A DNA stretch of 49,349 nt from Deltaproteobacteria bacterium (GTDB taxonomy: Bacteria; Desulfobacterota; BSN033; UBA1163): NCBI GenBank assembly GCA_018333535.1, contig JAGXTA010000069.1, positions 1 to 49,349 of the forward strand. The letters run 5' to 3'. The first letter of the stretch is position 1. Each line of letters opens with the position of its first letter. Shown here piece after piece: positions 1 through 49,349 of this stretch. The translations under genes and the position numbers were made by a program. The notes beneath the pieces were generated by a model. That model was not told the DNA's origin, ran no database searches, and saw only the letters and a program-made list of their open reading frames with translations.

Positions 1-269
1 AAAGTTAAATAGGGTTCTATCCTCATTGGGTCTAATGATTTAATCTCCTGGCTTTCCGAAATCGCCTTTCCGTCTCCGATCCTCTCTTTAAGCCATTGAT
101 CAATCGCCATCTTTTTTACTTCAACAAGGTTTTGCAAATGTGAGATTGTGCTCTGTCCTAACATTCCCTTGCTCATTGAGACAGAAAGGAAGGTCAGCAA
201 ACCAAAAGGGATAAAGAAGAAGATAAGAAAAAGAAGTGCGAATTTTGTTCGGAGGCTGTGAATCTTCAT
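1..269 (-). CDS. Membrane sensor protein, N-terminal part only (cut by window edge)
   Basis: The reading frame is open from an ATG at 269 to the window edge, giving 89 codons with no stop. The product starts MKIHSLRTKF and has one strong hydrophobic segment at about residues 9-30. A polar stretch follows, rich in the pattern seen at the start of Cache-type extracytoplasmic sensor domains (LVEVKKMAIDQWLKER). This is typical of the first transmembrane helix and membrane-proximal helix of histidine kinases, diguanylate cyclases or chemoreceptors. The output domain is outside the window, so the class cannot be decided. A sigma-70 promoter match lies just upstream at 294-322. Confidence 0.7.
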   Translation of the reverse strand, partial: MKIHSLRTKFALLFLIFFFIPFGLLTFLSVSMSKGMLGQSTISHLQNLVEVKKMAIDQWLKERIGDGKAISESQEIKSLDPMRIEPYLT

Positions 270-293
270 TAAAAACTCCACACCGATAAATTC

Positions 294-322
294 ATTTTAG
301 GTTTTCTCGGAAGTTATTTCAA
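294..322 (-). promoter_or_regulatory. Sigma-70-type promoter for the partial sensor gene
   Basis: Read on the minus strand, TTGAAA (317-322) is followed by a 17-nt spacer and TAAAAT (294-299). The start codon lies 25 nt beyond the -10 box. Found by eye only. Confidence 0.5.
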
Positions 323-428
323 GTCGCGTTAAGAAGATCCAAAGGAGTGGGGCTTTAGAGAGATCGAACAGGGACTTCTTATCGATGGGGTTTTACCCCA
401 GGGTCTTCTTTAGGGTTCCTCTAAAAAC

Positions 429-498
429 GTCATTCCGGCGAAAGCCGGAATCCAGAACCTCTTGTTATCATTGGACTCATTTCCGTTCCGGAGTGACA
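429..498. repeat. Dispersed palindrome, ATTCCGGC family (copy 1)
   Basis: The core ATTCCGGC-GAAA-GCCGGAAT forms a short GC-rich hairpin in a longer unit that begins with GTCATTCCGG and continues with GGAATCCAG. A degenerate second half (TTCCGTTCCGGAGTGAC) follows. Related copies are at 35237-35264 and 38083-38171. It fills the gap downstream of the AI-2E permease gene and could also act as a transcript-end hairpin. Confidence 0.8.
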
Positions 499-510
499 AA
501 TTGATAATTA

Positions 511-1581
511 TTAGAGGTCCCCTTTAGGTTTGATTCCTTGAATGTAGATTTCGATCAGGGTGAGGCAGAGGGTCATAATCAGCGGACCGGCCACCAGCCC
601 GATCATCCCGAAGGCCTGGATGCCGCCCAGAACAGAGAAGAAGAGAAGAAGAGGATGGATGTTCGTTCGAGCGCTGACGAACAGGGGCCTGAGAAGATTG
701 TCGATCATACCGATGAGTAAAATTCCCAAACCGAGAAGAATGATTCCTTTTAGAAATGCTCCTTGAATAAATAGAAAAATGGCCGCCGGCCCCCAGATAA
801 GGGCTGTTCCGCCCATCGGGATGAAGGAGAGAAACGCCATGGCTGTTCCCCAGAAGATCGGAGAGGCAAGCCCTAATACCCAGAATGACACCCCGCCCAG
901 GATCCCCTGAATGATGGCAATCAATATCCCTCCATAGATCGTGGCAGAGACCATATCTTTGAATCGTTGAATAATCAGTTCACTCTCCTTTTTAGGGAGA
1001 GGAACAATCTCTTTGAGATTGTTCAGAAGACGGTCTCCGTCTTTGAAAAGGTAGTAAAGCGAGAGGAGGGTGAAAAAGAAGCCGACGATAAAGGTTGAGA
1101 TGGACTTCAGGAGATTGGAGGTCTGGTTGAAGAGAAAGGCGCTGATCTGTTGAACATTCTTCAACAGAAAATTGCCCGGGTCTGCCTGCGAGAGATCCAC
1201 ATATTGTTTCAGCCTTTCCAGAACCCCTTTGAGCAGGGGGAACTCCCCGATCCGGTTCAAATAGGATTGCAAACGGCCCGTTTTAATCATCTCTTCGAGA
1301 CTGTGGTAAAAATCGATTACCTCATTGGCCAGGGAGATGATCAGGAGACCGGCCGGAAGAACGATCGCCAGGACCACAAAGAGCGTCATGATCAGGGCCG
1401 AGAGAACCTTCTTTTTCTTTAAAAGGCGCTGGAGTCTCAGAAAGAGGGGGTAGAAGACGATGGCCAGAAGAATCGCCCAGAGGATGGGCGCTAAAAAAGG
1501 AGAGAGGACCTGGTAGAGGTAATAAAACGAGAGAGAGGCGAGAAGAAGAATAAAGATCAGAAAGATGTGCTCTTTTTTCAT
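511..1581 (-). CDS. AI-2E family transporter (PF01594-type permease)
   Basis: The product is a 356-residue polytopic membrane protein with hydrophobic segments near the N-terminus (about 8-30 and 33-55) and 60-90, a soluble middle part (about 95-145), and a C-terminal block of helices from about 150 onward. The order, length and C-terminal motifs (a Gly-rich GGILIAIIQGILGG segment, and LRPLFVSART before the last helices) fit the AI-2E transporter family. That family includes the putative autoinducer-2 exporter TqsA and Na+/H+ antiporters, so the substrate is unknown. The start ATG at 1581 lies beside the repeat arm that bounds the neighbouring 4HB cassette. Confidence 0.85.
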   Translation of the reverse strand: MKKEHIFLIFILLLASLSFYYLYQVLSPFLAPILWAILLAIVFYPLFLRLQRLLKKKKVLSALIMTLFVVLAIVLPAGLLIISLANEVIDFYHSLEEMIKTGRLQSYLNRIGEFPLLKGVLERLKQYVDLSQADPGNFLLKNVQQISAFLFNQTSNLLKSISTFIVGFFFTLLSLYYLFKDGDRLLNNLKEIVPLPKKESELIIQRFKDMVSATIYGGILIAIIQGILGGVSFWVLGLASPIFWGTAMAFLSFIPMGGTALIWGPAAIFLFIQGAFLKGIILLGLGILLIGMIDNLLRPLFVSARTNIHPLLLFFSVLGGIQAFGMIGLVAGPLIMTLCLTLIEIYIQGIKPKGDL

Positions 1582-1600
1582 AAATGACTTCGATAAAGGT

Positions 1601-1658
1601 TGTCAGAATATCAGGTGATCAGGCTGCAGATATCAGAATAACAGGATATCAGGTCATC
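1601..1658. repeat. ATCAGG-word inverted repeat, left arm of 4HB cassette 1
   Basis: The arm is made of degenerate copies of ATCAGG / ATATCAGG, such as TATCAGGTGATCAGG and GGATATCAGGTCATC. It is complementary to the right arm at 2034-2091. The stop codon of the enclosed 4HB gene (TGA, 1654-1656 on the minus strand) lies inside this arm. Confidence 0.85.
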
Positions 1659-2064
1659 GTTTTGCCTTTTTCTTTTGCCTAATATAGCGAGTGTAACCAT
1701 TGATGCCCCGTATCACCTCTTCATATTCCTCTACCCATGTTTGGGATTGGTTTGAATCTAAATAACCCTTCCCTGACAACTTACGTATTTGGTTTTGAGT
1801 CTCTCCTGCTTCCTTTCTTGCAATCATAAAACCTTTAATTTTCTCATTATAATAATATGCAGTGTATCCTTCTGCAATATTGTCGCAGACGGACGATGAA
1901 CAACGTTCAATTTGATCTATTAACTTAAACCTCTCTTTTACAGGTATTTTTTTGCAAGACTTATGAATTTTCAGCATCAATTTATAGGCTTTTTGCCACA
2001 CCCAAAGCTTCTCAAATCCTGCTACAAATCTTTCCTGATCACCTGATATCCCGATACTCTGCAT
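1654..2064 (-). CDS. Four-helix-bundle protein, S23/IVS family, inside an inverted-repeat cassette
   Basis: The 136-residue product has the family pattern: FEKLWVWQKAYKL near the start, then LIDQIERCSSSVCDNIAEGY, then a helix with KEAGETQNQI and a GYL turn. This family is encoded by 23S rRNA intervening sequences and by scattered chromosomal genes. It forms basic oligomeric helical bundles related to the Avd protein of diversity-generating retroelements. Its cellular role is not established. The ATG (2062-2064) and the first roughly 11 codons (MQSIGISGDQE) are inside the right repeat arm, and the stop codon is inside the left arm, so gene and palindrome are one unit. The likely ribosome site (AGGAG, 7 nt before ATG) is also repeat-derived. 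Confidence 0.9.
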   Translation of the reverse strand: MQSIGISGDQERFVAGFEKLWVWQKAYKLMLKIHKSCKKIPVKERFKLIDQIERCSSSVCDNIAEGYTAYYYNEKIKGFMIARKEAGETQNQIRKLSGKGYLDSNQSQTWVEEYEEVIRGINGYTRYIRQKKKAKR

Positions 2065-2091
2065 CCTGCTCTCCTGATTACCTGATCACCT
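2034..2091. repeat. ATCAGG-word inverted repeat, right arm of 4HB cassette 1
   Basis: The reverse complement reads GGTGATCAGGTAATCAGG followed by GCAGAGTATCGGGATATC, matching the left arm (1601-1658) in word order with small indels. The arm contains the ribosome-binding site, start codon and first codons of the enclosed gene. A gene-less relative is at 12238-12358. Confidence 0.85.
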
Positions 2092-2092
2092 T

Positions 2093-2707
2093 TCAATGGT
2101 TATAAATTTTGGGAACCTTTTTCATCTCCTCTCTACGGCTTCTCACCAGATAGATTAGGGGGATGCTGACGAGAGTGATGGCCATCTTGACCACATACTG
2201 GCCTTTGATCAGGGGCCAGACAGACATGACGCCATAAAAAGCAAATGTGATGAAGACCACGCTATCAACCCAGGTCGAGACGGCGTTGCTCACCAGAACC
2301 CTTGCCCACTTCGGGCCACGGATACGTGATTTCCAGAAGGCAAAGATCTCAGCGTCGATGAGCGAACTGATCAGGTATGCCGTCAGGCTCGCAAAGACAA
2401 TCCTCGGGGCGCTTCCCAGGACGCTTGCATAGGCTTCCTGTCCGGAATAGAAAGATGCGGGAGGAAGAAGAACTGCAAATTGTGCATAGGCGGCAAGGAG
2501 GAGGTTGGCGATGAAAGCGGCCAGAATCACTCTTCGGGCTCCCTGTTTGCCCATTGATTCGTTAATCAGGTCGATAAGGGTAAAGGTGAGTCCATAGATG
2601 AAGATGGCCGCGGGAACAACGATGCCCCCTATCTGAACGGGTTTGGAGGCGGTCACATTGGCGATCAGTTCACAAGCGATATAGAGTCCGATGAGGATCG
2701 TATCCAT
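2093..2707 (-). CDS. yhhQ: Queuosine precursor transporter (YhhQ/VUT family, PF02592)
   Basis: The 204-residue inner-membrane protein has about six hydrophobic segments. The family pattern is visible: ANVTASKPVQIGGIVVPAA near the N-terminus, then LIDLINESMGKQGARR, then SAVSTWVD-type residues (here SNAVSTWVDSVVF) in the fifth segment. YhhQ/COG1738 proteins take up queuosine precursors such as preQ0/preQ1 for tRNA modification, and some were first annotated as vitamin transporters. It is transcribed with uspA (10-nt gap) and ends next to the repeat arm of the 4HB cassette. Confidence 0.88.
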   Translation of the reverse strand: MDTILIGLYIACELIANVTASKPVQIGGIVVPAAIFIYGLTFTLIDLINESMGKQGARRVILAAFIANLLLAAYAQFAVLLPPASFYSGQEAYASVLGSAPRIVFASLTAYLISSLIDAEIFAFWKSRIRGPKWARVLVSNAVSTWVDSVVFITFAFYGVMSVWPLIKGQYVVKMAITLVSIPLIYLVRSRREEMKKVPKIYNH

Positions 2708-2717
2708 TCCAAAAGAT

Positions 2718-3155
2718 TCAATCCTTTGAACGTATCAGGAGGACGGGGGTCTCCGCCCGTGTCAGGATCTTAAGGGCAATGCTTCCCAGAACCCAACGGG
2801 TAATTCCGGATCGGCCATGGGTGCACATCACGATCAGATCAGCGCCGCTCTCTTTTGCAAAGTCGATGATCTCCACAGCTACCTGCTGACCTGTCTTCAC
2901 CGTGGCTGAGACCTTGATGCCTTTCTGTTTCAACTCCTCTGCCAGGCCCAGAAGATAACGCTCCGCTGCCCCCTTCTGCTTCTCGTCAATGATCAGGGGA
3001 GTGACCAGTTCGGGCGATCCATAGATGGGCATAAAGGGAACAACCTGGAAGAGAATGATTTCAGAGCCAAAGGTAAGGGCTAATTTCTCAGCCTGAGGCA
3101 GGGCTTTTTTGGCCAACTCCGAACCATCCAAAGGGATCAAAATCTTCTTATACAT
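2718..3155 (-). CDS. Universal stress protein UspA family
   Basis: The 145-residue single-domain Usp starts MYKKILIPLDGSELAKKAL. Near the end it has the ATP-binding pattern GRSGITRWVLGSIALKIL (G-2x-G-9x-G-S type) and a final PVLLIRS strand. I chose the ATG at 3153-3155 because GGAGGAGG lies 6 nt upstream. An upstream in-frame TTG would put the ribosome site inside the gene. The role is stress-related nucleotide-binding. It probably forms a small operon with the downstream yhhQ. Confidence 0.9.
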   Translation of the reverse strand: MYKKILIPLDGSELAKKALPQAEKLALTFGSEIILFQVVPFMPIYGSPELVTPLIIDEKQKGAAERYLLGLAEELKQKGIKVSATVKTGQQVAVEIIDFAKESGADLIVMCTHGRSGITRWVLGSIALKILTRAETPVLLIRSKD

Positions 3156-3177
3156 ATCCACCTCCTCCAAAAGGTCA

Positions 3178-3283
3178 TTAATGGAATGATGGAAGAATGG
3201 AATGATGGAAAGAGGGGATTATCCCTTTCTATTACCCACCGTTCCAATATTCCAATATTCCATTCTGTCTATATTCCATTTTA
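3178..3283. repeat. GGAATAATGGAA-word palindrome (copy 1)
   Basis: The left arm has serial words (AATGGAATGATGGAAG, then again). The right arm holds the reverse complements (GTTCCAATATTCCAATATTCC and ATATTCCATT). Other copies are at 9838-9937 (full) and 10996-11032 (one arm). It fills most of the gap between uspA and selD, which are divergent. Confidence 0.8.
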
Positions 3284-3529
3284 TATCAATTTTGGACTTT
3301 TTAGGCAATAAAAAAGAATTCGAGAAAAGAGATATTGAGATCTCCCTTACAATTAACATGAAGATATCGAAAAAACCGATTTGACTTCTTCCATCAAAAA
3401 GTGGAAATTAAAATGCGGAAAGTCCTTCTCGGGCTGTTGAAGAACATTTTCGTGAAGATCGATATGGTCCGTCTGATAGAGAGATATTTTAAGAGATTGA
3501 GATTGAAATTATCCAACAGGAGGAGAAGA

Positions 3530-4570
3530 ATGAGCGAGGTTCGCCTGACGGCAACAGTTAAGAAGGCGGGTTGAGCCTCAAAAGTGGGTCCGGAGGATCT
3601 GGACCGGGTTTTGAGGGAGTTGAACATTCGCAGAGACCCGAATGTGCTGGTGGGCCTGGAGACATCGGATGACGCAGGGGTCTATCGTTTGAACGATGAG
3701 ATCGCCCTCGTTCAAACGGTCGATTTCTTCACGCCCATTGTGGACGATCCCTTTACCTTTGGCCAGGTGGCGGCTGCCAACGCCCTGAGCGATGTCTATG
3801 CGATGGGAGGGACGCCTCTGACGGCGATGAACCTGGTCGCCTTTCCCATCCAGACTCTCTCCTCCTCGATCTTAAAGGAGATCCTTCGAGGGGGGCTGTC
3901 AAAGATCGATGAGGCGGGCGTGGCTCTGGTGGGCGGCCATACGATTGAAGACCAGGAGATCAAGTACGGCCTCTCCGTGACGGGGATCGTCCATCCGGAT
4001 AAGATTCTCTCCAATGCAAAGGCAATGGAAGGAGACAAGCTGGTTCTGACCAAGCCGCTCGGCACAGGGATCATCTCCACGGCCCTCAAAGGAGGGATGG
4101 CTTCTGAGAAGACAGTGAAAGAGATGACCGAGTGCATGATCACCCTCAATCGAAAAGCATCGGAGCAAATGAAAATCTTTGGAGCTCATGCCTGCACGGA
4201 CATTACGGGGTTCGGTTTTATCGGCCATGGACTTGAAATGGCAACGGCCAGCCGGATCGGAATGGTCATTGACTCAGGGAAGATTCCCCTCCTTTCCGGT
4301 GTCATGGACTATGCGGGGGTGGGTTTGATACCCGGCGGGGCTCATTCCAATCGCCGTTTTTTTTCCTGCAGGGTTGAAGTCAATCCAGGCGTTTCCGGCG
4401 TTCTGATGGATGTCCTCTATGATCCTCAAACCTCCGGCGGACTTCTCATCTCCCTTCCTCCTGATCAAGCTGAAGCATTAGTGGAAACCCTGAAGAGAGA
4501 AGGGGAGGTCAATTCCTCCATCATCGGAGAGGTCGTCTCAGAGCCCGAAGGAAAGATCCGGATTGCCTGA
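3530..4570 (+). CDS. selD: Selenide, water dikinase with selenocysteine (SelD)
   Basis: SelD makes selenophosphate from selenide and ATP for Sec-tRNA and 2-selenouridine synthesis. The frame opens at ATG 3530 with AGGAGG just upstream and is interrupted by TGA at 3572-3574, codon 15. Reading the TGA as selenocysteine gives KKAGUASK, which aligns with the catalytic GAGCGCK site of SelD (Sec at the active-site Cys, with Lys three residues later). A hairpin directly after the UGA fits a bacterial SECIS. The rest is a normal SelD: TSDDAGVYRL, QTVDFFTPIVDDP, AANALSDVYAMGG, TDITGFGFIGH, DPQTSGGLL. The total is 346 residues. Starting at GTG 3584 would remove the catalytic site, so a truncated annotation would be wrong. 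Confidence 0.95.
3575..3616 (+). promoter_or_regulatory. SECIS element for selD UGA codon
   Basis: Immediately after the TGA, CCTCAAAA (3576-3583) pairs perfectly with TTTTGAGG (3609-3616). An inner stem pairs GGTCC (3587-3591) with GGACC (3601-3605), capped by a 9-nt loop rich in G and T. Position and shape match SelB-binding bacterial SECIS hairpins. Confidence 0.85.
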
Positions 4571-4603
4571 TTGCCACTTTCCCCACCTAAATTTAATTTC
4601 ACC

Positions 4604-4736
4604 CGATAGGCGGGACATTCTCTCCGAGCCAGAGGCTCTTCCTTCCGGGGCAGAGGCCCCTCTGGGGCGGAGCCTGAGCCGGAGGCCTGTCCCACCTATT
4701 CCGGAGGCGGGGTTAGAAAACCCCGCCTATCGACAA
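4604..4736. repeat. GATAGGCGGGAC palindromic repeat (copy 1)
   Basis: The unit begins CGATAGGCGGGACATTC and ends GGGGTTAGAAAACCCCGCCTATCG. It has a GC-rich inner part with further inverted words (GAGGCCCCTCTGGGGC). A shorter copy is at 24738-24793. It occupies the gap after selD. Its strong hairpins may also end the selD transcript. Confidence 0.8.
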
Positions 4737-4784
4737 CTTGAGTCGAACCATCATTGTTCCAACAACTATATTATGCTGTTGATC

Positions 4785-4813
4785 TTGTAAGAAAAACGAT
4801 TTTCCAATATAAT
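4785..4813 (+). promoter_or_regulatory. Sigma-70-type promoter for the MoaD-like unit
   Basis: TTGTAA (4785-4790), a 17-nt spacer and a perfect TATAAT (4808-4813). The predicted start of transcription is near 4820, about 30 nt before a 24-codon ORF. Confidence 0.5.
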
Positions 4814-4848
4814 GATTTTGAAACCCAAACCTTGAGGAGATCCCCCGC

Positions 4849-4923
4849 ATGGAAAAGGAAAGCAATAACCTGGGAGTCTTTGTTGTTTTTAATGCGGCCA
4901 GGGAGATTGAAATCCTGAAGTAG
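4849..4923 (+). CDS. Possible 24-residue leader ORF, in frame with the MoaD-like gene
   Basis: ATG at 4849, preceded by GAGGAG about 9 nt upstream, opens a 24-codon ORF (MEKESNNLGVFVVFNAAREI...) ending in TAG (4921-4923). The frame continues without another stop through 11 codons into the MoaD-like gene at 4957. It could be a short leader peptide coupled to downstream translation, or the remnant of a longer protein split by the TAG. I do not recognise a family with confidence. Confidence 0.35.
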   Translation: MEKESNNLGVFVVFNAAREIEILK

Positions 4924-4956
4924 ATTTTTAAGACAGGAGGTTGGAAACGAATTTCA

Positions 4957-5196
4957 ATGGAGATTGAAGTTAAACTCTTTGCTACGTTGCGGGACTATCT
5001 GCCAAAGGGCAGCGGCCGCTTTTCATGCAAGATGGAGATCGATGAACAGATGAAGGTTCAGGAGATCCTGACGAAACTCAACATCCCGGAAGAGATGCCC
5101 AAGATCATTCTCATCAACGGTGTCCACGGAAAAAAAGAGCAGGTTTTGAAGGAAGGAGATGTGCTTTCGATCTTCCCTCCGGTGGCAGGAGGATAA
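4957..5196 (+). CDS. MoaD/ThiS-like ubiquitin-fold sulfur carrier
   Basis: The 79-residue protein has the beta-grasp pattern (MEIEVKLFATLRDYLP at the start, IILINGVHGKKEQVL in the middle) and ends in GDVLSIFPPVAGG. The terminal Gly-Gly is the site adenylated and thiocarboxylated in MoaD and ThiS. These proteins donate sulfur for molybdopterin, thiazole or related pathways. No MoaE, ThiF/MoeB or ThiG lies nearby, so the pathway is open. The nearest metabolic neighbour is selD. AGGAGG lies about 16 nt before the ATG, a long spacing, and there is no better in-frame start upstream. Confidence 0.85.
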   Translation: MEIEVKLFATLRDYLPKGSGRFSCKMEIDEQMKVQEILTKLNIPEEMPKIILINGVHGKKEQVLKEGDVLSIFPPVAGG

Positions 5197-5210
5197 TTTT
5201 GGGAAAAGCT

Positions 5211-5345
5211 CAAATGTCAAAATCCAAATGTCAAATCAATGCCAAATGACTAAATACCAAAGATTTATTCATTTGGATTTTGGATTTCATTTGAAATTGA
5301 TTCACCTTCGGTTCATCACTTCGTGCGAACTTTGATATTTGGCAT
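5211..5345. repeat. CAAATG/CATTTG-word palindrome (copy 1)
   Basis: The left arm has serial words (CAAATGTCAAAATCCAAATG, ATGCCAAATGAC). The right arm has their complements (CATTTGGATTTTGGATTTCA, TTTGATATTTGGCATTT). Similar palindromes are at 32490-32625 and 42725-42855. It exactly fills the gap between the convergent MoaD-like and TPR genes. Confidence 0.75.
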
Positions 5346-7100
5346 TTATTTAAATTGCTTTCCTTTCAATTCCTCAATCTTCTTCTTCAGTCTCTCCATT
5401 TGATCAGGTTTCGGATTCAAGGTGAGCGCTTTCTCGTAAAACTCCCTTGCCTTCTCCTTCCGGTTCATCTTGGAATAACCATCCGCGAGATGTTCGGTGA
5501 TGACAGGATCATTCGGAGTTAACTGGTTTGCCTTCTCGAGTTCGGCTACTGCCCGCTCATAGTCTCCGAGCTTGAAATAGGTCCAGCCCAGGCTGTCGGT
5601 GATATAACCCATATTGGGTTTTAATGTCATGGCCTTCTGAATCAACCGGAGAGCCTCTTCGAGATGAATATCCTTTTCTGCGTAGGAGTACCCCAGATAG
5701 TTCAGGGCATCGGCGTGATTGGGGTCAATCCGCAGGACCTCCTTCATCTCAGAGACCATCTTCTCAAAGTCTCCCATTTTGTCGTAGAGTGCGCCGAGCT
5801 GATAAAGGAGGTCAAGATTCTCCCTGTTTTGGGACAGCCCTTTCTGGAGGGTTTCGAGAGCCTTCGGCAACTGCTCTTCTTTATCGAAGAGGGCGGCGAG
5901 AATGAGATAGAGGTCCGCCTCTTGCGGTTTGGCCTGAATCGATTCCTCCATGATTTGAATAGCCTCTCCCATTTTTTTCTGTCTGCTTAACACCAGAACG
6001 ACGCTTCTCCGGGAGTCGGCGAAGAACTCCGATTTAACCGGGATCTTTTTGAATTCCGAAACGGCGAGATCGAGCGCCCCTTTCTCAACATAGGCGGCTC
6101 CCAGGTAATACCTGACCCGGTCGTCTCCGGGCGTGGCGCCCAGGACGAAGTTAAACTCGAGGATCGCCTGGTCCAGTTTCCCCTGTTCAAGATAGATGAG
6201 GCCGATCTTTGTCCGAATGTTGAGATCGCCGGAGGATGATTTCTGAAGCTCCTGAAAGTGGGTCAACGCCTCATCCAGTTTTTTCTCTTTGATATAGAGT
6301 TGTCCCAGCCGGTTTCTCGCCCCTTTGTGGTCCGGATGGAGGTCGAGAATCTTTTGATAAACTTCTGCGGCTTTGCGGGTCTCGTTCCGGATCTCATAGA
6401 CGATTCCCAGATCCATCAGGGCGGCGATCTGATTCGGTTCGATGGTCAGGGCTTTCAAAAAATATTCCTCTGCCCTGTCATAAGATTTTGTTTCGGCGTA
6501 GATCCTTCCAAGGGAGTAAAGGCCCATCACGGAGTTGGGTTCGATTTTGAGAAACTGCTGGAGGAGAAGGATTGCCTTCTCATACTCCCGGCCCTCTGCA
6601 TAGAGGGAGCTGAGGTAGAGATAGCTTTCACGATGCCGGGGCGAAATCTCAATGGCCTTCTTATAGGCGTCGATCGCAAGATCGTTCTTTTTCAGTGAGG
6701 AGTAGATTCCGCCCAGGAGGAGATGGGCGGTCAGATAAAAGGGGTCGGCACGCACAGCCGCCTGACACTCCTCAATCGCCTCGTTCATCCGTCCTTTATA
6801 GATATAGAGGGAGGCCATCTCCACACGGAGAGAAGGCTCTTTGTTATCGTGGGCGATCGCCTCCCTCATCTCTTCGATGGCTTCATCGATTTTCCCCTCT
6901 TTGAGTTTAAGTTGCGAGAGGAGGAAGTGATAATAAGCCCGGGGCTTGGGAGGAGCCGCCTTTTTCTGAAGGGATTCTTTGACCGATGGAGAAGGGGCTG
7001 GCTGGGGGGTTGATGGATCGACCTTCTGAGCGCTTGCGCACGAAGTGAGAAAGACCAAGAAGAGAAGAACGGATAACGGTCTATTGATAAGCAGTTTCAT
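5346..7100 (-). CDS. TPR-repeat lipoprotein
   Basis: The 584-residue protein has a lipoprotein signal (hydrophobic 8-20, lipobox LTSC with Cys at about residue 21) and a short Pro/Ser-rich linker. The rest is almost entirely tandem tetratricopeptide repeats, about fourteen by eye, with the canonical spacing of A-x3-Y/L and P at the unit ends (for example KAIEISPRHRESYLYLSSLY). It is probably a periplasmic or outer-membrane-anchored scaffold. The specific partner is unknown. The promoter match at 7107-7135 would start the transcript at or next to the ATG, and no Shine-Dalgarno is visible. It ends at the palindrome 5211-5345. Confidence 0.88.
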   Translation of the reverse strand: MKLLINRPLSVLLFLVFLTSCASAQKVDPSTPQPAPSPSVKESLQKKAAPPKPRAYYHFLLSQLKLKEGKIDEAIEEMREAIAHDNKEPSLRVEMASLYIYKGRMNEAIEECQAAVRADPFYLTAHLLLGGIYSSLKKNDLAIDAYKKAIEISPRHRESYLYLSSLYAEGREYEKAILLLQQFLKIEPNSVMGLYSLGRIYAETKSYDRAEEYFLKALTIEPNQIAALMDLGIVYEIRNETRKAAEVYQKILDLHPDHKGARNRLGQLYIKEKKLDEALTHFQELQKSSSGDLNIRTKIGLIYLEQGKLDQAILEFNFVLGATPGDDRVRYYLGAAYVEKGALDLAVSEFKKIPVKSEFFADSRRSVVLVLSRQKKMGEAIQIMEESIQAKPQEADLYLILAALFDKEEQLPKALETLQKGLSQNRENLDLLYQLGALYDKMGDFEKMVSEMKEVLRIDPNHADALNYLGYSYAEKDIHLEEALRLIQKAMTLKPNMGYITDSLGWTYFKLGDYERAVAELEKANQLTPNDPVITEHLADGYSKMNRKEKAREFYEKALTLNPKPDQMERLKKKIEELKGKQFK

Positions 7101-7106
7101 AAATAT

Positions 7107-7135
7107 TTAATAACACTGTTTGCCGGCGTAGTCAA
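7107..7135 (-). promoter_or_regulatory. Sigma-70-type promoter, possibly giving a leaderless mRNA
   Basis: On the minus strand, TTGACT (7130-7135), a 17-nt spacer and TATTAA (7107-7112). The expected start of transcription about 7 nt beyond the -10 box coincides with the ATG at 7100. Confidence 0.55.
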
Positions 7136-7203
7136 CGAAACCACAGCAGGATCAGGAGGTTAAGATTCCGGTTTGAGAATTTAACTATCCAGTTAGGTTG
7201 TTA

Positions 7204-7292
7204 CCGTTCACCCTGAGGCGTGAGCCTGTCGAACGGTCGAAGGGCACATCGCTGCGCCGTTCATCCTTCGAGAGCCTCAGGACGAACGGCTT
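7204..7292. repeat. GTTCACCCTGAG / CTCAGGACGAAC palindromic repeat
   Basis: The segment starts CGTTCACCCTGAGG and CCTGTCGAACGG and ends CCTTCGAGAGCCTCAGGACG plus AACGG. It forms long imperfect inverted halves. This kind of unit is common between bacterial genes. It lies between the NtrC-type regulator end and the TPR gene promoter. Confidence 0.75.
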
Positions 7293-7311
7293 AAATAAAA
7301 AGCATAGGAAT

Positions 7312-8676
7312 TTAAACGGATTCCCCGGAAGCGCCCTTCTTTTCAAACCGGTAGAGCGTTCTGGGATTGACCTTTAAAATATCAGCGGCCGTCTTTTTAT
7401 TCCCATCGGTCTGCTTTAATATCTGGGCGATATATTCGGCCTTGATCTCATCGAGGGATTTGCGGTCCTTTGCCCCCCTTCGGATCAGGAATGAAAACCC
7501 TTCCACCAGATCACCCGGAAGATCCTGAGGGGTTAAAAATTCTCCCTCCGCCATGATGACTCCCCTTTCAATGGCGTTCTCTAATTCCCTCACATTTCCC
7601 GGCCAGTGATATTCGAGAAGGAGATGCATCGCCTCTTTAGAGATTCCTTTGATCTCTTTTTTAGCCTCCTTCGAATAGAGATCGAGGAAGTGATAGGCCA
7701 GGAGGGGAATATCTTCCTTTCTCTCCCTCAGGTCCGGAAGGGAGATGGGAAAGACATGGAGCCGGTAGAAGAGGTCTTCCCGGAACTTTCCATTCTTCAT
7801 GTTGACTTCGAGATCTTCGTTCGTAGCCGCAATCATCCGGACATCGATCTTCGTCCTCTCGGTGCTTCCTATTTTCATCACCTCTTTTTCCTGAAGGACC
7901 CTGAGAAGTTTCACCTGAACGGATGGGAGGACCGTGGAGATTTCATCAAGGAAGAGGGTTCCGCCATTGGCTTCCTCAAAGAGCCCTTTCTTGGTCTGGA
8001 CTGCGCCAGTGAAGGCGCCTTTCGTGTGGCCGAAGAGTTCGCTTTCCACCAGAGTCTCAGGGATGGCACTGCAGTTGAAAGGGATGAAGGGCTGATCCGT
8101 CCTCGGGCTGTTGTAATGGATGGCTTTGGCAACGAGTTCTTTTCCGGTTCCGCTCCCTCCGTAGATAATGACCGTGCTGTTGCTCGGAGCCACCTTTTGG
8201 ATGAGGGAGAAGATTCCCTGCATCTTCCTGCTTTTCCCGATGATATTCGAAAACTCGAACTTTTTCCTTACCTCCATCCTCAGGAGCCGGTTCTCCTGCA
8301 GAAGACGGTTTTCCTGATCGACTTTAGAGATGCGGAGGAGAAGGTCTCTGAAGTCAACAGGCTTGGTGATGTAATCGTTGGCACCGGTTTTCATCGCCTC
8401 CACAGCCGTATCGATCGATCCATAGGCCGTCATCATAATGACCGGCATCTCCGGCCTTGTTCCTTTGATGATCTTGAGAAGCTCCATGCCATCCATCTCG
8501 GGCATCATCAGGTCGGTTAAGATGAGGTCAAAAATATCTTTTTCAATCTTTTCGATCGCCTCCTGGCCGTTTTGAGCCACCTCGACCGAATACTCGCCCA
8601 TCTGGGTCAACCCCCTCTGAAGGATCTCCCGGAGAGGGGCCTCATCATCCACCACCAGTATCTTCTTCAGTTCCAT
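7312..8676 (-). CDS. NtrC-family sigma-54-dependent response regulator
   Basis: The 454-residue protein has three domains. A receiver (about 4-118) has phospho-acceptor Asp55 in [13 protein letters not shown]. An AAA+ domain (about 145-385) has Walker A GGSGTGKE (173-180), the sigma-54 contact loop GAFTGA (220-225) and Walker B GGTLFLDE (238-245). A Fis-type HTH is at the end (about 412-446, [20 protein letters not shown]). It activates promoters read by sigma-54 RNA polymerase after phosphorylation. No partner kinase is adjacent. The divergent HD-GYP regulator suggests a shared signal. A possible target in this window is the sigma-54 promoter at 31352-31367. AGGAG precedes the ATG. Confidence 0.93.
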
Positions 8677-8760
8677 ACGCCTGCTCCTGTTCTATATAAA
8701 TATGTTTATCAAAAAACCTCCCCGAAATCAAACATAATTTACCTCTCTTTGAATAGGGGG

Positions 8761-8788
8761 TTGACTCCTGCTCCATTTCTTATAAAAT
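8761..8788 (+). promoter_or_regulatory. Sigma-70-type promoter close to the HD-GYP start codon
   Basis: TTGACT (8761-8766), a 16-nt spacer and TAAAAT (8783-8788). The expected transcript start is about 8795, only a few nt before ATG 8799. Confidence 0.5.
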
Positions 8789-8798
8789 AGAAAAACAT

Positions 8799-9821
8799 AT
8801 GAAGGAAGAGCGGATATTGGTTGTTGACGATGAGGAAGTCATCTGCAACGTTTTAGAACGGCGGTTGACGAAGGAGGGGTATTCCTGCACCACGGCCAAT
8901 AACGGGAAAGAAGCCCTCAATCATTTTTATAAAAATTCTTTCTCCCTCATCATCTCCGACATGAAAATGCCTGAGATGACCGGGGTTGAGCTATTGCAGA
9001 AGGTGAAGGCCATTGACCCCAAGATGAAGATGATCATGGTGACCGCCTATCCAGACATCGATCTGGCTGTGAATGCAATGAGGCTCGGGGCTTACGATTT
9101 CATCATCAAGCCGGCCGATCTTGACCTGATCGTCATGAGCGTGAAGAAAGCCCTTGAGAGCAAGCGGCTCGAAGAGGAGATCGAGGCTTATCATAATCGT
9201 ATGGAAGAACTGGTGGAAGAGCGGACCGCAAAGCTTCAGCAGTCTTATCGGACCCTGAAAAAAGCCCATCTGGATTCAGTGAAAGTTCTGGCTGAAGCGA
9301 TCGATGCGAAAGACCCATATACCCGGGGCCATTCCGACCGGGTGAAACGGATGAGCCTGGCCATCGCCAAGAAGATGGGCTTCTCGGAGGAGAGGCTGGA
9401 GAATCTGGAGTATGGAGCGCTTCTTCATGATATCGGCAAGATCGGCATCAAGGACGAGGTCCTTCAGAAGCAGGGCCCGTTGAGTAACGAGGAGTACCAG
9501 TATATTCGGGAGCACCCGCTGATCGGGGTAAAGATCGTGGAGGGGGTCGAATTTTTCAAGGATAAGATTCCGATGATCCGCCACCACCATGAACATTATG
9601 ACGGCAGAGGTTATCCCGACGGGCTGGCAGGTGAGGCCATTCCCCTTGAAGCCCGGATCATCAGCCTTCCCGATGCGTTTGATGCGATGACCAGCGCCCG
9701 GCCCCACCGTGGGGTGATGCCCCTTCAGAATGTCCTTGCGGAACTGGAAAAATGCAGAGGCAGACAGTTCGACCCGAAGATGCTGGAGATCTTCCTGAGA
9801 GAGAAGATTTATAAATTATAA
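8799..9821 (+). CDS. Response regulator with HD-GYP domain (probable c-di-GMP phosphodiesterase)
   Basis: The 340-residue protein has a receiver domain (about 4-118, Asp54 in LIISDMKMPEM), a coiled-coil linker (about 120-160) and an HD-GYP domain (about 165-338). The metal-binding HD pair is at 210-211 (LLHDIGKIG). The signature is HHEHYDGRGYP (263-273), close to the usual HHExxDGxGYP. These enzymes hydrolyse cyclic di-GMP. All visible catalytic residues are kept. The ATG is the only in-frame start after the TAG at 8754-8756, and no Shine-Dalgarno is present. It is transcribed away from the NtrC-type regulator. Confidence 0.93.
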   Translation: MKEERILVVDDEEVICNVLERRLTKEGYSCTTANNGKEALNHFYKNSFSLIISDMKMPEMTGVELLQKVKAIDPKMKMIMVTAYPDIDLAVNAMRLGAYDFIIKPADLDLIVMSVKKALESKRLEEEIEAYHNRMEELVEERTAKLQQSYRTLKKAHLDSVKVLAEAIDAKDPYTRGHSDRVKRMSLAIAKKMGFSEERLENLEYGALLHDIGKIGIKDEVLQKQGPLSNEEYQYIREHPLIGVKIVEGVEFFKDKIPMIRHHHEHYDGRGYPDGLAGEAIPLEARIISLPDAFDAMTSARPHRGVMPLQNVLAELEKCRGRQFDPKMLEIFLREKIYKL

Positions 9822-9837
9822 CTGCGAGACAAGTAAA

Positions 9838-9937
9838 TGGAATAATGGAAGATTGGAATACTGGAATGGTGGGTCTGTATCCCATTTTGCTAAAACAATA
9901 AATCTTCACCATTATTCCAGTATTCCAACATTCCATG
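9838..9937. repeat. GGAATAATGGAA-word palindrome (copy 2)
   Basis: Left arm: GGAATAATGGAAGATTGG then AATACTGGAATGGTGGG. Right arm: CACCATTATTCCAGTATTCC then AACATTCCATG. The arms are near-perfect complements across a loop of about 30 nt. Related to 3178-3283 and the single arm at 10996-11032. Confidence 0.88.
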
Positions 9938-10001
9938 AGAGCTGAAACGATTCAGCTGCCAATAAATTTTAGAGATTCCAGGTAGATTAAATGTCAGGAT
10001 T

Positions 10002-10988
10002 ATGCCAGCCAACCTCACCCCGCAGTATTTAGAGGCAGAGGCCAAGTTCAAGCAGGCCAAATCCGTTCCCGAAAAGATTAAGGCGCTTGAGGTGATGATG
10101 GCCATCATCCCGAAGCATAAAGGGACGGAGAGGCTCCGGGGGCAACTGAAGTCCCGGATGGCCAAGTTGAAAGAAGAGCTTCAAAAAAAACCTGCGGTCA
10201 GCCGGGCCGAGCAGGCCTATAATGTGAAGAAAGAGGGAGCGGCCCAGGTGGCGCTTCTGGGCCTTCCCAATGCCGGAAAGTCGAACCTTTTCACCCACCT
10301 CACCCATGCTCCTTCCGAGGTTGCGGATTACCCCTTTACTACGCAGAAACCCATCCCGGGGATGATGAGGTTTGAGAACCTCCAGATTCAACTGGTGGAT
10401 ACGCCGCCCATCCAGATGGACCGGATCGAGCCCGGATTTCCCAATCTCATCAGGAACGCCGATGGGCTTCTCATTGTCCTGGACCTGACGGATGATCCTG
10501 TCTTCCAGATGGAGGTGGTTCTCGAAGAGTTGAACCGGATGAAGATAGAGATAGGAGATGGGAATCCGGCCCATCCGCCGGAACAAGGATGGGTTTTTAA
10601 AAGGGCGTTTCTTCTCGGGAACAAGGCTGATCTCAGGAATGCGACGGAAGGGCTTCGGGCGCTCGAGGGCCGTTTCAAGAGTGAATGGATGATCCTGCCG
10701 GTCTCTGCAAAGGAGGAGATGAATTTCGAAGAGGTGAAGAAAGAGGTCTATGGCCGTCTCGACATCCTCCGTGTCTATACCAAAATTCCTGGTAAAGAGC
10801 CGGACCTGACAGAGCCTGTGATTCTTAAAAGGGGAAGCACGATCGACGATGTGGCCCTTTCGGTTCACAAGGATTTCGCCGCCAAATTGAGGTATGCCCG
10901 GGTCTGGGGGTCTGGGAAATTTGACGGCCAGATGGTGAAGCGAGACTACCGGGTAAGCGAAGGCGATGTGATTGAACTGCATCTTTGA
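10002..10988 (+). CDS. DRG/OBG-like GTPase with C-terminal TGS domain
   Basis: The 328-residue protein has an N-terminal helical region (1-78) and a GTPase domain with G1 GLPNAGKSN (87-95), switch region YPFTTQKP, G3 at 133-136 and G4 NKAD near 205. The C-terminal part is a TGS domain (about 260-328, starting KRGSTIDDVALSVHKDF). The layout matches DRG-type developmentally regulated GTPases of archaea and eukaryotes, which work with ribosomes. Bacterial relatives occur in several deltaproteobacteria. The G3 motif is DTPP rather than the usual DxPG, so the glycine that contacts the gamma phosphate is replaced. The start site is weakly supported (short CAGG upstream). Confidence 0.88.
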   Translation: MPANLTPQYLEAEAKFKQAKSVPEKIKALEVMMAIIPKHKGTERLRGQLKSRMAKLKEELQKKPAVSRAEQAYNVKKEGAAQVALLGLPNAGKSNLFTHLTHAPSEVADYPFTTQKPIPGMMRFENLQIQLVDTPPIQMDRIEPGFPNLIRNADGLLIVLDLTDDPVFQMEVVLEELNRMKIEIGDGNPAHPPEQGWVFKRAFLLGNKADLRNATEGLRALEGRFKSEWMILPVSAKEEMNFEEVKKEVYGRLDILRVYTKIPGKEPDLTEPVILKRGSTIDDVALSVHKDFAAKLRYARVWGSGKFDGQMVKRDYRVSEGDVIELHL

Positions 10989-10995
10989 TGCTTCG

Positions 10996-11032
10996 CGGAA
11001 TATTGGAATAATGGAACATTGGAATAGTGGGT
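10996..11032. repeat. GGAATAATGGAA-word repeat, single arm
   Basis: The sequence GGAATATTGGAATAATGG then AACATTGGAATAGTGGG matches the left arm of 9838-9937. No complementary right arm follows. It separates the GTPase and DUF3108 genes. Confidence 0.75.
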
Positions 11033-11080
11033 TTAAAAAAGTTAAGATTTTTTACAAATCATTTCAGGGTTAATAAACAG

Positions 11081-11941
11081 ATGGCATTGTTAACACGAAG
11101 GCTCCTTTTAAGATATTTTTTGGGGTTGCCTTTCCTTTCTTCCTTTCCCTTTTGGGTTCCGGAGGTGAAGGCAGATTCTTTCCTTATGCAAAGGGAGAGG
11201 AGGGGCATGTCAATTGCCGAATTTTTTAAAGGAGAAGAACTCTCATACGAGGTCGGGTTCTGGCTTTTTAAAAGGGCGGCCCTGGGGAAATTGAGTTTTA
11301 AAGAGATGGAGAAGAAGGGCTGTTACATGGCCATCCTTCAGGCGGAAACATTGGGCGTTCTGGGATTCGTTGTCCGTTATCGGGTGGACACCTACAGGTC
11401 TGTCATGGAAGAGGTGGATGGAGGGAGGCGACTCAGAGCCCTGTCTTTCGAAGAGGATGTGAAGATCGGGGAGAGGCTGAGACGGAAAACCCATCTTTTC
11501 GATTATCAGAAGATGAAATGGATTCAGACGAGGCGGAAAAAGGACGGATCCATCGTGAAGACGGAAGAGGAGATTCCTTCCGGAAAAACCTATGACGATT
11601 TCCTGACCGCTTCATACAATTTCCGTTATGGGGTTTATGGTGAGATCGACAGGGGGAAGCGGTTTTCTGTCCCTACCTTTCCGAAAAAGGGAGTGGGGAC
11701 TTATGAGGTGAGTGTTGCATCGAGGGAGGAAGCGGAGAAGAGGAAGAAATCTGAGAAAATCAAAGACGGAAAAGATTACTTCGTCAAACTCTCCCTCGAT
11801 CCGGAAATCACCCATTCAAAAGAGGGGCTGATTGAGGGGTGGCTCTCCAGAGACCTCTACCCGATCGAAGGAACGATCAGAGATGTTGTCCTCTTCGGGG
11901 ATGTGACCGGGAGGCTCATAAGTAAAGTTCGGAGTCATTAG
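11081..11941 (+). CDS. DUF3108 domain-containing exported protein
   Basis: The product from ATG 11081 has 286 residues and starts with a cleavable signal (MALLTRRLLLRYF, hydrophobic to about residue 24, cleavage near VKA-DS). The mature part is predicted all-beta with the DUF3108 pattern: GEELSYEVGFWLFKRA at the start, then VVRYRVDTYRSVM, then SYNFRYGVYGEIDRGKRF and a final GWLSRDLYPIEG. The function is unknown. The family is exported and scattered in deltaproteobacteria. An in-frame GTG at 11027 is less likely because it lies in the single repeat arm 10996-11032. The last codons (SKVRSH and TAG) are supplied by the palindrome 11926-11999. Confidence 0.82.
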   Translation: MALLTRRLLLRYFLGLPFLSSFPFWVPEVKADSFLMQRERRGMSIAEFFKGEELSYEVGFWLFKRAALGKLSFKEMEKKGCYMAILQAETLGVLGFVVRYRVDTYRSVMEEVDGGRRLRALSFEEDVKIGERLRRKTHLFDYQKMKWIQTRRKKDGSIVKTEEEIPSGKTYDDFLTASYNFRYGVYGEIDRGKRFSVPTFPKKGVGTYEVSVASREEAEKRKKSEKIKDGKDYFVKLSLDPEITHSKEGLIEGWLSRDLYPIEGTIRDVVLFGDVTGRLISKVRSH

Positions 11942-11999
11942 TTCGTAGTTCGGAGTGAAAATCAAATACTCCGAACTCAAAACTCCGAACTCCGAACTG
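11926..11999. repeat. AGTTCGGAGT-word palindrome (copy 1)
   Basis: The left arm has three words (GTTCGGAGT, GTTCGTAGTTCGGAGT). After an 11-nt loop the right arm has the complements (ACTCCGAACTCAAAACTCCG, ACTCCGAAC). Copy 2 is at 23532-23610 and a single arm is at 13863-13897. The stop codon of the DUF3108 gene is inside the left arm. Confidence 0.92.
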
Positions 12000-12004
12000 A
12001 AAAC

Positions 12005-12217
12005 ATGGATACTCATTCAAAATATTTCAGGGTTCATCGGAAGGATATCGCCTATTTCAAGTTTATCATCGAATCGCATGAGGGGATGGCCGTGGTGAGA
12101 ACGAAGGATCCTCATGAGGCGATTGTCGAGCTGATGATTGCGCCGGGCTGGGAAAAGGATGTGGAAGAGGTTTTGGAGGGGCTGCGGAAGGAGATTCCTA
12201 TCGAAGCAATAACTTAA
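12005..12217 (+). CDS. DUF4911 domain-containing small protein
   Basis: The 70-residue protein (starts MDTHSKYFRVHRKDIAYFKF, ends GLRKEIPIEAIT) fits the DUF4911 family: a short alpha/beta protein with a conserved IIESHEGMAVVRT segment and a central LMIAPGWEKDVEEVL. The function is unknown. It begins 6 nt after the palindrome 11926-11999 and has no clear Shine-Dalgarno. It sits between DUF3108 and tldD on the same strand. Confidence 0.8.
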   Translation: MDTHSKYFRVHRKDIAYFKFIIESHEGMAVVRTKDPHEAIVELMIAPGWEKDVEEVLEGLRKEIPIEAIT

Positions 12218-12237
12218 TTCGAAGCACAGTTTTATGG

Positions 12238-12358
12238 TCATCAGAAGATCAGGGTATCAGGATATAAGGACATCGGGTTTAATCATTCTTTTTTTGAATC
12301 TAACTGGTGACCTGATGTTCCGATGCTCTGCATCCTGATATTCTGGTTTCCTGATTCC
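12238..12358. mobile_element. Gene-less ATCAGG-word element (MITE-like relative of 4HB cassette 1)
   Basis: The left arm (12238-12277) has words GATCAGGGTATCAGGATAT and ACATCGG. The right arm (about 12304-12358) is the complement (GGTGACCTGATGTTCCGATG, then CTGCATCCTGATATTC). Both correspond to the arms of cassette 1 at 1601-2091, but the 4HB coding sequence is replaced by about 30 nt. On the minus strand the right arm still has ATG (12331-12333) followed by MQSIGTSGHQ, almost the start of the cassette-1 protein, and a stop after 16 codons. Confidence 0.8.
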
Positions 12359-12398
12359 ATTTCGGATTTTAAAGATCACCTCAAATGAGGAGAATAGA

Positions 12399-13817
12399 AT
12401 GATAGAACATCTCTCGCCTGACAAAATTCTAAGCGAAGCCCTCAGGGAGGGCGGGGAGTTTGCGGATCTCTTCTTTGAGCAGACCTATGCGGTTGCGATC
12501 GTCTGCGAAGAGGACCGCATCGAAAAGATGATCTCAGGTCAGGACACGGGCGTGGGGCTCCGGGTTCTTTTCGATGGAAGAACCTTTTACAGTTTTACCA
12601 ACCGTCTTAATGAAGAGGATCTCCTCGACTTAGCCAGAGTGGTCAGCCGGGCAGTAAAAGAAGACCGGGGAGAAAGTATCTTCAATCTCCTTCATCAGGG
12701 GAGGGTTGCTCCCTCCGCTCCTTCGATTTGTGCTCCTCACTCACCGATTGAGAAACATCCCAGGGAGGTTCCGATCAGGGAGAAGGTCTTGATGGTGAAT
12801 CGGGCCAATGAGATTGCTCGGAAACTCGATCCCCATGTCCGACAGGTCAAGGTCCTCTACAGGGATGTGAGCCAATCTCTTTCCATTGCCAATTCAGAAG
12901 GTTTATGGATAGAAGGGGAGAGGGTGGGAACGGTCTTTTCAGCTCAGGTTGTCGCCTCTCAAGAGGATATCATCCAGACCGGATACGAACCGATCGGGGG
13001 GACGATGGGTTTTGAGCTCTTTGACCTCTGCCCTCCGGAGAGAGTGGCGGAGGTGGCGGCAAAGAGGTCCCTGCTCATGCTTTCAGCAAGGAGGGCTCCT
13101 ATGGGGAAAATGGCTGTTGTCCTGTCGAGCGATGCAGGAGGAACGATGATCCATGAAGCCATCGGACATGGACTGGAAGCAGACCTGGCTCAACAGGGCC
13201 TCTCCGTCTATTCAGGAAAGATCGGAGAGAAGGTGGCATCTCCGCTGATCACCGTCGTGGATGATTCCACTCTTCCACAAAAGAGGGGCGCCTATGCGTT
13301 TGATGATGAAGGGGTCGTCTCGCAAAGGACCATCCTGGTGAAGGAAGGGATTTTGAAAAGATATCTCTACGATCGTCTCAGCGCATTCAGAGACGGTGTT
13401 CCATCAACCGGAAACGGAAGGAGGGAGTCCTACCAAATAAAACCCATCCCCAGGATGAGCAACACGCTCATCCTTCCGGGGAAGACAAAGCCCGAAGAGA
13501 TCATCCGCTCCGTAGAGAAGGGTCTATTCGTGAAGAAGATGGGCGGCGGTCAGGTCAATACGGTCAATGGCGATTTTGTCTTTGAGGTGAGCGAGGGGTA
13601 CCTGATCGAAAAAGGAAGCATCGGAGAACCGGTCCGGGGAGCCATCCTGATCGGCAACGGGCCTCAGGTGTTAAAGGAGATTGACATGGTGGGTGATGAT
13701 CTCGGTTTTGGAATCGGAACCTGCGGAAAGGATGGTCAGGGCGTTCCGGTTGCGGACGCCCAACCCACCCTGAGAATCCCGGAAATCGTCGTAGGAGGCA
13801 GGGAGGGAAACCCTTGA
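12399..13817 (+). CDS. tldD: Metalloprotease TldD
   Basis: The 472-residue product carries the HExxxH zinc motif as HEAIGHGLEAD (His252 to Asp262), which marks TldD rather than the non-catalytic partner TldE/PmbA. TldD/TldE trims peptides, including microcin and modified natural-product precursors, and degrades unfolded proteins. No TldE/PmbA gene lies in this window. The rest of the fold is present: GVGLRVLFDGRTFYSFTN, IANSEGLWIEGERVG and the C-terminal GNGPQVLKEIDMVGDDL segment. The start has a good ribosome site (GAGGAG). It follows the gene-less repeat element 12238-12358. Confidence 0.92.
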   Translation: MIEHLSPDKILSEALREGGEFADLFFEQTYAVAIVCEEDRIEKMISGQDTGVGLRVLFDGRTFYSFTNRLNEEDLLDLARVVSRAVKEDRGESIFNLLHQGRVAPSAPSICAPHSPIEKHPREVPIREKVLMVNRANEIARKLDPHVRQVKVLYRDVSQSLSIANSEGLWIEGERVGTVFSAQVVASQEDIIQTGYEPIGGTMGFELFDLCPPERVAEVAAKRSLLMLSARRAPMGKMAVVLSSDAGGTMIHEAIGHGLEADLAQQGLSVYSGKIGEKVASPLITVVDDSTLPQKRGAYAFDDEGVVSQRTILVKEGILKRYLYDRLSAFRDGVPSTGNGRRESYQIKPIPRMSNTLILPGKTKPEEIIRSVEKGLFVKKMGGGQVNTVNGDFVFEVSEGYLIEKGSIGEPVRGAILIGNGPQVLKEIDMVGDDLGFGIGTCGKDGQGVPVADAQPTLRIPEIVVGGREGNP

Positions 13818-13897
13818 ACAAGGGGAGATGGGGAGATAGGGAGATGGGGTGATGCGGTGATAAAGTTCGGAGTTTAGAGTTCGTAGTTCGGAGTTCG
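13818..13897. repeat. Composite repeat: GGGGAGATAGGGAGATGG words plus one AGTTCGGAGT arm
   Basis: Positions 13818-13858 are serial GGGGAGAT-type words, also found at 24701-24733. Positions 13863-13897 are AGTTCGGAGTTTAGAGTTCG and more, equal to one arm of the palindromes at 11926 and 23532. No matching second arm was found. Confidence 0.75.
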
Positions 13898-13967
13898 GAT
13901 TGGGGAATAACCAAAAGATTCAGAATCAGAGATTTAACTATTTACGCAATGCGGTCTGCCCCATGCG

Positions 13968-15284
13968 CTATGCTTCTTCTTCGGGGGGTTCGGGGAGTTT
14001 TTCCATTTTGACCTTCGAGATCCGCTGGCCCACCATTTCGACAATGCTGAACCGTTTGCCTTCCAATTCGAAGACATCTCCTACGATTGGAATCTTCTGT
14101 AAGGAGGCCATTAAAAATCCCCCCAGGGTCTCATATTCCGGCGATTCCGGCAGGGGAATCTGATAGTCTTCTTTTAAGTCCTTGAGACTGATCGGTGCAT
14201 CGATCAGGAGGGTTCCGTCTTTCAACTGGGTAACAGGGCTTTCCGTATCATGTTCATCCCTGATTTCTCCGACAATCTCTTCGATCAAATCCTCGATAGT
14301 CACCAAACCAGAAATTCCACCATATTCATCTACGACGAGGGCCATGTGGATGCTCCTCCTTTGCATCTCTTTCAGGAGAAGGCTGATGTTCATCGTCTCC
14401 GGGATAAAGAACGGAGGACGGATGGTCTTCCGGGTATCCACCTGGCCTGTTTTACTGAGGAGGGTTAGAAAATCTTTTGCATAGAGGATCCCCCGGATAT
14501 CATTGAGCTCTCTTCCAAAGACAGGGTATCGTGAGAACTGCTCCTCTTCAATGACAGAGAGAATTTCCCGGGGTGGCCGATCAATTTGAATAGCGACCAT
14601 CTGGGTGTCGGGGACCATCACTTCTTTTACGGACATGTCCGCAAATTCAAAAACGCTTTGAAGGATTTTTTCTTCCGTAGGCTCAAAAATGCCATGTTGC
14701 CCGCCCTCTTTAATCAAGAGCTTTACCTCTTCCTCAGTAATATAGGCCCTCTCGGTAAAGGGTTTTCTTCCAAAGGGGGCGAGTACGAGTGAGGTGCTGA
14801 AGGTGAGAAGTCTGACAAAGATGTAGGAAACCTTTGAAAAGGCGTCAATGGTTCGTGCCGTCCAGAGGCCGACCGTCTCGGGATGCGACAGGGCGATCGA
14901 TTTTGGCACGAGTTCTCCAAAGATCACTGAAAAATAGGTGATCAAGACGACAACGATCCCAATAGAAATGGGTTCTGCGGCAATGGAGATGGCTTTGATC
15001 GGAACCATCTGAAGGGCTGGTTTGATGACCTCGGCAGCGGCGACACCTCCGACGGCGGAGGCAAAAACGCCTATGCCAGTGATTCCGATTTGGATCGTTG
15101 CCAAAAACCGGTCAGGATTTTCTTTTAGCCTCAGCAAGATGTTCGCATTTCTCTTTCCAATGACAGCCATCTGCTGGACCCTGCTCTTCCTAGCCGTGAC
15201 CACCGCAATCTCTGTGCCGGCGAGATAGCCATTAAAGAGGATGAGGATGGCAATCAGGATTACCTCTCCAAGAAGTTCTTGCAT
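13968..15284 (-). CDS. CNNM/CBS-domain membrane protein (HlyC/CorC family)
   Basis: The 438-residue protein has an N-terminal DUF21/CNNM membrane domain (about 1-190, starts [20 protein letters not shown]). A CBS-domain pair follows (about 205-335; [17 protein letters not shown] and [19 protein letters not shown]). The C-terminal transporter-associated FAD-like domain is at about 350-430. The family includes Mg2+/Co2+ efflux proteins and proteins first called hemolysin C. The start is well supported by GGGAGG 5 nt before the ATG. Convergent with tldD. Confidence 0.92.
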
Positions 15285-15384
15285 GTCGACCTCCCAGGTT
15301 TTTTATTAAACATAGGAAAGAAGAATGAACATAGTGAAATAGGTGGGTTGGTTTCCATCTCGCCTTTTTTGGAAGAAGAAATCT

Positions 15385-16551
15385 TCAAAAGTTGATCTTC
15401 TTGAGCCGTTTGATTGCCTCTTGCAACCTTGACTCATCCACTGTGAGGGTCATCCGGATATAACCTTCTCCTGCGTCTCCGAATCCATTGCCCGGAGTGG
15501 CGACGATTCCTGCGTTTTCAATCAGGAGCGTGGCGAATTGGGCGGAGGTATATCCCCGCGGAACCCGGATCCAGAGATAGAAAGTGGCCTTCGGCAAGTC
15601 CACTTCCAGGCCCATCTCCCGGAGGCCTTTCACCATCACATCCCTCCGGCCCTCATAAATGCGGATGAGGTTGGGAATGGGCGTGTCATACCGGTTGAGA
15701 GCTTCGATTCCGGCCTCCTGGATCGCCTGAAAGAGGCCCGAATCGATATTGGTCTTAACTCTTCCCAACCCTGAAACGATTTCAGGATGGCCAACGGCAA
15801 AACCGATCCTCCAGCCCGTCATGTTGAAGGTCTTGGAGAGGCTGTGAAATTCGATTCCCACCTCTTTCGCCCCTTCGATTTCAAAGAAGCTGAGTGGCCG
15901 GTAGCCATCGAAAGCCAGTTCAGAGTAAGCCGCATCATGACAGACGATGATCCCGTAGCGCCGGGCAAAGGCGATCACCTCTTCAAAGAAAGGCCGTTCG
16001 GCAATGGCTGAAGTCGGATTGTTCGGATAGTTGATGAAGAGAAGCTTTGACCTCTCCGCCACCTCTTTTGGAATGTCCGAAAGTTTTGGGAGAAAGCCAT
16101 TCTCCTTGAGAAGGGGCATGAAGTGAGGAGTCCCTCCTGCAAAGAGGGTGGCCACGCGGTAGACCGGATAGCCCGGACTGGGCACAAGCACATAATCCCC
16201 CGGATTAACAAAGGCGAGAGGGATATGGGCAATGCCCTCTTTTGAGCCGATGAGGGTGAGCACTTCTGTTTTTGGATCAAACCTGACGCCAAATCTCCTC
16301 TCAAACCATTGAGCCGCAGCAGTCCTGAACTCGATCATCCCTTCATAGGAGGGATAATGATGATTTCCCGGGTCTTCGGAGGCCTTTTTCATTCGTTCGA
16401 TGATCGGCCCAGGAGTGGGGAGATCAGGGTCTCCGATCCCCAGGTCGATGAGGTCCATTCCTTTCTTCCTCATCTCCCCTTTCTTCTTATCAATCTGTGC
16501 AAAGAGGTATGGAGGAATCTGTTCAATCCGTTTTGCCTTTTCAATCCGCAT
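15385..16551 (-). CDS. dapL: LL-diaminopimelate aminotransferase
   Basis: The 388-residue class I/II PLP aminotransferase starts MRIEKAKRIEQIPPYLFAQI, the usual DapL beginning. It has GIGDPDLPTP, NYPNNPTSA and the PLP-lysine motif SLSKTFNMTGWRIG. DapL converts tetrahydrodipicolinate directly to LL-diaminopimelate, bypassing DapC/D/E in lysine and peptidoglycan synthesis. I chose ATG 16549-16551 over two in-frame upstream starts because it matches the family's N-terminus. A sigma-70 match (16627-16655) lies upstream. Confidence 0.92.
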   Translation of the reverse strand: MRIEKAKRIEQIPPYLFAQIDKKKGEMRKKGMDLIDLGIGDPDLPTPGPIIERMKKASEDPGNHHYPSYEGMIEFRTAAAQWFERRFGVRFDPKTEVLTLIGSKEGIAHIPLAFVNPGDYVLVPSPGYPVYRVATLFAGGTPHFMPLLKENGFLPKLSDIPKEVAERSKLLFINYPNNPTSAIAERPFFEEVIAFARRYGIIVCHDAAYSELAFDGYRPLSFFEIEGAKEVGIEFHSLSKTFNMTGWRIGFAVGHPEIVSGLGRVKTNIDSGLFQAIQEAGIEALNRYDTPIPNLIRIYEGRRDVMVKGLREMGLEVDLPKATFYLWIRVPRGYTSAQFATLLIENAGIVATPGNGFGDAGEGYIRMTLTVDESRLQEAIKRLKKINF

Positions 16552-16626
16552 CGTTCTCTCTCTTTCCCTGTAATTTTCCATGAATGAAGGACACACGCCA
16601 CAGACACGGTCACGTTTTTTAGCTTT

Positions 16627-16655
16627 ATCTTAAGGGCTTCCCCACAGAAATTCAA
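16627..16655 (-). promoter_or_regulatory. Sigma-70-type promoter for dapL
   Basis: On the minus strand, TTGAAT (16650-16655), a 17-nt spacer and TAAGAT (16627-16632). It is about 75 nt upstream of the chosen start codon. Confidence 0.45.
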
Positions 16656-16683
16656 GTTAAAAGTTGTAGCGTTAAAAGTTGTA
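16655..16683. repeat. Tandem GTTAAAAGTTGTAG words
   Basis: Two exact copies of GTTAAAAGTTGTAG (16655-16668, 16670-16683), one base apart, lie just upstream of the dapL promoter. They could be a single arm of a word-palindrome whose partner is lost, or an operator. No complementary arm was found. Confidence 0.6.
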
Positions 16684-16785
16684 GTTGACCTTAAATTAGA
16701 ATTTCTTTAGAATGTAGAGTAACCTATAGTAAAGCCCGTTAGAAATTCCGGCAGGGCATTAAACCAAGATGGATGGGAGTATGAG

Positions 16786-17130
16786 ATGGGCTCAAAAAAC
16801 AGAAAGGTGATGGCCGCCGAAGAGATTGTTGACTTATTAAAAACAAATAAGAAGGCTCTGGAAAAATATAAGGTCAAAAGGATAGGGCTATTCGGTTCAT
16901 ATGTCAGGGGTGAACAAAAAAAAGAGAGCGACATAGATTTGGTGGTTGAATTTGATTTGTCCGCCTTTGGCAATAACTTTGAAGGACTTTTTGATGTTTT
17001 TATGGATTTGTCTTCTTACCTCGAAGATTTGTTTAGAAAAAAGGTGGATATTTTGACTCCCGTGAGCATTGAAAGCATAAGAATTAAGGAGGTGGCTGAG
17101 GACATAAAAAGGAGCCTGATCTATGCCTAA
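16786..17130 (+). CDS. mntA: MntA-type nucleotidyltransferase antitoxin
   Basis: The 114-residue minimal nucleotidyltransferase has the full catalytic signature: GLFGSYVRGEQKKESDIDLV, with Gly-Ser, ten residues, then Asp-x-Asp, plus a third acidic strand KKVDILTP. MntA proteins AMPylate the partner HepT toxin at a tyrosine to neutralise it. The gene overlaps the HepT gene by 8 nt, as is typical for this pair. GGGAG lies 7 nt before the ATG. AT-rich codon use compared with neighbours suggests horizontal arrival. Confidence 0.9.
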   Translation: MGSKNRKVMAAEEIVDLLKTNKKALEKYKVKRIGLFGSYVRGEQKKESDIDLVVEFDLSAFGNNFEGLFDVFMDLSSYLEDLFRKKVDILTPVSIESIRIKEVAEDIKRSLIYA

Positions 17131-17482
17131 AAGAGGCGACAAGGAGTTCACAAAGGATATTATAGAAGCAATAGAAAGAATTAATGTTTACACTGCGGAA
17201 ATGAGTTACGATACTTTTTTGCTGGACCCCAAAACGCAAGATGCGGTGGTCCGGAATATTGAAATCATAGGAGAAGCCGCCAAAAATCTTTCACACGATT
17301 TTAGAAAGATGCATAGAGAGATTGATTGGAAAAAGATCGCTGGGATGAGGGATAAAATCATCCATTTTTACTTTGGTGTAAAGTGGGATATCGTATGGTC
17401 TGTAATAAAAGACAAGATGCCAAAACTCAAAACACAGATTGACAGTTTTTTAAAGGACGTGGAAACTGAAAATGGGTCTTGA
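17123..17482 (+). CDS. hepT: HepT-like ribonuclease toxin
   Basis: The 119-residue all-helical HEPN protein has the catalytic Rx4HxY motif in MRDKIIHFYFGVKWDIVW and the family segment NIEIIGEAAKNLS. HepT is an RNase toxin blocked by MntA-dependent AMPylation of its Tyr. Both catalytic residues and the modified Tyr are intact, so the pair may be active. The ATG overlaps the mntA end (17123-17130). Confidence 0.92.
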   Translation: MPKRGDKEFTKDIIEAIERINVYTAEMSYDTFLLDPKTQDAVVRNIEIIGEAAKNLSHDFRKMHREIDWKKIAGMRDKIIHFYFGVKWDIVWSVIKDKMPKLKTQIDSFLKDVETENGS

Positions 17483-17557
17483 AAGAAGGCAACACATCCT
17501 TAATCTCTTTGGCATTAAGACCTTCGCAGGCTTGAAAGAAAAATGGGCATCCTCTTA

Positions 17558-17586
17558 TTGACATCAACCCCCCTTCCTATCATAAT
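17558..17586 (+). promoter_or_regulatory. Sigma-70-type promoter for the BamD-OstA fusion gene
   Basis: A perfect TTGACA (17558-17563), a 17-nt spacer and CATAAT (17581-17586). It is 28 nt before the start codon at 17615. Confidence 0.65.
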
Positions 17587-17614
17587 TATGGGCACTTTTT
17601 AAAAAGAAGGTACA

Positions 17615-19339
17615 ATGAAAAAGAAAATTGTTATCCACACCTTTCTTCTCCTTTTCATTCTCTTCTCCGTTTTGAACGGATGCGCCGGGAAGGGAAAGGA
17701 TGTCAAGACGATCAAGGGAGATCCGGAAATCCTCTACCGCCAGGGATTGGAGCGGTTCAATAAGAGGGACTATTCCGAGGCATTGAAGATATTTGAACAG
17801 ATCAAGTCCAACTTTCCGGATAGCCCGCCTTATACCCAGTGGGCGGAGGTAAAGGTCGGGGATTGCCACTTCTTTAAAAAGGATTATGTGGAAGCCATCG
17901 CGGCCTATGAGGAGTTCAAGAAGACCCGTCCCACCCACGAAGAAATCCCTTATGTTCAATATCAGATCGGAATGGCCCATTTCAGCCAGATGCGCACCCA
18001 CGACCGGGACCAGACCTCCACGAAGAAGGCCCTCTCCAACTTCGAATATTTAGTCGCCAACACCTCTCCCAGCATTTTTACCGAAAAGGCTGAAAAAAAG
18101 ATTGAGACCTGCAAGAAGCAGTTGGCCGACCACGAGTTCTATATCGGAAATTTCTATTATAAACAGGGAAAATATCAGGCGGCCGCCGCCCGGTTCGAGG
18201 GATTGTTAGAGAAATTTCCGAAGAGGGCTGAAGAGGATAAAGCGCTTTATCTTTTAGGGAAGAGCTGCCTCGAACTCGACCAATGGGAAAAGGCAAGAGA
18301 AGCCTTTTCGCGAATTGTCAACGAATATCCGAAGAGTTCCCACTACAGGGAGGCCAAATCGATCCTGGATCAGGGCAAGAAGGAGAAGATAGTCCTTCGC
18401 AAGGCAAAAGCCAAAGAACCCAGGAAGAAGGTGGATCCAAAGGAGGGAGAGGCTGAAACAGTTGCCCTGGTCAAATTCGATGAAGAGAGAAGACAGCCGG
18501 TTTTGCTGAAAGATGATAAGATGGAGTTAACGAGGGATGAAAAGAAAGTTGTTCCTCCTTCCGTCGAAAAACCGGTTGAACCAGCGGTTCTAAAAGAAGA
18601 GACCCCCCAAGCGACTTTGCCGTTGGTCAAATACGAAGAGGAAAAGAGGCAACCCATGGTCTCCCCTTTGCCTCCCCCGAAAGAAGAATTGAAGATTGAG
18701 GCAAAACCGGAGGATGAAAAGCGGATGGCAGCGCTGCCGCTCCCGACTGTAGCACCTGAGCCCAAAGAAGTACTGAAGGAGGAAAAACCTCCAAAGAAAG
18801 AGGTGGAGAAGACAAAAGAGAAGGAGAAAGAGATTGCAGCATTACCGCCTCCCTCAACAAAAGAGAGGGAGGTCTTGAAAAAGGAGACTCCCGCTGAACA
18901 CAAGGAAGTCAAATTGGGGGACACAGGCGAGCCGATAGACATCACTTCGGACAGAGTGGAGACCTTTTCCAAAGAGAATCTGATCGTCTTCAAGGGGAAT
19001 GTGATGGCCCGGCAGAAGGATATGGTCATCTATTCCGATTCTCTCGAGGCCCTGGTCTTTGAAGATGGCAAGGGGATTGAGAAGGTGGTGGCCGGGGGGA
19101 ATGTGAAGATCCAGCAGGGACTTCGGGTCGCCAATTGCCAGAAGGCGGTCTTCTATAATCGGGATCAAAGGGTGATTCTGACCGGCGACCCGAAGGTATG
19201 GGAAGGCGACAACCTGGTCTCCGGAGAGGAGATCATCTTCGATATTGCAAAAAATCGTATCGAGGTAAAAGGAGGACAGGGAGGAAGAGGAAAGGTGAGG
19301 GTTCTTCCCGGCGGCGGGGAACTTGAAAAGCTGAAATGA
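17615..19339 (+). CDS. Fusion lipoprotein: BamD-like TPR domain plus OstA/LptA-like domain
   Basis: The 574-residue protein has a lipoprotein signal with lipobox LNGC (Cys23). Residues about 36-250 match BamD/YfiO: tandem TPR units such as LYRQGLERFNKRDYSEALKI and WEKAREAFSRIVNEYPKSSH. A charged, Pro-rich linker (about 255-435) holds two copies of a LVKxxEExRQP motif near 285 and 337. The C-terminal part (about 438-560) is an OstA/LptA-type beta-taco domain: ITSDRVETFSKENLIVFKGN, YSDSLEALVF and a final LVSGEEIIFDIAKNRIEVKG. BamD assembles outer-membrane proteins and LptA bridges lipopolysaccharide to LptD, so the fusion would join two envelope pathways. TPR-only reading of the first domain (a CpoB/YbgF-like role) is an alternative. 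The gene has its own promoter. Confidence 0.85.
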   Translation: MKKKIVIHTFLLLFILFSVLNGCAGKGKDVKTIKGDPEILYRQGLERFNKRDYSEALKIFEQIKSNFPDSPPYTQWAEVKVGDCHFFKKDYVEAIAAYEEFKKTRPTHEEIPYVQYQIGMAHFSQMRTHDRDQTSTKKALSNFEYLVANTSPSIFTEKAEKKIETCKKQLADHEFYIGNFYYKQGKYQAAAARFEGLLEKFPKRAEEDKALYLLGKSCLELDQWEKAREAFSRIVNEYPKSSHYREAKSILDQGKKEKIVLRKAKAKEPRKKVDPKEGEAETVALVKFDEERRQPVLLKDDKMELTRDEKKVVPPSVEKPVEPAVLKEETPQATLPLVKYEEEKRQPMVSPLPPPKEELKIEAKPEDEKRMAALPLPTVAPEPKEVLKEEKPPKKEVEKTKEKEKEIAALPPPSTKEREVLKKETPAEHKEVKLGDTGEPIDITSDRVETFSKENLIVFKGNVMARQKDMVIYSDSLEALVFEDGKGIEKVVAGGNVKIQQGLRVANCQKAVFYNRDQRVILTGDPKVWEGDNLVSGEEIIFDIAKNRIEVKGGQGGRGKVRVLPGGGELEKLK

Positions 19340-19392
19340 GAAGATGGTTCTCCGGTCTGGTCACCCTCCCTTAACGAATTTGGACACGAGTC

Positions 19393-20733
19393 ATGTTTGA
19401 AAATCTTTCATCCAAATTAGATGCTGTTTTTAAGAAGCTTCGAGGCCATGGGAAGTTAACGGAGCAGAATATCCAGGAGGCCCTCAAAGAGGTAAGAGTG
19501 GCCCTGCTCGAGGCGGATGTCAATTTCAAGGTGGTGAAGGATTTCGTCCAGTCTGTCCATGGGAGAGCCATCGGTCAGGAGGTGATGGCAAGCCTTACTC
19601 CTGCCCAGCAACTGATTAAGATCGTGAAGGAGGAGATGACCTCGCTGATGGGAGGTCAGGAGCAGAGGATTCAACTTTCAGGAAGCCCTCCTGTTCCGAT
19701 CATGCTCGTCGGCCTTCACGGATGCGGAAAGACGACCACTGCGGCCAAATTAGCGCGCCACTTCCAGGGGATGAAGAAACGGCCCTATCTCATCCCTGCG
19801 GATGTCTATCGACCGGCCGCCATTGAACAGTTGCAGAAATTAGGGGAGGAGCTGAAAGTCGATTTTTACAGGCCAGGACCCTCGCAGATGCCGCTCGAGA
19901 TCTGTCTCAAGGCGAGGGATGCGGCCCTGAAGGGCGGATACGACCTGATGCTCATCGATACGGCCGGAAGGCTTCATATCGATGAGGCATTGATGCTTGA
20001 GCTGAGAGAGATCAAAACGCAGATCAAACCGAGAGAGATTCTTTTCGTCGCCGACGCCATGACCGGGCAGGATGCGGTCAATGTCGCAAAGAGTTTTAAT
20101 GAGAGGCTGGGCGTCGATGGAATCATCCTGACCAAAATGGATGGGGACGCCCGCGGAGGAGCGGCCCTTTCGATCAAGGCGGTGACGCAGAAGCCGATTA
20201 AATTCATCGGCGTGGGGGAGAAGCTCGACGCCCTTGAGGTCTTCCATCCCGAACGGATGGTTTCAAGAATCCTGGGCATGGGAGATGTCCTGACCCTGAT
20301 CGAAAAGGCAGAGGCCACTTTTGATGAGAAGAAAGTTAAGGAATTAGAGAAGAAGATCCGGAAAGATTCATTCACGCTGGAGGATTTCCGGGATCAGCTT
20401 CAGCAAATTCGAAAGATGGGATCGCTCGAATCGATTCTCAATATGATCCCCGGGCTTCCGAAGAAGATGAAAGGGATGGGAGGCCTCCAGGTGGATGAGA
20501 GCGAGCTGGGCAGGGTGGAGGCCATCATCAGCTCGATGACGTTCAAGGAGAGAGCCAATTTTACGATCATCAACGGAAGCCGGCGATTGAGGATTGCAGC
20601 GGGAAGCGGGACAAGCGTTCAGGAAGTCAACCGGCTCTTAAAACAGTATGCTCAGGCCCGAAAGATGATGAAACAGTTTTCAAAGATGGGCGGCAAAGGA
20701 CTGGGAAGAGGACAGGTTCCGTTCTTTTCTTGA
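19393..20733 (+). CDS. ffh: Signal recognition particle protein Ffh
   Basis: The 446-residue SRP54 homologue has an N domain (1-90, MFENLSSKLDAVFKKLRGHG), a G domain with GLHGCGKTTTAAKLA (G1), DTAGRLHIDEALM (G3) and TKMDGDARGGAAL (G4), and a Met-rich M domain (from about 325) that binds 4.5S RNA and signal peptides. Length is normal. It leads a block of ribosomal and RNA genes (rpsP, khpA, rimM, trmD, rplS), a common bacterial order. Confidence 0.96.
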   Translation: MFENLSSKLDAVFKKLRGHGKLTEQNIQEALKEVRVALLEADVNFKVVKDFVQSVHGRAIGQEVMASLTPAQQLIKIVKEEMTSLMGGQEQRIQLSGSPPVPIMLVGLHGCGKTTTAAKLARHFQGMKKRPYLIPADVYRPAAIEQLQKLGEELKVDFYRPGPSQMPLEICLKARDAALKGGYDLMLIDTAGRLHIDEALMLELREIKTQIKPREILFVADAMTGQDAVNVAKSFNERLGVDGIILTKMDGDARGGAALSIKAVTQKPIKFIGVGEKLDALEVFHPERMVSRILGMGDVLTLIEKAEATFDEKKVKELEKKIRKDSFTLEDFRDQLQQIRKMGSLESILNMIPGLPKKMKGMGGLQVDESELGRVEAIISSMTFKERANFTIINGSRRLRIAAGSGTSVQEVNRLLKQYAQARKMMKQFSKMGGKGLGRGQVPFFS

Positions 20734-20749
20734 TGAGGTAATGTTTCTG

Positions 20750-20913
20750 TTAAAATTCGAAATACGAAATCCGGGCGGAGCGTCCAGCAGGACCAATTCG
20801 AAACAAGCACGAATTTTCAAATCACAAATGACCTAAACAAATAAAAAAGTTTTAGGCTTTGAAATTTTTATTTTGGGTTTGTTTCGGATTTCGATATTCG
20901 AAATTCGTATTTT
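20750..20913. repeat. AAATTCGAAATACG-word palindrome between ffh and rpsP
   Basis: The left arm (AAATTCGAAATACGAAATCC) is complementary to the right arm (GGATTTCGATATTCGAAATT then CGTATTTTA). A weaker inner part lies between them. It fills the ffh-rpsP gap without breaking the operon order. Only one copy seen. Confidence 0.75.
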
Positions 20914-20945
20914 ATGTTTAAAAGAAGGAGGTGATTTAAAGCAAT

Positions 20946-21215
20946 ATGGCTGCATCAATGAGATTGATGAGATTTGGCGGAAAGAAGAAACCTTTTTATC
21001 GGATTGTAGTTGCAGACCGCCGTTCTCCGAGAGACGGAAGGTTTATCGAGCAGGTAGGAACTTACGATCCAGGGAAAGATCCGGCAGAAGTCCGAATTAA
21101 GGAAGAGAAGGCAATCGCCTGGCTGAAAAAGGGAGCCCAACCCACTCCGACCGTTCGTCAGCTTCTGATTCGATCGGGCGTGACAAAGAAGCTGGCTGAA
21201 AGCAAAAAAGAATAG
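20946..21215 (+). CDS. rpsP: 30S ribosomal protein S16
   Basis: The 89-residue protein has the S16 core [20 protein letters not shown] and IEQVGTYDP, ending in a basic tail. It binds 16S rRNA in the 30S body. AGGAGGTG lies about 14 nt before the ATG, longer than usual. An in-frame ATG four codons later ([10 protein letters not shown]) is an alternative start. Confidence 0.95.
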
Positions 21216-21286
21216 GTCACCTTTTCCCTCATGGCGACTTTGAAAGGATCTCTCCGAGAGCGGTTGCTCGAATTGGAGGTGTGATG

Positions 21287-21523
21287 ATGACGGCAAAGGA
21301 GTTGATTGAGTTTATTGCCAAGGCATTGGTCGATCATCCGGAGCAGGTCAGGGTTTCCGAAGTCGAGGGGGAGAGGACCTCGGTCATCGAGCTCTCCGTA
21401 GCAAAGGATGATCTGGGGAAGGTGATCGGAAAACAGGGCAGAACGGCAAGAGCCATCCGCGTGATTCTGGGAGCGGCTTCTGCCAATCTGGGTAAACGCT
21501 CTGTTTTGGAAATCATCGAATAG
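21287..21523 (+). CDS. khpA: KH-domain RNA-binding protein KhpA (YlqC)
   Basis: The 78-residue single KH-domain protein has the GxxG loop as [13 protein letters not shown]. It stands between rpsP and rimM, the usual place of ylqC/khpA. KhpA pairs with KhpB/Jag and binds RNA. GGAGGT ends 6 nt before ATG 21287. A GTG and another ATG immediately upstream (21281, 21284) are alternatives. Confidence 0.93.
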
Positions 21524-21529
21524 CGACCC

Positions 21530-22057
21530 ATGGAGCAAACTCTTTACCCGATCGCGAGGGTGGGCAAGCCCCATGGGGTCAGGGGGAGGATTAAAGTAGA
21601 TTATTTCGGGGAGGACCCCGACCGCTTTCTCCTTTATCAGAAGATTTTTATCCAGAACGATTCAGGAAGACCGGAACCCTACGAAGTTCTGGAAGTCACC
21701 CCTCAACCGCCACGCCTTATCTTAAGATTGAAAGGGATCGAGAGGATCGAAGAGACAGAGCGTCTCATCGGTAAGGAGATCCTTGTCCGCAGAGAAGATC
21801 TCCCCGAGCCGGAAGAAGGGGAGTATTACTGGTTCGAGATCCTGGGGATGGCGGTGGAAACAGAGAAGGGCAAAAGGATCGGCACGGTGAAGAAGATCTT
21901 TCCGACAGGCGCCCATGATGTCTATGTCGTCGAAGGAAAAAGAGGTGAGATTTTTCTGCCGGCAACCCAAGGGGTGATCCAGACCATTGACCGTCAAAGA
22001 AGGGTGATAAAGGTCGTCCGGATGGAGGGATTGTGGGAGGAGGAAGATGAGATTTGA
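21530..22057 (+). CDS. rimM: Ribosome maturation factor RimM
   Basis: The 175-residue protein has the N-terminal RimM domain ([16 protein letters not shown]), a linker and a C-terminal PRC-barrel ([13 protein letters not shown] ... [14 protein letters not shown]). RimM assists 16S rRNA processing around S19. It starts 6 nt after khpA and overlaps trmD by 11 nt, a coupled operon. Confidence 0.95.
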
Positions 22058-22784
22058 CATCCTCACCCTTTTCCCGGAGATGTTTTCCTCTCCTTTTCAG
22101 GAGAGCATCCTGGCCAAAGCGATTGAAAAAGGGCTGATCGAGGTAAGGACGATCAACATCAGGGACTTCGCCCTTGATAAACACCGGATCGTCGATGACG
22201 CTCCCTATGGCGGAGGGCAGGGCATGGTGATGAAAGTGGAGCCCATTGCCCGGGCCATCGAGCAGGTAAAATCAGAAGATCCATCGGTCAGGACGATCTA
22301 TCTCACCCCCGAAGGAAAACCGTTGAATCAGGAGATCGTCAGGGAGCTCTCTTCCCGATCGCATCTCATTCTTCTCTGCGGCAGGTATGAAGGAGTGGAT
22401 GAGAGGGTGAGGGAACTCTTCGTCGATGAGGAGATATCGATAGGGGATTATGTTCTGACCGGAGGAGAATTAGCCGCCATGGTTCTGATCGATGCGGTCT
22501 CAAGGCTTCTGCCCGGAGTGTTAGGGTCGGACCGGTCGGCGGAGGAAGATTCCTTCTTCGGTTCTTTGCTGGAATATCCCCAGTATACCCGGCCTGCAAG
22601 TTTCAGAGGGCATGGGGTTCCCGAAGCCCTCCTTTCGGGAAACCATCAGGCGATCTCTCTCTGGAGAAGGAGGGAGGCTCTGAGGAGAACGCAGATGAGG
22701 AGGCCGGACCTGTTAAGTCAAGCTTCTCTTTCTGAGGAAGACAAAAGGATTTTGGAGGAGATATCAAAAAAGGTTGTTTCGTAA
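22047..22784 (+). CDS. trmD: tRNA (guanine37-N1)-methyltransferase TrmD
   Basis: The 245-residue SPOUT enzyme has [20 protein letters not shown] at the start, the catalytic [30 protein letters not shown], and the trefoil-knot [20 protein letters not shown]. It makes m1G37 in tRNAs to prevent frameshifting. Length and key residues are normal. Overlaps the rimM end. Confidence 0.97.
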
Positions 22785-22827
22785 CGGGTGCATCCCTACT
22801 TGAACCATGACAATGCTCCGGGTGCTC

Positions 22828-22967
22828 GGGTTAAGGTTAAGGTGACGAAGCCCGTTTCGGTTATCGGTTAAGGTTACGGGCAAAAAAATAAGAGACGATA
22901 AACGTAGCCTTTTATTAACGATACGGGCATCGTTACCGTTACCTCTAAACGAAACCATTATTTTCTA
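22828..22967. repeat. GGTTACGGTTA repeat with AAGAGACGATAAACGTAGCC core (copy 1)
   Basis: About 140 bp of serial GGTTAAGG/GGTTACGG words, a conserved core (AAGAGACGATAAACGTAGCC, TTTTATTAACGATACGGGC) and complementary ACCGTTACC words. Copy 2 at 31562-31696 keeps the core almost unchanged. It ends directly at the start codon of the PF09936 methyltransferase gene. Confidence 0.9.
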
Positions 22968-22971
22968 AGCA

Positions 22972-23547
22972 ATGGCTTCTAACCTCTACATCGGATTGGT
23001 TCACCATCCCGTCTATGGTCGAAAAAGAGAAGTTATCGCCACCGCGGTGACCAACTTCGATATTCACGATATTTCCCGCTGTGCGCGGACATTCGGGCTG
23101 GGAGGTTTTTTCATCATCACTCCCCTTGAAAGCCAGGTGGAGTTGGTTGAGAGGATCATCAGCCACTGGAGTCAGGGTGAGGGCTCGGTATACAACCCTA
23201 CGAGAAAGGAATCTCTCTCCCTGGTCCGGGTATCCCGGAGCATTGATGGGGCGGATCAGGAAATCTCGCGCTTTCATCAGAAGAAGGCCAAGAGAGTTGC
23301 CACAGGAGCTTCTCCTCACCCTGATTGCATCGGTTACGGAGGACTTCGGGAACTATTCAAGGACAGGGAAACTCCGTTTTTCCTCCTGTTCGGGACCGGG
23401 TGGGGTTTGACCCAGGAGGTTAAAGACAGTTCGGATTATGTGCTGGCACCCATCGAAGGAAAAGGTTATAATCACCTCTCAGTCCGCTCAGCCGTTGCCA
23501 TCATCCTGGACAGGCTGTTAGGGGATAGAATTAGCAGTTCGGAGTAA
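22972..23547 (+). CDS. PF09936-type SAM-dependent RNA methyltransferase
   Basis: The 191-residue protein starts MASNLYIGLVHHPVYGRKRE and has IATAVTNFDIHDISRCARTF, FLLFGTGWGLTQEV and a final YNHLSVRSAVAIILDRLL. This pattern is the SPOUT-like RNA methyltransferase family that sits between trmD and rplS in deltaproteobacteria and some other phyla. The substrate is not established. No ribosome site precedes the ATG, which abuts repeat 22828-22967. The last codons (SSSE and TAA) come from the next repeat, 23532-23610. Confidence 0.85.
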   Translation: MASNLYIGLVHHPVYGRKREVIATAVTNFDIHDISRCARTFGLGGFFIITPLESQVELVERIISHWSQGEGSVYNPTRKESLSLVRVSRSIDGADQEISRFHQKKAKRVATGASPHPDCIGYGGLRELFKDRETPFFLLFGTGWGLTQEVKDSSDYVLAPIEGKGYNHLSVRSAVAIILDRLLGDRISSSE

Positions 23548-23610
23548 TGAGTTCGTAGTTCGGAGTAATTATTTAAACTCTCCGAACTCAAAACTCCGAA
23601 CTCCGAACTT
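23532..23610. repeat. AGTTCGGAGT-word palindrome (copy 2)
   Basis: The left arm (AGTTCGGAGTAATGAGTTCG, TAGTTCGGAGT) and right arm (CTCCGAACTCAAAACTCCG, AACTCCGAACTT) flank a loop of about 11 nt. Nearly the same as 11926-11999. It contains the stop codon of the upstream methyltransferase gene. Confidence 0.92.
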
Positions 23611-23630
23611 ATTTTGGAAGGGAGAGTAAG

Positions 23631-23984
23631 ATGAATCCGTTAGAGATGATTGAAAGGGAACAGTTACGAACGGACCTCACCCCATTCAAGGTGGGTGATA
23701 CGATCCGGGTCCACGTGAAGATCATCGAGGGAGAGAAAGAGAGAATACAGCCCTTTGAGGGAGTGGTCATTCGCAAAAAGGCCGGGGGGATCCGGTCCAG
23801 CTTCACCGTGAGGAAGATCTCCTACGGAATAGGGGTGGAAAGAATCTTTCCCTTGCATTCCCCCAGAATTGATCGGATCGATGTGATGAGCCGCGGGAAG
23901 GTGAGACGGGCCAAGCTCTTCTATTTGAGAGGCCTGAGAGGCAAGGCGGCCAGGATCCGGGGCGAAAAGAAACAAATAGCCTAA
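23631..23984 (+). CDS. rplS: 50S ribosomal protein L19
   Basis: The 117-residue protein has the L19 features: [49 protein letters not shown], and the basic end [20 protein letters not shown]19 sits at the 30S-50S interface. GGAAGGGAGAG precedes the ATG. Follows the palindrome 23532-23610 in the trmD operon. Confidence 0.96.
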
Positions 23985-23991
23985 AAAAACA

Positions 23992-24065
23992 TCAATGCAA
24001 AGTGTAAAATTAGCATTGAAAATTTTAAATTAAAATTGTTAAATTTTCATTTTGCATTTTGCAAT
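23992..24065. repeat. TGCAAAGTGTAAAATT palindrome between rplS and rnhB
   Basis: The AT-rich left arm (ATGCAAAGTGTAAAATT, GCATTGAAAATTTT) is complementary to the right arm (AAATTTTCATTTTGCATTTT, GCAATG). It fills the gap and touches the rnhB start region. Only one copy seen. Confidence 0.75.
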
Positions 24066-24076
24066 GAGTGGTTATC

Positions 24077-24703
24077 ATGCTTTTCCGTTCTCTTCCCGCT
24101 CAGCCCATGGACTACTTCGAAAAGATGTACCGTGGGCAGGGCTACCAGCGGGTTGCCGGTGTGGATGAGGCGGGAAGAGGCCCTCTCGCCGGGCCTGTCG
24201 TGGCCGCGGCGGTCATCCTTCCGGAAGAAGGCATCGGTCAGAAGCTCTTCGATTCCAAACAGATTCCTTCGAAAAAAAGGGAAGCACTCTATGAGATCAT
24301 CCTTTTAAAAGCCCTGGGAGTAGGCATCGGAACCGTCTGCCAGGAGGAGATCGATCTTCTCAATATTCTCCAGGCAACTTTAAAGGCGATGGTCCAGGCA
24401 GTCGAGAGCCTTCCCGTGTCCCCCGATTTTATTCTGATCGATGGAAATCAACCCCTCCATTTTCCCGTCCCTCAGAAGCCCATCCGCAAAGGAGACCGGA
24501 TTTGCAACTCCATTGCGGCGGCATCCATTGTGGCCAAGGTGACCCGAGACCGCCTGATGTTTGAGTGCCATCAAAAATACCCGCAGTATAATTTTGCGAA
24601 ACATAAGGGCTACGGGACAGCGGAACACCGGAAGGCCATTGAGAGATTCGGCGTCTCCGAACTTCACCGGAAGACCTTTCGGGGCGTAAAGGAATATTTA
24701 TGA
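24077..24703 (+). CDS. rnhB: Ribonuclease HII
   Basis: The 208-residue enzyme has the metal-binding Asp and Glu in GVDEAGRGPLAGPVVAAAVI, Asp in ILIDGNQ and SIAAASIVAKVTRDRLM. RNase HII cleaves RNA in RNA-DNA hybrids and misincorporated ribonucleotides. The start is uncertain: GTG 24068, ATG 24077 or ATG 24107 (MDYFEKMYRGQG) are in frame, none with a strong ribosome site. Confidence 0.93.
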   Translation: MLFRSLPAQPMDYFEKMYRGQGYQRVAGVDEAGRGPLAGPVVAAAVILPEEGIGQKLFDSKQIPSKKREALYEIILLKALGVGIGTVCQEEIDLLNILQATLKAMVQAVESLPVSPDFILIDGNQPLHFPVPQKPIRKGDRICNSIAAASIVAKVTRDRLMFECHQKYPQYNFAKHKGYGTAEHRKAIERFGVSELHRKTFRGVKEYL

Positions 24704-24793
24704 TGGGGAGATAGGGAGAAGGGGAGATGGGGAGTTTGATAGGCGGGACATTCCTGTCCCGTATTAGTCGGGGTTAGAAAACCCCGACTATCG
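24701..24793. repeat. Composite repeat: GGGGAGATAGGG words plus GATAGGCGGGAC palindrome
   Basis: Positions 24701-24733 carry serial GATGGGGAGATAGGGAG words (as at 13818). Positions 24738-24793 are the hairpin unit GATAGGCGGGACATTCCTG to GGGGTTAGAAAACCCCGACT (as at 4604-4736). It lies between rnhB and yraN. Confidence 0.82.
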
Positions 24794-24810
24794 AGAGAAG
24801 ATACAGGGTC

Positions 24811-25176
24811 ATGCAAAAAAAAGAGCTTGGCGAAAAGGGCGAAGAGATTGCCCTCCGTTTCTTAAAGAAGAATGGCTACCGCATCCTCCAGAGAAATTAT
24901 GTTTGCAAGTTGGGCGAGGTCGATATCATTGCGAGAGAGAAGGACACCTTTGTCTTCATCGAGGTCAAGACGAGACGATCGACCACCTTCGGTCCTCCCC
25001 AGTTGGCGGTGAATCAAAAAAAACAGGAGCAGATCTCAAAAGCAGCCCTGTACTTCCTGAAAGAGAAAAGGCTTGAAGAGGCAAAAGCCCGATTCGATGT
25101 GGTCGCCATTCTCCTCGGACCCAAAGGCGAAGAGGTCGAACTCATCCGTGATGCCTTCGATTTACAGTATAAATAA
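24811..25176 (+). CDS. yraN: UPF0102/YraN family endonuclease-like protein
   Basis: The 121-residue protein has the restriction-endonuclease-like core GEVDIIAREKDTFVFIEVKT (acidic residue, then Glu-x-Lys) and the N-terminal LGEKGEEIALRFLKKNGYRI. It usually follows rnhB, as here. The role is thought to be in DNA or Holliday-junction processing but is not settled. Confidence 0.93.
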   Translation: MQKKELGEKGEEIALRFLKKNGYRILQRNYVCKLGEVDIIAREKDTFVFIEVKTRRSTTFGPPQLAVNQKKQEQISKAALYFLKEKRLEEAKARFDVVAILLGPKGEEVELIRDAFDLQYK

Positions 25177-25244
25177 GGTCGCATCGTCACTTGGTCTCAT
25201 AGTCTTATGGCAAGGGATCTGAAATCTTCGGTTGATTGTTCGAT

Positions 25245-25272
25245 TTGACTTTTTAAGATTCATTTGTAAGAA
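25245..25272 (+). promoter_or_regulatory. Sigma-70-type promoter for the thiamine operon
   Basis: TTGACT (25245-25250), a 16-nt spacer and TAAGAA (25267-25272) just before the TPP riboswitch. The -10 is weak. Confidence 0.4.
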
Positions 25273-25286
25273 TATAGGAAACTATA

Positions 25287-25388
25287 GCTAGGGGAGCTCA
25301 CTTGGGCTGAGAGTCCTTGTTCCGCTTTGGCGGGACAGGGAGACCCTCTGAACCTGTTCGGGTAATTCCAGCGAAGGGAAGCGGTAAT
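25287..25388 (+). promoter_or_regulatory. TPP riboswitch (THI element)
   Basis: The conserved pieces are in order: GGGGAGC, GGGCTGAGAG, a variable stem, ACCCTCTGAACCTG, GGGTAATTCCAGCGAAGGGA. Binding of thiamine pyrophosphate is expected to let the downstream terminator (25401-25435) form and shut off thiDN and cytX. Genes below it fit thiamine pyrimidine salvage. Confidence 0.95.
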
Positions 25389-25400
25389 AAAGATGGAGAA

Positions 25401-25435
25401 AGCCGTAATACCATTCATTGGAATTACGGCTTTTT
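25401..25435 (+). terminator. Intrinsic terminator of the TPP riboswitch
   Basis: AGCCGTAAT (25401-25409) pairs with ATTACGGCT (25423-25431), extended by an inner CCA/TGG pairing, and is followed by a T-run. It lies directly after the aptamer, as expected for a transcription-attenuating expression platform. Confidence 0.88.
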
Positions 25436-25468
25436 GTTTTTGTGCTTCCCCAATCGAGGACGGATAAG

Positions 25469-25555
25469 AGATTTCTGAAAAAGTCCAGAAATCTCTGTAA
25501 TCATTTTTTGAAATCTGTGTAATCAGAGGGCGAAAAGTAGTTTTTCAGAGCTCTC
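25469..25555. mobile_element. 87-bp MITE-like element (copy 1)
   Basis: The ends AGATTTCTGAAAAA and TTTTTCAGAGCTCT are inverted repeats (12 of 14 bases). An inner hairpin uses GATTTCTG/CAGAAATC. GATAAG flanks both sides (25463-25468 and 25556-25561), a possible target duplication. A second copy in the opposite orientation is at 40046-40133. The first 41 bases of the two copies are the same by eye. It sits between the riboswitch terminator and thiDN. Confidence 0.78.
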
Positions 25556-25570
25556 GATAAGGAGACTGAG

Positions 25571-26908
25571 ATGAAACGAATACTAACGATTGCCGGATCG
25601 GATTCGGGAGGAGGAGCGGGGATACAGGCGGACCTGAAGGCGATTACCCTTCTGGGTGGCTACGGGATGAGTGTGATCACAGCACTCACCGCACAGAATA
25701 CCATAGGGGTTCAGGCCATCCATGAGGTGCCTGTCTCTTTTGTGAAGAAACAGATGGATTCCGTGCTCTCCGATATCGGCGCAGATGCTATTAAAACAGG
25801 GATGCTGTCGAGCTCGAAGATCGTCGAAGTCGTGGCCAATAAGATTAAGGAGTACGGAGTAGGAATCGTGGTCGTTGATCCGGTGATGGTCTCCAAGAGC
25901 GGAGCTTCCCTGCTTCGCAAAGAGGCTCAGAAGGCGGTCATCAAACGGTTGATTCCTCTGGCGACGGTGATCACCCCCAATTTGTTTGAAGCTTCTGTTC
26001 TCACCGGCCGTCGGGTGGATTCGCTCGATGGGATGAGAAAGGCGGCTATTGACATCTGGGCATTAGGGGCAAAGAATGTGGTGATCAAAGGGGGCCATTT
26101 GAAGGGAAAGGCGATTGATCTTCTCTTCGACGGGAAAGACTATATCGAGTTTGAAGGCTCGAGGATTGAGACGAAAAATACCCATGGGACGGGTTGTACC
26201 TTTGCCTCAGCGATTGCAACGTTTTTAGCCAGAGGAGAGACTGTTCCGGGAGCGGTGAACAACGCAAAGAATTTCATCACCATGGCGATCCGGGCCGGTT
26301 TAAACCTTGGGAAAGGAACGGGTCCCACCCATCCGACAGCCTATGTGCTGAAGGAGATGGAACGCTATCCCGTGATCCAGGAATTAAAGAAGGCCGTGGA
26401 TGTGTTGAAGGAAGAAAAGATGGGATACCTGATTCCAGAAGTCTCTTCCAATTTAGGTTATGCCCTTCCTTATGCAGAAGGATGGGAAGAGGTGGCTGCC
26501 TTTCCAGGGAGGATTGTTCGATTGAAAGATTCGGTGACCACCTTTGGAGACCCTGAGTTTGGGGTTTCCCAGCATGTTGCCAATATTATTCTGACCGTCA
26601 TGAAGTTTAATCCCGAATACCGGTCAGCCATGAATATCCGTTATTCAAAAGAGAATATTGCGCAATTAGAGGGGAAGGGGTTCCTCATTGGCCATTTTGA
26701 CCGGAGGCTCGAACCGAAAAAGATAAAAGAAAAGGAAGGCTCTTCGTTGGAATGGGGAGTGGGAGAAGTGATCATGCAATTAAAGCGCATTCCTGATTTC
26801 ATCTATGACGAGGGAGGTATTGGTAAGGAACCCATGATCCGGGTTCTGGGACGGAATCCGGTGGAAGTCATCGATAAGATAAAGAAGGCAGCAAGCAGTG
26901 ACAAGTAA
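25571..26908 (+). CDS. thiD: ThiD-ThiN fusion: HMP(-P) kinase plus thiamine-phosphate synthase
   Basis: The 445-residue protein has ThiD at about 1-260 (TIAGSDSGGGAGIQADLKAI, NTHGTGCTFASAIATFLARG). ThiD phosphorylates hydroxymethylpyrimidine twice. Residues about 275-440 match ThiN (VIQELKKAVDVLKEEKMGYL, GVSQHVANIILTVMKFNP), which joins the pyrimidine and thiazole phosphates and replaces ThiE. The same fusion is known in archaea and some anaerobic bacteria. It stands under the TPP riboswitch and before cytX. AAGGAG precedes the ATG. Its last codons (SSDK and TAA) lie in the left arm of the 4HB cassette 2. Confidence 0.93.
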   Translation: MKRILTIAGSDSGGGAGIQADLKAITLLGGYGMSVITALTAQNTIGVQAIHEVPVSFVKKQMDSVLSDIGADAIKTGMLSSSKIVEVVANKIKEYGVGIVVVDPVMVSKSGASLLRKEAQKAVIKRLIPLATVITPNLFEASVLTGRRVDSLDGMRKAAIDIWALGAKNVVIKGGHLKGKAIDLLFDGKDYIEFEGSRIETKNTHGTGCTFASAIATFLARGETVPGAVNNAKNFITMAIRAGLNLGKGTGPTHPTAYVLKEMERYPVIQELKKAVDVLKEEKMGYLIPEVSSNLGYALPYAEGWEEVAAFPGRIVRLKDSVTTFGDPEFGVSQHVANIILTVMKFNPEYRSAMNIRYSKENIAQLEGKGFLIGHFDRRLEPKKIKEKEGSSLEWGVGEVIMQLKRIPDFIYDEGGIGKEPMIRVLGRNPVEVIDKIKKAASSDK

Positions 26909-26940
26909 CCAGTCACCAGTGATCAGTAATCAGTGATCAG
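26891..26940. repeat. GATCAGTAACCAGT-word inverted repeat, left arm of 4HB cassette 2
   Basis: Serial words (AGTAACCAGTCACCAGT, GATCAGTAATCAGTGATCAG) complementary to the right arm at 27357-27393. It holds the thiDN stop codon. The words differ from cassette 1 but the plan is the same. Confidence 0.82.
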
Positions 26941-26965
26941 AAAGATTCAAAAAAAGGAGAGATCG

Positions 26966-27373
26966 ATGAGTAAGTTGGGACATGCCGAGAGCTTCAGGGA
27001 TTTGGTTGTCTATAAGAATGCTCGGAAATTAGCAAAGTCAGTTTTTGAACTAACGAAGTCTTTTCCTAAGGAAGAAATGTATTCATTAACCGATCAGGTC
27101 AGACGATCATCGCGTTCGATTGGGGGACAGATTGCTGAGGCATGGGCTAAGAGACGATATAAGAAACATTTCATCAGCAAACTCACCGATGCGGATGGTG
27201 AGCAGCAAGAAACACAACATTGGATCGAGACGGCAGAAGATTGTGGATATTTGAAACCAGAGCAAACCCAAAAGTTAAACAACGCGGCGTCCGAAATAGG
27301 CAGAATGATCAACTCAATGATTAATAAAGCGGATATTTTTTGTGATAAGCGTTTTTCAGTCACCGATGACTGA
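26966..27373 (+). CDS. Four-helix-bundle protein, S23/IVS family, cassette 2
   Basis: The 135-residue protein shares the family pattern with the cassette-1 gene: FRDLVVYKNARKLAKSVFEL, then LTDQVRRSSRSIGGQIAEAW, then a helix with DGEQQETQHWIE and a GYL turn. I chose ATG 26966 because AAGGAGA lies directly upstream. An upstream in-frame start would begin in the repeat. The end (SVTDD and TGA) lies inside the right arm 27357-27393. The gene sits inside the thiamine operon, between thiDN and cytX, with no thiamine function expected, so it looks like an insertion. Confidence 0.9.
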   Translation: MSKLGHAESFRDLVVYKNARKLAKSVFELTKSFPKEEMYSLTDQVRRSSRSIGGQIAEAWAKRRYKKHFISKLTDADGEQQETQHWIETAEDCGYLKPEQTQKLNNAASEIGRMINSMINKADIFCDKRFSVTDD

Positions 27374-27393
27374 TAACTGGTTACTGATCACCG
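27357..27393. repeat. GATCAGTAACCAGT-word inverted repeat, right arm of 4HB cassette 2
   Basis: The reverse complement reads GGTGATCAGTAACCAGTTAT then CAGTCATCGGTGACTG, matching the left arm 26891-26940. It includes the stop codon of the enclosed 4HB gene. Confidence 0.82.
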
Positions 27394-27417
27394 TTTTTTA
27401 ACAAGGGGAGGAAAACA

Positions 27418-28743
27418 ATGCCTGGAATAAAGCCGATTCCAAAAGAGGAAAGAAATCTAAAGGGTTGGGATTTTTTTCTGCTCTGGGCCGGAGCGGCAGT
27501 GTCTCTGGCAGAGATATGGGCAGGAGGTCTGATTGTGCCCCTCGGACTTGGCCTGGGGCTCTGGGCCATTCTCCTCGGGCACCTCATCGGCAACACGCCA
27601 TTTGCCTTGGGCGGTTTGATTGGAAGCCGATGGGGCATCCCAACCATGGTGGCAGTCCGGCCTTCTTTTGGCATCCGGGGTTCCTACTTTGCTGCGGCTC
27701 TCAATGTCATTCAGCTCATTGGCTGGACAGCCGTGATGCTGATCATCTGCGGAGGAGCGGCAGACGCTATTTCAAAGTCGTATGGATTTTCTAATCCCAC
27801 CCTCTGGATCATCCTTGCCGGAACGATCACGACGCTGTGGGCTGTTGTGGGTCGCCGGTTCTGGAAGTATCTCCAGCGGATCTCCGTCTTCGTCCTGCTA
27901 ATTTTATGTATGGCGATGACCTATATCGTCTTCCGGGAATATGGATGGGGAATGCTCTCTCAACTTCCTCAGAAAAAGGATTTTCCATTTATGGTCGGAA
28001 TGGATCTCGTCATCGCCATGCCCATCTCGTGGCTTCCGCTGGTTTCCGATTATTCCCGTTTTGCCACAGGTTCGAGGTCAAGCTTTTGGGGAACCTGGAT
28101 CAGTTATTTCATGGTCTCTTCGTGGATGTATTTTTTGGGTCTGGCCGCATCGCTGGCCACCCAATCCTCGGACCCCTCAGGGGTGGTGATGAACCTGATG
28201 CTGAAGTTCGGATGGGCAATCCCTGCCCTGATCATCGTCCTCTTCTCCACCTTTACCACCACCTTTCTGGATATCTATTCCACCGCGATCTCCGGGTTGA
28301 ATATCTTTCCAAAATTAGGGGAACGAAAAGGAATATGGATCGGTGGAATACTGGGGACAGCCACTGCGGTCTTTTTTCCCGCCCTGCTCCAGTATGAGCA
28401 TTTTCTCCTCTTTATCGGAGCCATGTTCTGTCCTCTGTTCGGGATCGTCCTCGTTGATTACTTCTTTTTAAGAAGGAGAGTGATCGATCTGGATGATCTT
28501 TACAGGAGGGATGGGAAATACTGGTTCCGGAAGGGGATCAACCCCGTCGCCCTCATTGCCTGGGCCATTGGATTTGCCATCTACCTGGGCTTCTCGCCGA
28601 TGTTGATGGAGAAGGTGCTGCAGATCAAAACGGCCTTTCCATGGGCGATTGGTTCTTCTTTGCCGAGCATGGCGCTGGCGGGCATGATCTACTGGTTTTT
28701 AGCAGGCAGCCGCAGATACGGAGTGCGGAGTGTTTCATCTTAA
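27418..28743 (+). CDS. cytX: Hydroxymethylpyrimidine transporter CytX (NCS1 family)
   Basis: The 441-residue permease has about 12 hydrophobic segments and the NCS1 pattern: KGWDFFLLWAGAAVSLAEIW, GIPTMVAVRPSFGIRGSYF, SDYSRFATGSR. CytX-type transporters under TPP control bring in the thiamine pyrimidine precursor, which ThiD then phosphorylates. GGGGAGG precedes the ATG. It overlaps the convergent hybrid-kinase gene by 9 nt at the 3' end. Confidence 0.9.
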   Translation: MPGIKPIPKEERNLKGWDFFLLWAGAAVSLAEIWAGGLIVPLGLGLGLWAILLGHLIGNTPFALGGLIGSRWGIPTMVAVRPSFGIRGSYFAAALNVIQLIGWTAVMLIICGGAADAISKSYGFSNPTLWIILAGTITTLWAVVGRRFWKYLQRISVFVLLILCMAMTYIVFREYGWGMLSQLPQKKDFPFMVGMDLVIAMPISWLPLVSDYSRFATGSRSSFWGTWISYFMVSSWMYFLGLAASLATQSSDPSGVVMNLMLKFGWAIPALIIVLFSTFTTTFLDIYSTAISGLNIFPKLGERKGIWIGGILGTATAVFFPALLQYEHFLLFIGAMFCPLFGIVLVDYFFLRRRVIDLDDLYRRDGKYWFRKGINPVALIAWAIGFAIYLGFSPMLMEKVLQIKTAFPWAIGSSLPSMALAGMIYWFLAGSRRYGVRSVSS

Positions 28744-30660
28744 AATGGCCCTGATGCTCTGAGAGAGTTGCATGATGTCGAAGGGCTTCTGAATAAAACC
28801 GTCACAACCCCGTGCCATTATTTTTGAGGCCTCGCCATCAATGCTATAACCACTTGAAAGAAGGACTTTCACCTCCGGAGAAACTTCCTTGAGCCGGTCA
28901 AAAACCTCCCCTCCGCCCATATGGGGCATGATGATATCGAGAAGAACAAGGTCGATGGAGTCTTGATGCTTCTTGAAAATTTCGATCGCCTCTACTCCGC
29001 CCCTGGCCACCAGAACCTTATAGCCCAGGACCTTTAACACTTTCTCGCTGACATCCAGAATCACTTCTTCATCATCCACCAGAAGAACCGTCCCGATGGC
29101 TTTCGAGATAGGAGCGGAGGATTTCACCGTCTGCTGAGCCGGTTTCCCCGAAGCAGGGAGGTAGAGCTTGAAGGTGGACCCGCGGCCTTTCTCTGATTCC
29201 ACCTCAATATAACCGCCATGTCCTTTGACGATACCATAGGTTGAGGCCAGCCCCAGGCCTGTCCCTCTTCCCAATTCTTTGGTCGTAAAGAAAGGATCGA
29301 AGATACGATCGATCGTTTTAGAATCCATCCCCACACCGGTATCGGTGACGGTGAGCAGAACATATTCCCCGGGTTTGGGAATATAACCCCTTCCCTTGAT
29401 CTCGCTGAAGTTCACATTGGCCGTTCTCAAAAAGAAGTCCCCGCCCTCTGGCATGGCATCTGCCGCATTGACAAAGAGGTTCATCAGAACCTGCTCGATC
29501 TGACCTTGGTCCGCTTCACAGGTGAACAGGTTCTTTGCGAGGTCCTGGTGAATGGTGATATTCTTTCTCGTTCTCCCAAAGGCCTCAGAGGTGTCTGTCA
29601 CCAGTTGGTTCAAATAAATGGGCCTTAATGCGTACCGGCCCTTTCGAGCATAACCGAGCAGTTGAGCGGTTAACTTGGATCCGCTTAGAACCTGTTTTTC
29701 GATCATCCTCAACATCTCATAATGGGGGTGAGCGGAATTCACATCTAAAAGCATCAGGGAGACATTTCCCTGGACGACCATGAGAAGATTATTGAAGTCG
29801 TGGGCAATTCCGCCTGCCAGGGTTCCAATGGCCTCCATCTTCTGGGCCTGGATGAGTTGAGCCTCCATCCGTTTCTGTTCGCTCACATCGGTCAGAATGA
29901 CGATGATGCTCCTTTGACTCTCGTCTATAACAGGAAGGAGATGAAGGGCAACCTGTTTTCCATTGAGCATCAAAGGCCCATTGACAGCGATAGGCTGTAA
30001 GGTCAGATGGATCTCCATGAGATGGTCTTTGATCCCTTGGCGGTCCGATTCAAGGAAGAGGCCGGTAAAATCTAAGGCTAAAAGTTGGTCCTCTGTTTGG
30101 TTGATCAATGAGATCGCTTTCGGATTGGTATACACGATCTTCCCTTCAGGGGTGATTTCCAGAATTCCCTCTGCCATGCTGTTCAGGATGATCTCAAAAT
30201 GTTTTTTAACGGAGAGCAACTCTGATGTGATGTTTCGCGCATAAACATCCTCAATCCCGATCGTTTTTGGGGGATGGAGGACGCCCGTTTCCTGATTAGC
30301 CTGTTCAAGGGCCGCAAGGACGTGTTTCGCCATCTTATCGAGCGACCCTTTGGCGATACAGGCATTGGCTCCGAAGGAGGCGTAGTCGATCTCCTGTTCA
30401 GCAGCAATGGCAGAGAGAATGATGAGATAAACCTCTTTGAGAGACGGTACCTTGCGAATGATCTGACAGAGTTTCTCTCCGCCGATATGGGGCATGATGA
30501 GGTCAATGAAGATGACATCAGGGGTAAAGGTTTTTAGAATTTCAAGCGCGGAAAGACCATCTTCAGCAGTGAGCGCCTGATGGCCTTCCTTCTCCAACAA
30601 CTGTGACATGAACTTCAACACAACAGGATGGTTATCCACCACCAGTATCTTCTTTTTCAT
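28735..30660 (-). CDS. Hybrid histidine kinase with two receiver domains
   Basis: The 641-residue soluble protein has, in order: a receiver (about 4-120, Asp53 in [12 protein letters not shown]); a PAS domain (about 155-265); HisKA with His287 in [11 protein letters not shown]; HATPase ([39 protein letters not shown]); and a second receiver (about 520-640, [11 protein letters not shown]). There is no transmembrane segment, so it senses an internal or relayed signal. The Hpt protein and HTH protein just upstream on the same strand probably form one phosphorelay unit. GGGGAAGAAGG precedes the ATG. Confidence 0.92.
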
Positions 30661-30672
30661 CCTTCTTCCCCT

Positions 30673-30786
30673 TTAATGCCTCAGAAAATTCCAGAGATCC
30701 TCTTCCATTTCAGTTGAAGAATCGAGAAGAGCGCTATTTTCAATTTCAACAGGATGAGTTTCATTAGAAGTCTGTTTCTTGACATC
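30673..30786 (-). other. In-frame open stretch after the Hpt stop codon
   Basis: After the Hpt TAA (30787-30789) the same frame stays open for 37 codons to another TAA (30673-30675). It encodes an acidic segment ending STEMEEDLWNFLRH. There is no obvious start codon with a ribosome site. It could be a former C-terminal tail of the Hpt protein cut by a nonsense change, or chance. Confidence 0.3.
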
Positions 30787-31110
30787 TTAACTTCTCCCTT
30801 TCAGAGCCTCATCGATGGTCTCCAGTTTTTTCTTGATGACCCGGAGATCGACCTCGACCTCTTCCAGCCGATTCATCCGTGCCGCCATCTCAATTCTCTT
30901 TGCTGCGTCATGGATCTCCATAAGCCCGAGGATTCCAGCCGCCCCTTTAATGGAGTGGGCCATCCTTTCTGCGGACCAGGCATTCTTCCCTATCAAGGCC
31001 GATTGTAATTCGATGAGTTCAGGGGAGGCGGTCTTTAAAAAGAGATCAAACAGCTCCGATAGCTCTTCTTCCTCCAGCTTTAAATCACTTGCTAATTCTC
31101 CGAGATTCAC
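30787..31110 (-). CDS. Histidine phosphotransfer (Hpt) protein
   Basis: The 107-residue all-helical protein has the Hpt phospho-site motif AHSIKGAAGILGL. Hpt proteins pass phosphate between receiver domains. Its neighbours are a hybrid kinase with two receivers downstream and a small HTH protein upstream, so it likely works in a relay with the kinase. See the in-frame open stretch after its stop. Confidence 0.88.
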   Translation of the reverse strand: MNLGELASDLKLEEEELSELFDLFLKTASPELIELQSALIGKNAWSAERMAHSIKGAAGILGLMEIHDAAKRIEMAARMNRLEEVEVDLRVIKKKLETIDEALKGRS

Positions 31111-31124
31111 ACACTCCCCGATCC

Positions 31125-31313
31125 TTATTTGATTTCCTCTTCACCCTTTAAAAAACGATACAGCTCTGATTGCAGGATTCTCCAACCCTTTCCTGCCTTG
31201 ATGGCCTTGATTCTACCGAGACGGATATACTTTAAGAAGGTGGGCTTTGAGATCTTTAAATATTCGATCGCTTCATCCGTAGTGAAAACGTTATCTCTTT
31301 CACTTAATGGCAT
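31125..31313 (-). CDS. Small HTH DNA-binding protein (excisionase-like HTH_17 domain)
   Basis: The 62-residue protein has VFTTDEAIEYLKISKPTFLK then YIRLGRIKAIKAGKGWRI, the MerR/excisionase-type winged HTH. Such single-domain proteins are often labelled excisionase, but no phage genes are near. I chose ATG 31311-31313 because GGGAG lies 8 nt upstream. A GTG six codons earlier is in frame. It is the first gene after the sigma-54 promoter 31352-31367 and is 14 nt before the Hpt gene. Confidence 0.83.
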   Translation of the reverse strand: MPLSERDNVFTTDEAIEYLKISKPTFLKYIRLGRIKAIKAGKGWRILQSELYRFLKGEEEIK

Positions 31314-31351
31314 CGATTTACTCCCATTCACTCTATTTTTCGTCTATTTAA

Positions 31352-31367
31352 AGCAAAAAATATGCCT
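31352..31367 (-). promoter_or_regulatory. Sigma-54 promoter (-24/-12)
   Basis: On the minus strand, AGGCATATTTTTTGCT matches the consensus TGGCAYR-N4-TTGCW at every fixed position except the first base. The expected start of transcription is about 31341, giving a 28-nt leader with the ribosome site of the HTH gene. Confidence 0.72.
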
Positions 31368-31444
31368 GAAAAGACTGGAATCCCCTGTTTTTCATAACTA
31401 TTTGTTTTTTTTAGGGTTAATCCGGGACAAGCCAAGGGCGGGCA

Positions 31445-31461
31445 AATAGCAGAATGCTATT
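31445..31461. promoter_or_regulatory. Possible enhancer (UAS) palindrome for the sigma-54 promoter
   Basis: AATAGCA-GAA-TGCTATT is a perfect 7-3-7 palindrome, centred about 110 bp upstream of the predicted transcript start. This is the usual distance for an NtrC-family activator site. Confidence 0.5.
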
Positions 31462-31561
31462 CTGTCAAAAGGGAGTGCTTTTTGGCAAAAATTGAACACT
31501 TCCTGGAAATAGGTCATGACGGTATCAACACCCGCAAACCATGAAAATATTATAGGCGTTT

Positions 31562-31696
31562 GGGTTACGGTTACGAAGCCCGTTTCGGTTACTGGTTACG
31601 GTTACGTGAAAAGAATTAAGAGACGATAAACGTAGCCTTTTATTAACGATATGGGCCTCATTACCCTTACCGTTAGACTTTTATTTTCTGAGCAAA
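31562..31696. repeat. GGTTACGGTTA repeat with AAGAGACGATAAACGTAGCC core (copy 2)
   Basis: Same order as 22828-22967: GGTTACGG words, CGAAGCCCGTTTCGGTTA, the conserved core, then the complementary words and TTATTTTCTGAGCAA. It lies between the livF end and the HTH promoter region. Together with the sigma-54 region it accounts for the 412-bp gap 31314-31725. Confidence 0.9.
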
Positions 31697-31725
31697 GAGG
31701 TGAGAAGAAAAATAGTAGATGACAC

Positions 31726-32439
31726 TTAGGATTCGCCGAGGTAGGCTTTGCGGACCATCTCATTTCGCCGGAGGTTTTCTGCATTGTCGCTGAGGAGGAT
31801 CGCGCCGGTTTGCAGAACATAACCGCGGCTTGCCACCTGGAGCGCCATACGAGCATTCTGTTCAACGAGGAGAATGGTTGTGCCGTCGGCATGGAGCTGG
31901 CGAATGGTGTCAAAGATGATGTCAACCAGAACAGGAGCCAGTCCCATGGAAGGCTCATCCATCAGGAGGACGCTCGGGTTCGCCATCAAGGCGCGGCCGG
32001 TGGCCAGCATCTGCTGTTCGCCTCCGCTGAGCGTGCCTCCCACCTGCTTTTGGCGTTCCCGAAGCCTGGGAAAGAGGTTGAAGACGCGTTCGAGGTTGGA
32101 TTCGACGAGGCGCTGGTCGTTGATGGTGAAGGCGCCCATTTCAAGGTTTTCTTTCACGGTCAGGCGGCCAAAGATCCGGCGGCCCTCCGGAACCTGAACC
32201 ACTCCCTTGGCCACAACCTCGTGGGGTCGATAACGGGTGAGATCTTCGCCCTCGAGACGGATCGAGCCCTGACGGGGACGGAGCAATCCGCTCGTCGTCT
32301 TGAGCATCGTGCTCTTCCCAGCGCCATTGGCTCCGATCAGCGTGACGATCTCTCCCCTGTTCACATCAAAGGAGACTCCCTTGAGGGCATGAATATGGCC
32401 GTAATAGGTATGGATATTTTCGATTTCAAGCAAAGCCAT
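31726..32439 (-). CDS. livF: Branched-chain amino acid ABC transporter ATPase LivF
   Basis: The 237-residue ATPase has Walker A GANGAGKST, signature LSGGEQQMLATGRAL and Walker B VLLMDEPSMGLAP. It ends KAYLGES, typical of LivF. It energises uptake with LivG. I chose ATG 32437-32439 (MALLEIENIHTYY). Earlier in-frame starts lie in the repeat region 32490-32625. Confidence 0.95.
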   Translation of the reverse strand: MALLEIENIHTYYGHIHALKGVSFDVNRGEIVTLIGANGAGKSTMLKTTSGLLRPRQGSIRLEGEDLTRYRPHEVVAKGVVQVPEGRRIFGRLTVKENLEMGAFTINDQRLVESNLERVFNLFPRLRERQKQVGGTLSGGEQQMLATGRALMANPSVLLMDEPSMGLAPVLVDIIFDTIRQLHADGTTILLVEQNARMALQVASRGYVLQTGAILLSDNAENLRRNEMVRKAYLGES

Positions 32440-32489
32440 GACTTCGACCTTAACAACGCATAGTGCATAGGGCATAGGGTTGAGAGAAT

Positions 32490-32625
32490 CACCAAATCCC
32501 AAGCACCAAATAACAAATAAGCTCCAATAACCCAAATTCCAAATTCAAAATTAGATCAGTTTCGGTCATTCGAAATTGAGAATTGGAATTTATTTGGGAT
32601 TTGGAATTTGTGATTTGGGATTTTA
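32490..32625. repeat. CCAAAT/ATTTGG-word palindrome (copy 2)
   Basis: Left arm: ACCAAATCCCAAGCACCAAA, CCCAAATTCCAAATTC. Right arm: GAATTGGAATTTATTTGGG, ATTTGGAATTTGTGATTTGG. It fills the livF-livG gap. Other copies: 5211-5345 and 42725-42855. Confidence 0.8.
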
Positions 32626-32657
32626 AACACTTCGCTCCCTGCTTTATGCTTTCCAAT

Positions 32658-33446
32658 TTATGATACCTGACTTACCTCAGCAGTGCTTCCCCGGCCTAAA
32701 TAAGCTTCGATCACCTTTGGATTCCCCTGAATCTCAGTCGGGGTACCCTCGGCAATCTTCTCACCGTAATCAAGAACGGTTACGGTTTCGGAGATGCCCA
32801 TCACGACCCTCATCTGATGCTCGATGAGGAGGATGGTAATCCCTAACTCATCACGGAGGTGCTGAATGAAGTCCATCATATCCTGCGTCTCTCTTGGATT
32901 CATCCCTGCCGTAGGTTCATCGAGAAGCAGGAGCTTGGGGCGGGACGCCAGCGCTCTGGCAATTTCGAGCCGGCGCTGATCTCCGTAAGGGAGATTTTTC
33001 GCTAAAAAATCTCCCTTTCCCGCAAGGTTGACAAATTTTAGCAGCCTCCTCGCCTCTTCAGCCGCCTCCTTCTCCTCTTTCCGTGTAGCAGGGGTGGACA
33101 TCACGATGCCGAAAAACCCAGCACGGAGGTGGCCATGGAGGCCGACAAGGATATTCTCCATTGCTGTTAGATTGGGGAAAAGGCGAATGTTCTGATAGGT
33201 TCGGGAAATTCCAAGACGGACGATTCGGTCCGGAAGGAGGCCCACCAGAGAATGGTCATTGAAAAGGATTTCCCCCTCTTCAGGCTTATAAAAACCTGTA
33301 ATGCAATTAAAGAAAGTTGTCTTGCCGGCGCCGTTGGGGCCGATGATACTATGGATGCTTTTTTCCCGAATGTCGATGTCGAGATCACCCACAGCCACCA
33401 GTCCGCCGAAGCGTTTTGTCACTTTTTTCGTAAACAGAAGGGCCAT
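32658..33446 (-). CDS. livG: Branched-chain amino acid ABC transporter ATPase LivG
   Basis: The 262-residue ATPase has Walker A GPNGAGKTTFFN, the LivG-type pattern YGDQRRLEIARALASRPKLL and Walker B LLLDEPTAGMNP. LivG is longer than LivF in the loop after Walker A, as here. No strong ribosome site is visible. It starts 12 nt after livM ends. Confidence 0.95.
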   Translation of the reverse strand: MALLFTKKVTKRFGGLVAVGDLDIDIREKSIHSIIGPNGAGKTTFFNCITGFYKPEEGEILFNDHSLVGLLPDRIVRLGISRTYQNIRLFPNLTAMENILVGLHGHLRAGFFGIVMSTPATRKEEKEAAEEARRLLKFVNLAGKGDFLAKNLPYGDQRRLEIARALASRPKLLLLDEPTAGMNPRETQDMMDFIQHLRDELGITILLIEHQMRVVMGISETVTVLDYGEKIAEGTPTEIQGNPKVIEAYLGRGSTAEVSQVS

Positions 33447-33458
33447 ATTATCTTTTGA

Positions 33459-35132
33459 TCAACCTGATTTCAATTCCAGAGATGACTTCGATTCTGCCTC
33501 TTTTTCTTCTTCTTCGTGAAACTCGCGGCGGTGCACTGCCTCCGGCCAGAGACCCTCGGGTCTGAGAAGCATCATAGCCACAAGAGCGGCTCCATAGACA
33601 AAGAGCCGATATTCTGCAAATTCACGCAGAAGTTCGGGAAGACCGACCAGGGCCGCGGCTCCCACGATGACACCAGGGATTGAACCCATCCCGCCCACAA
33701 TGATGACACAGACGATATTGATGGAGATCATGACATTGAAACTGTGTGGATAGACCGAGCTGAGTTTGGTGGCAAAGATGGCTCCGCTCAGAGCGGAGAA
33801 ACCGGCGCCTGTGGCAAAGGCAAGCAGTTTGGTGGCGACGAGATTGATGCCCATGGCCTGAGCCACATCCTCATCCTCGCGCATGGCCATCCAGGCTCGA
33901 CCCAGTCGGGAATCCCTCAGGCGAAGGGAGATAAAGATAACGAGGAGACAGCCTGCAAGAATAAGATAGTAAATCTGTTGAGGGCCGGCAAACTCAAAAC
34001 CCGCGATGGATGCTTTCGGAATCTTCCCGATGCCCTGTGCTCCGCCCAGCCATGGTCTGAGAAAGTCTGAGAGAACGAGAATGCGGATGATTTCGCCAAA
34101 ACCAAGGGTTGCAATGGCGAGGTAATCTCCACGCATCTTGAGAACAGGGGTACCCAATAGGACACCGGAAAAGACTCCCATGACGATCACAAAGGGCAGG
34201 GCTTCCCAGAAGGAGAGGCTAAAGAAACCGAGCTCAGGGGAGGTCAGTACGGCTGTGGTATAAGAACCGATGGCAAAAAAAGCCACATAACCGAGGTCGA
34301 GAAGACCGGCATATCCCACGACGATATTGAGTCCAAGGCCCAGGAGGACATAGAGGCCTACAATCGTAAAGACCTCGCTCAGGAAGAGCCCGAGAACCTG
34401 AGGAAGAATAAGAAGAATAAAGACCAGGATGAGGATGCCGGACATCTTTAAGATGCGTTGAGGAGCAGGAGGAAGCTGTCGAAAACCGGTTTGAATAACG
34501 CTTCCCTTCCTCGACCAGAAGAGGAGAAGGGCGGCGATCAGAACGAACAACCCGATCGCGCCCTGAATCGTCAGGCCATTGGCTGTAAAAAGCCATTCAT
34601 TGATGATTGCAAGAGGTCCCCAGAGGGAGAAGGTGGGACGGAGCAGATCCTGCAGGACACCCGCACCCACAACGCTTCCCAAAGAGATGAGCAATACCCG
34701 GCGGAGAAGTTTAGGCGAGAGAAAGAATAGACCTGCCAGTACACCACTCAGGGCTCCAGCACCAAGAAGCAGGAAAACGCCAATCTGTGTTCCTTGTTTA
34801 AAAGTGAGTAATTCGTAAAGGACAGGCATGGCATTGACGAAGACCTTACGGAGATCAATCAGACTCCCCACAATGACGAGAAGGGACACTAAGCCTCCCA
34901 CGATCAACCCTGAGAGGAAGCTGTTGGCAAGAACCCAAAGCGATCCTTTGCCGGGAGTCCGCTTGGCCGCGAGATAACCCATAAAAAGGGCAACAATAAT
35001 GAGGAGGGTATGGCCCATTGAAATGACATGGGCAATGATGTCACGCTGGCTGAAAGCCTCAACCATCCCGATGAGGGAGAGGAGAATTTCAACCACACCG
35101 CCAATCAATCCAATTTTAATGGCCTGTTTCAT
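33459..35132 (-). CDS. livM: Branched-chain amino acid permease LivM with long N-terminal membrane extension
   Basis: The 557-residue permease has a LivM core at about 235-530: YVLLGLGLNIVVGYAGLLDL, YLAIATLGFGEIIRILVL, GGMGSIPGVIVGAAALVGL. The first ~230 residues are an extra hydrophobic region with about 5-6 segments, absent from E. coli LivM (about 425 residues). The C-terminal tail is acidic (EEEEKEAESK). The extension looks continuous with the core, so a real fusion is more likely than a frame error. Confidence 0.9.
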   Translation of the reverse strand: MKQAIKIGLIGGVVEILLSLIGMVEAFSQRDIIAHVISMGHTLLIIVALFMGYLAAKRTPGKGSLWVLANSFLSGLIVGGLVSLLVIVGSLIDLRKVFVNAMPVLYELLTFKQGTQIGVFLLLGAGALSGVLAGLFFLSPKLLRRVLLISLGSVVGAGVLQDLLRPTFSLWGPLAIINEWLFTANGLTIQGAIGLFVLIAALLLFWSRKGSVIQTGFRQLPPAPQRILKMSGILILVFILLILPQVLGLFLSEVFTIVGLYVLLGLGLNIVVGYAGLLDLGYVAFFAIGSYTTAVLTSPELGFFSLSFWEALPFVIVMGVFSGVLLGTPVLKMRGDYLAIATLGFGEIIRILVLSDFLRPWLGGAQGIGKIPKASIAGFEFAGPQQIYYLILAGCLLVIFISLRLRDSRLGRAWMAMREDEDVAQAMGINLVATKLLAFATGAGFSALSGAIFATKLSSVYPHSFNVMISINIVCVIIVGGMGSIPGVIVGAAALVGLPELLREFAEYRLFVYGAALVAMMLLRPEGLWPEAVHRREFHEEEEKEAESKSSLELKSG

Positions 35133-35236
35133 TGTTTTTTAGTCTTATAGTCGGATATTTAAAAATGACGGTCTCATAAAAAGTCGTCTCAGCGGTGAAA
35201 ACCGTTATACTGCGTTTTTATCATTATTGGAGATTA

Positions 35237-35264
35237 CTGGATTCCGGCTTTCGCCGGAATGACG
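35237..35264. repeat. ATTCCGGC palindrome (copy 2)
   Basis: ACTGGATTCCGG-CTTTCG-CCGGAATGACG, in the opposite orientation to 429-456. It lies in the 164-bp livM-livH gap, with a vaguer inverted stretch (35177-35236) before it. Confidence 0.8.
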
Positions 35265-35296
35265 ATCGTTACACTAACTCTTTCACTATTTGACTA

Positions 35297-36358
35297 TTAT
35301 GCTTTCTTCACTACTAGGCGTTCTCCCAAAATACCAGTAGGCCGAAAGATCAGTACGAGTACAAGCATAATAAAAGCAATTGCATCTTTCAGTTGGTAAG
35401 GAGCGACAATGCCCAAACCATCGAGGAAGAGGCTCGGCCCCACAGACTCCACGAGGCCAAGAAAGATTCCGCCTAACATGGCCCCGGGGATGTTTCCGAT
35501 GCCACCCAATACAGCTGCAGTGAAGGCCTTAATCCCTGGAATGAAACCCATGAAGAAATGGACCTGCTTAAACATCAGGGCATAGAGGACGCCTGCGGCT
35601 CCCGCAGACATGCCTCCGATGACGAAGGTGGTGACGATCATTCTATCTATGTCAATTCCCATCAGGGAAGAGGTTTCTTTGTCTTCGGACACGGCACGAA
35701 TCGCTTTCCCCAAACGGGTTCGTTGTACAAACGTGTAGAGAGCGGCCATCAGGATGGCGGCCGCCACAATGACCACAGCCTGAAACTTCAGGATGCGAAA
35801 TTCTCCGAGAGCCCACTCCCCTTCTAGAATCTTCACCACTGGATAGGCCTGGAAGCCTGAGCCGTAAAATCCACGGAAGGTGTACTGGAGAAAAAAGGAA
35901 GCTCCTATCGCGGTGATCAGGGGGATGAGACGGGGTGCGGTCCGGAGTGGGCGATAAGCAATCCGTTCCAGGAGAACAGCTATCAGCGTCGAAGTGGCCA
36001 TGGAGACGAGAAAAATCATGATGAGGCTGAAGATGGGATATTGATCGAGAAAACCGGACGAATAAAAGGCGGCCGCAACGTAATAGGCTGTATATGGGCC
36101 GCTCATAAAGACTTCGCTATGGGCGAAGTTAATCATCCTTAAAATTCCGTAGACCATGGTGTAGCCCATGGCGATTAAGGCATAGATGCTTCCCTGAGCC
36201 AGGCCGAAGATGATGAAGTCGAACCAGTGGTAGACAGTGTATGTTTTTGCAGTTAGGGTGGCAGTGGAACCCCAAAAGATCAAGAGCAATATGGCCCCTC
36301 CGATGAACCACATGACCACATCGGTGGGAGTAATTCTTTCTATCCAGCGTTTCAGCAT
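35297..36358 (-). CDS. livH: Branched-chain amino acid permease LivH
   Basis: The 353-residue permease has the LivH motifs GLAQGSIYALIAMGYTMVYG, LRMINFAHSEVFMSG and AFTAAVLGGIGNIPGAMLGG. It forms the membrane channel with LivM. I chose ATG 36356-36358 (MLKRWIERITPTD). An in-frame ATG nine codons upstream lies in the 3' arm of the hairpin 36378-36416 and would be masked. Confidence 0.93.
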   Translation of the reverse strand: MLKRWIERITPTDVVMWFIGGAILLLIFWGSTATLTAKTYTVYHWFDFIIFGLAQGSIYALIAMGYTMVYGILRMINFAHSEVFMSGPYTAYYVAAAFYSSGFLDQYPIFSLIMIFLVSMATSTLIAVLLERIAYRPLRTAPRLIPLITAIGASFFLQYTFRGFYGSGFQAYPVVKILEGEWALGEFRILKFQAVVIVAAAILMAALYTFVQRTRLGKAIRAVSEDKETSSLMGIDIDRMIVTTFVIGGMSAGAAGVLYALMFKQVHFFMGFIPGIKAFTAAVLGGIGNIPGAMLGGIFLGLVESVGPSLFLDGLGIVAPYQLKDAIAFIMLVLVLIFRPTGILGERLVVKKA

Positions 36359-36377
36359 AAAAATCTTGTTCTTCTCT

Positions 36378-36416
36378 CCCCACATCCTCCCCCCGCAAAG
36401 AGGGGAGGACGTGGGG
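36378..36416 (-). other. Strong hairpin between livK and livH
   Basis: On the minus strand, CCCCACGTCCTCCCC pairs with GGGGAGGATGTGGGG (15 bp, one G-U) around a 7-9-nt loop. No T-run follows, so it is not a standard terminator. It may protect the livK end of the mRNA or limit downstream expression. Confidence 0.75.
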
Positions 36417-36454
36417 GATGAGGGTATTTTTACAACTGTCTGCTTTTAAATCAA

Positions 36455-37726
36455 TTACTTTTTCTTAGCTGGTGCCGCAACTGCGGGCGACCAGATGGGT
36501 TTATCCGGAATGACCTGCTTCTTCACATTTTCGGCTGTCATTTGATAGATGGCGATCATCGGGTCCGCACAGTCTCCGGTCTCACCACAGGTGAGGTTTC
36601 CGGTCAACCCCTTGAGGTTTTTGGTTGCGTAAAGGGCATCCCTTAATGCCTTTCGGCCGATGTGGAGTGTGCCATCTGGAGCTACCTTACCGACTTTCTC
36701 GATGGCGGCAAAGACGATCATCGCCGCATCATAGCCATGGGCATGGAAAGGCGCAATCGGTTTTTCACCATACTTCTTCTGGTGTTTTTCGAGGAAGGTC
36801 TTGTAGCCGGCGCCGAAAGCGGAGAAGTCAGGACTGGAGTGGTACATTCCAACCGCTGTATCCCCTGCGGCCTTGATGAAGTCAGGCGAAAAAGTTCCAT
36901 CTGCGCTCATCAGTTTTGTTTTTTCAAGGCCTTTTACTTCCTTGGCCTGGCGGGTAACATGGCCACCTGCGGCAATGAAGATTGGGTAGTAGATGATTTC
37001 AGGTTTGCCAGTTGCAATCTTTGTCAGAACGGGTCGCATATCCGTATCTGTCGGGGCCACTGCTTCCTGTGCCGTAACCGTTCCGCCAAGTTTTTTGAAG
37101 GTTTCGGCAAAGACAGCCTGTAATTGTTCGGCATAGGGGCTTCCATCGTGGATGGTTGCAGCTTTTTTAACCTTCAATTGTTTGAAGGCATACTCCGCAG
37201 CCACGGCTCCCTGGACCTTATCATTGTGGGCAGTCCTGAGATAACCGTCATATTCCGGGCCGCGCTTCGGGTCTGTCAGAAATGGCGCAGTATTTGAAGG
37301 CGATACTGTGGCAATGCCAGCCTTCCAGAGAATGGGGGCGCCGGGTTTGGCCTCGCTTGAGCAGTTGGATCCGATGGCAGCCACGATCGTTGGGTCAGCC
37401 GCCAGTTTGGTTGCGGCGGCCTGGCCACCCTCGGCGTTGCAGCCTGTGTCCTGGACAGACAACTTGACGGCGAAGCCGAGAATCTTTCCGCCTTTGTCTT
37501 CAATAGCAAGTTCAACACCCCGTTTGGTGTCGGTTCCCAAAGAAGCATCCGGACCTGCGACAACCATCCAGCAGGCGAGGTGGATGGGATCGCCTTTCTT
37601 GATTTTTACTACACCGATCTTGTCTTCGTATTTAAACGCTTCTTTTTTCGTCTGCGCCGGCACGGAGACCGCGACCAAGCAGAGCGCTACCGCACATACA
37701 ACTGATAGAATAAAAATCCTCTTCAT
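36455..37726 (-). CDS. livK: Branched-chain amino acid binding protein LivK-type
   Basis: The 423-residue secreted protein has a signal peptide (MKRIFILSVVCAVALCLVAV, cleavage after about residue 24) and a periplasmic-binding fold: GPDASLGTDTKRGVELAIED, AAIGSNCSSEAKPG, NDKVQGAVAAEYAF. It has extra Cys residues (C123 region and CGETGDCADP near the end) that may form disulfides. It delivers Leu/Ile/Val or related amino acids to LivHM. AAGGAGG precedes the ATG. It is the first gene of the liv operon. Confidence 0.93.
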   Translation of the reverse strand: MKRIFILSVVCAVALCLVAVSVPAQTKKEAFKYEDKIGVVKIKKGDPIHLACWMVVAGPDASLGTDTKRGVELAIEDKGGKILGFAVKLSVQDTGCNAEGGQAAATKLAADPTIVAAIGSNCSSEAKPGAPILWKAGIATVSPSNTAPFLTDPKRGPEYDGYLRTAHNDKVQGAVAAEYAFKQLKVKKAATIHDGSPYAEQLQAVFAETFKKLGGTVTAQEAVAPTDTDMRPVLTKIATGKPEIIYYPIFIAAGGHVTRQAKEVKGLEKTKLMSADGTFSPDFIKAAGDTAVGMYHSSPDFSAFGAGYKTFLEKHQKKYGEKPIAPFHAHGYDAAMIVFAAIEKVGKVAPDGTLHIGRKALRDALYATKNLKGLTGNLTCGETGDCADPMIAIYQMTAENVKKQVIPDKPIWSPAVAAPAKKK

Positions 37727-37746
37727 AGAACCCTCCTTTTTAATTT

Positions 37747-37794
37747 TTAAAGATTGTCAAAATTGGTGTGAGATTGTGACCGGTGCCTATCCAT
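37747..37794 (-). CDS. Possible 15-residue leader peptide upstream of livK
   Basis: The transcript leader has GGAGGTG and then a short frame (ATG 37794 to TAA 37747; MDRHRSQSHTNFDNL). A GTG four codons earlier, right after the ribosome site, is in frame. No Leu/Ile/Val run is present, so it is not a classic attenuator peptide. Confidence 0.3.
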   Translation of the reverse strand: MDRHRSQSHTNFDNL

Positions 37795-37891
37795 AATCAG
37801 GCGCACCACCTCCTTTTTTTGAGATTCAAATCGGGTTGAAAAGATCGCCAAAAACCTCATCCTCTACGACTTTTCTGCGCTGCGAAGAGTA

Positions 37892-37921
37892 ATCTTATGA
37901 TGAGATCAACCTATTTGTCAA
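37892..37921 (-). promoter_or_regulatory. Sigma-70-type promoter of the liv operon
   Basis: A perfect TTGACA (37916-37921), an 18-nt spacer and TAAGAT (37892-37897) on the minus strand. It is about 165 nt before livK and leaves a long leader. Confidence 0.6.
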
Positions 37922-38082
37922 GCATTAAATAGGCTTTTTCCATCATGCTTCCGGACCCGCAAGGGTCGGAAGGATTGGAGAGGCTTTTGGGAGGACCCTC
38001 TTATATTAACCCGCGTTAAAATGGGGGGCGATTTTTAAAGGCGGGACAAGGATAATGAAATCGTAAAAAGTCGTCACTCCGG

Positions 38083-38171
38083 TCCTGCGGCGGGAACCGG
38101 AGTCCAGAGTATTATAACCCATTGGAAAGACTGGATTCCGGCTGGAGTTTATCCCGATGAAAATCGGGGCC
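38083..38171. repeat. ATTCCGGC/CCGGAAT composite palindrome (copy 3)
   Basis: Two inverted halves (GTCACTCCGGTCCTGCGG, CCGGAGTCCAGAG; and ACTGGATTCCGGCTGGAG, GGGGCCGGAATGACG). It fills the middle of the 509-bp gap between mltD and livK. The rest of that gap holds the livK leader and promoter, and I see no other gene. Confidence 0.75.
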
Positions 38172-38235
38172 GGAATGACGAAAATGGGACACAAGGGACC
38201 TTTTGCGCGATCATCAAGGATGGATTCTGAAACGC

Positions 38236-39939
38236 TTAAGATTTTGGGCTTCCGACTTTCAGTTTCAATCTGTCAGAGGGATAGATTCGATCTTTGCCGT
38301 CAAGATTGTTCCAATTTTTGATCTCTGCTATACTTACATTATATTTACTCGCAATACTCCAGAGGGAATCCCCTGTCTTCACCACATAGAGAATCTCTTT
38401 CTTTCCTTCTTTGACGTGTAAGGCTTCAGAAGGGTTATTTTCTTCCACTACTCGAATCTTCAATTGGTCTCCCGGCATGAGTTTTTTCTCAGGATGGAGG
38501 TTATTCCAGGCGCTGAGGGCGCCGATATTGACCCCCATCTCATTGGCAATGCTCCACAATGAATCTCCCTTTTTGATGATATAGGTGATCTCCTCTGAAC
38601 CGGAAGGCCTGCCTTTTTCAACGGATGGTTTCAATGCCAGCGGACCGGGTTTCATCTCCCTTTCTTTCGGGAGAGGGATAAGGAGGTTTGTGCCGACCGA
38701 TAAGCGGCTTCTCTTTTCCAGACGATTCATCTCCAGGATTGGCTCCAATTCAACCCTGTAAAGACGAGCGATTTGCTGGAGCGTATCTCCTTTTTTCACG
38801 ATATGAGTTTTGAATGAAGACTTTCCTCCTGGGCGGAGTGATTCAAAATTCTTCAGGAAGAGATCGCTCTTCCCAAAAGGAATTTTAATCTCGTAATCCG
38901 GAGCATCGGGGGGTGTGCACCATCTCCGCAATTCGGGGTTCAGTTCTTTCAACTCCTCAACCGTGATCTCACTGGCTTTTGCAATGAGCCGGAGATCCAG
39001 GGCAGGGGGAACCACAACCTTATCATATTGGAGGGGTTCCTGGTACTCGATGCCGATGAATCCATATTTTTCGGGGTCTTTGGCGAGGAGGGCGGCGGCG
39101 ATCATCTGGGGGACATAATGTTTCGTCTCCTGCTTGAGGTACCGATATTTGGTCAATTCCCAAAAATCCTCTGTTCTATACCGTTTCATCCCAATGGCGA
39201 TCTTGTTCTCTCCGGCGTTATAACCGGCGGCGGCAAGATACCAGCATTCGAACATATCATAAAGATCCTTCAAATATCGGGCGGCGGCGATTGTTGATTT
39301 CTCGGGGTCTCTCCTCTCGTCCACCCACCAGTTTGACTTCAGGCCATACCTTTTCCCGGTCAGGTAGATGAACTGCCAGGGCCCCATGGCTTTGCTCCTC
39401 GAGTAGGCATAGGGATTAAACCCGCTCTCGATCATTGCAAGATAGACCAGGTCTTCGGGAAGCCCCTTCTCTTTCAAAACAACCCTCATAAAGGGAATAT
39501 ATTTTTCGGACCGGGCGAGCCAGTTAGAAAAGCTTTTTCTGCCCGTGGTTTGAAAATAATTAAGAAAGTGTTCGACCTTTTCATTGATGACGATGGGGAT
39601 ATCGAACCCATTCTTCTTCCCGTTCGAGTCTCCGGAAAGAATTTCGAGGTTGAAATCGTCACTCGATTCATCACTGATGGGGATATGGAGGCTTCTCAGG
39701 GCCACCTGATTTTCCGGAGTTGAAACAAGAGAAACAGGAGAGGGGGCGGGATCATCCTTGCGGGGTGCAACGGATTGGTCGGGAAAGAGTTCTTCCAACT
39801 CGGACTGGGTGAAGAGGGAAGGCTCGCCCGCTTCCTTTGGCAGGACATTAGCATGGTTTTTGGCAGAGAGGGAATGGATGCCGGGCATACATGCAGAGGA
39901 AAGTAACAAAATCATCCCCGCACAAAGGGTTCTGTGCAT
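38236..39939 (-). CDS. mltD: MltD-like lytic transglycosylase with LysM repeats
   Basis: The 567-residue lipoprotein has a signal with a Cys at about residue 17 (LLLSSAC). The SLT/GH23 domain has the catalytic Glu in MIESGFNPYAYSRSKAMGPW. At least three LysM modules follow (IVKKGDTLQQIARLY, YIIKKGDSLWSIANEMGV, YVVKTGDSLWSIASKYNV). It cleaves peptidoglycan glycan strands while LysM binds them. I chose ATG 39937-39939, with GGGGAGG about 10 nt upstream, over an in-frame ATG 20 codons earlier. No operon partner adjoins. Confidence 0.93.
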   Translation of the reverse strand: MHRTLCAGMILLLSSACMPGIHSLSAKNHANVLPKEAGEPSLFTQSELEELFPDQSVAPRKDDPAPSPVSLVSTPENQVALRSLHIPISDESSDDFNLEILSGDSNGKKNGFDIPIVINEKVEHFLNYFQTTGRKSFSNWLARSEKYIPFMRVVLKEKGLPEDLVYLAMIESGFNPYAYSRSKAMGPWQFIYLTGKRYGLKSNWWVDERRDPEKSTIAAARYLKDLYDMFECWYLAAAGYNAGENKIAIGMKRYRTEDFWELTKYRYLKQETKHYVPQMIAAALLAKDPEKYGFIGIEYQEPLQYDKVVVPPALDLRLIAKASEITVEELKELNPELRRWCTPPDAPDYEIKIPFGKSDLFLKNFESLRPGGKSSFKTHIVKKGDTLQQIARLYRVELEPILEMNRLEKRSRLSVGTNLLIPLPKEREMKPGPLALKPSVEKGRPSGSEEITYIIKKGDSLWSIANEMGVNIGALSAWNNLHPEKKLMPGDQLKIRVVEENNPSEALHVKEGKKEILYVVKTGDSLWSIASKYNVSIAEIKNWNNLDGKDRIYPSDRLKLKVGSPKS

Positions 39940-40045
39940 GATAGCAATTCCTCCCCAACGACTGAGAAAATGTTTAAGACGCCCATAAAAAGTTTCCACA
40001 AAAATGGCACATCCCTTTCAATCTTGTCAAGTTAATAATTTTAGA

Positions 40046-40133
40046 GAGCCCTGAAAAAACCTCTTTCCGCTCTCTTGATTACATAGATTTTAAAAAATGA
40101 TTACAGAGATTTCTGGACTTTTTCAGAAATCTT
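40046..40133. mobile_element. 88-bp MITE-like element (copy 2)
   Basis: Opposite orientation to 25469-25555. Starts AGAGCCCTGAAAAAACC and ends GACTTTTTCAGAAATCT. A clean flanking duplication is not visible. It sits in the gap between the rhodanese and mltD genes (39940-40269), in which nothing else is recognised. Confidence 0.78.
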
Positions 40134-40269
40134 GATCCAATTTTGTAAGGGATGTTCAAATTTGTTTCAGACTTCGCCCTTCCATTTATATATTTTTGTA
40201 GTCATTTCGCCTGAATTTATCCGGTGACTCCAATATTTAGCAAGTTTTGTGCCAGAGGCAGGGGAAACC

Positions 40270-41235
40270 TTATGGATCGGGTCCGGTTTTGACAGGCAGG
40301 CTTTGATCAGCAGACCACTCGACCCAGGAACCCCTGTAGAGGCGGACATTGGGATAACCGAGGACGTATTTCAGCGTGAAGTAGAGATGGCTGGCTTCCC
40401 TTCCGGTGCGACAATGAACGATCACTTCTTTATCCCTCGTGATTCCCGATTCTGCGAAGAGTTTCTCCAAAACCTCTCTCTTCTTCCAGACCATGACCTC
40501 ATCCCCTTCGAGGGTTGTCTCCCAGAACACATTCCTCGCTCCGGGGATGTGGCCCCTGCGGATCTCTTCACCCTCTTCGCCGCTATACTGACCGGGAGGC
40601 CGGGCGTCGACGATCACGGCCCCTTTTGTTGAGAGGCGATCCCGAACCCATTTTTTTTCCGCCAGGCTTTCGGGCTTCACTTTGGCAAAGAACTTTTTGG
40701 GTTGGAGGGCAGGGTAGGCCTGGGTGACGGGTTGCTTTTCTGCCACCCATTTGTCCCATCCTCCATTGACGACCCCAACCTTTTTATGGCCCAGATGGTC
40801 GAGAGCCCATGCGAGAAAGGTGGCATTGGGATTCGACTTTTCAGAATAGATGATGACCCACATCGGATTGGAAACACTTAAATAATCTCCGACCAATTTC
40901 TCGAGAAAGATTCGGTCGGGGCCCTGGGCAGGAATGCCGTTTCTCGGGACGCGGAGGGTTTCGAAATGGAGGTAGACCGCATTCGGAATATGCCCCTTAA
41001 GATAATCGAGAAAAGAGCTTCGCATATCGACGATGCGAACGGAGGGATGATTCACGAAAGGAGCCAACTCCGCTGTCTCGATGAGCCTTGGGAAGTTTAT
41101 GGTTTTAAAAGGAGGGGTTTGAGCATCGAGGAAAGCCGGGAGAAAGAGAAGTAAGAAGAGGATAAATCCCTTTAGAAGATGGAATGTTCGCTTCCCTGTG
41201 TTACCACTTTCCACTCTCCACCTTCCACGTTCCAT
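40270..41235 (-). CDS. Two-domain rhodanese-like sulfurtransferase, exported
   Basis: The 321-residue protein has an N-terminal hydrophobic signal (about 20-37, LLKGFILFLLLFLPAFLDA). It has two rhodanese domains. The first lacks the catalytic Cys (IIYSEKSN). The second has the active loop HCRTGREASHLYFTLKYVLG. It is probably a periplasmic thiosulfate or 3-mercaptopyruvate sulfurtransferase. The start ATG 41233-41235 has GGAGG 10 nt upstream. It begins 1 nt after glgA ends. The N-terminal MERGRWRVESG is encoded by serial GTGGAA-type words. Confidence 0.88.
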   Translation of the reverse strand: MERGRWRVESGNTGKRTFHLLKGFILFLLLFLPAFLDAQTPPFKTINFPRLIETAELAPFVNHPSVRIVDMRSSFLDYLKGHIPNAVYLHFETLRVPRNGIPAQGPDRIFLEKLVGDYLSVSNPMWVIIYSEKSNPNATFLAWALDHLGHKKVGVVNGGWDKWVAEKQPVTQAYPALQPKKFFAKVKPESLAEKKWVRDRLSTKGAVIVDARPPGQYSGEEGEEIRRGHIPGARNVFWETTLEGDEVMVWKKREVLEKLFAESGITRDKEVIVHCRTGREASHLYFTLKYVLGYPNVRLYRGSWVEWSADQSLPVKTGPDP

Positions 41236-41236
41236 G

Positions 41237-42718
41237 TTACACCGCTCCTCCCTTCTTCTCAATGGCCTTCCGGTAGAGTTGAAGATAGGCCTCTGCGGAT
41301 CTTTGCCAGGAGAAATCAGAGGCCATTGCATTCCGGATGAGTTTTGTCCATTGCTCCGGCTGGGCATAGAGGCTCATGGCGGCCTTAATCTGGTTGAGGA
41401 AGTCCTTCGAATCGTAGCGGGCGAATTTAAATCCGTTTCCCGTTCCCGCGGAAGGGTCATAGTGGGTGATCGTGTCATCGAGCCCGCCGGTTGCCCGGAC
41501 CACTGGAATGGTCCCGTACTTCAGGCTGTAAATCTGATTGAGACCGCAGGGCTCGTATTTCGAAGGCATGAGAAACAGGTCTGCCCCGGCTTCGATCTTG
41601 TGAGCCAGCCGATCGTCATAGGCGATTCGGATTCCTGCCTTTTGAGGATATTTCTTGGTGATCCGGCTGAAGAGGTCGTGGTATTTCTGTTCCCCTGTGC
41701 CCAGGAGGACAAAGCCGATGTCAAAGGTGAAAAGTTCATCGATGATCTCTGCGAGGAGGTCAAATCCCTTCTGGTCCGCCAGTCTGGAGATCATCCCGAG
41801 GAGCGGAACCTTTTCGAGAGCAGGGGGAAGGCCGAATTCCTTCAAAAGGTCTTTCTTACACTCCCTCTTTCCCGCAGGGTTGTTCAGATCATATCGGGCG
41901 ATCAGATGGGAATCATGCGATGGATCCCAGTCCTGGTAATCCACGCCATTGAGGATGCCGTAGAGATCCTTTCTTCTCTTTCTTAAAATCCCTTCCAGTC
42001 CATAGCCGTATTCCGGGGTCTGTATCTCATCGCTATATTTCTGGCTCACCGTATTGATGGCGTCGGCGTAAACGATTCCCGCCTTCATCAGATTGATCCT
42101 CTCCCAGAATTCGATTCCCTCTGGATTGTACATCTCCGGAGGAAGGCCGGTAAGCGAGAGCTTCTCCTTTTTGAAAAGGCCCTGATAGGCGATGTTGTGG
42201 ATGGTGAAGACCGTTGCGGTGCGTTCAAAAAAGGGATCGTTGCCATAGATTGACTTGAGATAGGCAGGAATCAATCCGGTCTGCCACTCGTGATGGTGAA
42301 TGACATCCGGTGAGAATTGAATGTGCCGGGCCAAATTGAGGACCGCTCTTGTGAAGAAGACAAAACGTTCCGCATTGTCGAAGTAGTCCCCTTTAGGGCC
42401 GCTGTAGAGATATTCTCTGTCGAAAAATTCGTCCCTTCCAATGAAATAGACCGTAATATTTTTATCCAGATGGCCCTGATAGACCTCTGCCCGAAGGGTT
42501 TCATCTCCGAGGGGCACCTCAATCTCTTCCCCCAGATACTGGATCGGAAACCCGGAGCGTTTGACCATCCGGTAATAGGGCATGACCAGGATCACCTCGC
42601 ATCCGAGGGGTTGAAGGAATTTGGGAAGGGCGCCCGCCACATCCGCCAGTCCTCCAGTTTTGGCAAAGGGAACGGCCTCCGGAGTCGCAAATAAGATACG
42701 CAAGGATTTATTCATCAT
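41237..42718 (-). CDS. glgA: Glycogen synthase GlgA
   Basis: The 493-residue GT5 enzyme has the ADP-glucose site KTGGLADVAGALP, HDEW-type HHHEWQTGLIPAYL, and the C-terminal catalytic EPCGLNQIYSLKYG. It extends alpha-1,4-glucan from ADP-glucose. No other glycogen genes lie nearby. It is tightly followed by the rhodanese gene (1-nt gap), a pairing without an obvious shared role. Confidence 0.95.
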   Translation of the reverse strand: MMNKSLRILFATPEAVPFAKTGGLADVAGALPKFLQPLGCEVILVMPYYRMVKRSGFPIQYLGEEIEVPLGDETLRAEVYQGHLDKNITVYFIGRDEFFDREYLYSGPKGDYFDNAERFVFFTRAVLNLARHIQFSPDVIHHHEWQTGLIPAYLKSIYGNDPFFERTATVFTIHNIAYQGLFKKEKLSLTGLPPEMYNPEGIEFWERINLMKAGIVYADAINTVSQKYSDEIQTPEYGYGLEGILRKRRKDLYGILNGVDYQDWDPSHDSHLIARYDLNNPAGKRECKKDLLKEFGLPPALEKVPLLGMISRLADQKGFDLLAEIIDELFTFDIGFVLLGTGEQKYHDLFSRITKKYPQKAGIRIAYDDRLAHKIEAGADLFLMPSKYEPCGLNQIYSLKYGTIPVVRATGGLDDTITHYDPSAGTGNGFKFARYDSKDFLNQIKAAMSLYAQPEQWTKLIRNAMASDFSWQRSAEAYLQLYRKAIEKKGGAV

Positions 42719-42724
42719 GATCCA

Positions 42725-42855
42725 TTAATCTCCAATAACCAAATTCGAATTTCCAAATAAATCCCAATGACCAAATGATCCAATAACCAAATTGAAAAAT
42801 TTGGTCATTGATATTTTGGTTATCATTTGGTGATTGGTGTTTGGAATTTGGTTAT
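42725..42855. repeat. CCAAAT/ATTTGG-word palindrome (copy 3)
   Basis: Left arm: CCAATAACCAAATTCGAATT, CCAATGACCAAATGATCC. Right arm: ATTTGGTCATTGATATTTTGG, TGGTGTTTGGAATTTGG. It fills the 137-bp gap between mscS (end) and glgA (start). Confidence 0.85.
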
Positions 42856-43707
42856 TCATTTTTGTTTGGTTTCTCCCCATAGAAGGACCCGGTGGGGAAA
42901 GGGGAGTTGAATCCCTTTTTCATCGAACCGGATTTTGATCCTTCTCCGCAACTCCCTTCCCACCTCCCATTGTTTCAGAGGAGCGGTTTTCACCATCATC
43001 CGTATGACCATCTGGGATTCATCAAATTTTTCAACCCCCAGAATCTGAAGGGGTTCAAGGATGGCGCTCTTTAAGGATTCCTCTGACTCCATTTCCTTTC
43101 CGATCCGGATGAGAAGGTCGATGACCTGGTCGATATCCTCCCGATAAGAGATGCCCAGATCGAGAACCGAGCGGGACCATTCCTTTGAAAGATTGCTGAC
43201 CACCTTAATCTCACCGTTCGGAATGGTGTGGACCTTCCCCTGGAGGTCTCGCAGGACGGTCTTTCTCAGGCTGACCGACTCGACCAGTCCTGAGACGCCT
43301 GCCACTTCGATCACATCCCCGATCCGGTATTGATTCTCAAGGATGATGAAGAACCCGCTGATGACATCCTTCACCAGACTCTGGGCCCCGAAACCGATGG
43401 CTAATGCCCCGATGCCGGCTGTGGCCAGCAAGGGGCCTAATTGAATCCCCAATTCTCCGAGAATCATCAGAACGGCGACGAACGTGATGATGATGAGAAA
43501 GGCATGCCTCAGGATATTACCGAGAGTCTGTGCCCTCTTCTTCGCCTCTGAAGCCAGAAGGGGATCTTTCTCATAAACAAATTTCTCCATCCATCTGGCG
43601 ATCCATCGGGACATCTGCGAGAGGATGATCAGGGCGATGAGGATCCCGACGATCTTGATTCCCGAGGTGGTCAGCCAGGAGGCGAGGGTCTTAAGCGTCT
43701 CAGTCAT
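42856..43707 (-). CDS. MscS-family mechanosensitive channel
   Basis: The 283-residue protein has the MscS pore helix and beta domain pattern: ATAGIGALAIGFGAQSLVKD, FFIILENQYRIGDVIEV, LRKTVLRDLQGKVHTIPNG. The family acts as a pressure-relief valve. It is last in the purB-ftsH-DUF502 operon. Confidence 0.93.
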   Translation of the reverse strand: MTETLKTLASWLTTSGIKIVGILIALIILSQMSRWIARWMEKFVYEKDPLLASEAKKRAQTLGNILRHAFLIIITFVAVLMILGELGIQLGPLLATAGIGALAIGFGAQSLVKDVISGFFIILENQYRIGDVIEVAGVSGLVESVSLRKTVLRDLQGKVHTIPNGEIKVVSNLSKEWSRSVLDLGISYREDIDQVIDLLIRIGKEMESEESLKSAILEPLQILGVEKFDESQMVIRMMVKTAPLKQWEVGRELRRRIKIRFDEKGIQLPFPHRVLLWGETKQK

Positions 43708-43737
43708 AGAAACCCTTGAAGGTCATTATAGATTGGC

Positions 43738-44055
43738 CTATTCGACCTTTTCCGTTTTACGGATCACTTTTTCCAGTCGGTCCAGGGCATCCGCGGTCTT
43801 CTCCCTCAAGGCATCAGTCATCGCCATCATGGCATCGACCTGCTTCTTTAAATCCTGAGGGGGTTCGGAAGATTCGATCCTTTTTTTCAAATCAAGGGTC
43901 ATTCCTGTCCGATGAAGGGCCAGGATGGAAAAGCCAAGGGAGATGAGCGAGATGATGAGCGCAACCGGAGCGCCCATTCCGGCGCCGAAGGCCACAATAA
44001 TTGAGAGAATAAGCGCAATCCCAGCGATCAAGACGAATAACAGAAGCATGTTCAA
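43738..44055 (-). CDS. Small membrane protein with C-terminal coiled coil, unknown
   Basis: The 105-residue protein has two hydrophobic segments (about 3-25 and 30-47) and a charged C-terminal helix (DLKKQVDAMMAMTDALREKT ... LEKVIRKTEKVE). No family recognised. It overlaps the DUF502 gene end by 4 nt (ATGA) and lies 30 nt before mscS, so it is part of the operon and likely membrane-related. Confidence 0.78.
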   Translation of the reverse strand: MNMLLLFVLIAGIALILSIIVAFGAGMGAPVALIISLISLGFSILALHRTGMTLDLKKRIESSEPPQDLKKQVDAMMAMTDALREKTADALDRLEKVIRKTEKVE

Positions 44056-44750
44056 GGCCCTCCTTCGATTTTTGAATTAGGATATTTCATCCTTTCCGAA
44101 TTTTCAATCGAATCCTTGGTCGGCGTTTTTCCGGATAACGAAACGGAAAGGGCATGGGGAGTGACAATGCCCAAAGACATAATGGCCTTGACCGCTTCTT
44201 CAATGGTCAGTCCGGAGGGAATAACCCTCTCTTTGGGAAGAAAGAGAAGGAAACCCATCGGCGGCACAAAGGCCGTAGGGATGAAGACCGTCACCTTTGT
44301 TTGGGGCGTGAGATCTGAGATCTCATTGGTGATGAACCCGATAACGAAACTTCCCTCCTGCGGAAATTCGACGAAGACCGCCTGGCGAAAGGCCCCTTTT
44401 CGGGTGGTGGAGAAGGCATCGGTCAGTTGTTTTGAAGAGAGATAAATGTTCTTCACGATCGGGAGATTGGTGAAGAAGCGATCTCCCCAGCCCACCAGCT
44501 TGCGGCCCATCACGTTGGTTGCGATCAAGCCCAACAGGTAGAGGAGCAGGAAGAAGATGATGATCCCCAGGCCCGGGATGTGGAGTTCCCGGTGAAAGAG
44601 AAAATGGGTCACCTGCGGCCCGATTGGGCCCACCCGATCGTCAAGAGCGGTGTACACAAACTTCAGGATGAAGATGGTAATCCCGAGAGGCAGGATGACA
44701 AGCACTCCTGCCAAGATCTTTGCCCGGAGGTGTTTGAAGATTCTTTTCAC
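44052..44750 (-). CDS. DUF502 family membrane protein
   Basis: The 232-residue protein has two hydrophobic segments near the N-terminus (about 10-35, 58-80). The conserved core is VGPIGPQVTHFLF, IPLVKNIY-type NLPIVKNIYLSSKQL and TAFVPPMGFLLFLP. The function is unknown; the family is widespread. It is 9 nt after ftsH and overlaps the next small gene by 4 nt. Confidence 0.88.
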   Translation of the reverse strand: MKRIFKHLRAKILAGVLVILPLGITIFILKFVYTALDDRVGPIGPQVTHFLFHRELHIPGLGIIIFFLLLYLLGLIATNVMGRKLVGWGDRFFTNLPIVKNIYLSSKQLTDAFSTTRKGAFRQAVFVEFPQEGSFVIGFITNEISDLTPQTKVTVFIPTAFVPPMGFLLFLPKERVIPSGLTIEEAVKAIMSLGIVTPHALSVSLSGKTPTKDSIENSERMKYPNSKIEGGP

Positions 44751-44759
44751 CGTGATTCC

Positions 44760-46634
44760 CTATGCCGGCGGTTGAAGGACCCTCTTCAGGTCCGCTTCCT
44801 CGACGACCTCCTTCTCAAGAAGGAGGCGGGCCAGTTCTTCCAGTTTATCTTTCCTTGAAATGAGAAGCTCTTTCGCCCTTTGATAGGTTTGGTCGATGAT
44901 CTTTTTTACCTCCTCATCGATCTTTTTAGCCGTCTCTTCGCTGTATTCCCGCGACGCGCCAAAGGAGGGGAGAAAGAAGGGTTTCTTCTCCTTCTCGAAG
45001 GTGACGTAACCGAGCGTTTCACTCATCCCGAATTCCTTCACCATGCTGGTGGCAATGTCGGTGGCCCGCTGGAGGTCGTTGTGGGCGCCGGTAGAGATCT
45101 CTTGAAAGACGATCTCCTCGGCGACCCGGCCGCCGAGGAGAACGGCCAAACGGTCGAGGAGTTCTGAACGGGTCATCAGGTATCGGTCCTCTGTGGGGAG
45201 TTGAAGCGTATAGCCGAGCGCGGAGATGCCTCTCGGAATGATGGAGACTCGACGGACCGGATCCGCGCCAGGAAGAATGGAGGCCACAATGGTATGGCCT
45301 GATTCATGAAAGGCGACGATCTCCTTTTCCTTTTTTGACATCAGCCTGTTCTTCTTCTCCAATCCTGCGATGACACGGTCGATGGCCTCTTCAATATCCG
45401 CCATTTCCACCGAGTCTTTATTTTTTCGGGCGGCGAGCAGGGCTGCCTCGTTGACGATATTGGCGAGATCTGCACCCACGAATCCAGGAGTCCTGGAGGC
45501 GATTACCTTCAGATCGGCTTCCGGTGAGAGTTTGACCTGTCGTGTGTGGATCTTCAGTATCTCCTCCCGACCGACGATATCGGGTCGATCGACCACGATA
45601 TGCCGGTCAAACCTTCCTGGTCTGAGGAGAGCGGGGTCGAGGATCTCAGGCCGGTTGGTGGCGGCCATGATGATGACCCCGGTGTTGGACTCGAAACCAT
45701 CCATCTCCGCAAGGAGCTGATTGAGGGTCTGTTCCTGTTCATCGTGTCTGCCCACAGGGTTCACTCCCCGCGCCTTTCCCAACGCATCCAGTTCATCGAT
45801 GAAGATGATACAGGGCGCATTGTTTTGGGCTTGGGCAAAGAGATCCCTCACTCTGGCTGCTCCCACGCCGACAAACATCTCCACAAAATTGGAGCCGCTG
45901 ATGGAGAAGAAAGGGACATTGGCCTCTCCGGCCACTGCTTTGGCCAGCAGGGTCTTCCCTGTTCCTGGCACCCCAACCAGAAGCACTCCCTTGGGAATCT
46001 TTCCACCGAGGCGTTGAAACTTCCCAGGAGTCTTTAAAAATTCAACGACCTCTTTTAACTCCTCCTTCGCCTCATCGATGCCGGCGACATCGGCAAAGGT
46101 GACCTTCTTATCTTTCTCCGCAAAAATTTTCGCCCGGCTCTTTCCGAAAGACATCACACTTGTCTCCGGTCCGATTCGCGAGAAGAGGAACCTCCAGATA
46201 AGGATGAAGAAGATGAGAGGGATAATCCAGGAGAGGATGTTGGTTACCCACTTGCTGTCGACCTTGCCCGTATATTTCACCTTATTGGATTCCAGCTCTT
46301 TCACCAGATCGGGATCCTCCACACGGACGGTCTGAAATTTCCGGGGCCCCTTTTCCGTCGTCCACTCGCCGGAGATCGTTTCGAATGTGATCGTTAATTC
46401 TTTGATCCTCCCCGTTCTGATCGAATCCTTAAATTCGCTATAAGAGATCACATCCTCTGTGCCCTTTGTGACGAAATAGTTCTGAACGAGGAGGATGATG
46501 AGAAAGGCGATGACAAAGTACCAGATCGTAAAGTTTGTTTTTTTAAGGAGGGGTTTCTTTCCACCTCGATCCGGAGGTTCTTTGATCCCGAGAAGCCTTC
46601 TGAAATCAAAAGGAGGGTTTTGATCTTTTTTCAT
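44760..46634 (-). CDS. ftsH: ATP-dependent zinc metalloprotease FtsH
   Basis: The 624-residue protein has two transmembrane segments (about 35-53 and 132-150) and an AAA+ domain with Walker [19 protein letters not shown], Walker [17 protein letters not shown] and second region of homology [20 protein letters not shown]. The zinc motif is HESGH, a close variant of the usual HEAGH. It degrades membrane and regulatory proteins. It follows purB with no gap. Confidence 0.96.
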
Positions 46635-47933
46635 CTATAGCTCTCCAAAAACTCGCTGGAATATGTCCTCTAAATGTTTGAGATGGCCCCGGACATCGAA
46701 GGTGTGATCCAATTCCTCCAGAGTGAGAAGCCGCTTGATCGTTTCATCCTGAGAGAGAAGGGTTTTGAAATCGGCTCCCTTCTCCCAGACCTGCATGGCG
46801 TTGCGCTGAACGACCCCATAGGCCTCTTCTCTGGAAAGGCCTTTTTTGGTGAGAAGGAGAAGGATCGCCTCCGAATGGATGAGCCCCCCCATCTTCTCAA
46901 GATTGGTTTTCATATTCTCCGGATAGACGATGAGATTTTCGATGAGGGAGGCGAACCGGTTGAGCATGTAGTCCGCCAGAATCGTGGCATCGGGACCGAT
47001 CACCCGTTCGACCGAGGAATGGCTGATATCCCGCTCATGCCAGAGGGGAATGTTTTCCATGGCCGCAAGGCTATACGACCGGATCAGGCGCGCCAGTCCG
47101 GAAAGATTCTCCGCTGAGATGGGATTGCGCTTGTGCGGCATGGCAGAAGATCCCTTCTGTCCTTTTGAAAAGAATTCTTCGGCTTCGAGGACTTCCGTCC
47201 GCTGGAGGTGTCTCAACTCCACGGAAAATTTTTCAATCGAGGAGGCGATGATGGCCAGGGTGGTGAAGAATTCCGCATGGTGGTCCCTCTGGACGATCTG
47301 CGTAGAGATGGGCGCTGGTTTGAGCCCTAACCGTTTGCAAACCGTCTCCTCGACCGAGGGTGGAATATGAGCAAAAGTTCCGACCGCTCCTGAAATTTTT
47401 CCGACGCTAATGACCTCTCTGGCTCTCTCCATCCGGAGGAGGTTTCGCTTCATTTCATCATACCAGAGCGCCATCTTGAGGCCGAAGGTGATGGGTTCGG
47501 CATGGATCCCATGGGACCGGCCGATCATCAGGGTGTCCTTATATTTGAAGGCTTTCTCTTTTAAGACGCCAAGAAGCCGCTGGATGTCCTGGAGGATGAG
47601 GTCAGAGGCCTCTTTGAGCAGGAGGGCGAGAGAGGTGTCGAGAATATCAGAGGAGGTGAGACCGTAGTGGAGATACCGGGAGAGGGGACCGATGTATTCT
47701 CCTACATTCGTGAGAAAGGCGATGACATCGTGCTTCGTCACCTTCTCTAATTCATTTACCCGATCGACATTGAACGCAGCCTTTTCTTTAATCTCCTTCA
47801 CTGCCTCCCCGGGAATCTCTCCCTGTTCGGCAAGGACTTGGCAGACCACGAGTTCGATCTGGAGCCAGGTCTCGAACTTTCTCTGTTCGGTCCAGATCCT
47901 TGCCATCTCCGGCCGGGTATATCTCGGGATCAT
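46635..47933 (-). CDS. purB: Adenylosuccinate lyase PurB
   Basis: The 432-residue enzyme has the fumarase/aspartase signature GSSAMPHKRNP. It also has GLTSSDILDTSLAL and GRSHGIHAEPITFGLK. It acts twice in purine synthesis. GGAGTGGAG precedes the ATG, and promoter 47965-47992 leads the operon purB-ftsH-DUF502-small protein-mscS. Confidence 0.96.
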   Translation of the reverse strand: MIPRYTRPEMARIWTEQRKFETWLQIELVVCQVLAEQGEIPGEAVKEIKEKAAFNVDRVNELEKVTKHDVIAFLTNVGEYIGPLSRYLHYGLTSSDILDTSLALLLKEASDLILQDIQRLLGVLKEKAFKYKDTLMIGRSHGIHAEPITFGLKMALWYDEMKRNLLRMERAREVISVGKISGAVGTFAHIPPSVEETVCKRLGLKPAPISTQIVQRDHHAEFFTTLAIIASSIEKFSVELRHLQRTEVLEAEEFFSKGQKGSSAMPHKRNPISAENLSGLARLIRSYSLAAMENIPLWHERDISHSSVERVIGPDATILADYMLNRFASLIENLIVYPENMKTNLEKMGGLIHSEAILLLLTKKGLSREEAYGVVQRNAMQVWEKGADFKTLLSQDETIKRLLTLEELDHTFDVRGHLKHLEDIFQRVFGEL

Positions 47934-47964
47934 TCTCCACTCCTTTTGTTAATGATATAAACTC

Positions 47965-47992
47965 ATTTTACTGGTTGGAGGAATAAAGTCAA
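47965..47992 (-). promoter_or_regulatory. Sigma-70-type promoter of the purB-ftsH operon
   Basis: TTGACT (47987-47992), a 16-nt spacer and TAAAAT (47965-47970) on the minus strand. About 32 nt before the start codon. Confidence 0.6.
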
Positions 47993-48027
47993 CCCTCAAA
48001 TCCTCAATGCTCAATGAATCATTTTAG

Positions 48028-48163
48028 GTTTAGGCTATGGTGAGGAAGCCGGTTTGGATTGATAGTCAAACAGTTACCGGTGACGATGCTCGTATCGAAG
48101 CAAGAGACTCGGCAAACGAAGCTCGAGCATCCAGCTTCAATTCACGAGTCTCGATACAGGCCT
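48028..48163. repeat. Degenerate GGTTA repeat plus CGAGTCTCGATAC inverted repeat
   Basis: Positions 48028-48066 resemble the first part of repeats 22828 and 31562 (GGTGAGGAAGCCGGTTTGG for GGTGACGAAGCCCGTTTCGG). Positions 48088-48163 are an inverted repeat (CTCGTATCGAAGCAAGAG against CGAGTCTCGATACAGG). This accounts for the 347-bp gap before map; no gene is seen. Confidence 0.6.
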
Positions 48164-48280
48164 CGACAACGACAAACGTCAATTTCAATTTGACAGAACC
48201 GGCATCTTAGCCTTCGCCCACAGACCATTTTCCCAGGCAAAGTCCCGGATGGATCAATATTGACAATATATCCGCTTGAA

Positions 48281-49042
48281 ATGCATACTAATCCTGTGAT
48301 TATTATCAAATCTCCACGCGAGATCGAACAACTAAAGAGATCCAATGCGATTGTGGCGGAAGTCTTCCGGGAACTGAGGAAGATGGTTGTGCCGGGAGTG
48401 ACGACCCAGGAACTTGATCGGATGGCAGAGGAATTCATCCTTTCAAGGGGCGCGATTCCGGCTTTCAAAGGTTATCGGAACTACCCTGCCACCCTCTGCA
48501 TTTCGATCAATGAGGAAGTGGTTCATGGCATCCCCGGTCCAAGGAAATTAAGGGAAGGGGATATCGTCAGCATTGATGTGGGCGTCAATCTCAATGGTTA
48601 TTTCGGAGATGCGGCGATCACCCTTCCGGTCGGCGAGGTGGATCAAGGGGCAAAGAAACTTCTGGAGGTGACTGAGAAGGCGCTCCATATCGGGATTGAG
48701 ATGGCAAGAGTGGGCAATCGCCTCCATGACATCTCCCACGCCATCCAGAAATGGGTCGAGGGGAAAGGGTTTTCAGTGGTAAGGGAGTTCGTGGGGCACG
48801 GCATCGGCAAAAACCTTCACGAAGAACCGCAGGTCCCGAATTTCGGATCTCCCGGCCAGGGCCCGCGGCTGGAGAAGGGAATGGTCTTTGCCTTGGAACC
48901 GATGGTCAATGAGGGATCCTATGAGGTGAGAATTCTCTCCGATGGCTGGACCGTGGTGACCGCGGACGGGAAGCGTTCCGCGCATTTCGAACATACGATT
49001 GCGATCACCGACGGAAAAGCGGAGATACTGAGCACACTTTAA
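48281..49042 (+). CDS. map: Type I methionine aminopeptidase
   Basis: The 253-residue enzyme has the pita-bread motifs: YPATLCISINEEVVHGIPGP, IVSIDVGVNLNGYFGDAAIT (metal Asp residues), FVGHGIGKNLHEEPQVPNFG (His) and MVFALEPMVN (Glu). It removes N-terminal Met. The start is uncertain: ATG 48281 is the only ATG, but GTG 48296 gives the standard N-terminus (V/MIIIKSPREIE). Neither has a ribosome site. Confidence 0.94.
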   Translation: MHTNPVIIIKSPREIEQLKRSNAIVAEVFRELRKMVVPGVTTQELDRMAEEFILSRGAIPAFKGYRNYPATLCISINEEVVHGIPGPRKLREGDIVSIDVGVNLNGYFGDAAITLPVGEVDQGAKKLLEVTEKALHIGIEMARVGNRLHDISHAIQKWVEGKGFSVVREFVGHGIGKNLHEEPQVPNFGSPGQGPRLEKGMVFALEPMVNEGSYEVRILSDGWTVVTADGKRSAHFEHTIAITDGKAEILSTL

Positions 49043-49077
49043 TGACGATGAAATTAATACAAACGCATTAAATATTT

Positions 49078-49131
49078 TGTAGGGCAACCCTTCAGGGTTG
49101 CTTTAGGCAAGGCTAAAGCGTTGCCCTACAT
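49078..49131. repeat. TGTAGGGCAACC hairpin repeat
   Basis: TGTAGGGCAACCCTTCAGGG and GGCTAAAGCGTTGCCCTACA are complementary. It begins 35 nt after map and may act as a transcript end. Confidence 0.75.
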
Positions 49132-49238
49132 GTCAAATTATATTCTGCGTTTGTATTACCCCAATTGAGTGAAAAATCATTGTTCTATTGATCTAGAAAT
49201 ATGACAGTAAGGCTATTTAAGGGTTTGTTAAATCTCAT

Positions 49239-49337
49239 ATTAAAATCCCCCTTATTCCCCCTTTTCCAAAGGGGGATAATAATGAGTTCTCCCCTTTGGC
49301 AAAGGGGAGTTAGAGGGGATTTTGTCAAAATTTTTGA
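49239..49337. repeat. AAATCCCCCTT / AGGGGGATTT palindrome
   Basis: Left half: AAAATCCCCCTTATTCCCCC and CCAAAGGGGGATAA. Right half: CCCCTTTGGCAAAGGGGAG, TTAGAGGGGATTTTG. It extends to near the window edge. With the previous repeat it accounts for the 307-bp end of the window. Confidence 0.78.
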
Positions 49338-49349
49338 CTCAATTGGGGT

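Follow-up and report, generated by a model that had tools for sequence, protein, structure and literature searches.

Why should a small gene for a four-helix-bundle (4HB) protein lie in the loop of a hairpin built of repeated words, between two transporter genes of a bacterial operon? To our knowledge, the S23/IVP genes to which it belongs, familiar until now chiefly as inserts of rRNA genes, are widespread in bacterial genomes and have no known function, and the mobility of the intervening sequences (IVSs) that carry such genes has been an open question since the 1990s. The case arose in 49,349 nucleotides of a deltaproteobacterial genome (the window, that is, the whole stretch of DNA that was analysed), where a sequence-only reading had pointed to complementary ATCAGG arms at 1601-1658 and 2034-2091 and had suggested an ORF in the loop of a hairpin outside rRNA, possibly a small mobile element whose ends double as translation signals. 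The element, its host genes and a second element of the window are as follows:

2034..2092, minus strand (the sense strand): 5' arm of the element, word array GGTGATCAGGTAATCAGGAGAGCAGGATGCAG...ATATCAGGTGATCAGG, holding AGGAG and the ATG of the 4HB gene
1592..1658, minus strand: 3' arm of the element, in sense GATGACCTGATATCCTGTTATTCTGATATCTGCAGCCTGATCACCTGATATTCTGACAACC, holding the TGA of the 4HB gene
1654..2064, minus strand: four-helix-bundle gene (4HB; S23/IVP, PF05635), 136 aa, protein P0001
2093..2707, minus strand: Vut_1 family transporter gene of the host, upstream in the operon, its stop codon (2095-2093) abutting the 5' arm
511..1581, minus strand: AI-2E family transporter gene of the host, downstream in the operon, with its ATG at 1581
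26896..27391, plus strand: second 4HB element of the window, with CAGTAAC/CAGTGAT words, arms at about 26896-26944 and 27353-27391, and its ORF at 26966-27373

The complementarity of the ATCAGG arms was confirmed by alignment, repeat finding and folding. Positions 1592-1623 pair with 2034-2065 (78% complementary over 32 nt) and 1634-1658 with 2037-2061 (84% over 25 nt), TRF detects the word array at 2034-2091 with a period of 8, and arms this strong surround only 6% of control ORFs. The sense-strand RNA of 1585-2100, whose folding had been proposed as a check, is far more stable than its dinucleotide shuffles (-144.7 versus -112.6 kcal/mol, z -5.66, reached by 0 of 100 shuffles), with 55 pairs linking the two arm regions. 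Start and stop signals lie where they had been claimed, with the ATG (2064-2062), the AGGAG (2075-2071) and about 10 codons inside the right-hand (5') arm and the TGA (1656-1654) inside the left-hand (3') arm. The 5' arm starts one base past the vut_1 TGA, and about 10 nt separate the end of the 3' arm from the AI-2E ATG. The only ORF of at least 80 aa between the arms is the PF05635 gene, with neither a Y1 HUH transposase nor any other transposase ORF, and the site is a gap between vut_1 and the AI-2E gene, not a 23S rRNA gene, the window as a whole giving no rRNA match. The second element has orthologous copies in two other loci (L043 and L062). Elsewhere in the window, a TPP riboswitch occupies 25280-25396 (Rfam RF00059, 58.7 bits).

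P0001 matches PF05635 (E 2e-28) and TIGR02436 (E 8e-29), and its AlphaFold model shows, with confidence (mean pLDDT 92), a four-helix bundle whose only disordered part, residues 1-10 (pLDDT 44), is the one that the arm encodes. The best Foldseek matches of the model were 2gsc and the S23 protein 2rld, followed by the phage Avd protein 4dwl (TM 0.71/0.88); the Avd HMM gave a weak match to P0001, below its cut-off. The predicted charge of P0001 is +10.6, against a median of only about +2 for the 4HB family. Moreover, a dN/dS of about 0.07-0.09 for the 4HB gene shows that the protein is under strong purifying selection.

Is the hairpin a peculiarity of this locus? An arm score, taken from the highest-scoring inverted local alignment between the 220 nt on either side of a gene, was applied with a cut-off of 24 points to 104 distinct 4HB genes of the phylum, drawn from the genome of the window and from relatives of it, with 480 other ORFs of the same loci as controls. 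Arms of at least 24 points were found around 91 of the 104 genes (87.5%) and around 6.0% of the controls (p = 1.8e-41). A scan of GTDB species genomes, run with the alignment of a narrower set, an 18-sequence alignment being too diverse, gave 80 named 4HB loci in more than 20 phyla, including Bacteroidota, Cyanobacteriota, Planctomycetota, Bacillota, Patescibacteria, Chloroflexota and Acidobacteriota; phages gave no match. Arms flank 63 of 75 of these loci and 27 of 196 control ORFs (14%; p = 1e-23). The background of the score is thus 6-14%, and since neighbouring control ORFs may abut gene-less hairpins, the controls are conservative. About 12-16% of 4HB genes show no detectable arms, and several of these and the following comparisons rest on fragmented assemblies; the home genome is a draft.

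Seen from close up, the window's genome has 10 matches to the 4HB family, seven of them well-conserved short genes. Six of these seven lie, by eye, between inverted word arrays (one of the six, L007, scores weakly by the automatic measure), and each array has its own word: ATCAGG, CAGTAAC, AGTTCGG, AAGGAGCG, TTCAAATG and TGGAATAA. Across elements, the arms are word repeats (best-lag identity 0.72 versus 0.43 when shuffled), and among 93 periodic arms the period was 7 or 14 in 67 and 8 in 18. They also have a strand chirality in composition: of 149 skewed elements, 135 have a G-rich 5' arm and a C-rich 3' arm, while the other 14 have a C-rich 5' arm. Consistent arms around many 4HB genes had been named beforehand as what would support an ORF-in-the-loop design outside rRNA, and chromosomal 4HB genes mostly devoid of inverted repeats as what would speak against it; most genes have arms. 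The hairpin architecture is therefore established as the rule for 4HB genes, not a single-locus curiosity. Armed 4HB genes also occur in cultured organisms that might be used as experimental hosts, such as Thiobacillus denitrificans RG (L134), Anabaena sp. UHCC 0204 (L193), Flavobacterium fluvii (L136) and Xanthomarina gelatinilytica (L196), and one locus (L040, G007:C126:4500-19000) holds a local cluster of four 4HB genes within about 9 kb.

The placement of the elements is just as regular. In bulk statistics that identify neighbouring genes by ORF length only, both neighbours are co-directional with the 4HB gene in 80 of 90 armed phylum elements, compared with 65% of gene triples in the window's genome, which establishes a sense bias of the gene-bearing copies. 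Of the 135 elements with a same-strand upstream ORF, 48 have the stop codon of that ORF no more than 5 nt from the edge of the arm. The Shine-Dalgarno region lies inside the arm in 42 of 120 elements; the start codon does so in only 12 of 120 and the stop codon in 27 of 120, and in the closest relative (L048) the ATG comes after the arm. The suggestion that the ends double as translation signals does not hold, then, as a general design: these counts rule it out, and with start and stop inside the arms in a minority, the window element is a variant.

A different question is whether arms and gene belong to each other. It can be approached by pairing 4HB loci with unrelated outer flanks, keeping in mind that the pairs are not independent, as one subfamily recurs in several of them. 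At 70% protein identity or more, 93.5% of the pairs (n = 46) have the arm word in common and in the same orientation; sharing drops to 56% at 60-70% identity (n = 27), 9% at 50-60% and about 1% below 50%. DNA similarity between such pairs ends at the outer arm edge. Relatives of the window element in two genomes (G002 and G014), with a protein about 77% identical, keep the ATCAGG arms at a different operon junction. These comparisons establish the co-travel of word and protein and show arms and 4HB gene behaving as a single travelling unit. When the arms of one locus were swapped with those of a sister element they paired equally well, so that no locus-specific co-evolution between the two arms is visible.

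If the unit travels, sites without it should exist, and these had been proposed as the place to look. At the window's own junction, vut_1 is directly followed by the AI-2E gene in nine relatives (L201-L209), with neither the 4HB gene nor the ATCAGG arms; the alternative outcome, arms present at this site in relatives and never associated with a gene, is thus the opposite of what is found. A second chromosomal junction, from an EPS gene to an ExeA-like gene, carries 4HB elements with different words, AAGGGTTC in L215, GAGGCGTAAG in L219 and GCGCATA words in L217 and L220, a gene-less hairpin in L216 whose GCGCAAA words match those of the L217/L220 elements, and nothing inserted in L221-L223.

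Closed cyanobacterial plasmids offer the sharpest view, with elements of 414-505 nt interrupting gaps of 0-13 nt. At site 1, an insert of 414-428 nt is found in Trichormus variabilis ATCC 29413 and Scytonema NIES-4073, whereas four other plasmids are empty (flanks 97% identical, gap of 13 nt); GTAA, which includes the stop codon, occurs once in the empty sites and twice in the filled ones, and in Nostoc C052 a decayed copy is left, with the 5' arm and an initial portion of the gene. Site 2 is filled in two plasmids, without the element in L302 (C057; gap of 52 nt), and occupied in Nostoc ATCC 53789 (L301) by a gene-less hairpin with the same words as the 4HB element of L290. Site 3 is a 3 nt gap in three plasmids and is filled in both plasmids of Calothrix brevissima NIES-22. 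Sites 4 and 5 are the cas6-cas4 and cas10-cmr3 gaps, for both of which relatives without the element were found, the cas10/cmr3 comparison being PCC 7003 versus 7002. At the Nostoc site 6a, the empty form has TAA directly followed by ATG and the filled form 505 nt between them, and at site 6b TTCTA stands on both sides of the element. Short target duplications are visible at two sites only, GTAA (4 nt) and TTCTA (5 nt), and at chromosomal sites the divergence of the gaps makes them unreadable. An empty site with a gap of zero length is not what one would readily expect from a deletion, which makes gain the simpler reading. Filled and empty sites are established by these cases, and deletion derivatives and gene-less derivatives are found at the same sites. 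As judged from the aligned junctions, the empty sites show insertion, and the proposal of a mobile element is borne out by uninterrupted sites in relatives and in cyanobacterial plasmids.

Gene-less hairpins are not confined to these sites. The window itself holds the following:

12234..12359, minus strand: gene-less ATCAGG hairpin, homologous to the 5' arm of the 4HB element including GGATGCAGAG, antisense to the surrounding plus-strand genes
3180..3264, no strand assigned: gene-less word hairpin, TGGAATGA
9845..9936, no strand assigned: gene-less word hairpin, TGGAATAC
11926..11997, plus strand: gene-less word hairpin of the multicopy AGTTCGG family
23536..23609, plus strand: gene-less word hairpin of the multicopy AGTTCGG family
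42734..42856, no strand assigned: gene-less word hairpin, CCAAATNA

About 20 word hairpins without a 4HB gene were counted in 385 kb of the window's genome. The arm pattern of the AGTTCGG hairpins has 23 matches in this genome (G000) and 24 in G002, with none in G005 and G008 and none for a reversed control pattern. Five 4HB-bearing genomes of the phylum have 13 paired word arrays in 339 kb and five 4HB-free ones have 0 in 334 kb, the direction predicted, in a test that is small (about 0.33 Mb per group) and confounded by phylogeny. That the hairpin at 12234-12359 keeps the arm stretch GGATGCAGAG without any gene argues again against a translation-signal role of the ends. In co-directional gaps, the AGTTCGG gene-less hairpins lie in both orientations (10 sense, 7 antisense), which rules out sense-only insertion, and a need for expression accounts better for the sense bias among copies that bear the gene. 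One of these hairpins (L113, 8238-8444) has an unrelated REP-like palindrome (CCGTTCGTCCTGAGGCTCTCGAAGGATGAACGG) in its loop, a case of nested repeats.

The reading that we favour, and regard as quite probable, is that of a small mobile hairpin element, an inverted repeat of 7-8 nt word arrays with a 4HB gene in its loop, accompanied by gene-less non-autonomous copies. Such an element would enter an operon at the junction of two co-directional neighbours, directly against the stop codon of the upstream gene, and would probably duplicate 4-5 nt; this would leave both host genes intact and let the 4HB gene be read along with the operon. Hairpins that have the same words and no gene would be its non-autonomous derivatives, presumably dependent on the 4HB protein in trans as REPINs are on RAYTs. 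The basic, Avd-like 4HB oligomer might bind the folded arms, as DNA or as RNA, and recruit or guide a strand-transfer activity of the host or of a third party, and slippage may keep the word arrays alike. The element encodes no catalytic domain, and a 4HB protein acting alone as a transposase would be without precedent. Whether these elements form a new, phylum-spanning class of transposable elements, in which a non-enzymatic 4HB protein, as the sole protein, recognises its own word hairpin, inserts at operon stop/start junctions and mobilises gene-less hairpins in trans, with the rRNA IVSs and many heptamer repeats as branches, is for us an evenly balanced matter.

Another engine can be imagined for the same hairpins. 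HUH/Y1 transposases of the REP or IS200 type could move the single-stranded hairpin in trans, with the 4HB gene as accessory or passenger, an idea that we find rather unlikely yet worth keeping in sight. The same genomes are rich in Y1_Tnp genes, and the counts of Y1_Tnp and 4HB genes are correlated (rho 0.66, p 4e-6), so mobilisation may be due to a factor other than the 4HB protein; gene-bearing together with gene-less hairpins is, besides, the architecture of REPIN/RAYT systems (PMC3116915). However, no Y1_Tnp was detected in the 4HB-bearing genomes G026 (five 4HB matches, 91% completeness, its L024 copy armed), G037 and G008 (one match each), whereas the 4HB-free G035 has 11 Y1 genes, and no paired word arrays occur in its sampled stretches and those of the other 4HB-free genomes taken together. 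A fixed target would be expected of Y1 elements, and the short duplications differ (GTAA, TTCTA); the 4HB gene, moreover, is under strong purifying selection. A route through RNA, with RNase III cutting the hairpin from the operon mRNA as in 23S IVSs and the excised RNA re-inserted via reverse transcription, seems to us improbable. It would account for the protein family, length (about 430-500 nt) and stem-loop shared with the Coxiella IVS (PMC4990558), the very stable sense-strand fold, the sense orientation of gene-bearing copies and the 135 versus 14 bias to G-rich 5' arms. Against it, an RVT_1 gene is absent from 18 of the 27 genomes with at least 3 4HB matches, so that reverse transcriptases are dispensable and we reject their action in trans; arm mismatches show no excess of G-U over A-C (319 versus 281, p = 0.13), hence no signal of RNA-specific arm pairing; and gene-less hairpins occur in both orientations. 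With neither a G-U preference nor arm co-evolution, nothing here marks the RNA form as the functional one, although the RNA may be cut in the stem without re-insertion.

Two further readings do away with mobility. An immobile regulatory or attenuator hairpin, whose protein would be a local controller of the neighbouring operon genes, fits the position between operon genes and the Shine-Dalgarno region found in the arm in a third of cases, but different elements have quite different neighbours (T4SS, cas, transporters, EPS), one and the same element turns up at unrelated sites, and close relatives have these junctions without an insert. Given these empty sites, the regulatory hairpin is refuted as the main explanation and we hold it very improbable, with residual local effects possible. 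Least credible of all is that slippage in host intergenic DNA produced the word arrays, their association with 4HB genes being due to chance or composition. The tandem words do look like products of slippage, and 4HB-free genomes have arrays without inverted partners at 3.9 per 100 kb; yet control ORFs of the same loci are rarely armed, words are shared at unrelated sites and insertion boundaries coincide with the arms.

How does the mobile hairpin element relate to known systems? Its closest known relative is the 23S rRNA IVS with an S23p/IVP ORF, as described in Leptospira and Coxiella (PMC4990558), with which it has in common PF05635, an ORF in the loop of a terminal stem and a length of some 430-450 nt. 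Ralph and McClelland, as cited in that paper, suspected the IVS of being selfish, its ORF serving mobility. Unlike the 23S IVS, the present element has a protein-coding operon as host, arms of 7-8 nt word arrays that differ between elements, abundant gene-less derivatives and documented empty and filled sites. The 23S signature oligonucleotide is absent from every locus scanned, which rules out a 23S rRNA context among them. Being outside rRNA, the element is by definition not an IVS, though built like one, and the rRNA IVSs look like a special case of the mobile hairpin element.

REPIN/RAYT systems, or REPtrons (PMC3116915, PMC8266576), are closest by logic, not by protein. They also combine a gene flanked by inverted palindromes with many dispersed gene-less hairpins, and dispersed gene-less hairpins sharing the palindrome are present here as well (12234-12359, the AGTTCGG family, and L216 versus L217/L220). 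Whereas they encode a Y1 HUH transposase and have REPs of 20-40 nt with a GTAG/CGTC tag, the present element encodes a 4HB protein and has long word arrays of no fixed sequence. The Avd/bAvd proteins of diversity-generating retroelements have the fold in common (4dwl), but no reverse transcriptase lies between our arms and most 4HB-rich genomes lack RVT_1. Classical IS and MITE elements, in turn, have a fixed terminal inverted repeat and their own or a cognate transposase, in contrast with words that differ between elements below 50% protein identity and with the missing transposase ORF; a cognate transposase may, however, lie elsewhere in the genome.

Multicopy tandem-heptanucleotide elements have been reported in Geobacter metallireducens (PMC2700814) and, as TAACTGA repeats, in Beggiatoaceae (PMC4679880), where they were read as sites for IHF/HU or for translational regulators. 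They too are intergenic arrays of 7 nt words, partly paired in Geobacter, and the main texts of both papers make no mention of helix-bundle genes; these arrays are plausibly the gene-less form of the present element. A CRISPR survey (PMC10910872) lists '23S rRNA IVP' as CRISPR-linked. Because three cas operons carry a 4HB gene, and relatives without it exist for both gaps (cas6-cas4 and cas10-cmr3), that link may reflect a hitch-hiking element. The three cases, all in cyanobacterial plasmids, are L295 4001-4360, L308 1237-1605 and L310 2492-2848, in operons of types I-D (cas6-cas4, twice, with different words) and III-B (cas10-cmr3), and L306 and L315 are the relatives without the 4HB element.

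No prior description of 4HB genes in word-repeat hairpins at operon junctions was found in open-access papers, and the evidence as a whole points to a kind of mobile DNA, large and seemingly not described before, that has a 4HB protein as its sole product and extends over more than 20 phyla. S23/IVP genes are thereby tied to one element architecture, with filled and empty sites and with autonomous and non-autonomous copies, and the abundant heptamer-repeat hairpins, otherwise read as regulatory sites, gain a possible origin. Moreover, cultured hosts such as Trichormus variabilis ATCC 29413 and Picosynechococcus PCC 7003/7002 make IVS-type mobility directly testable. A last detail concerns the ends of the element: the outermost bases of the 3' arm (right ends of L292 and L288, and 1592-1600 of the window) look like a reverse-complemented copy of the host bases that immediately precede the 5' arm, for example TTCTTTGTAA versus host TTAAAAAGTAA, as though snap-back copying of the host had lengthened the arm.
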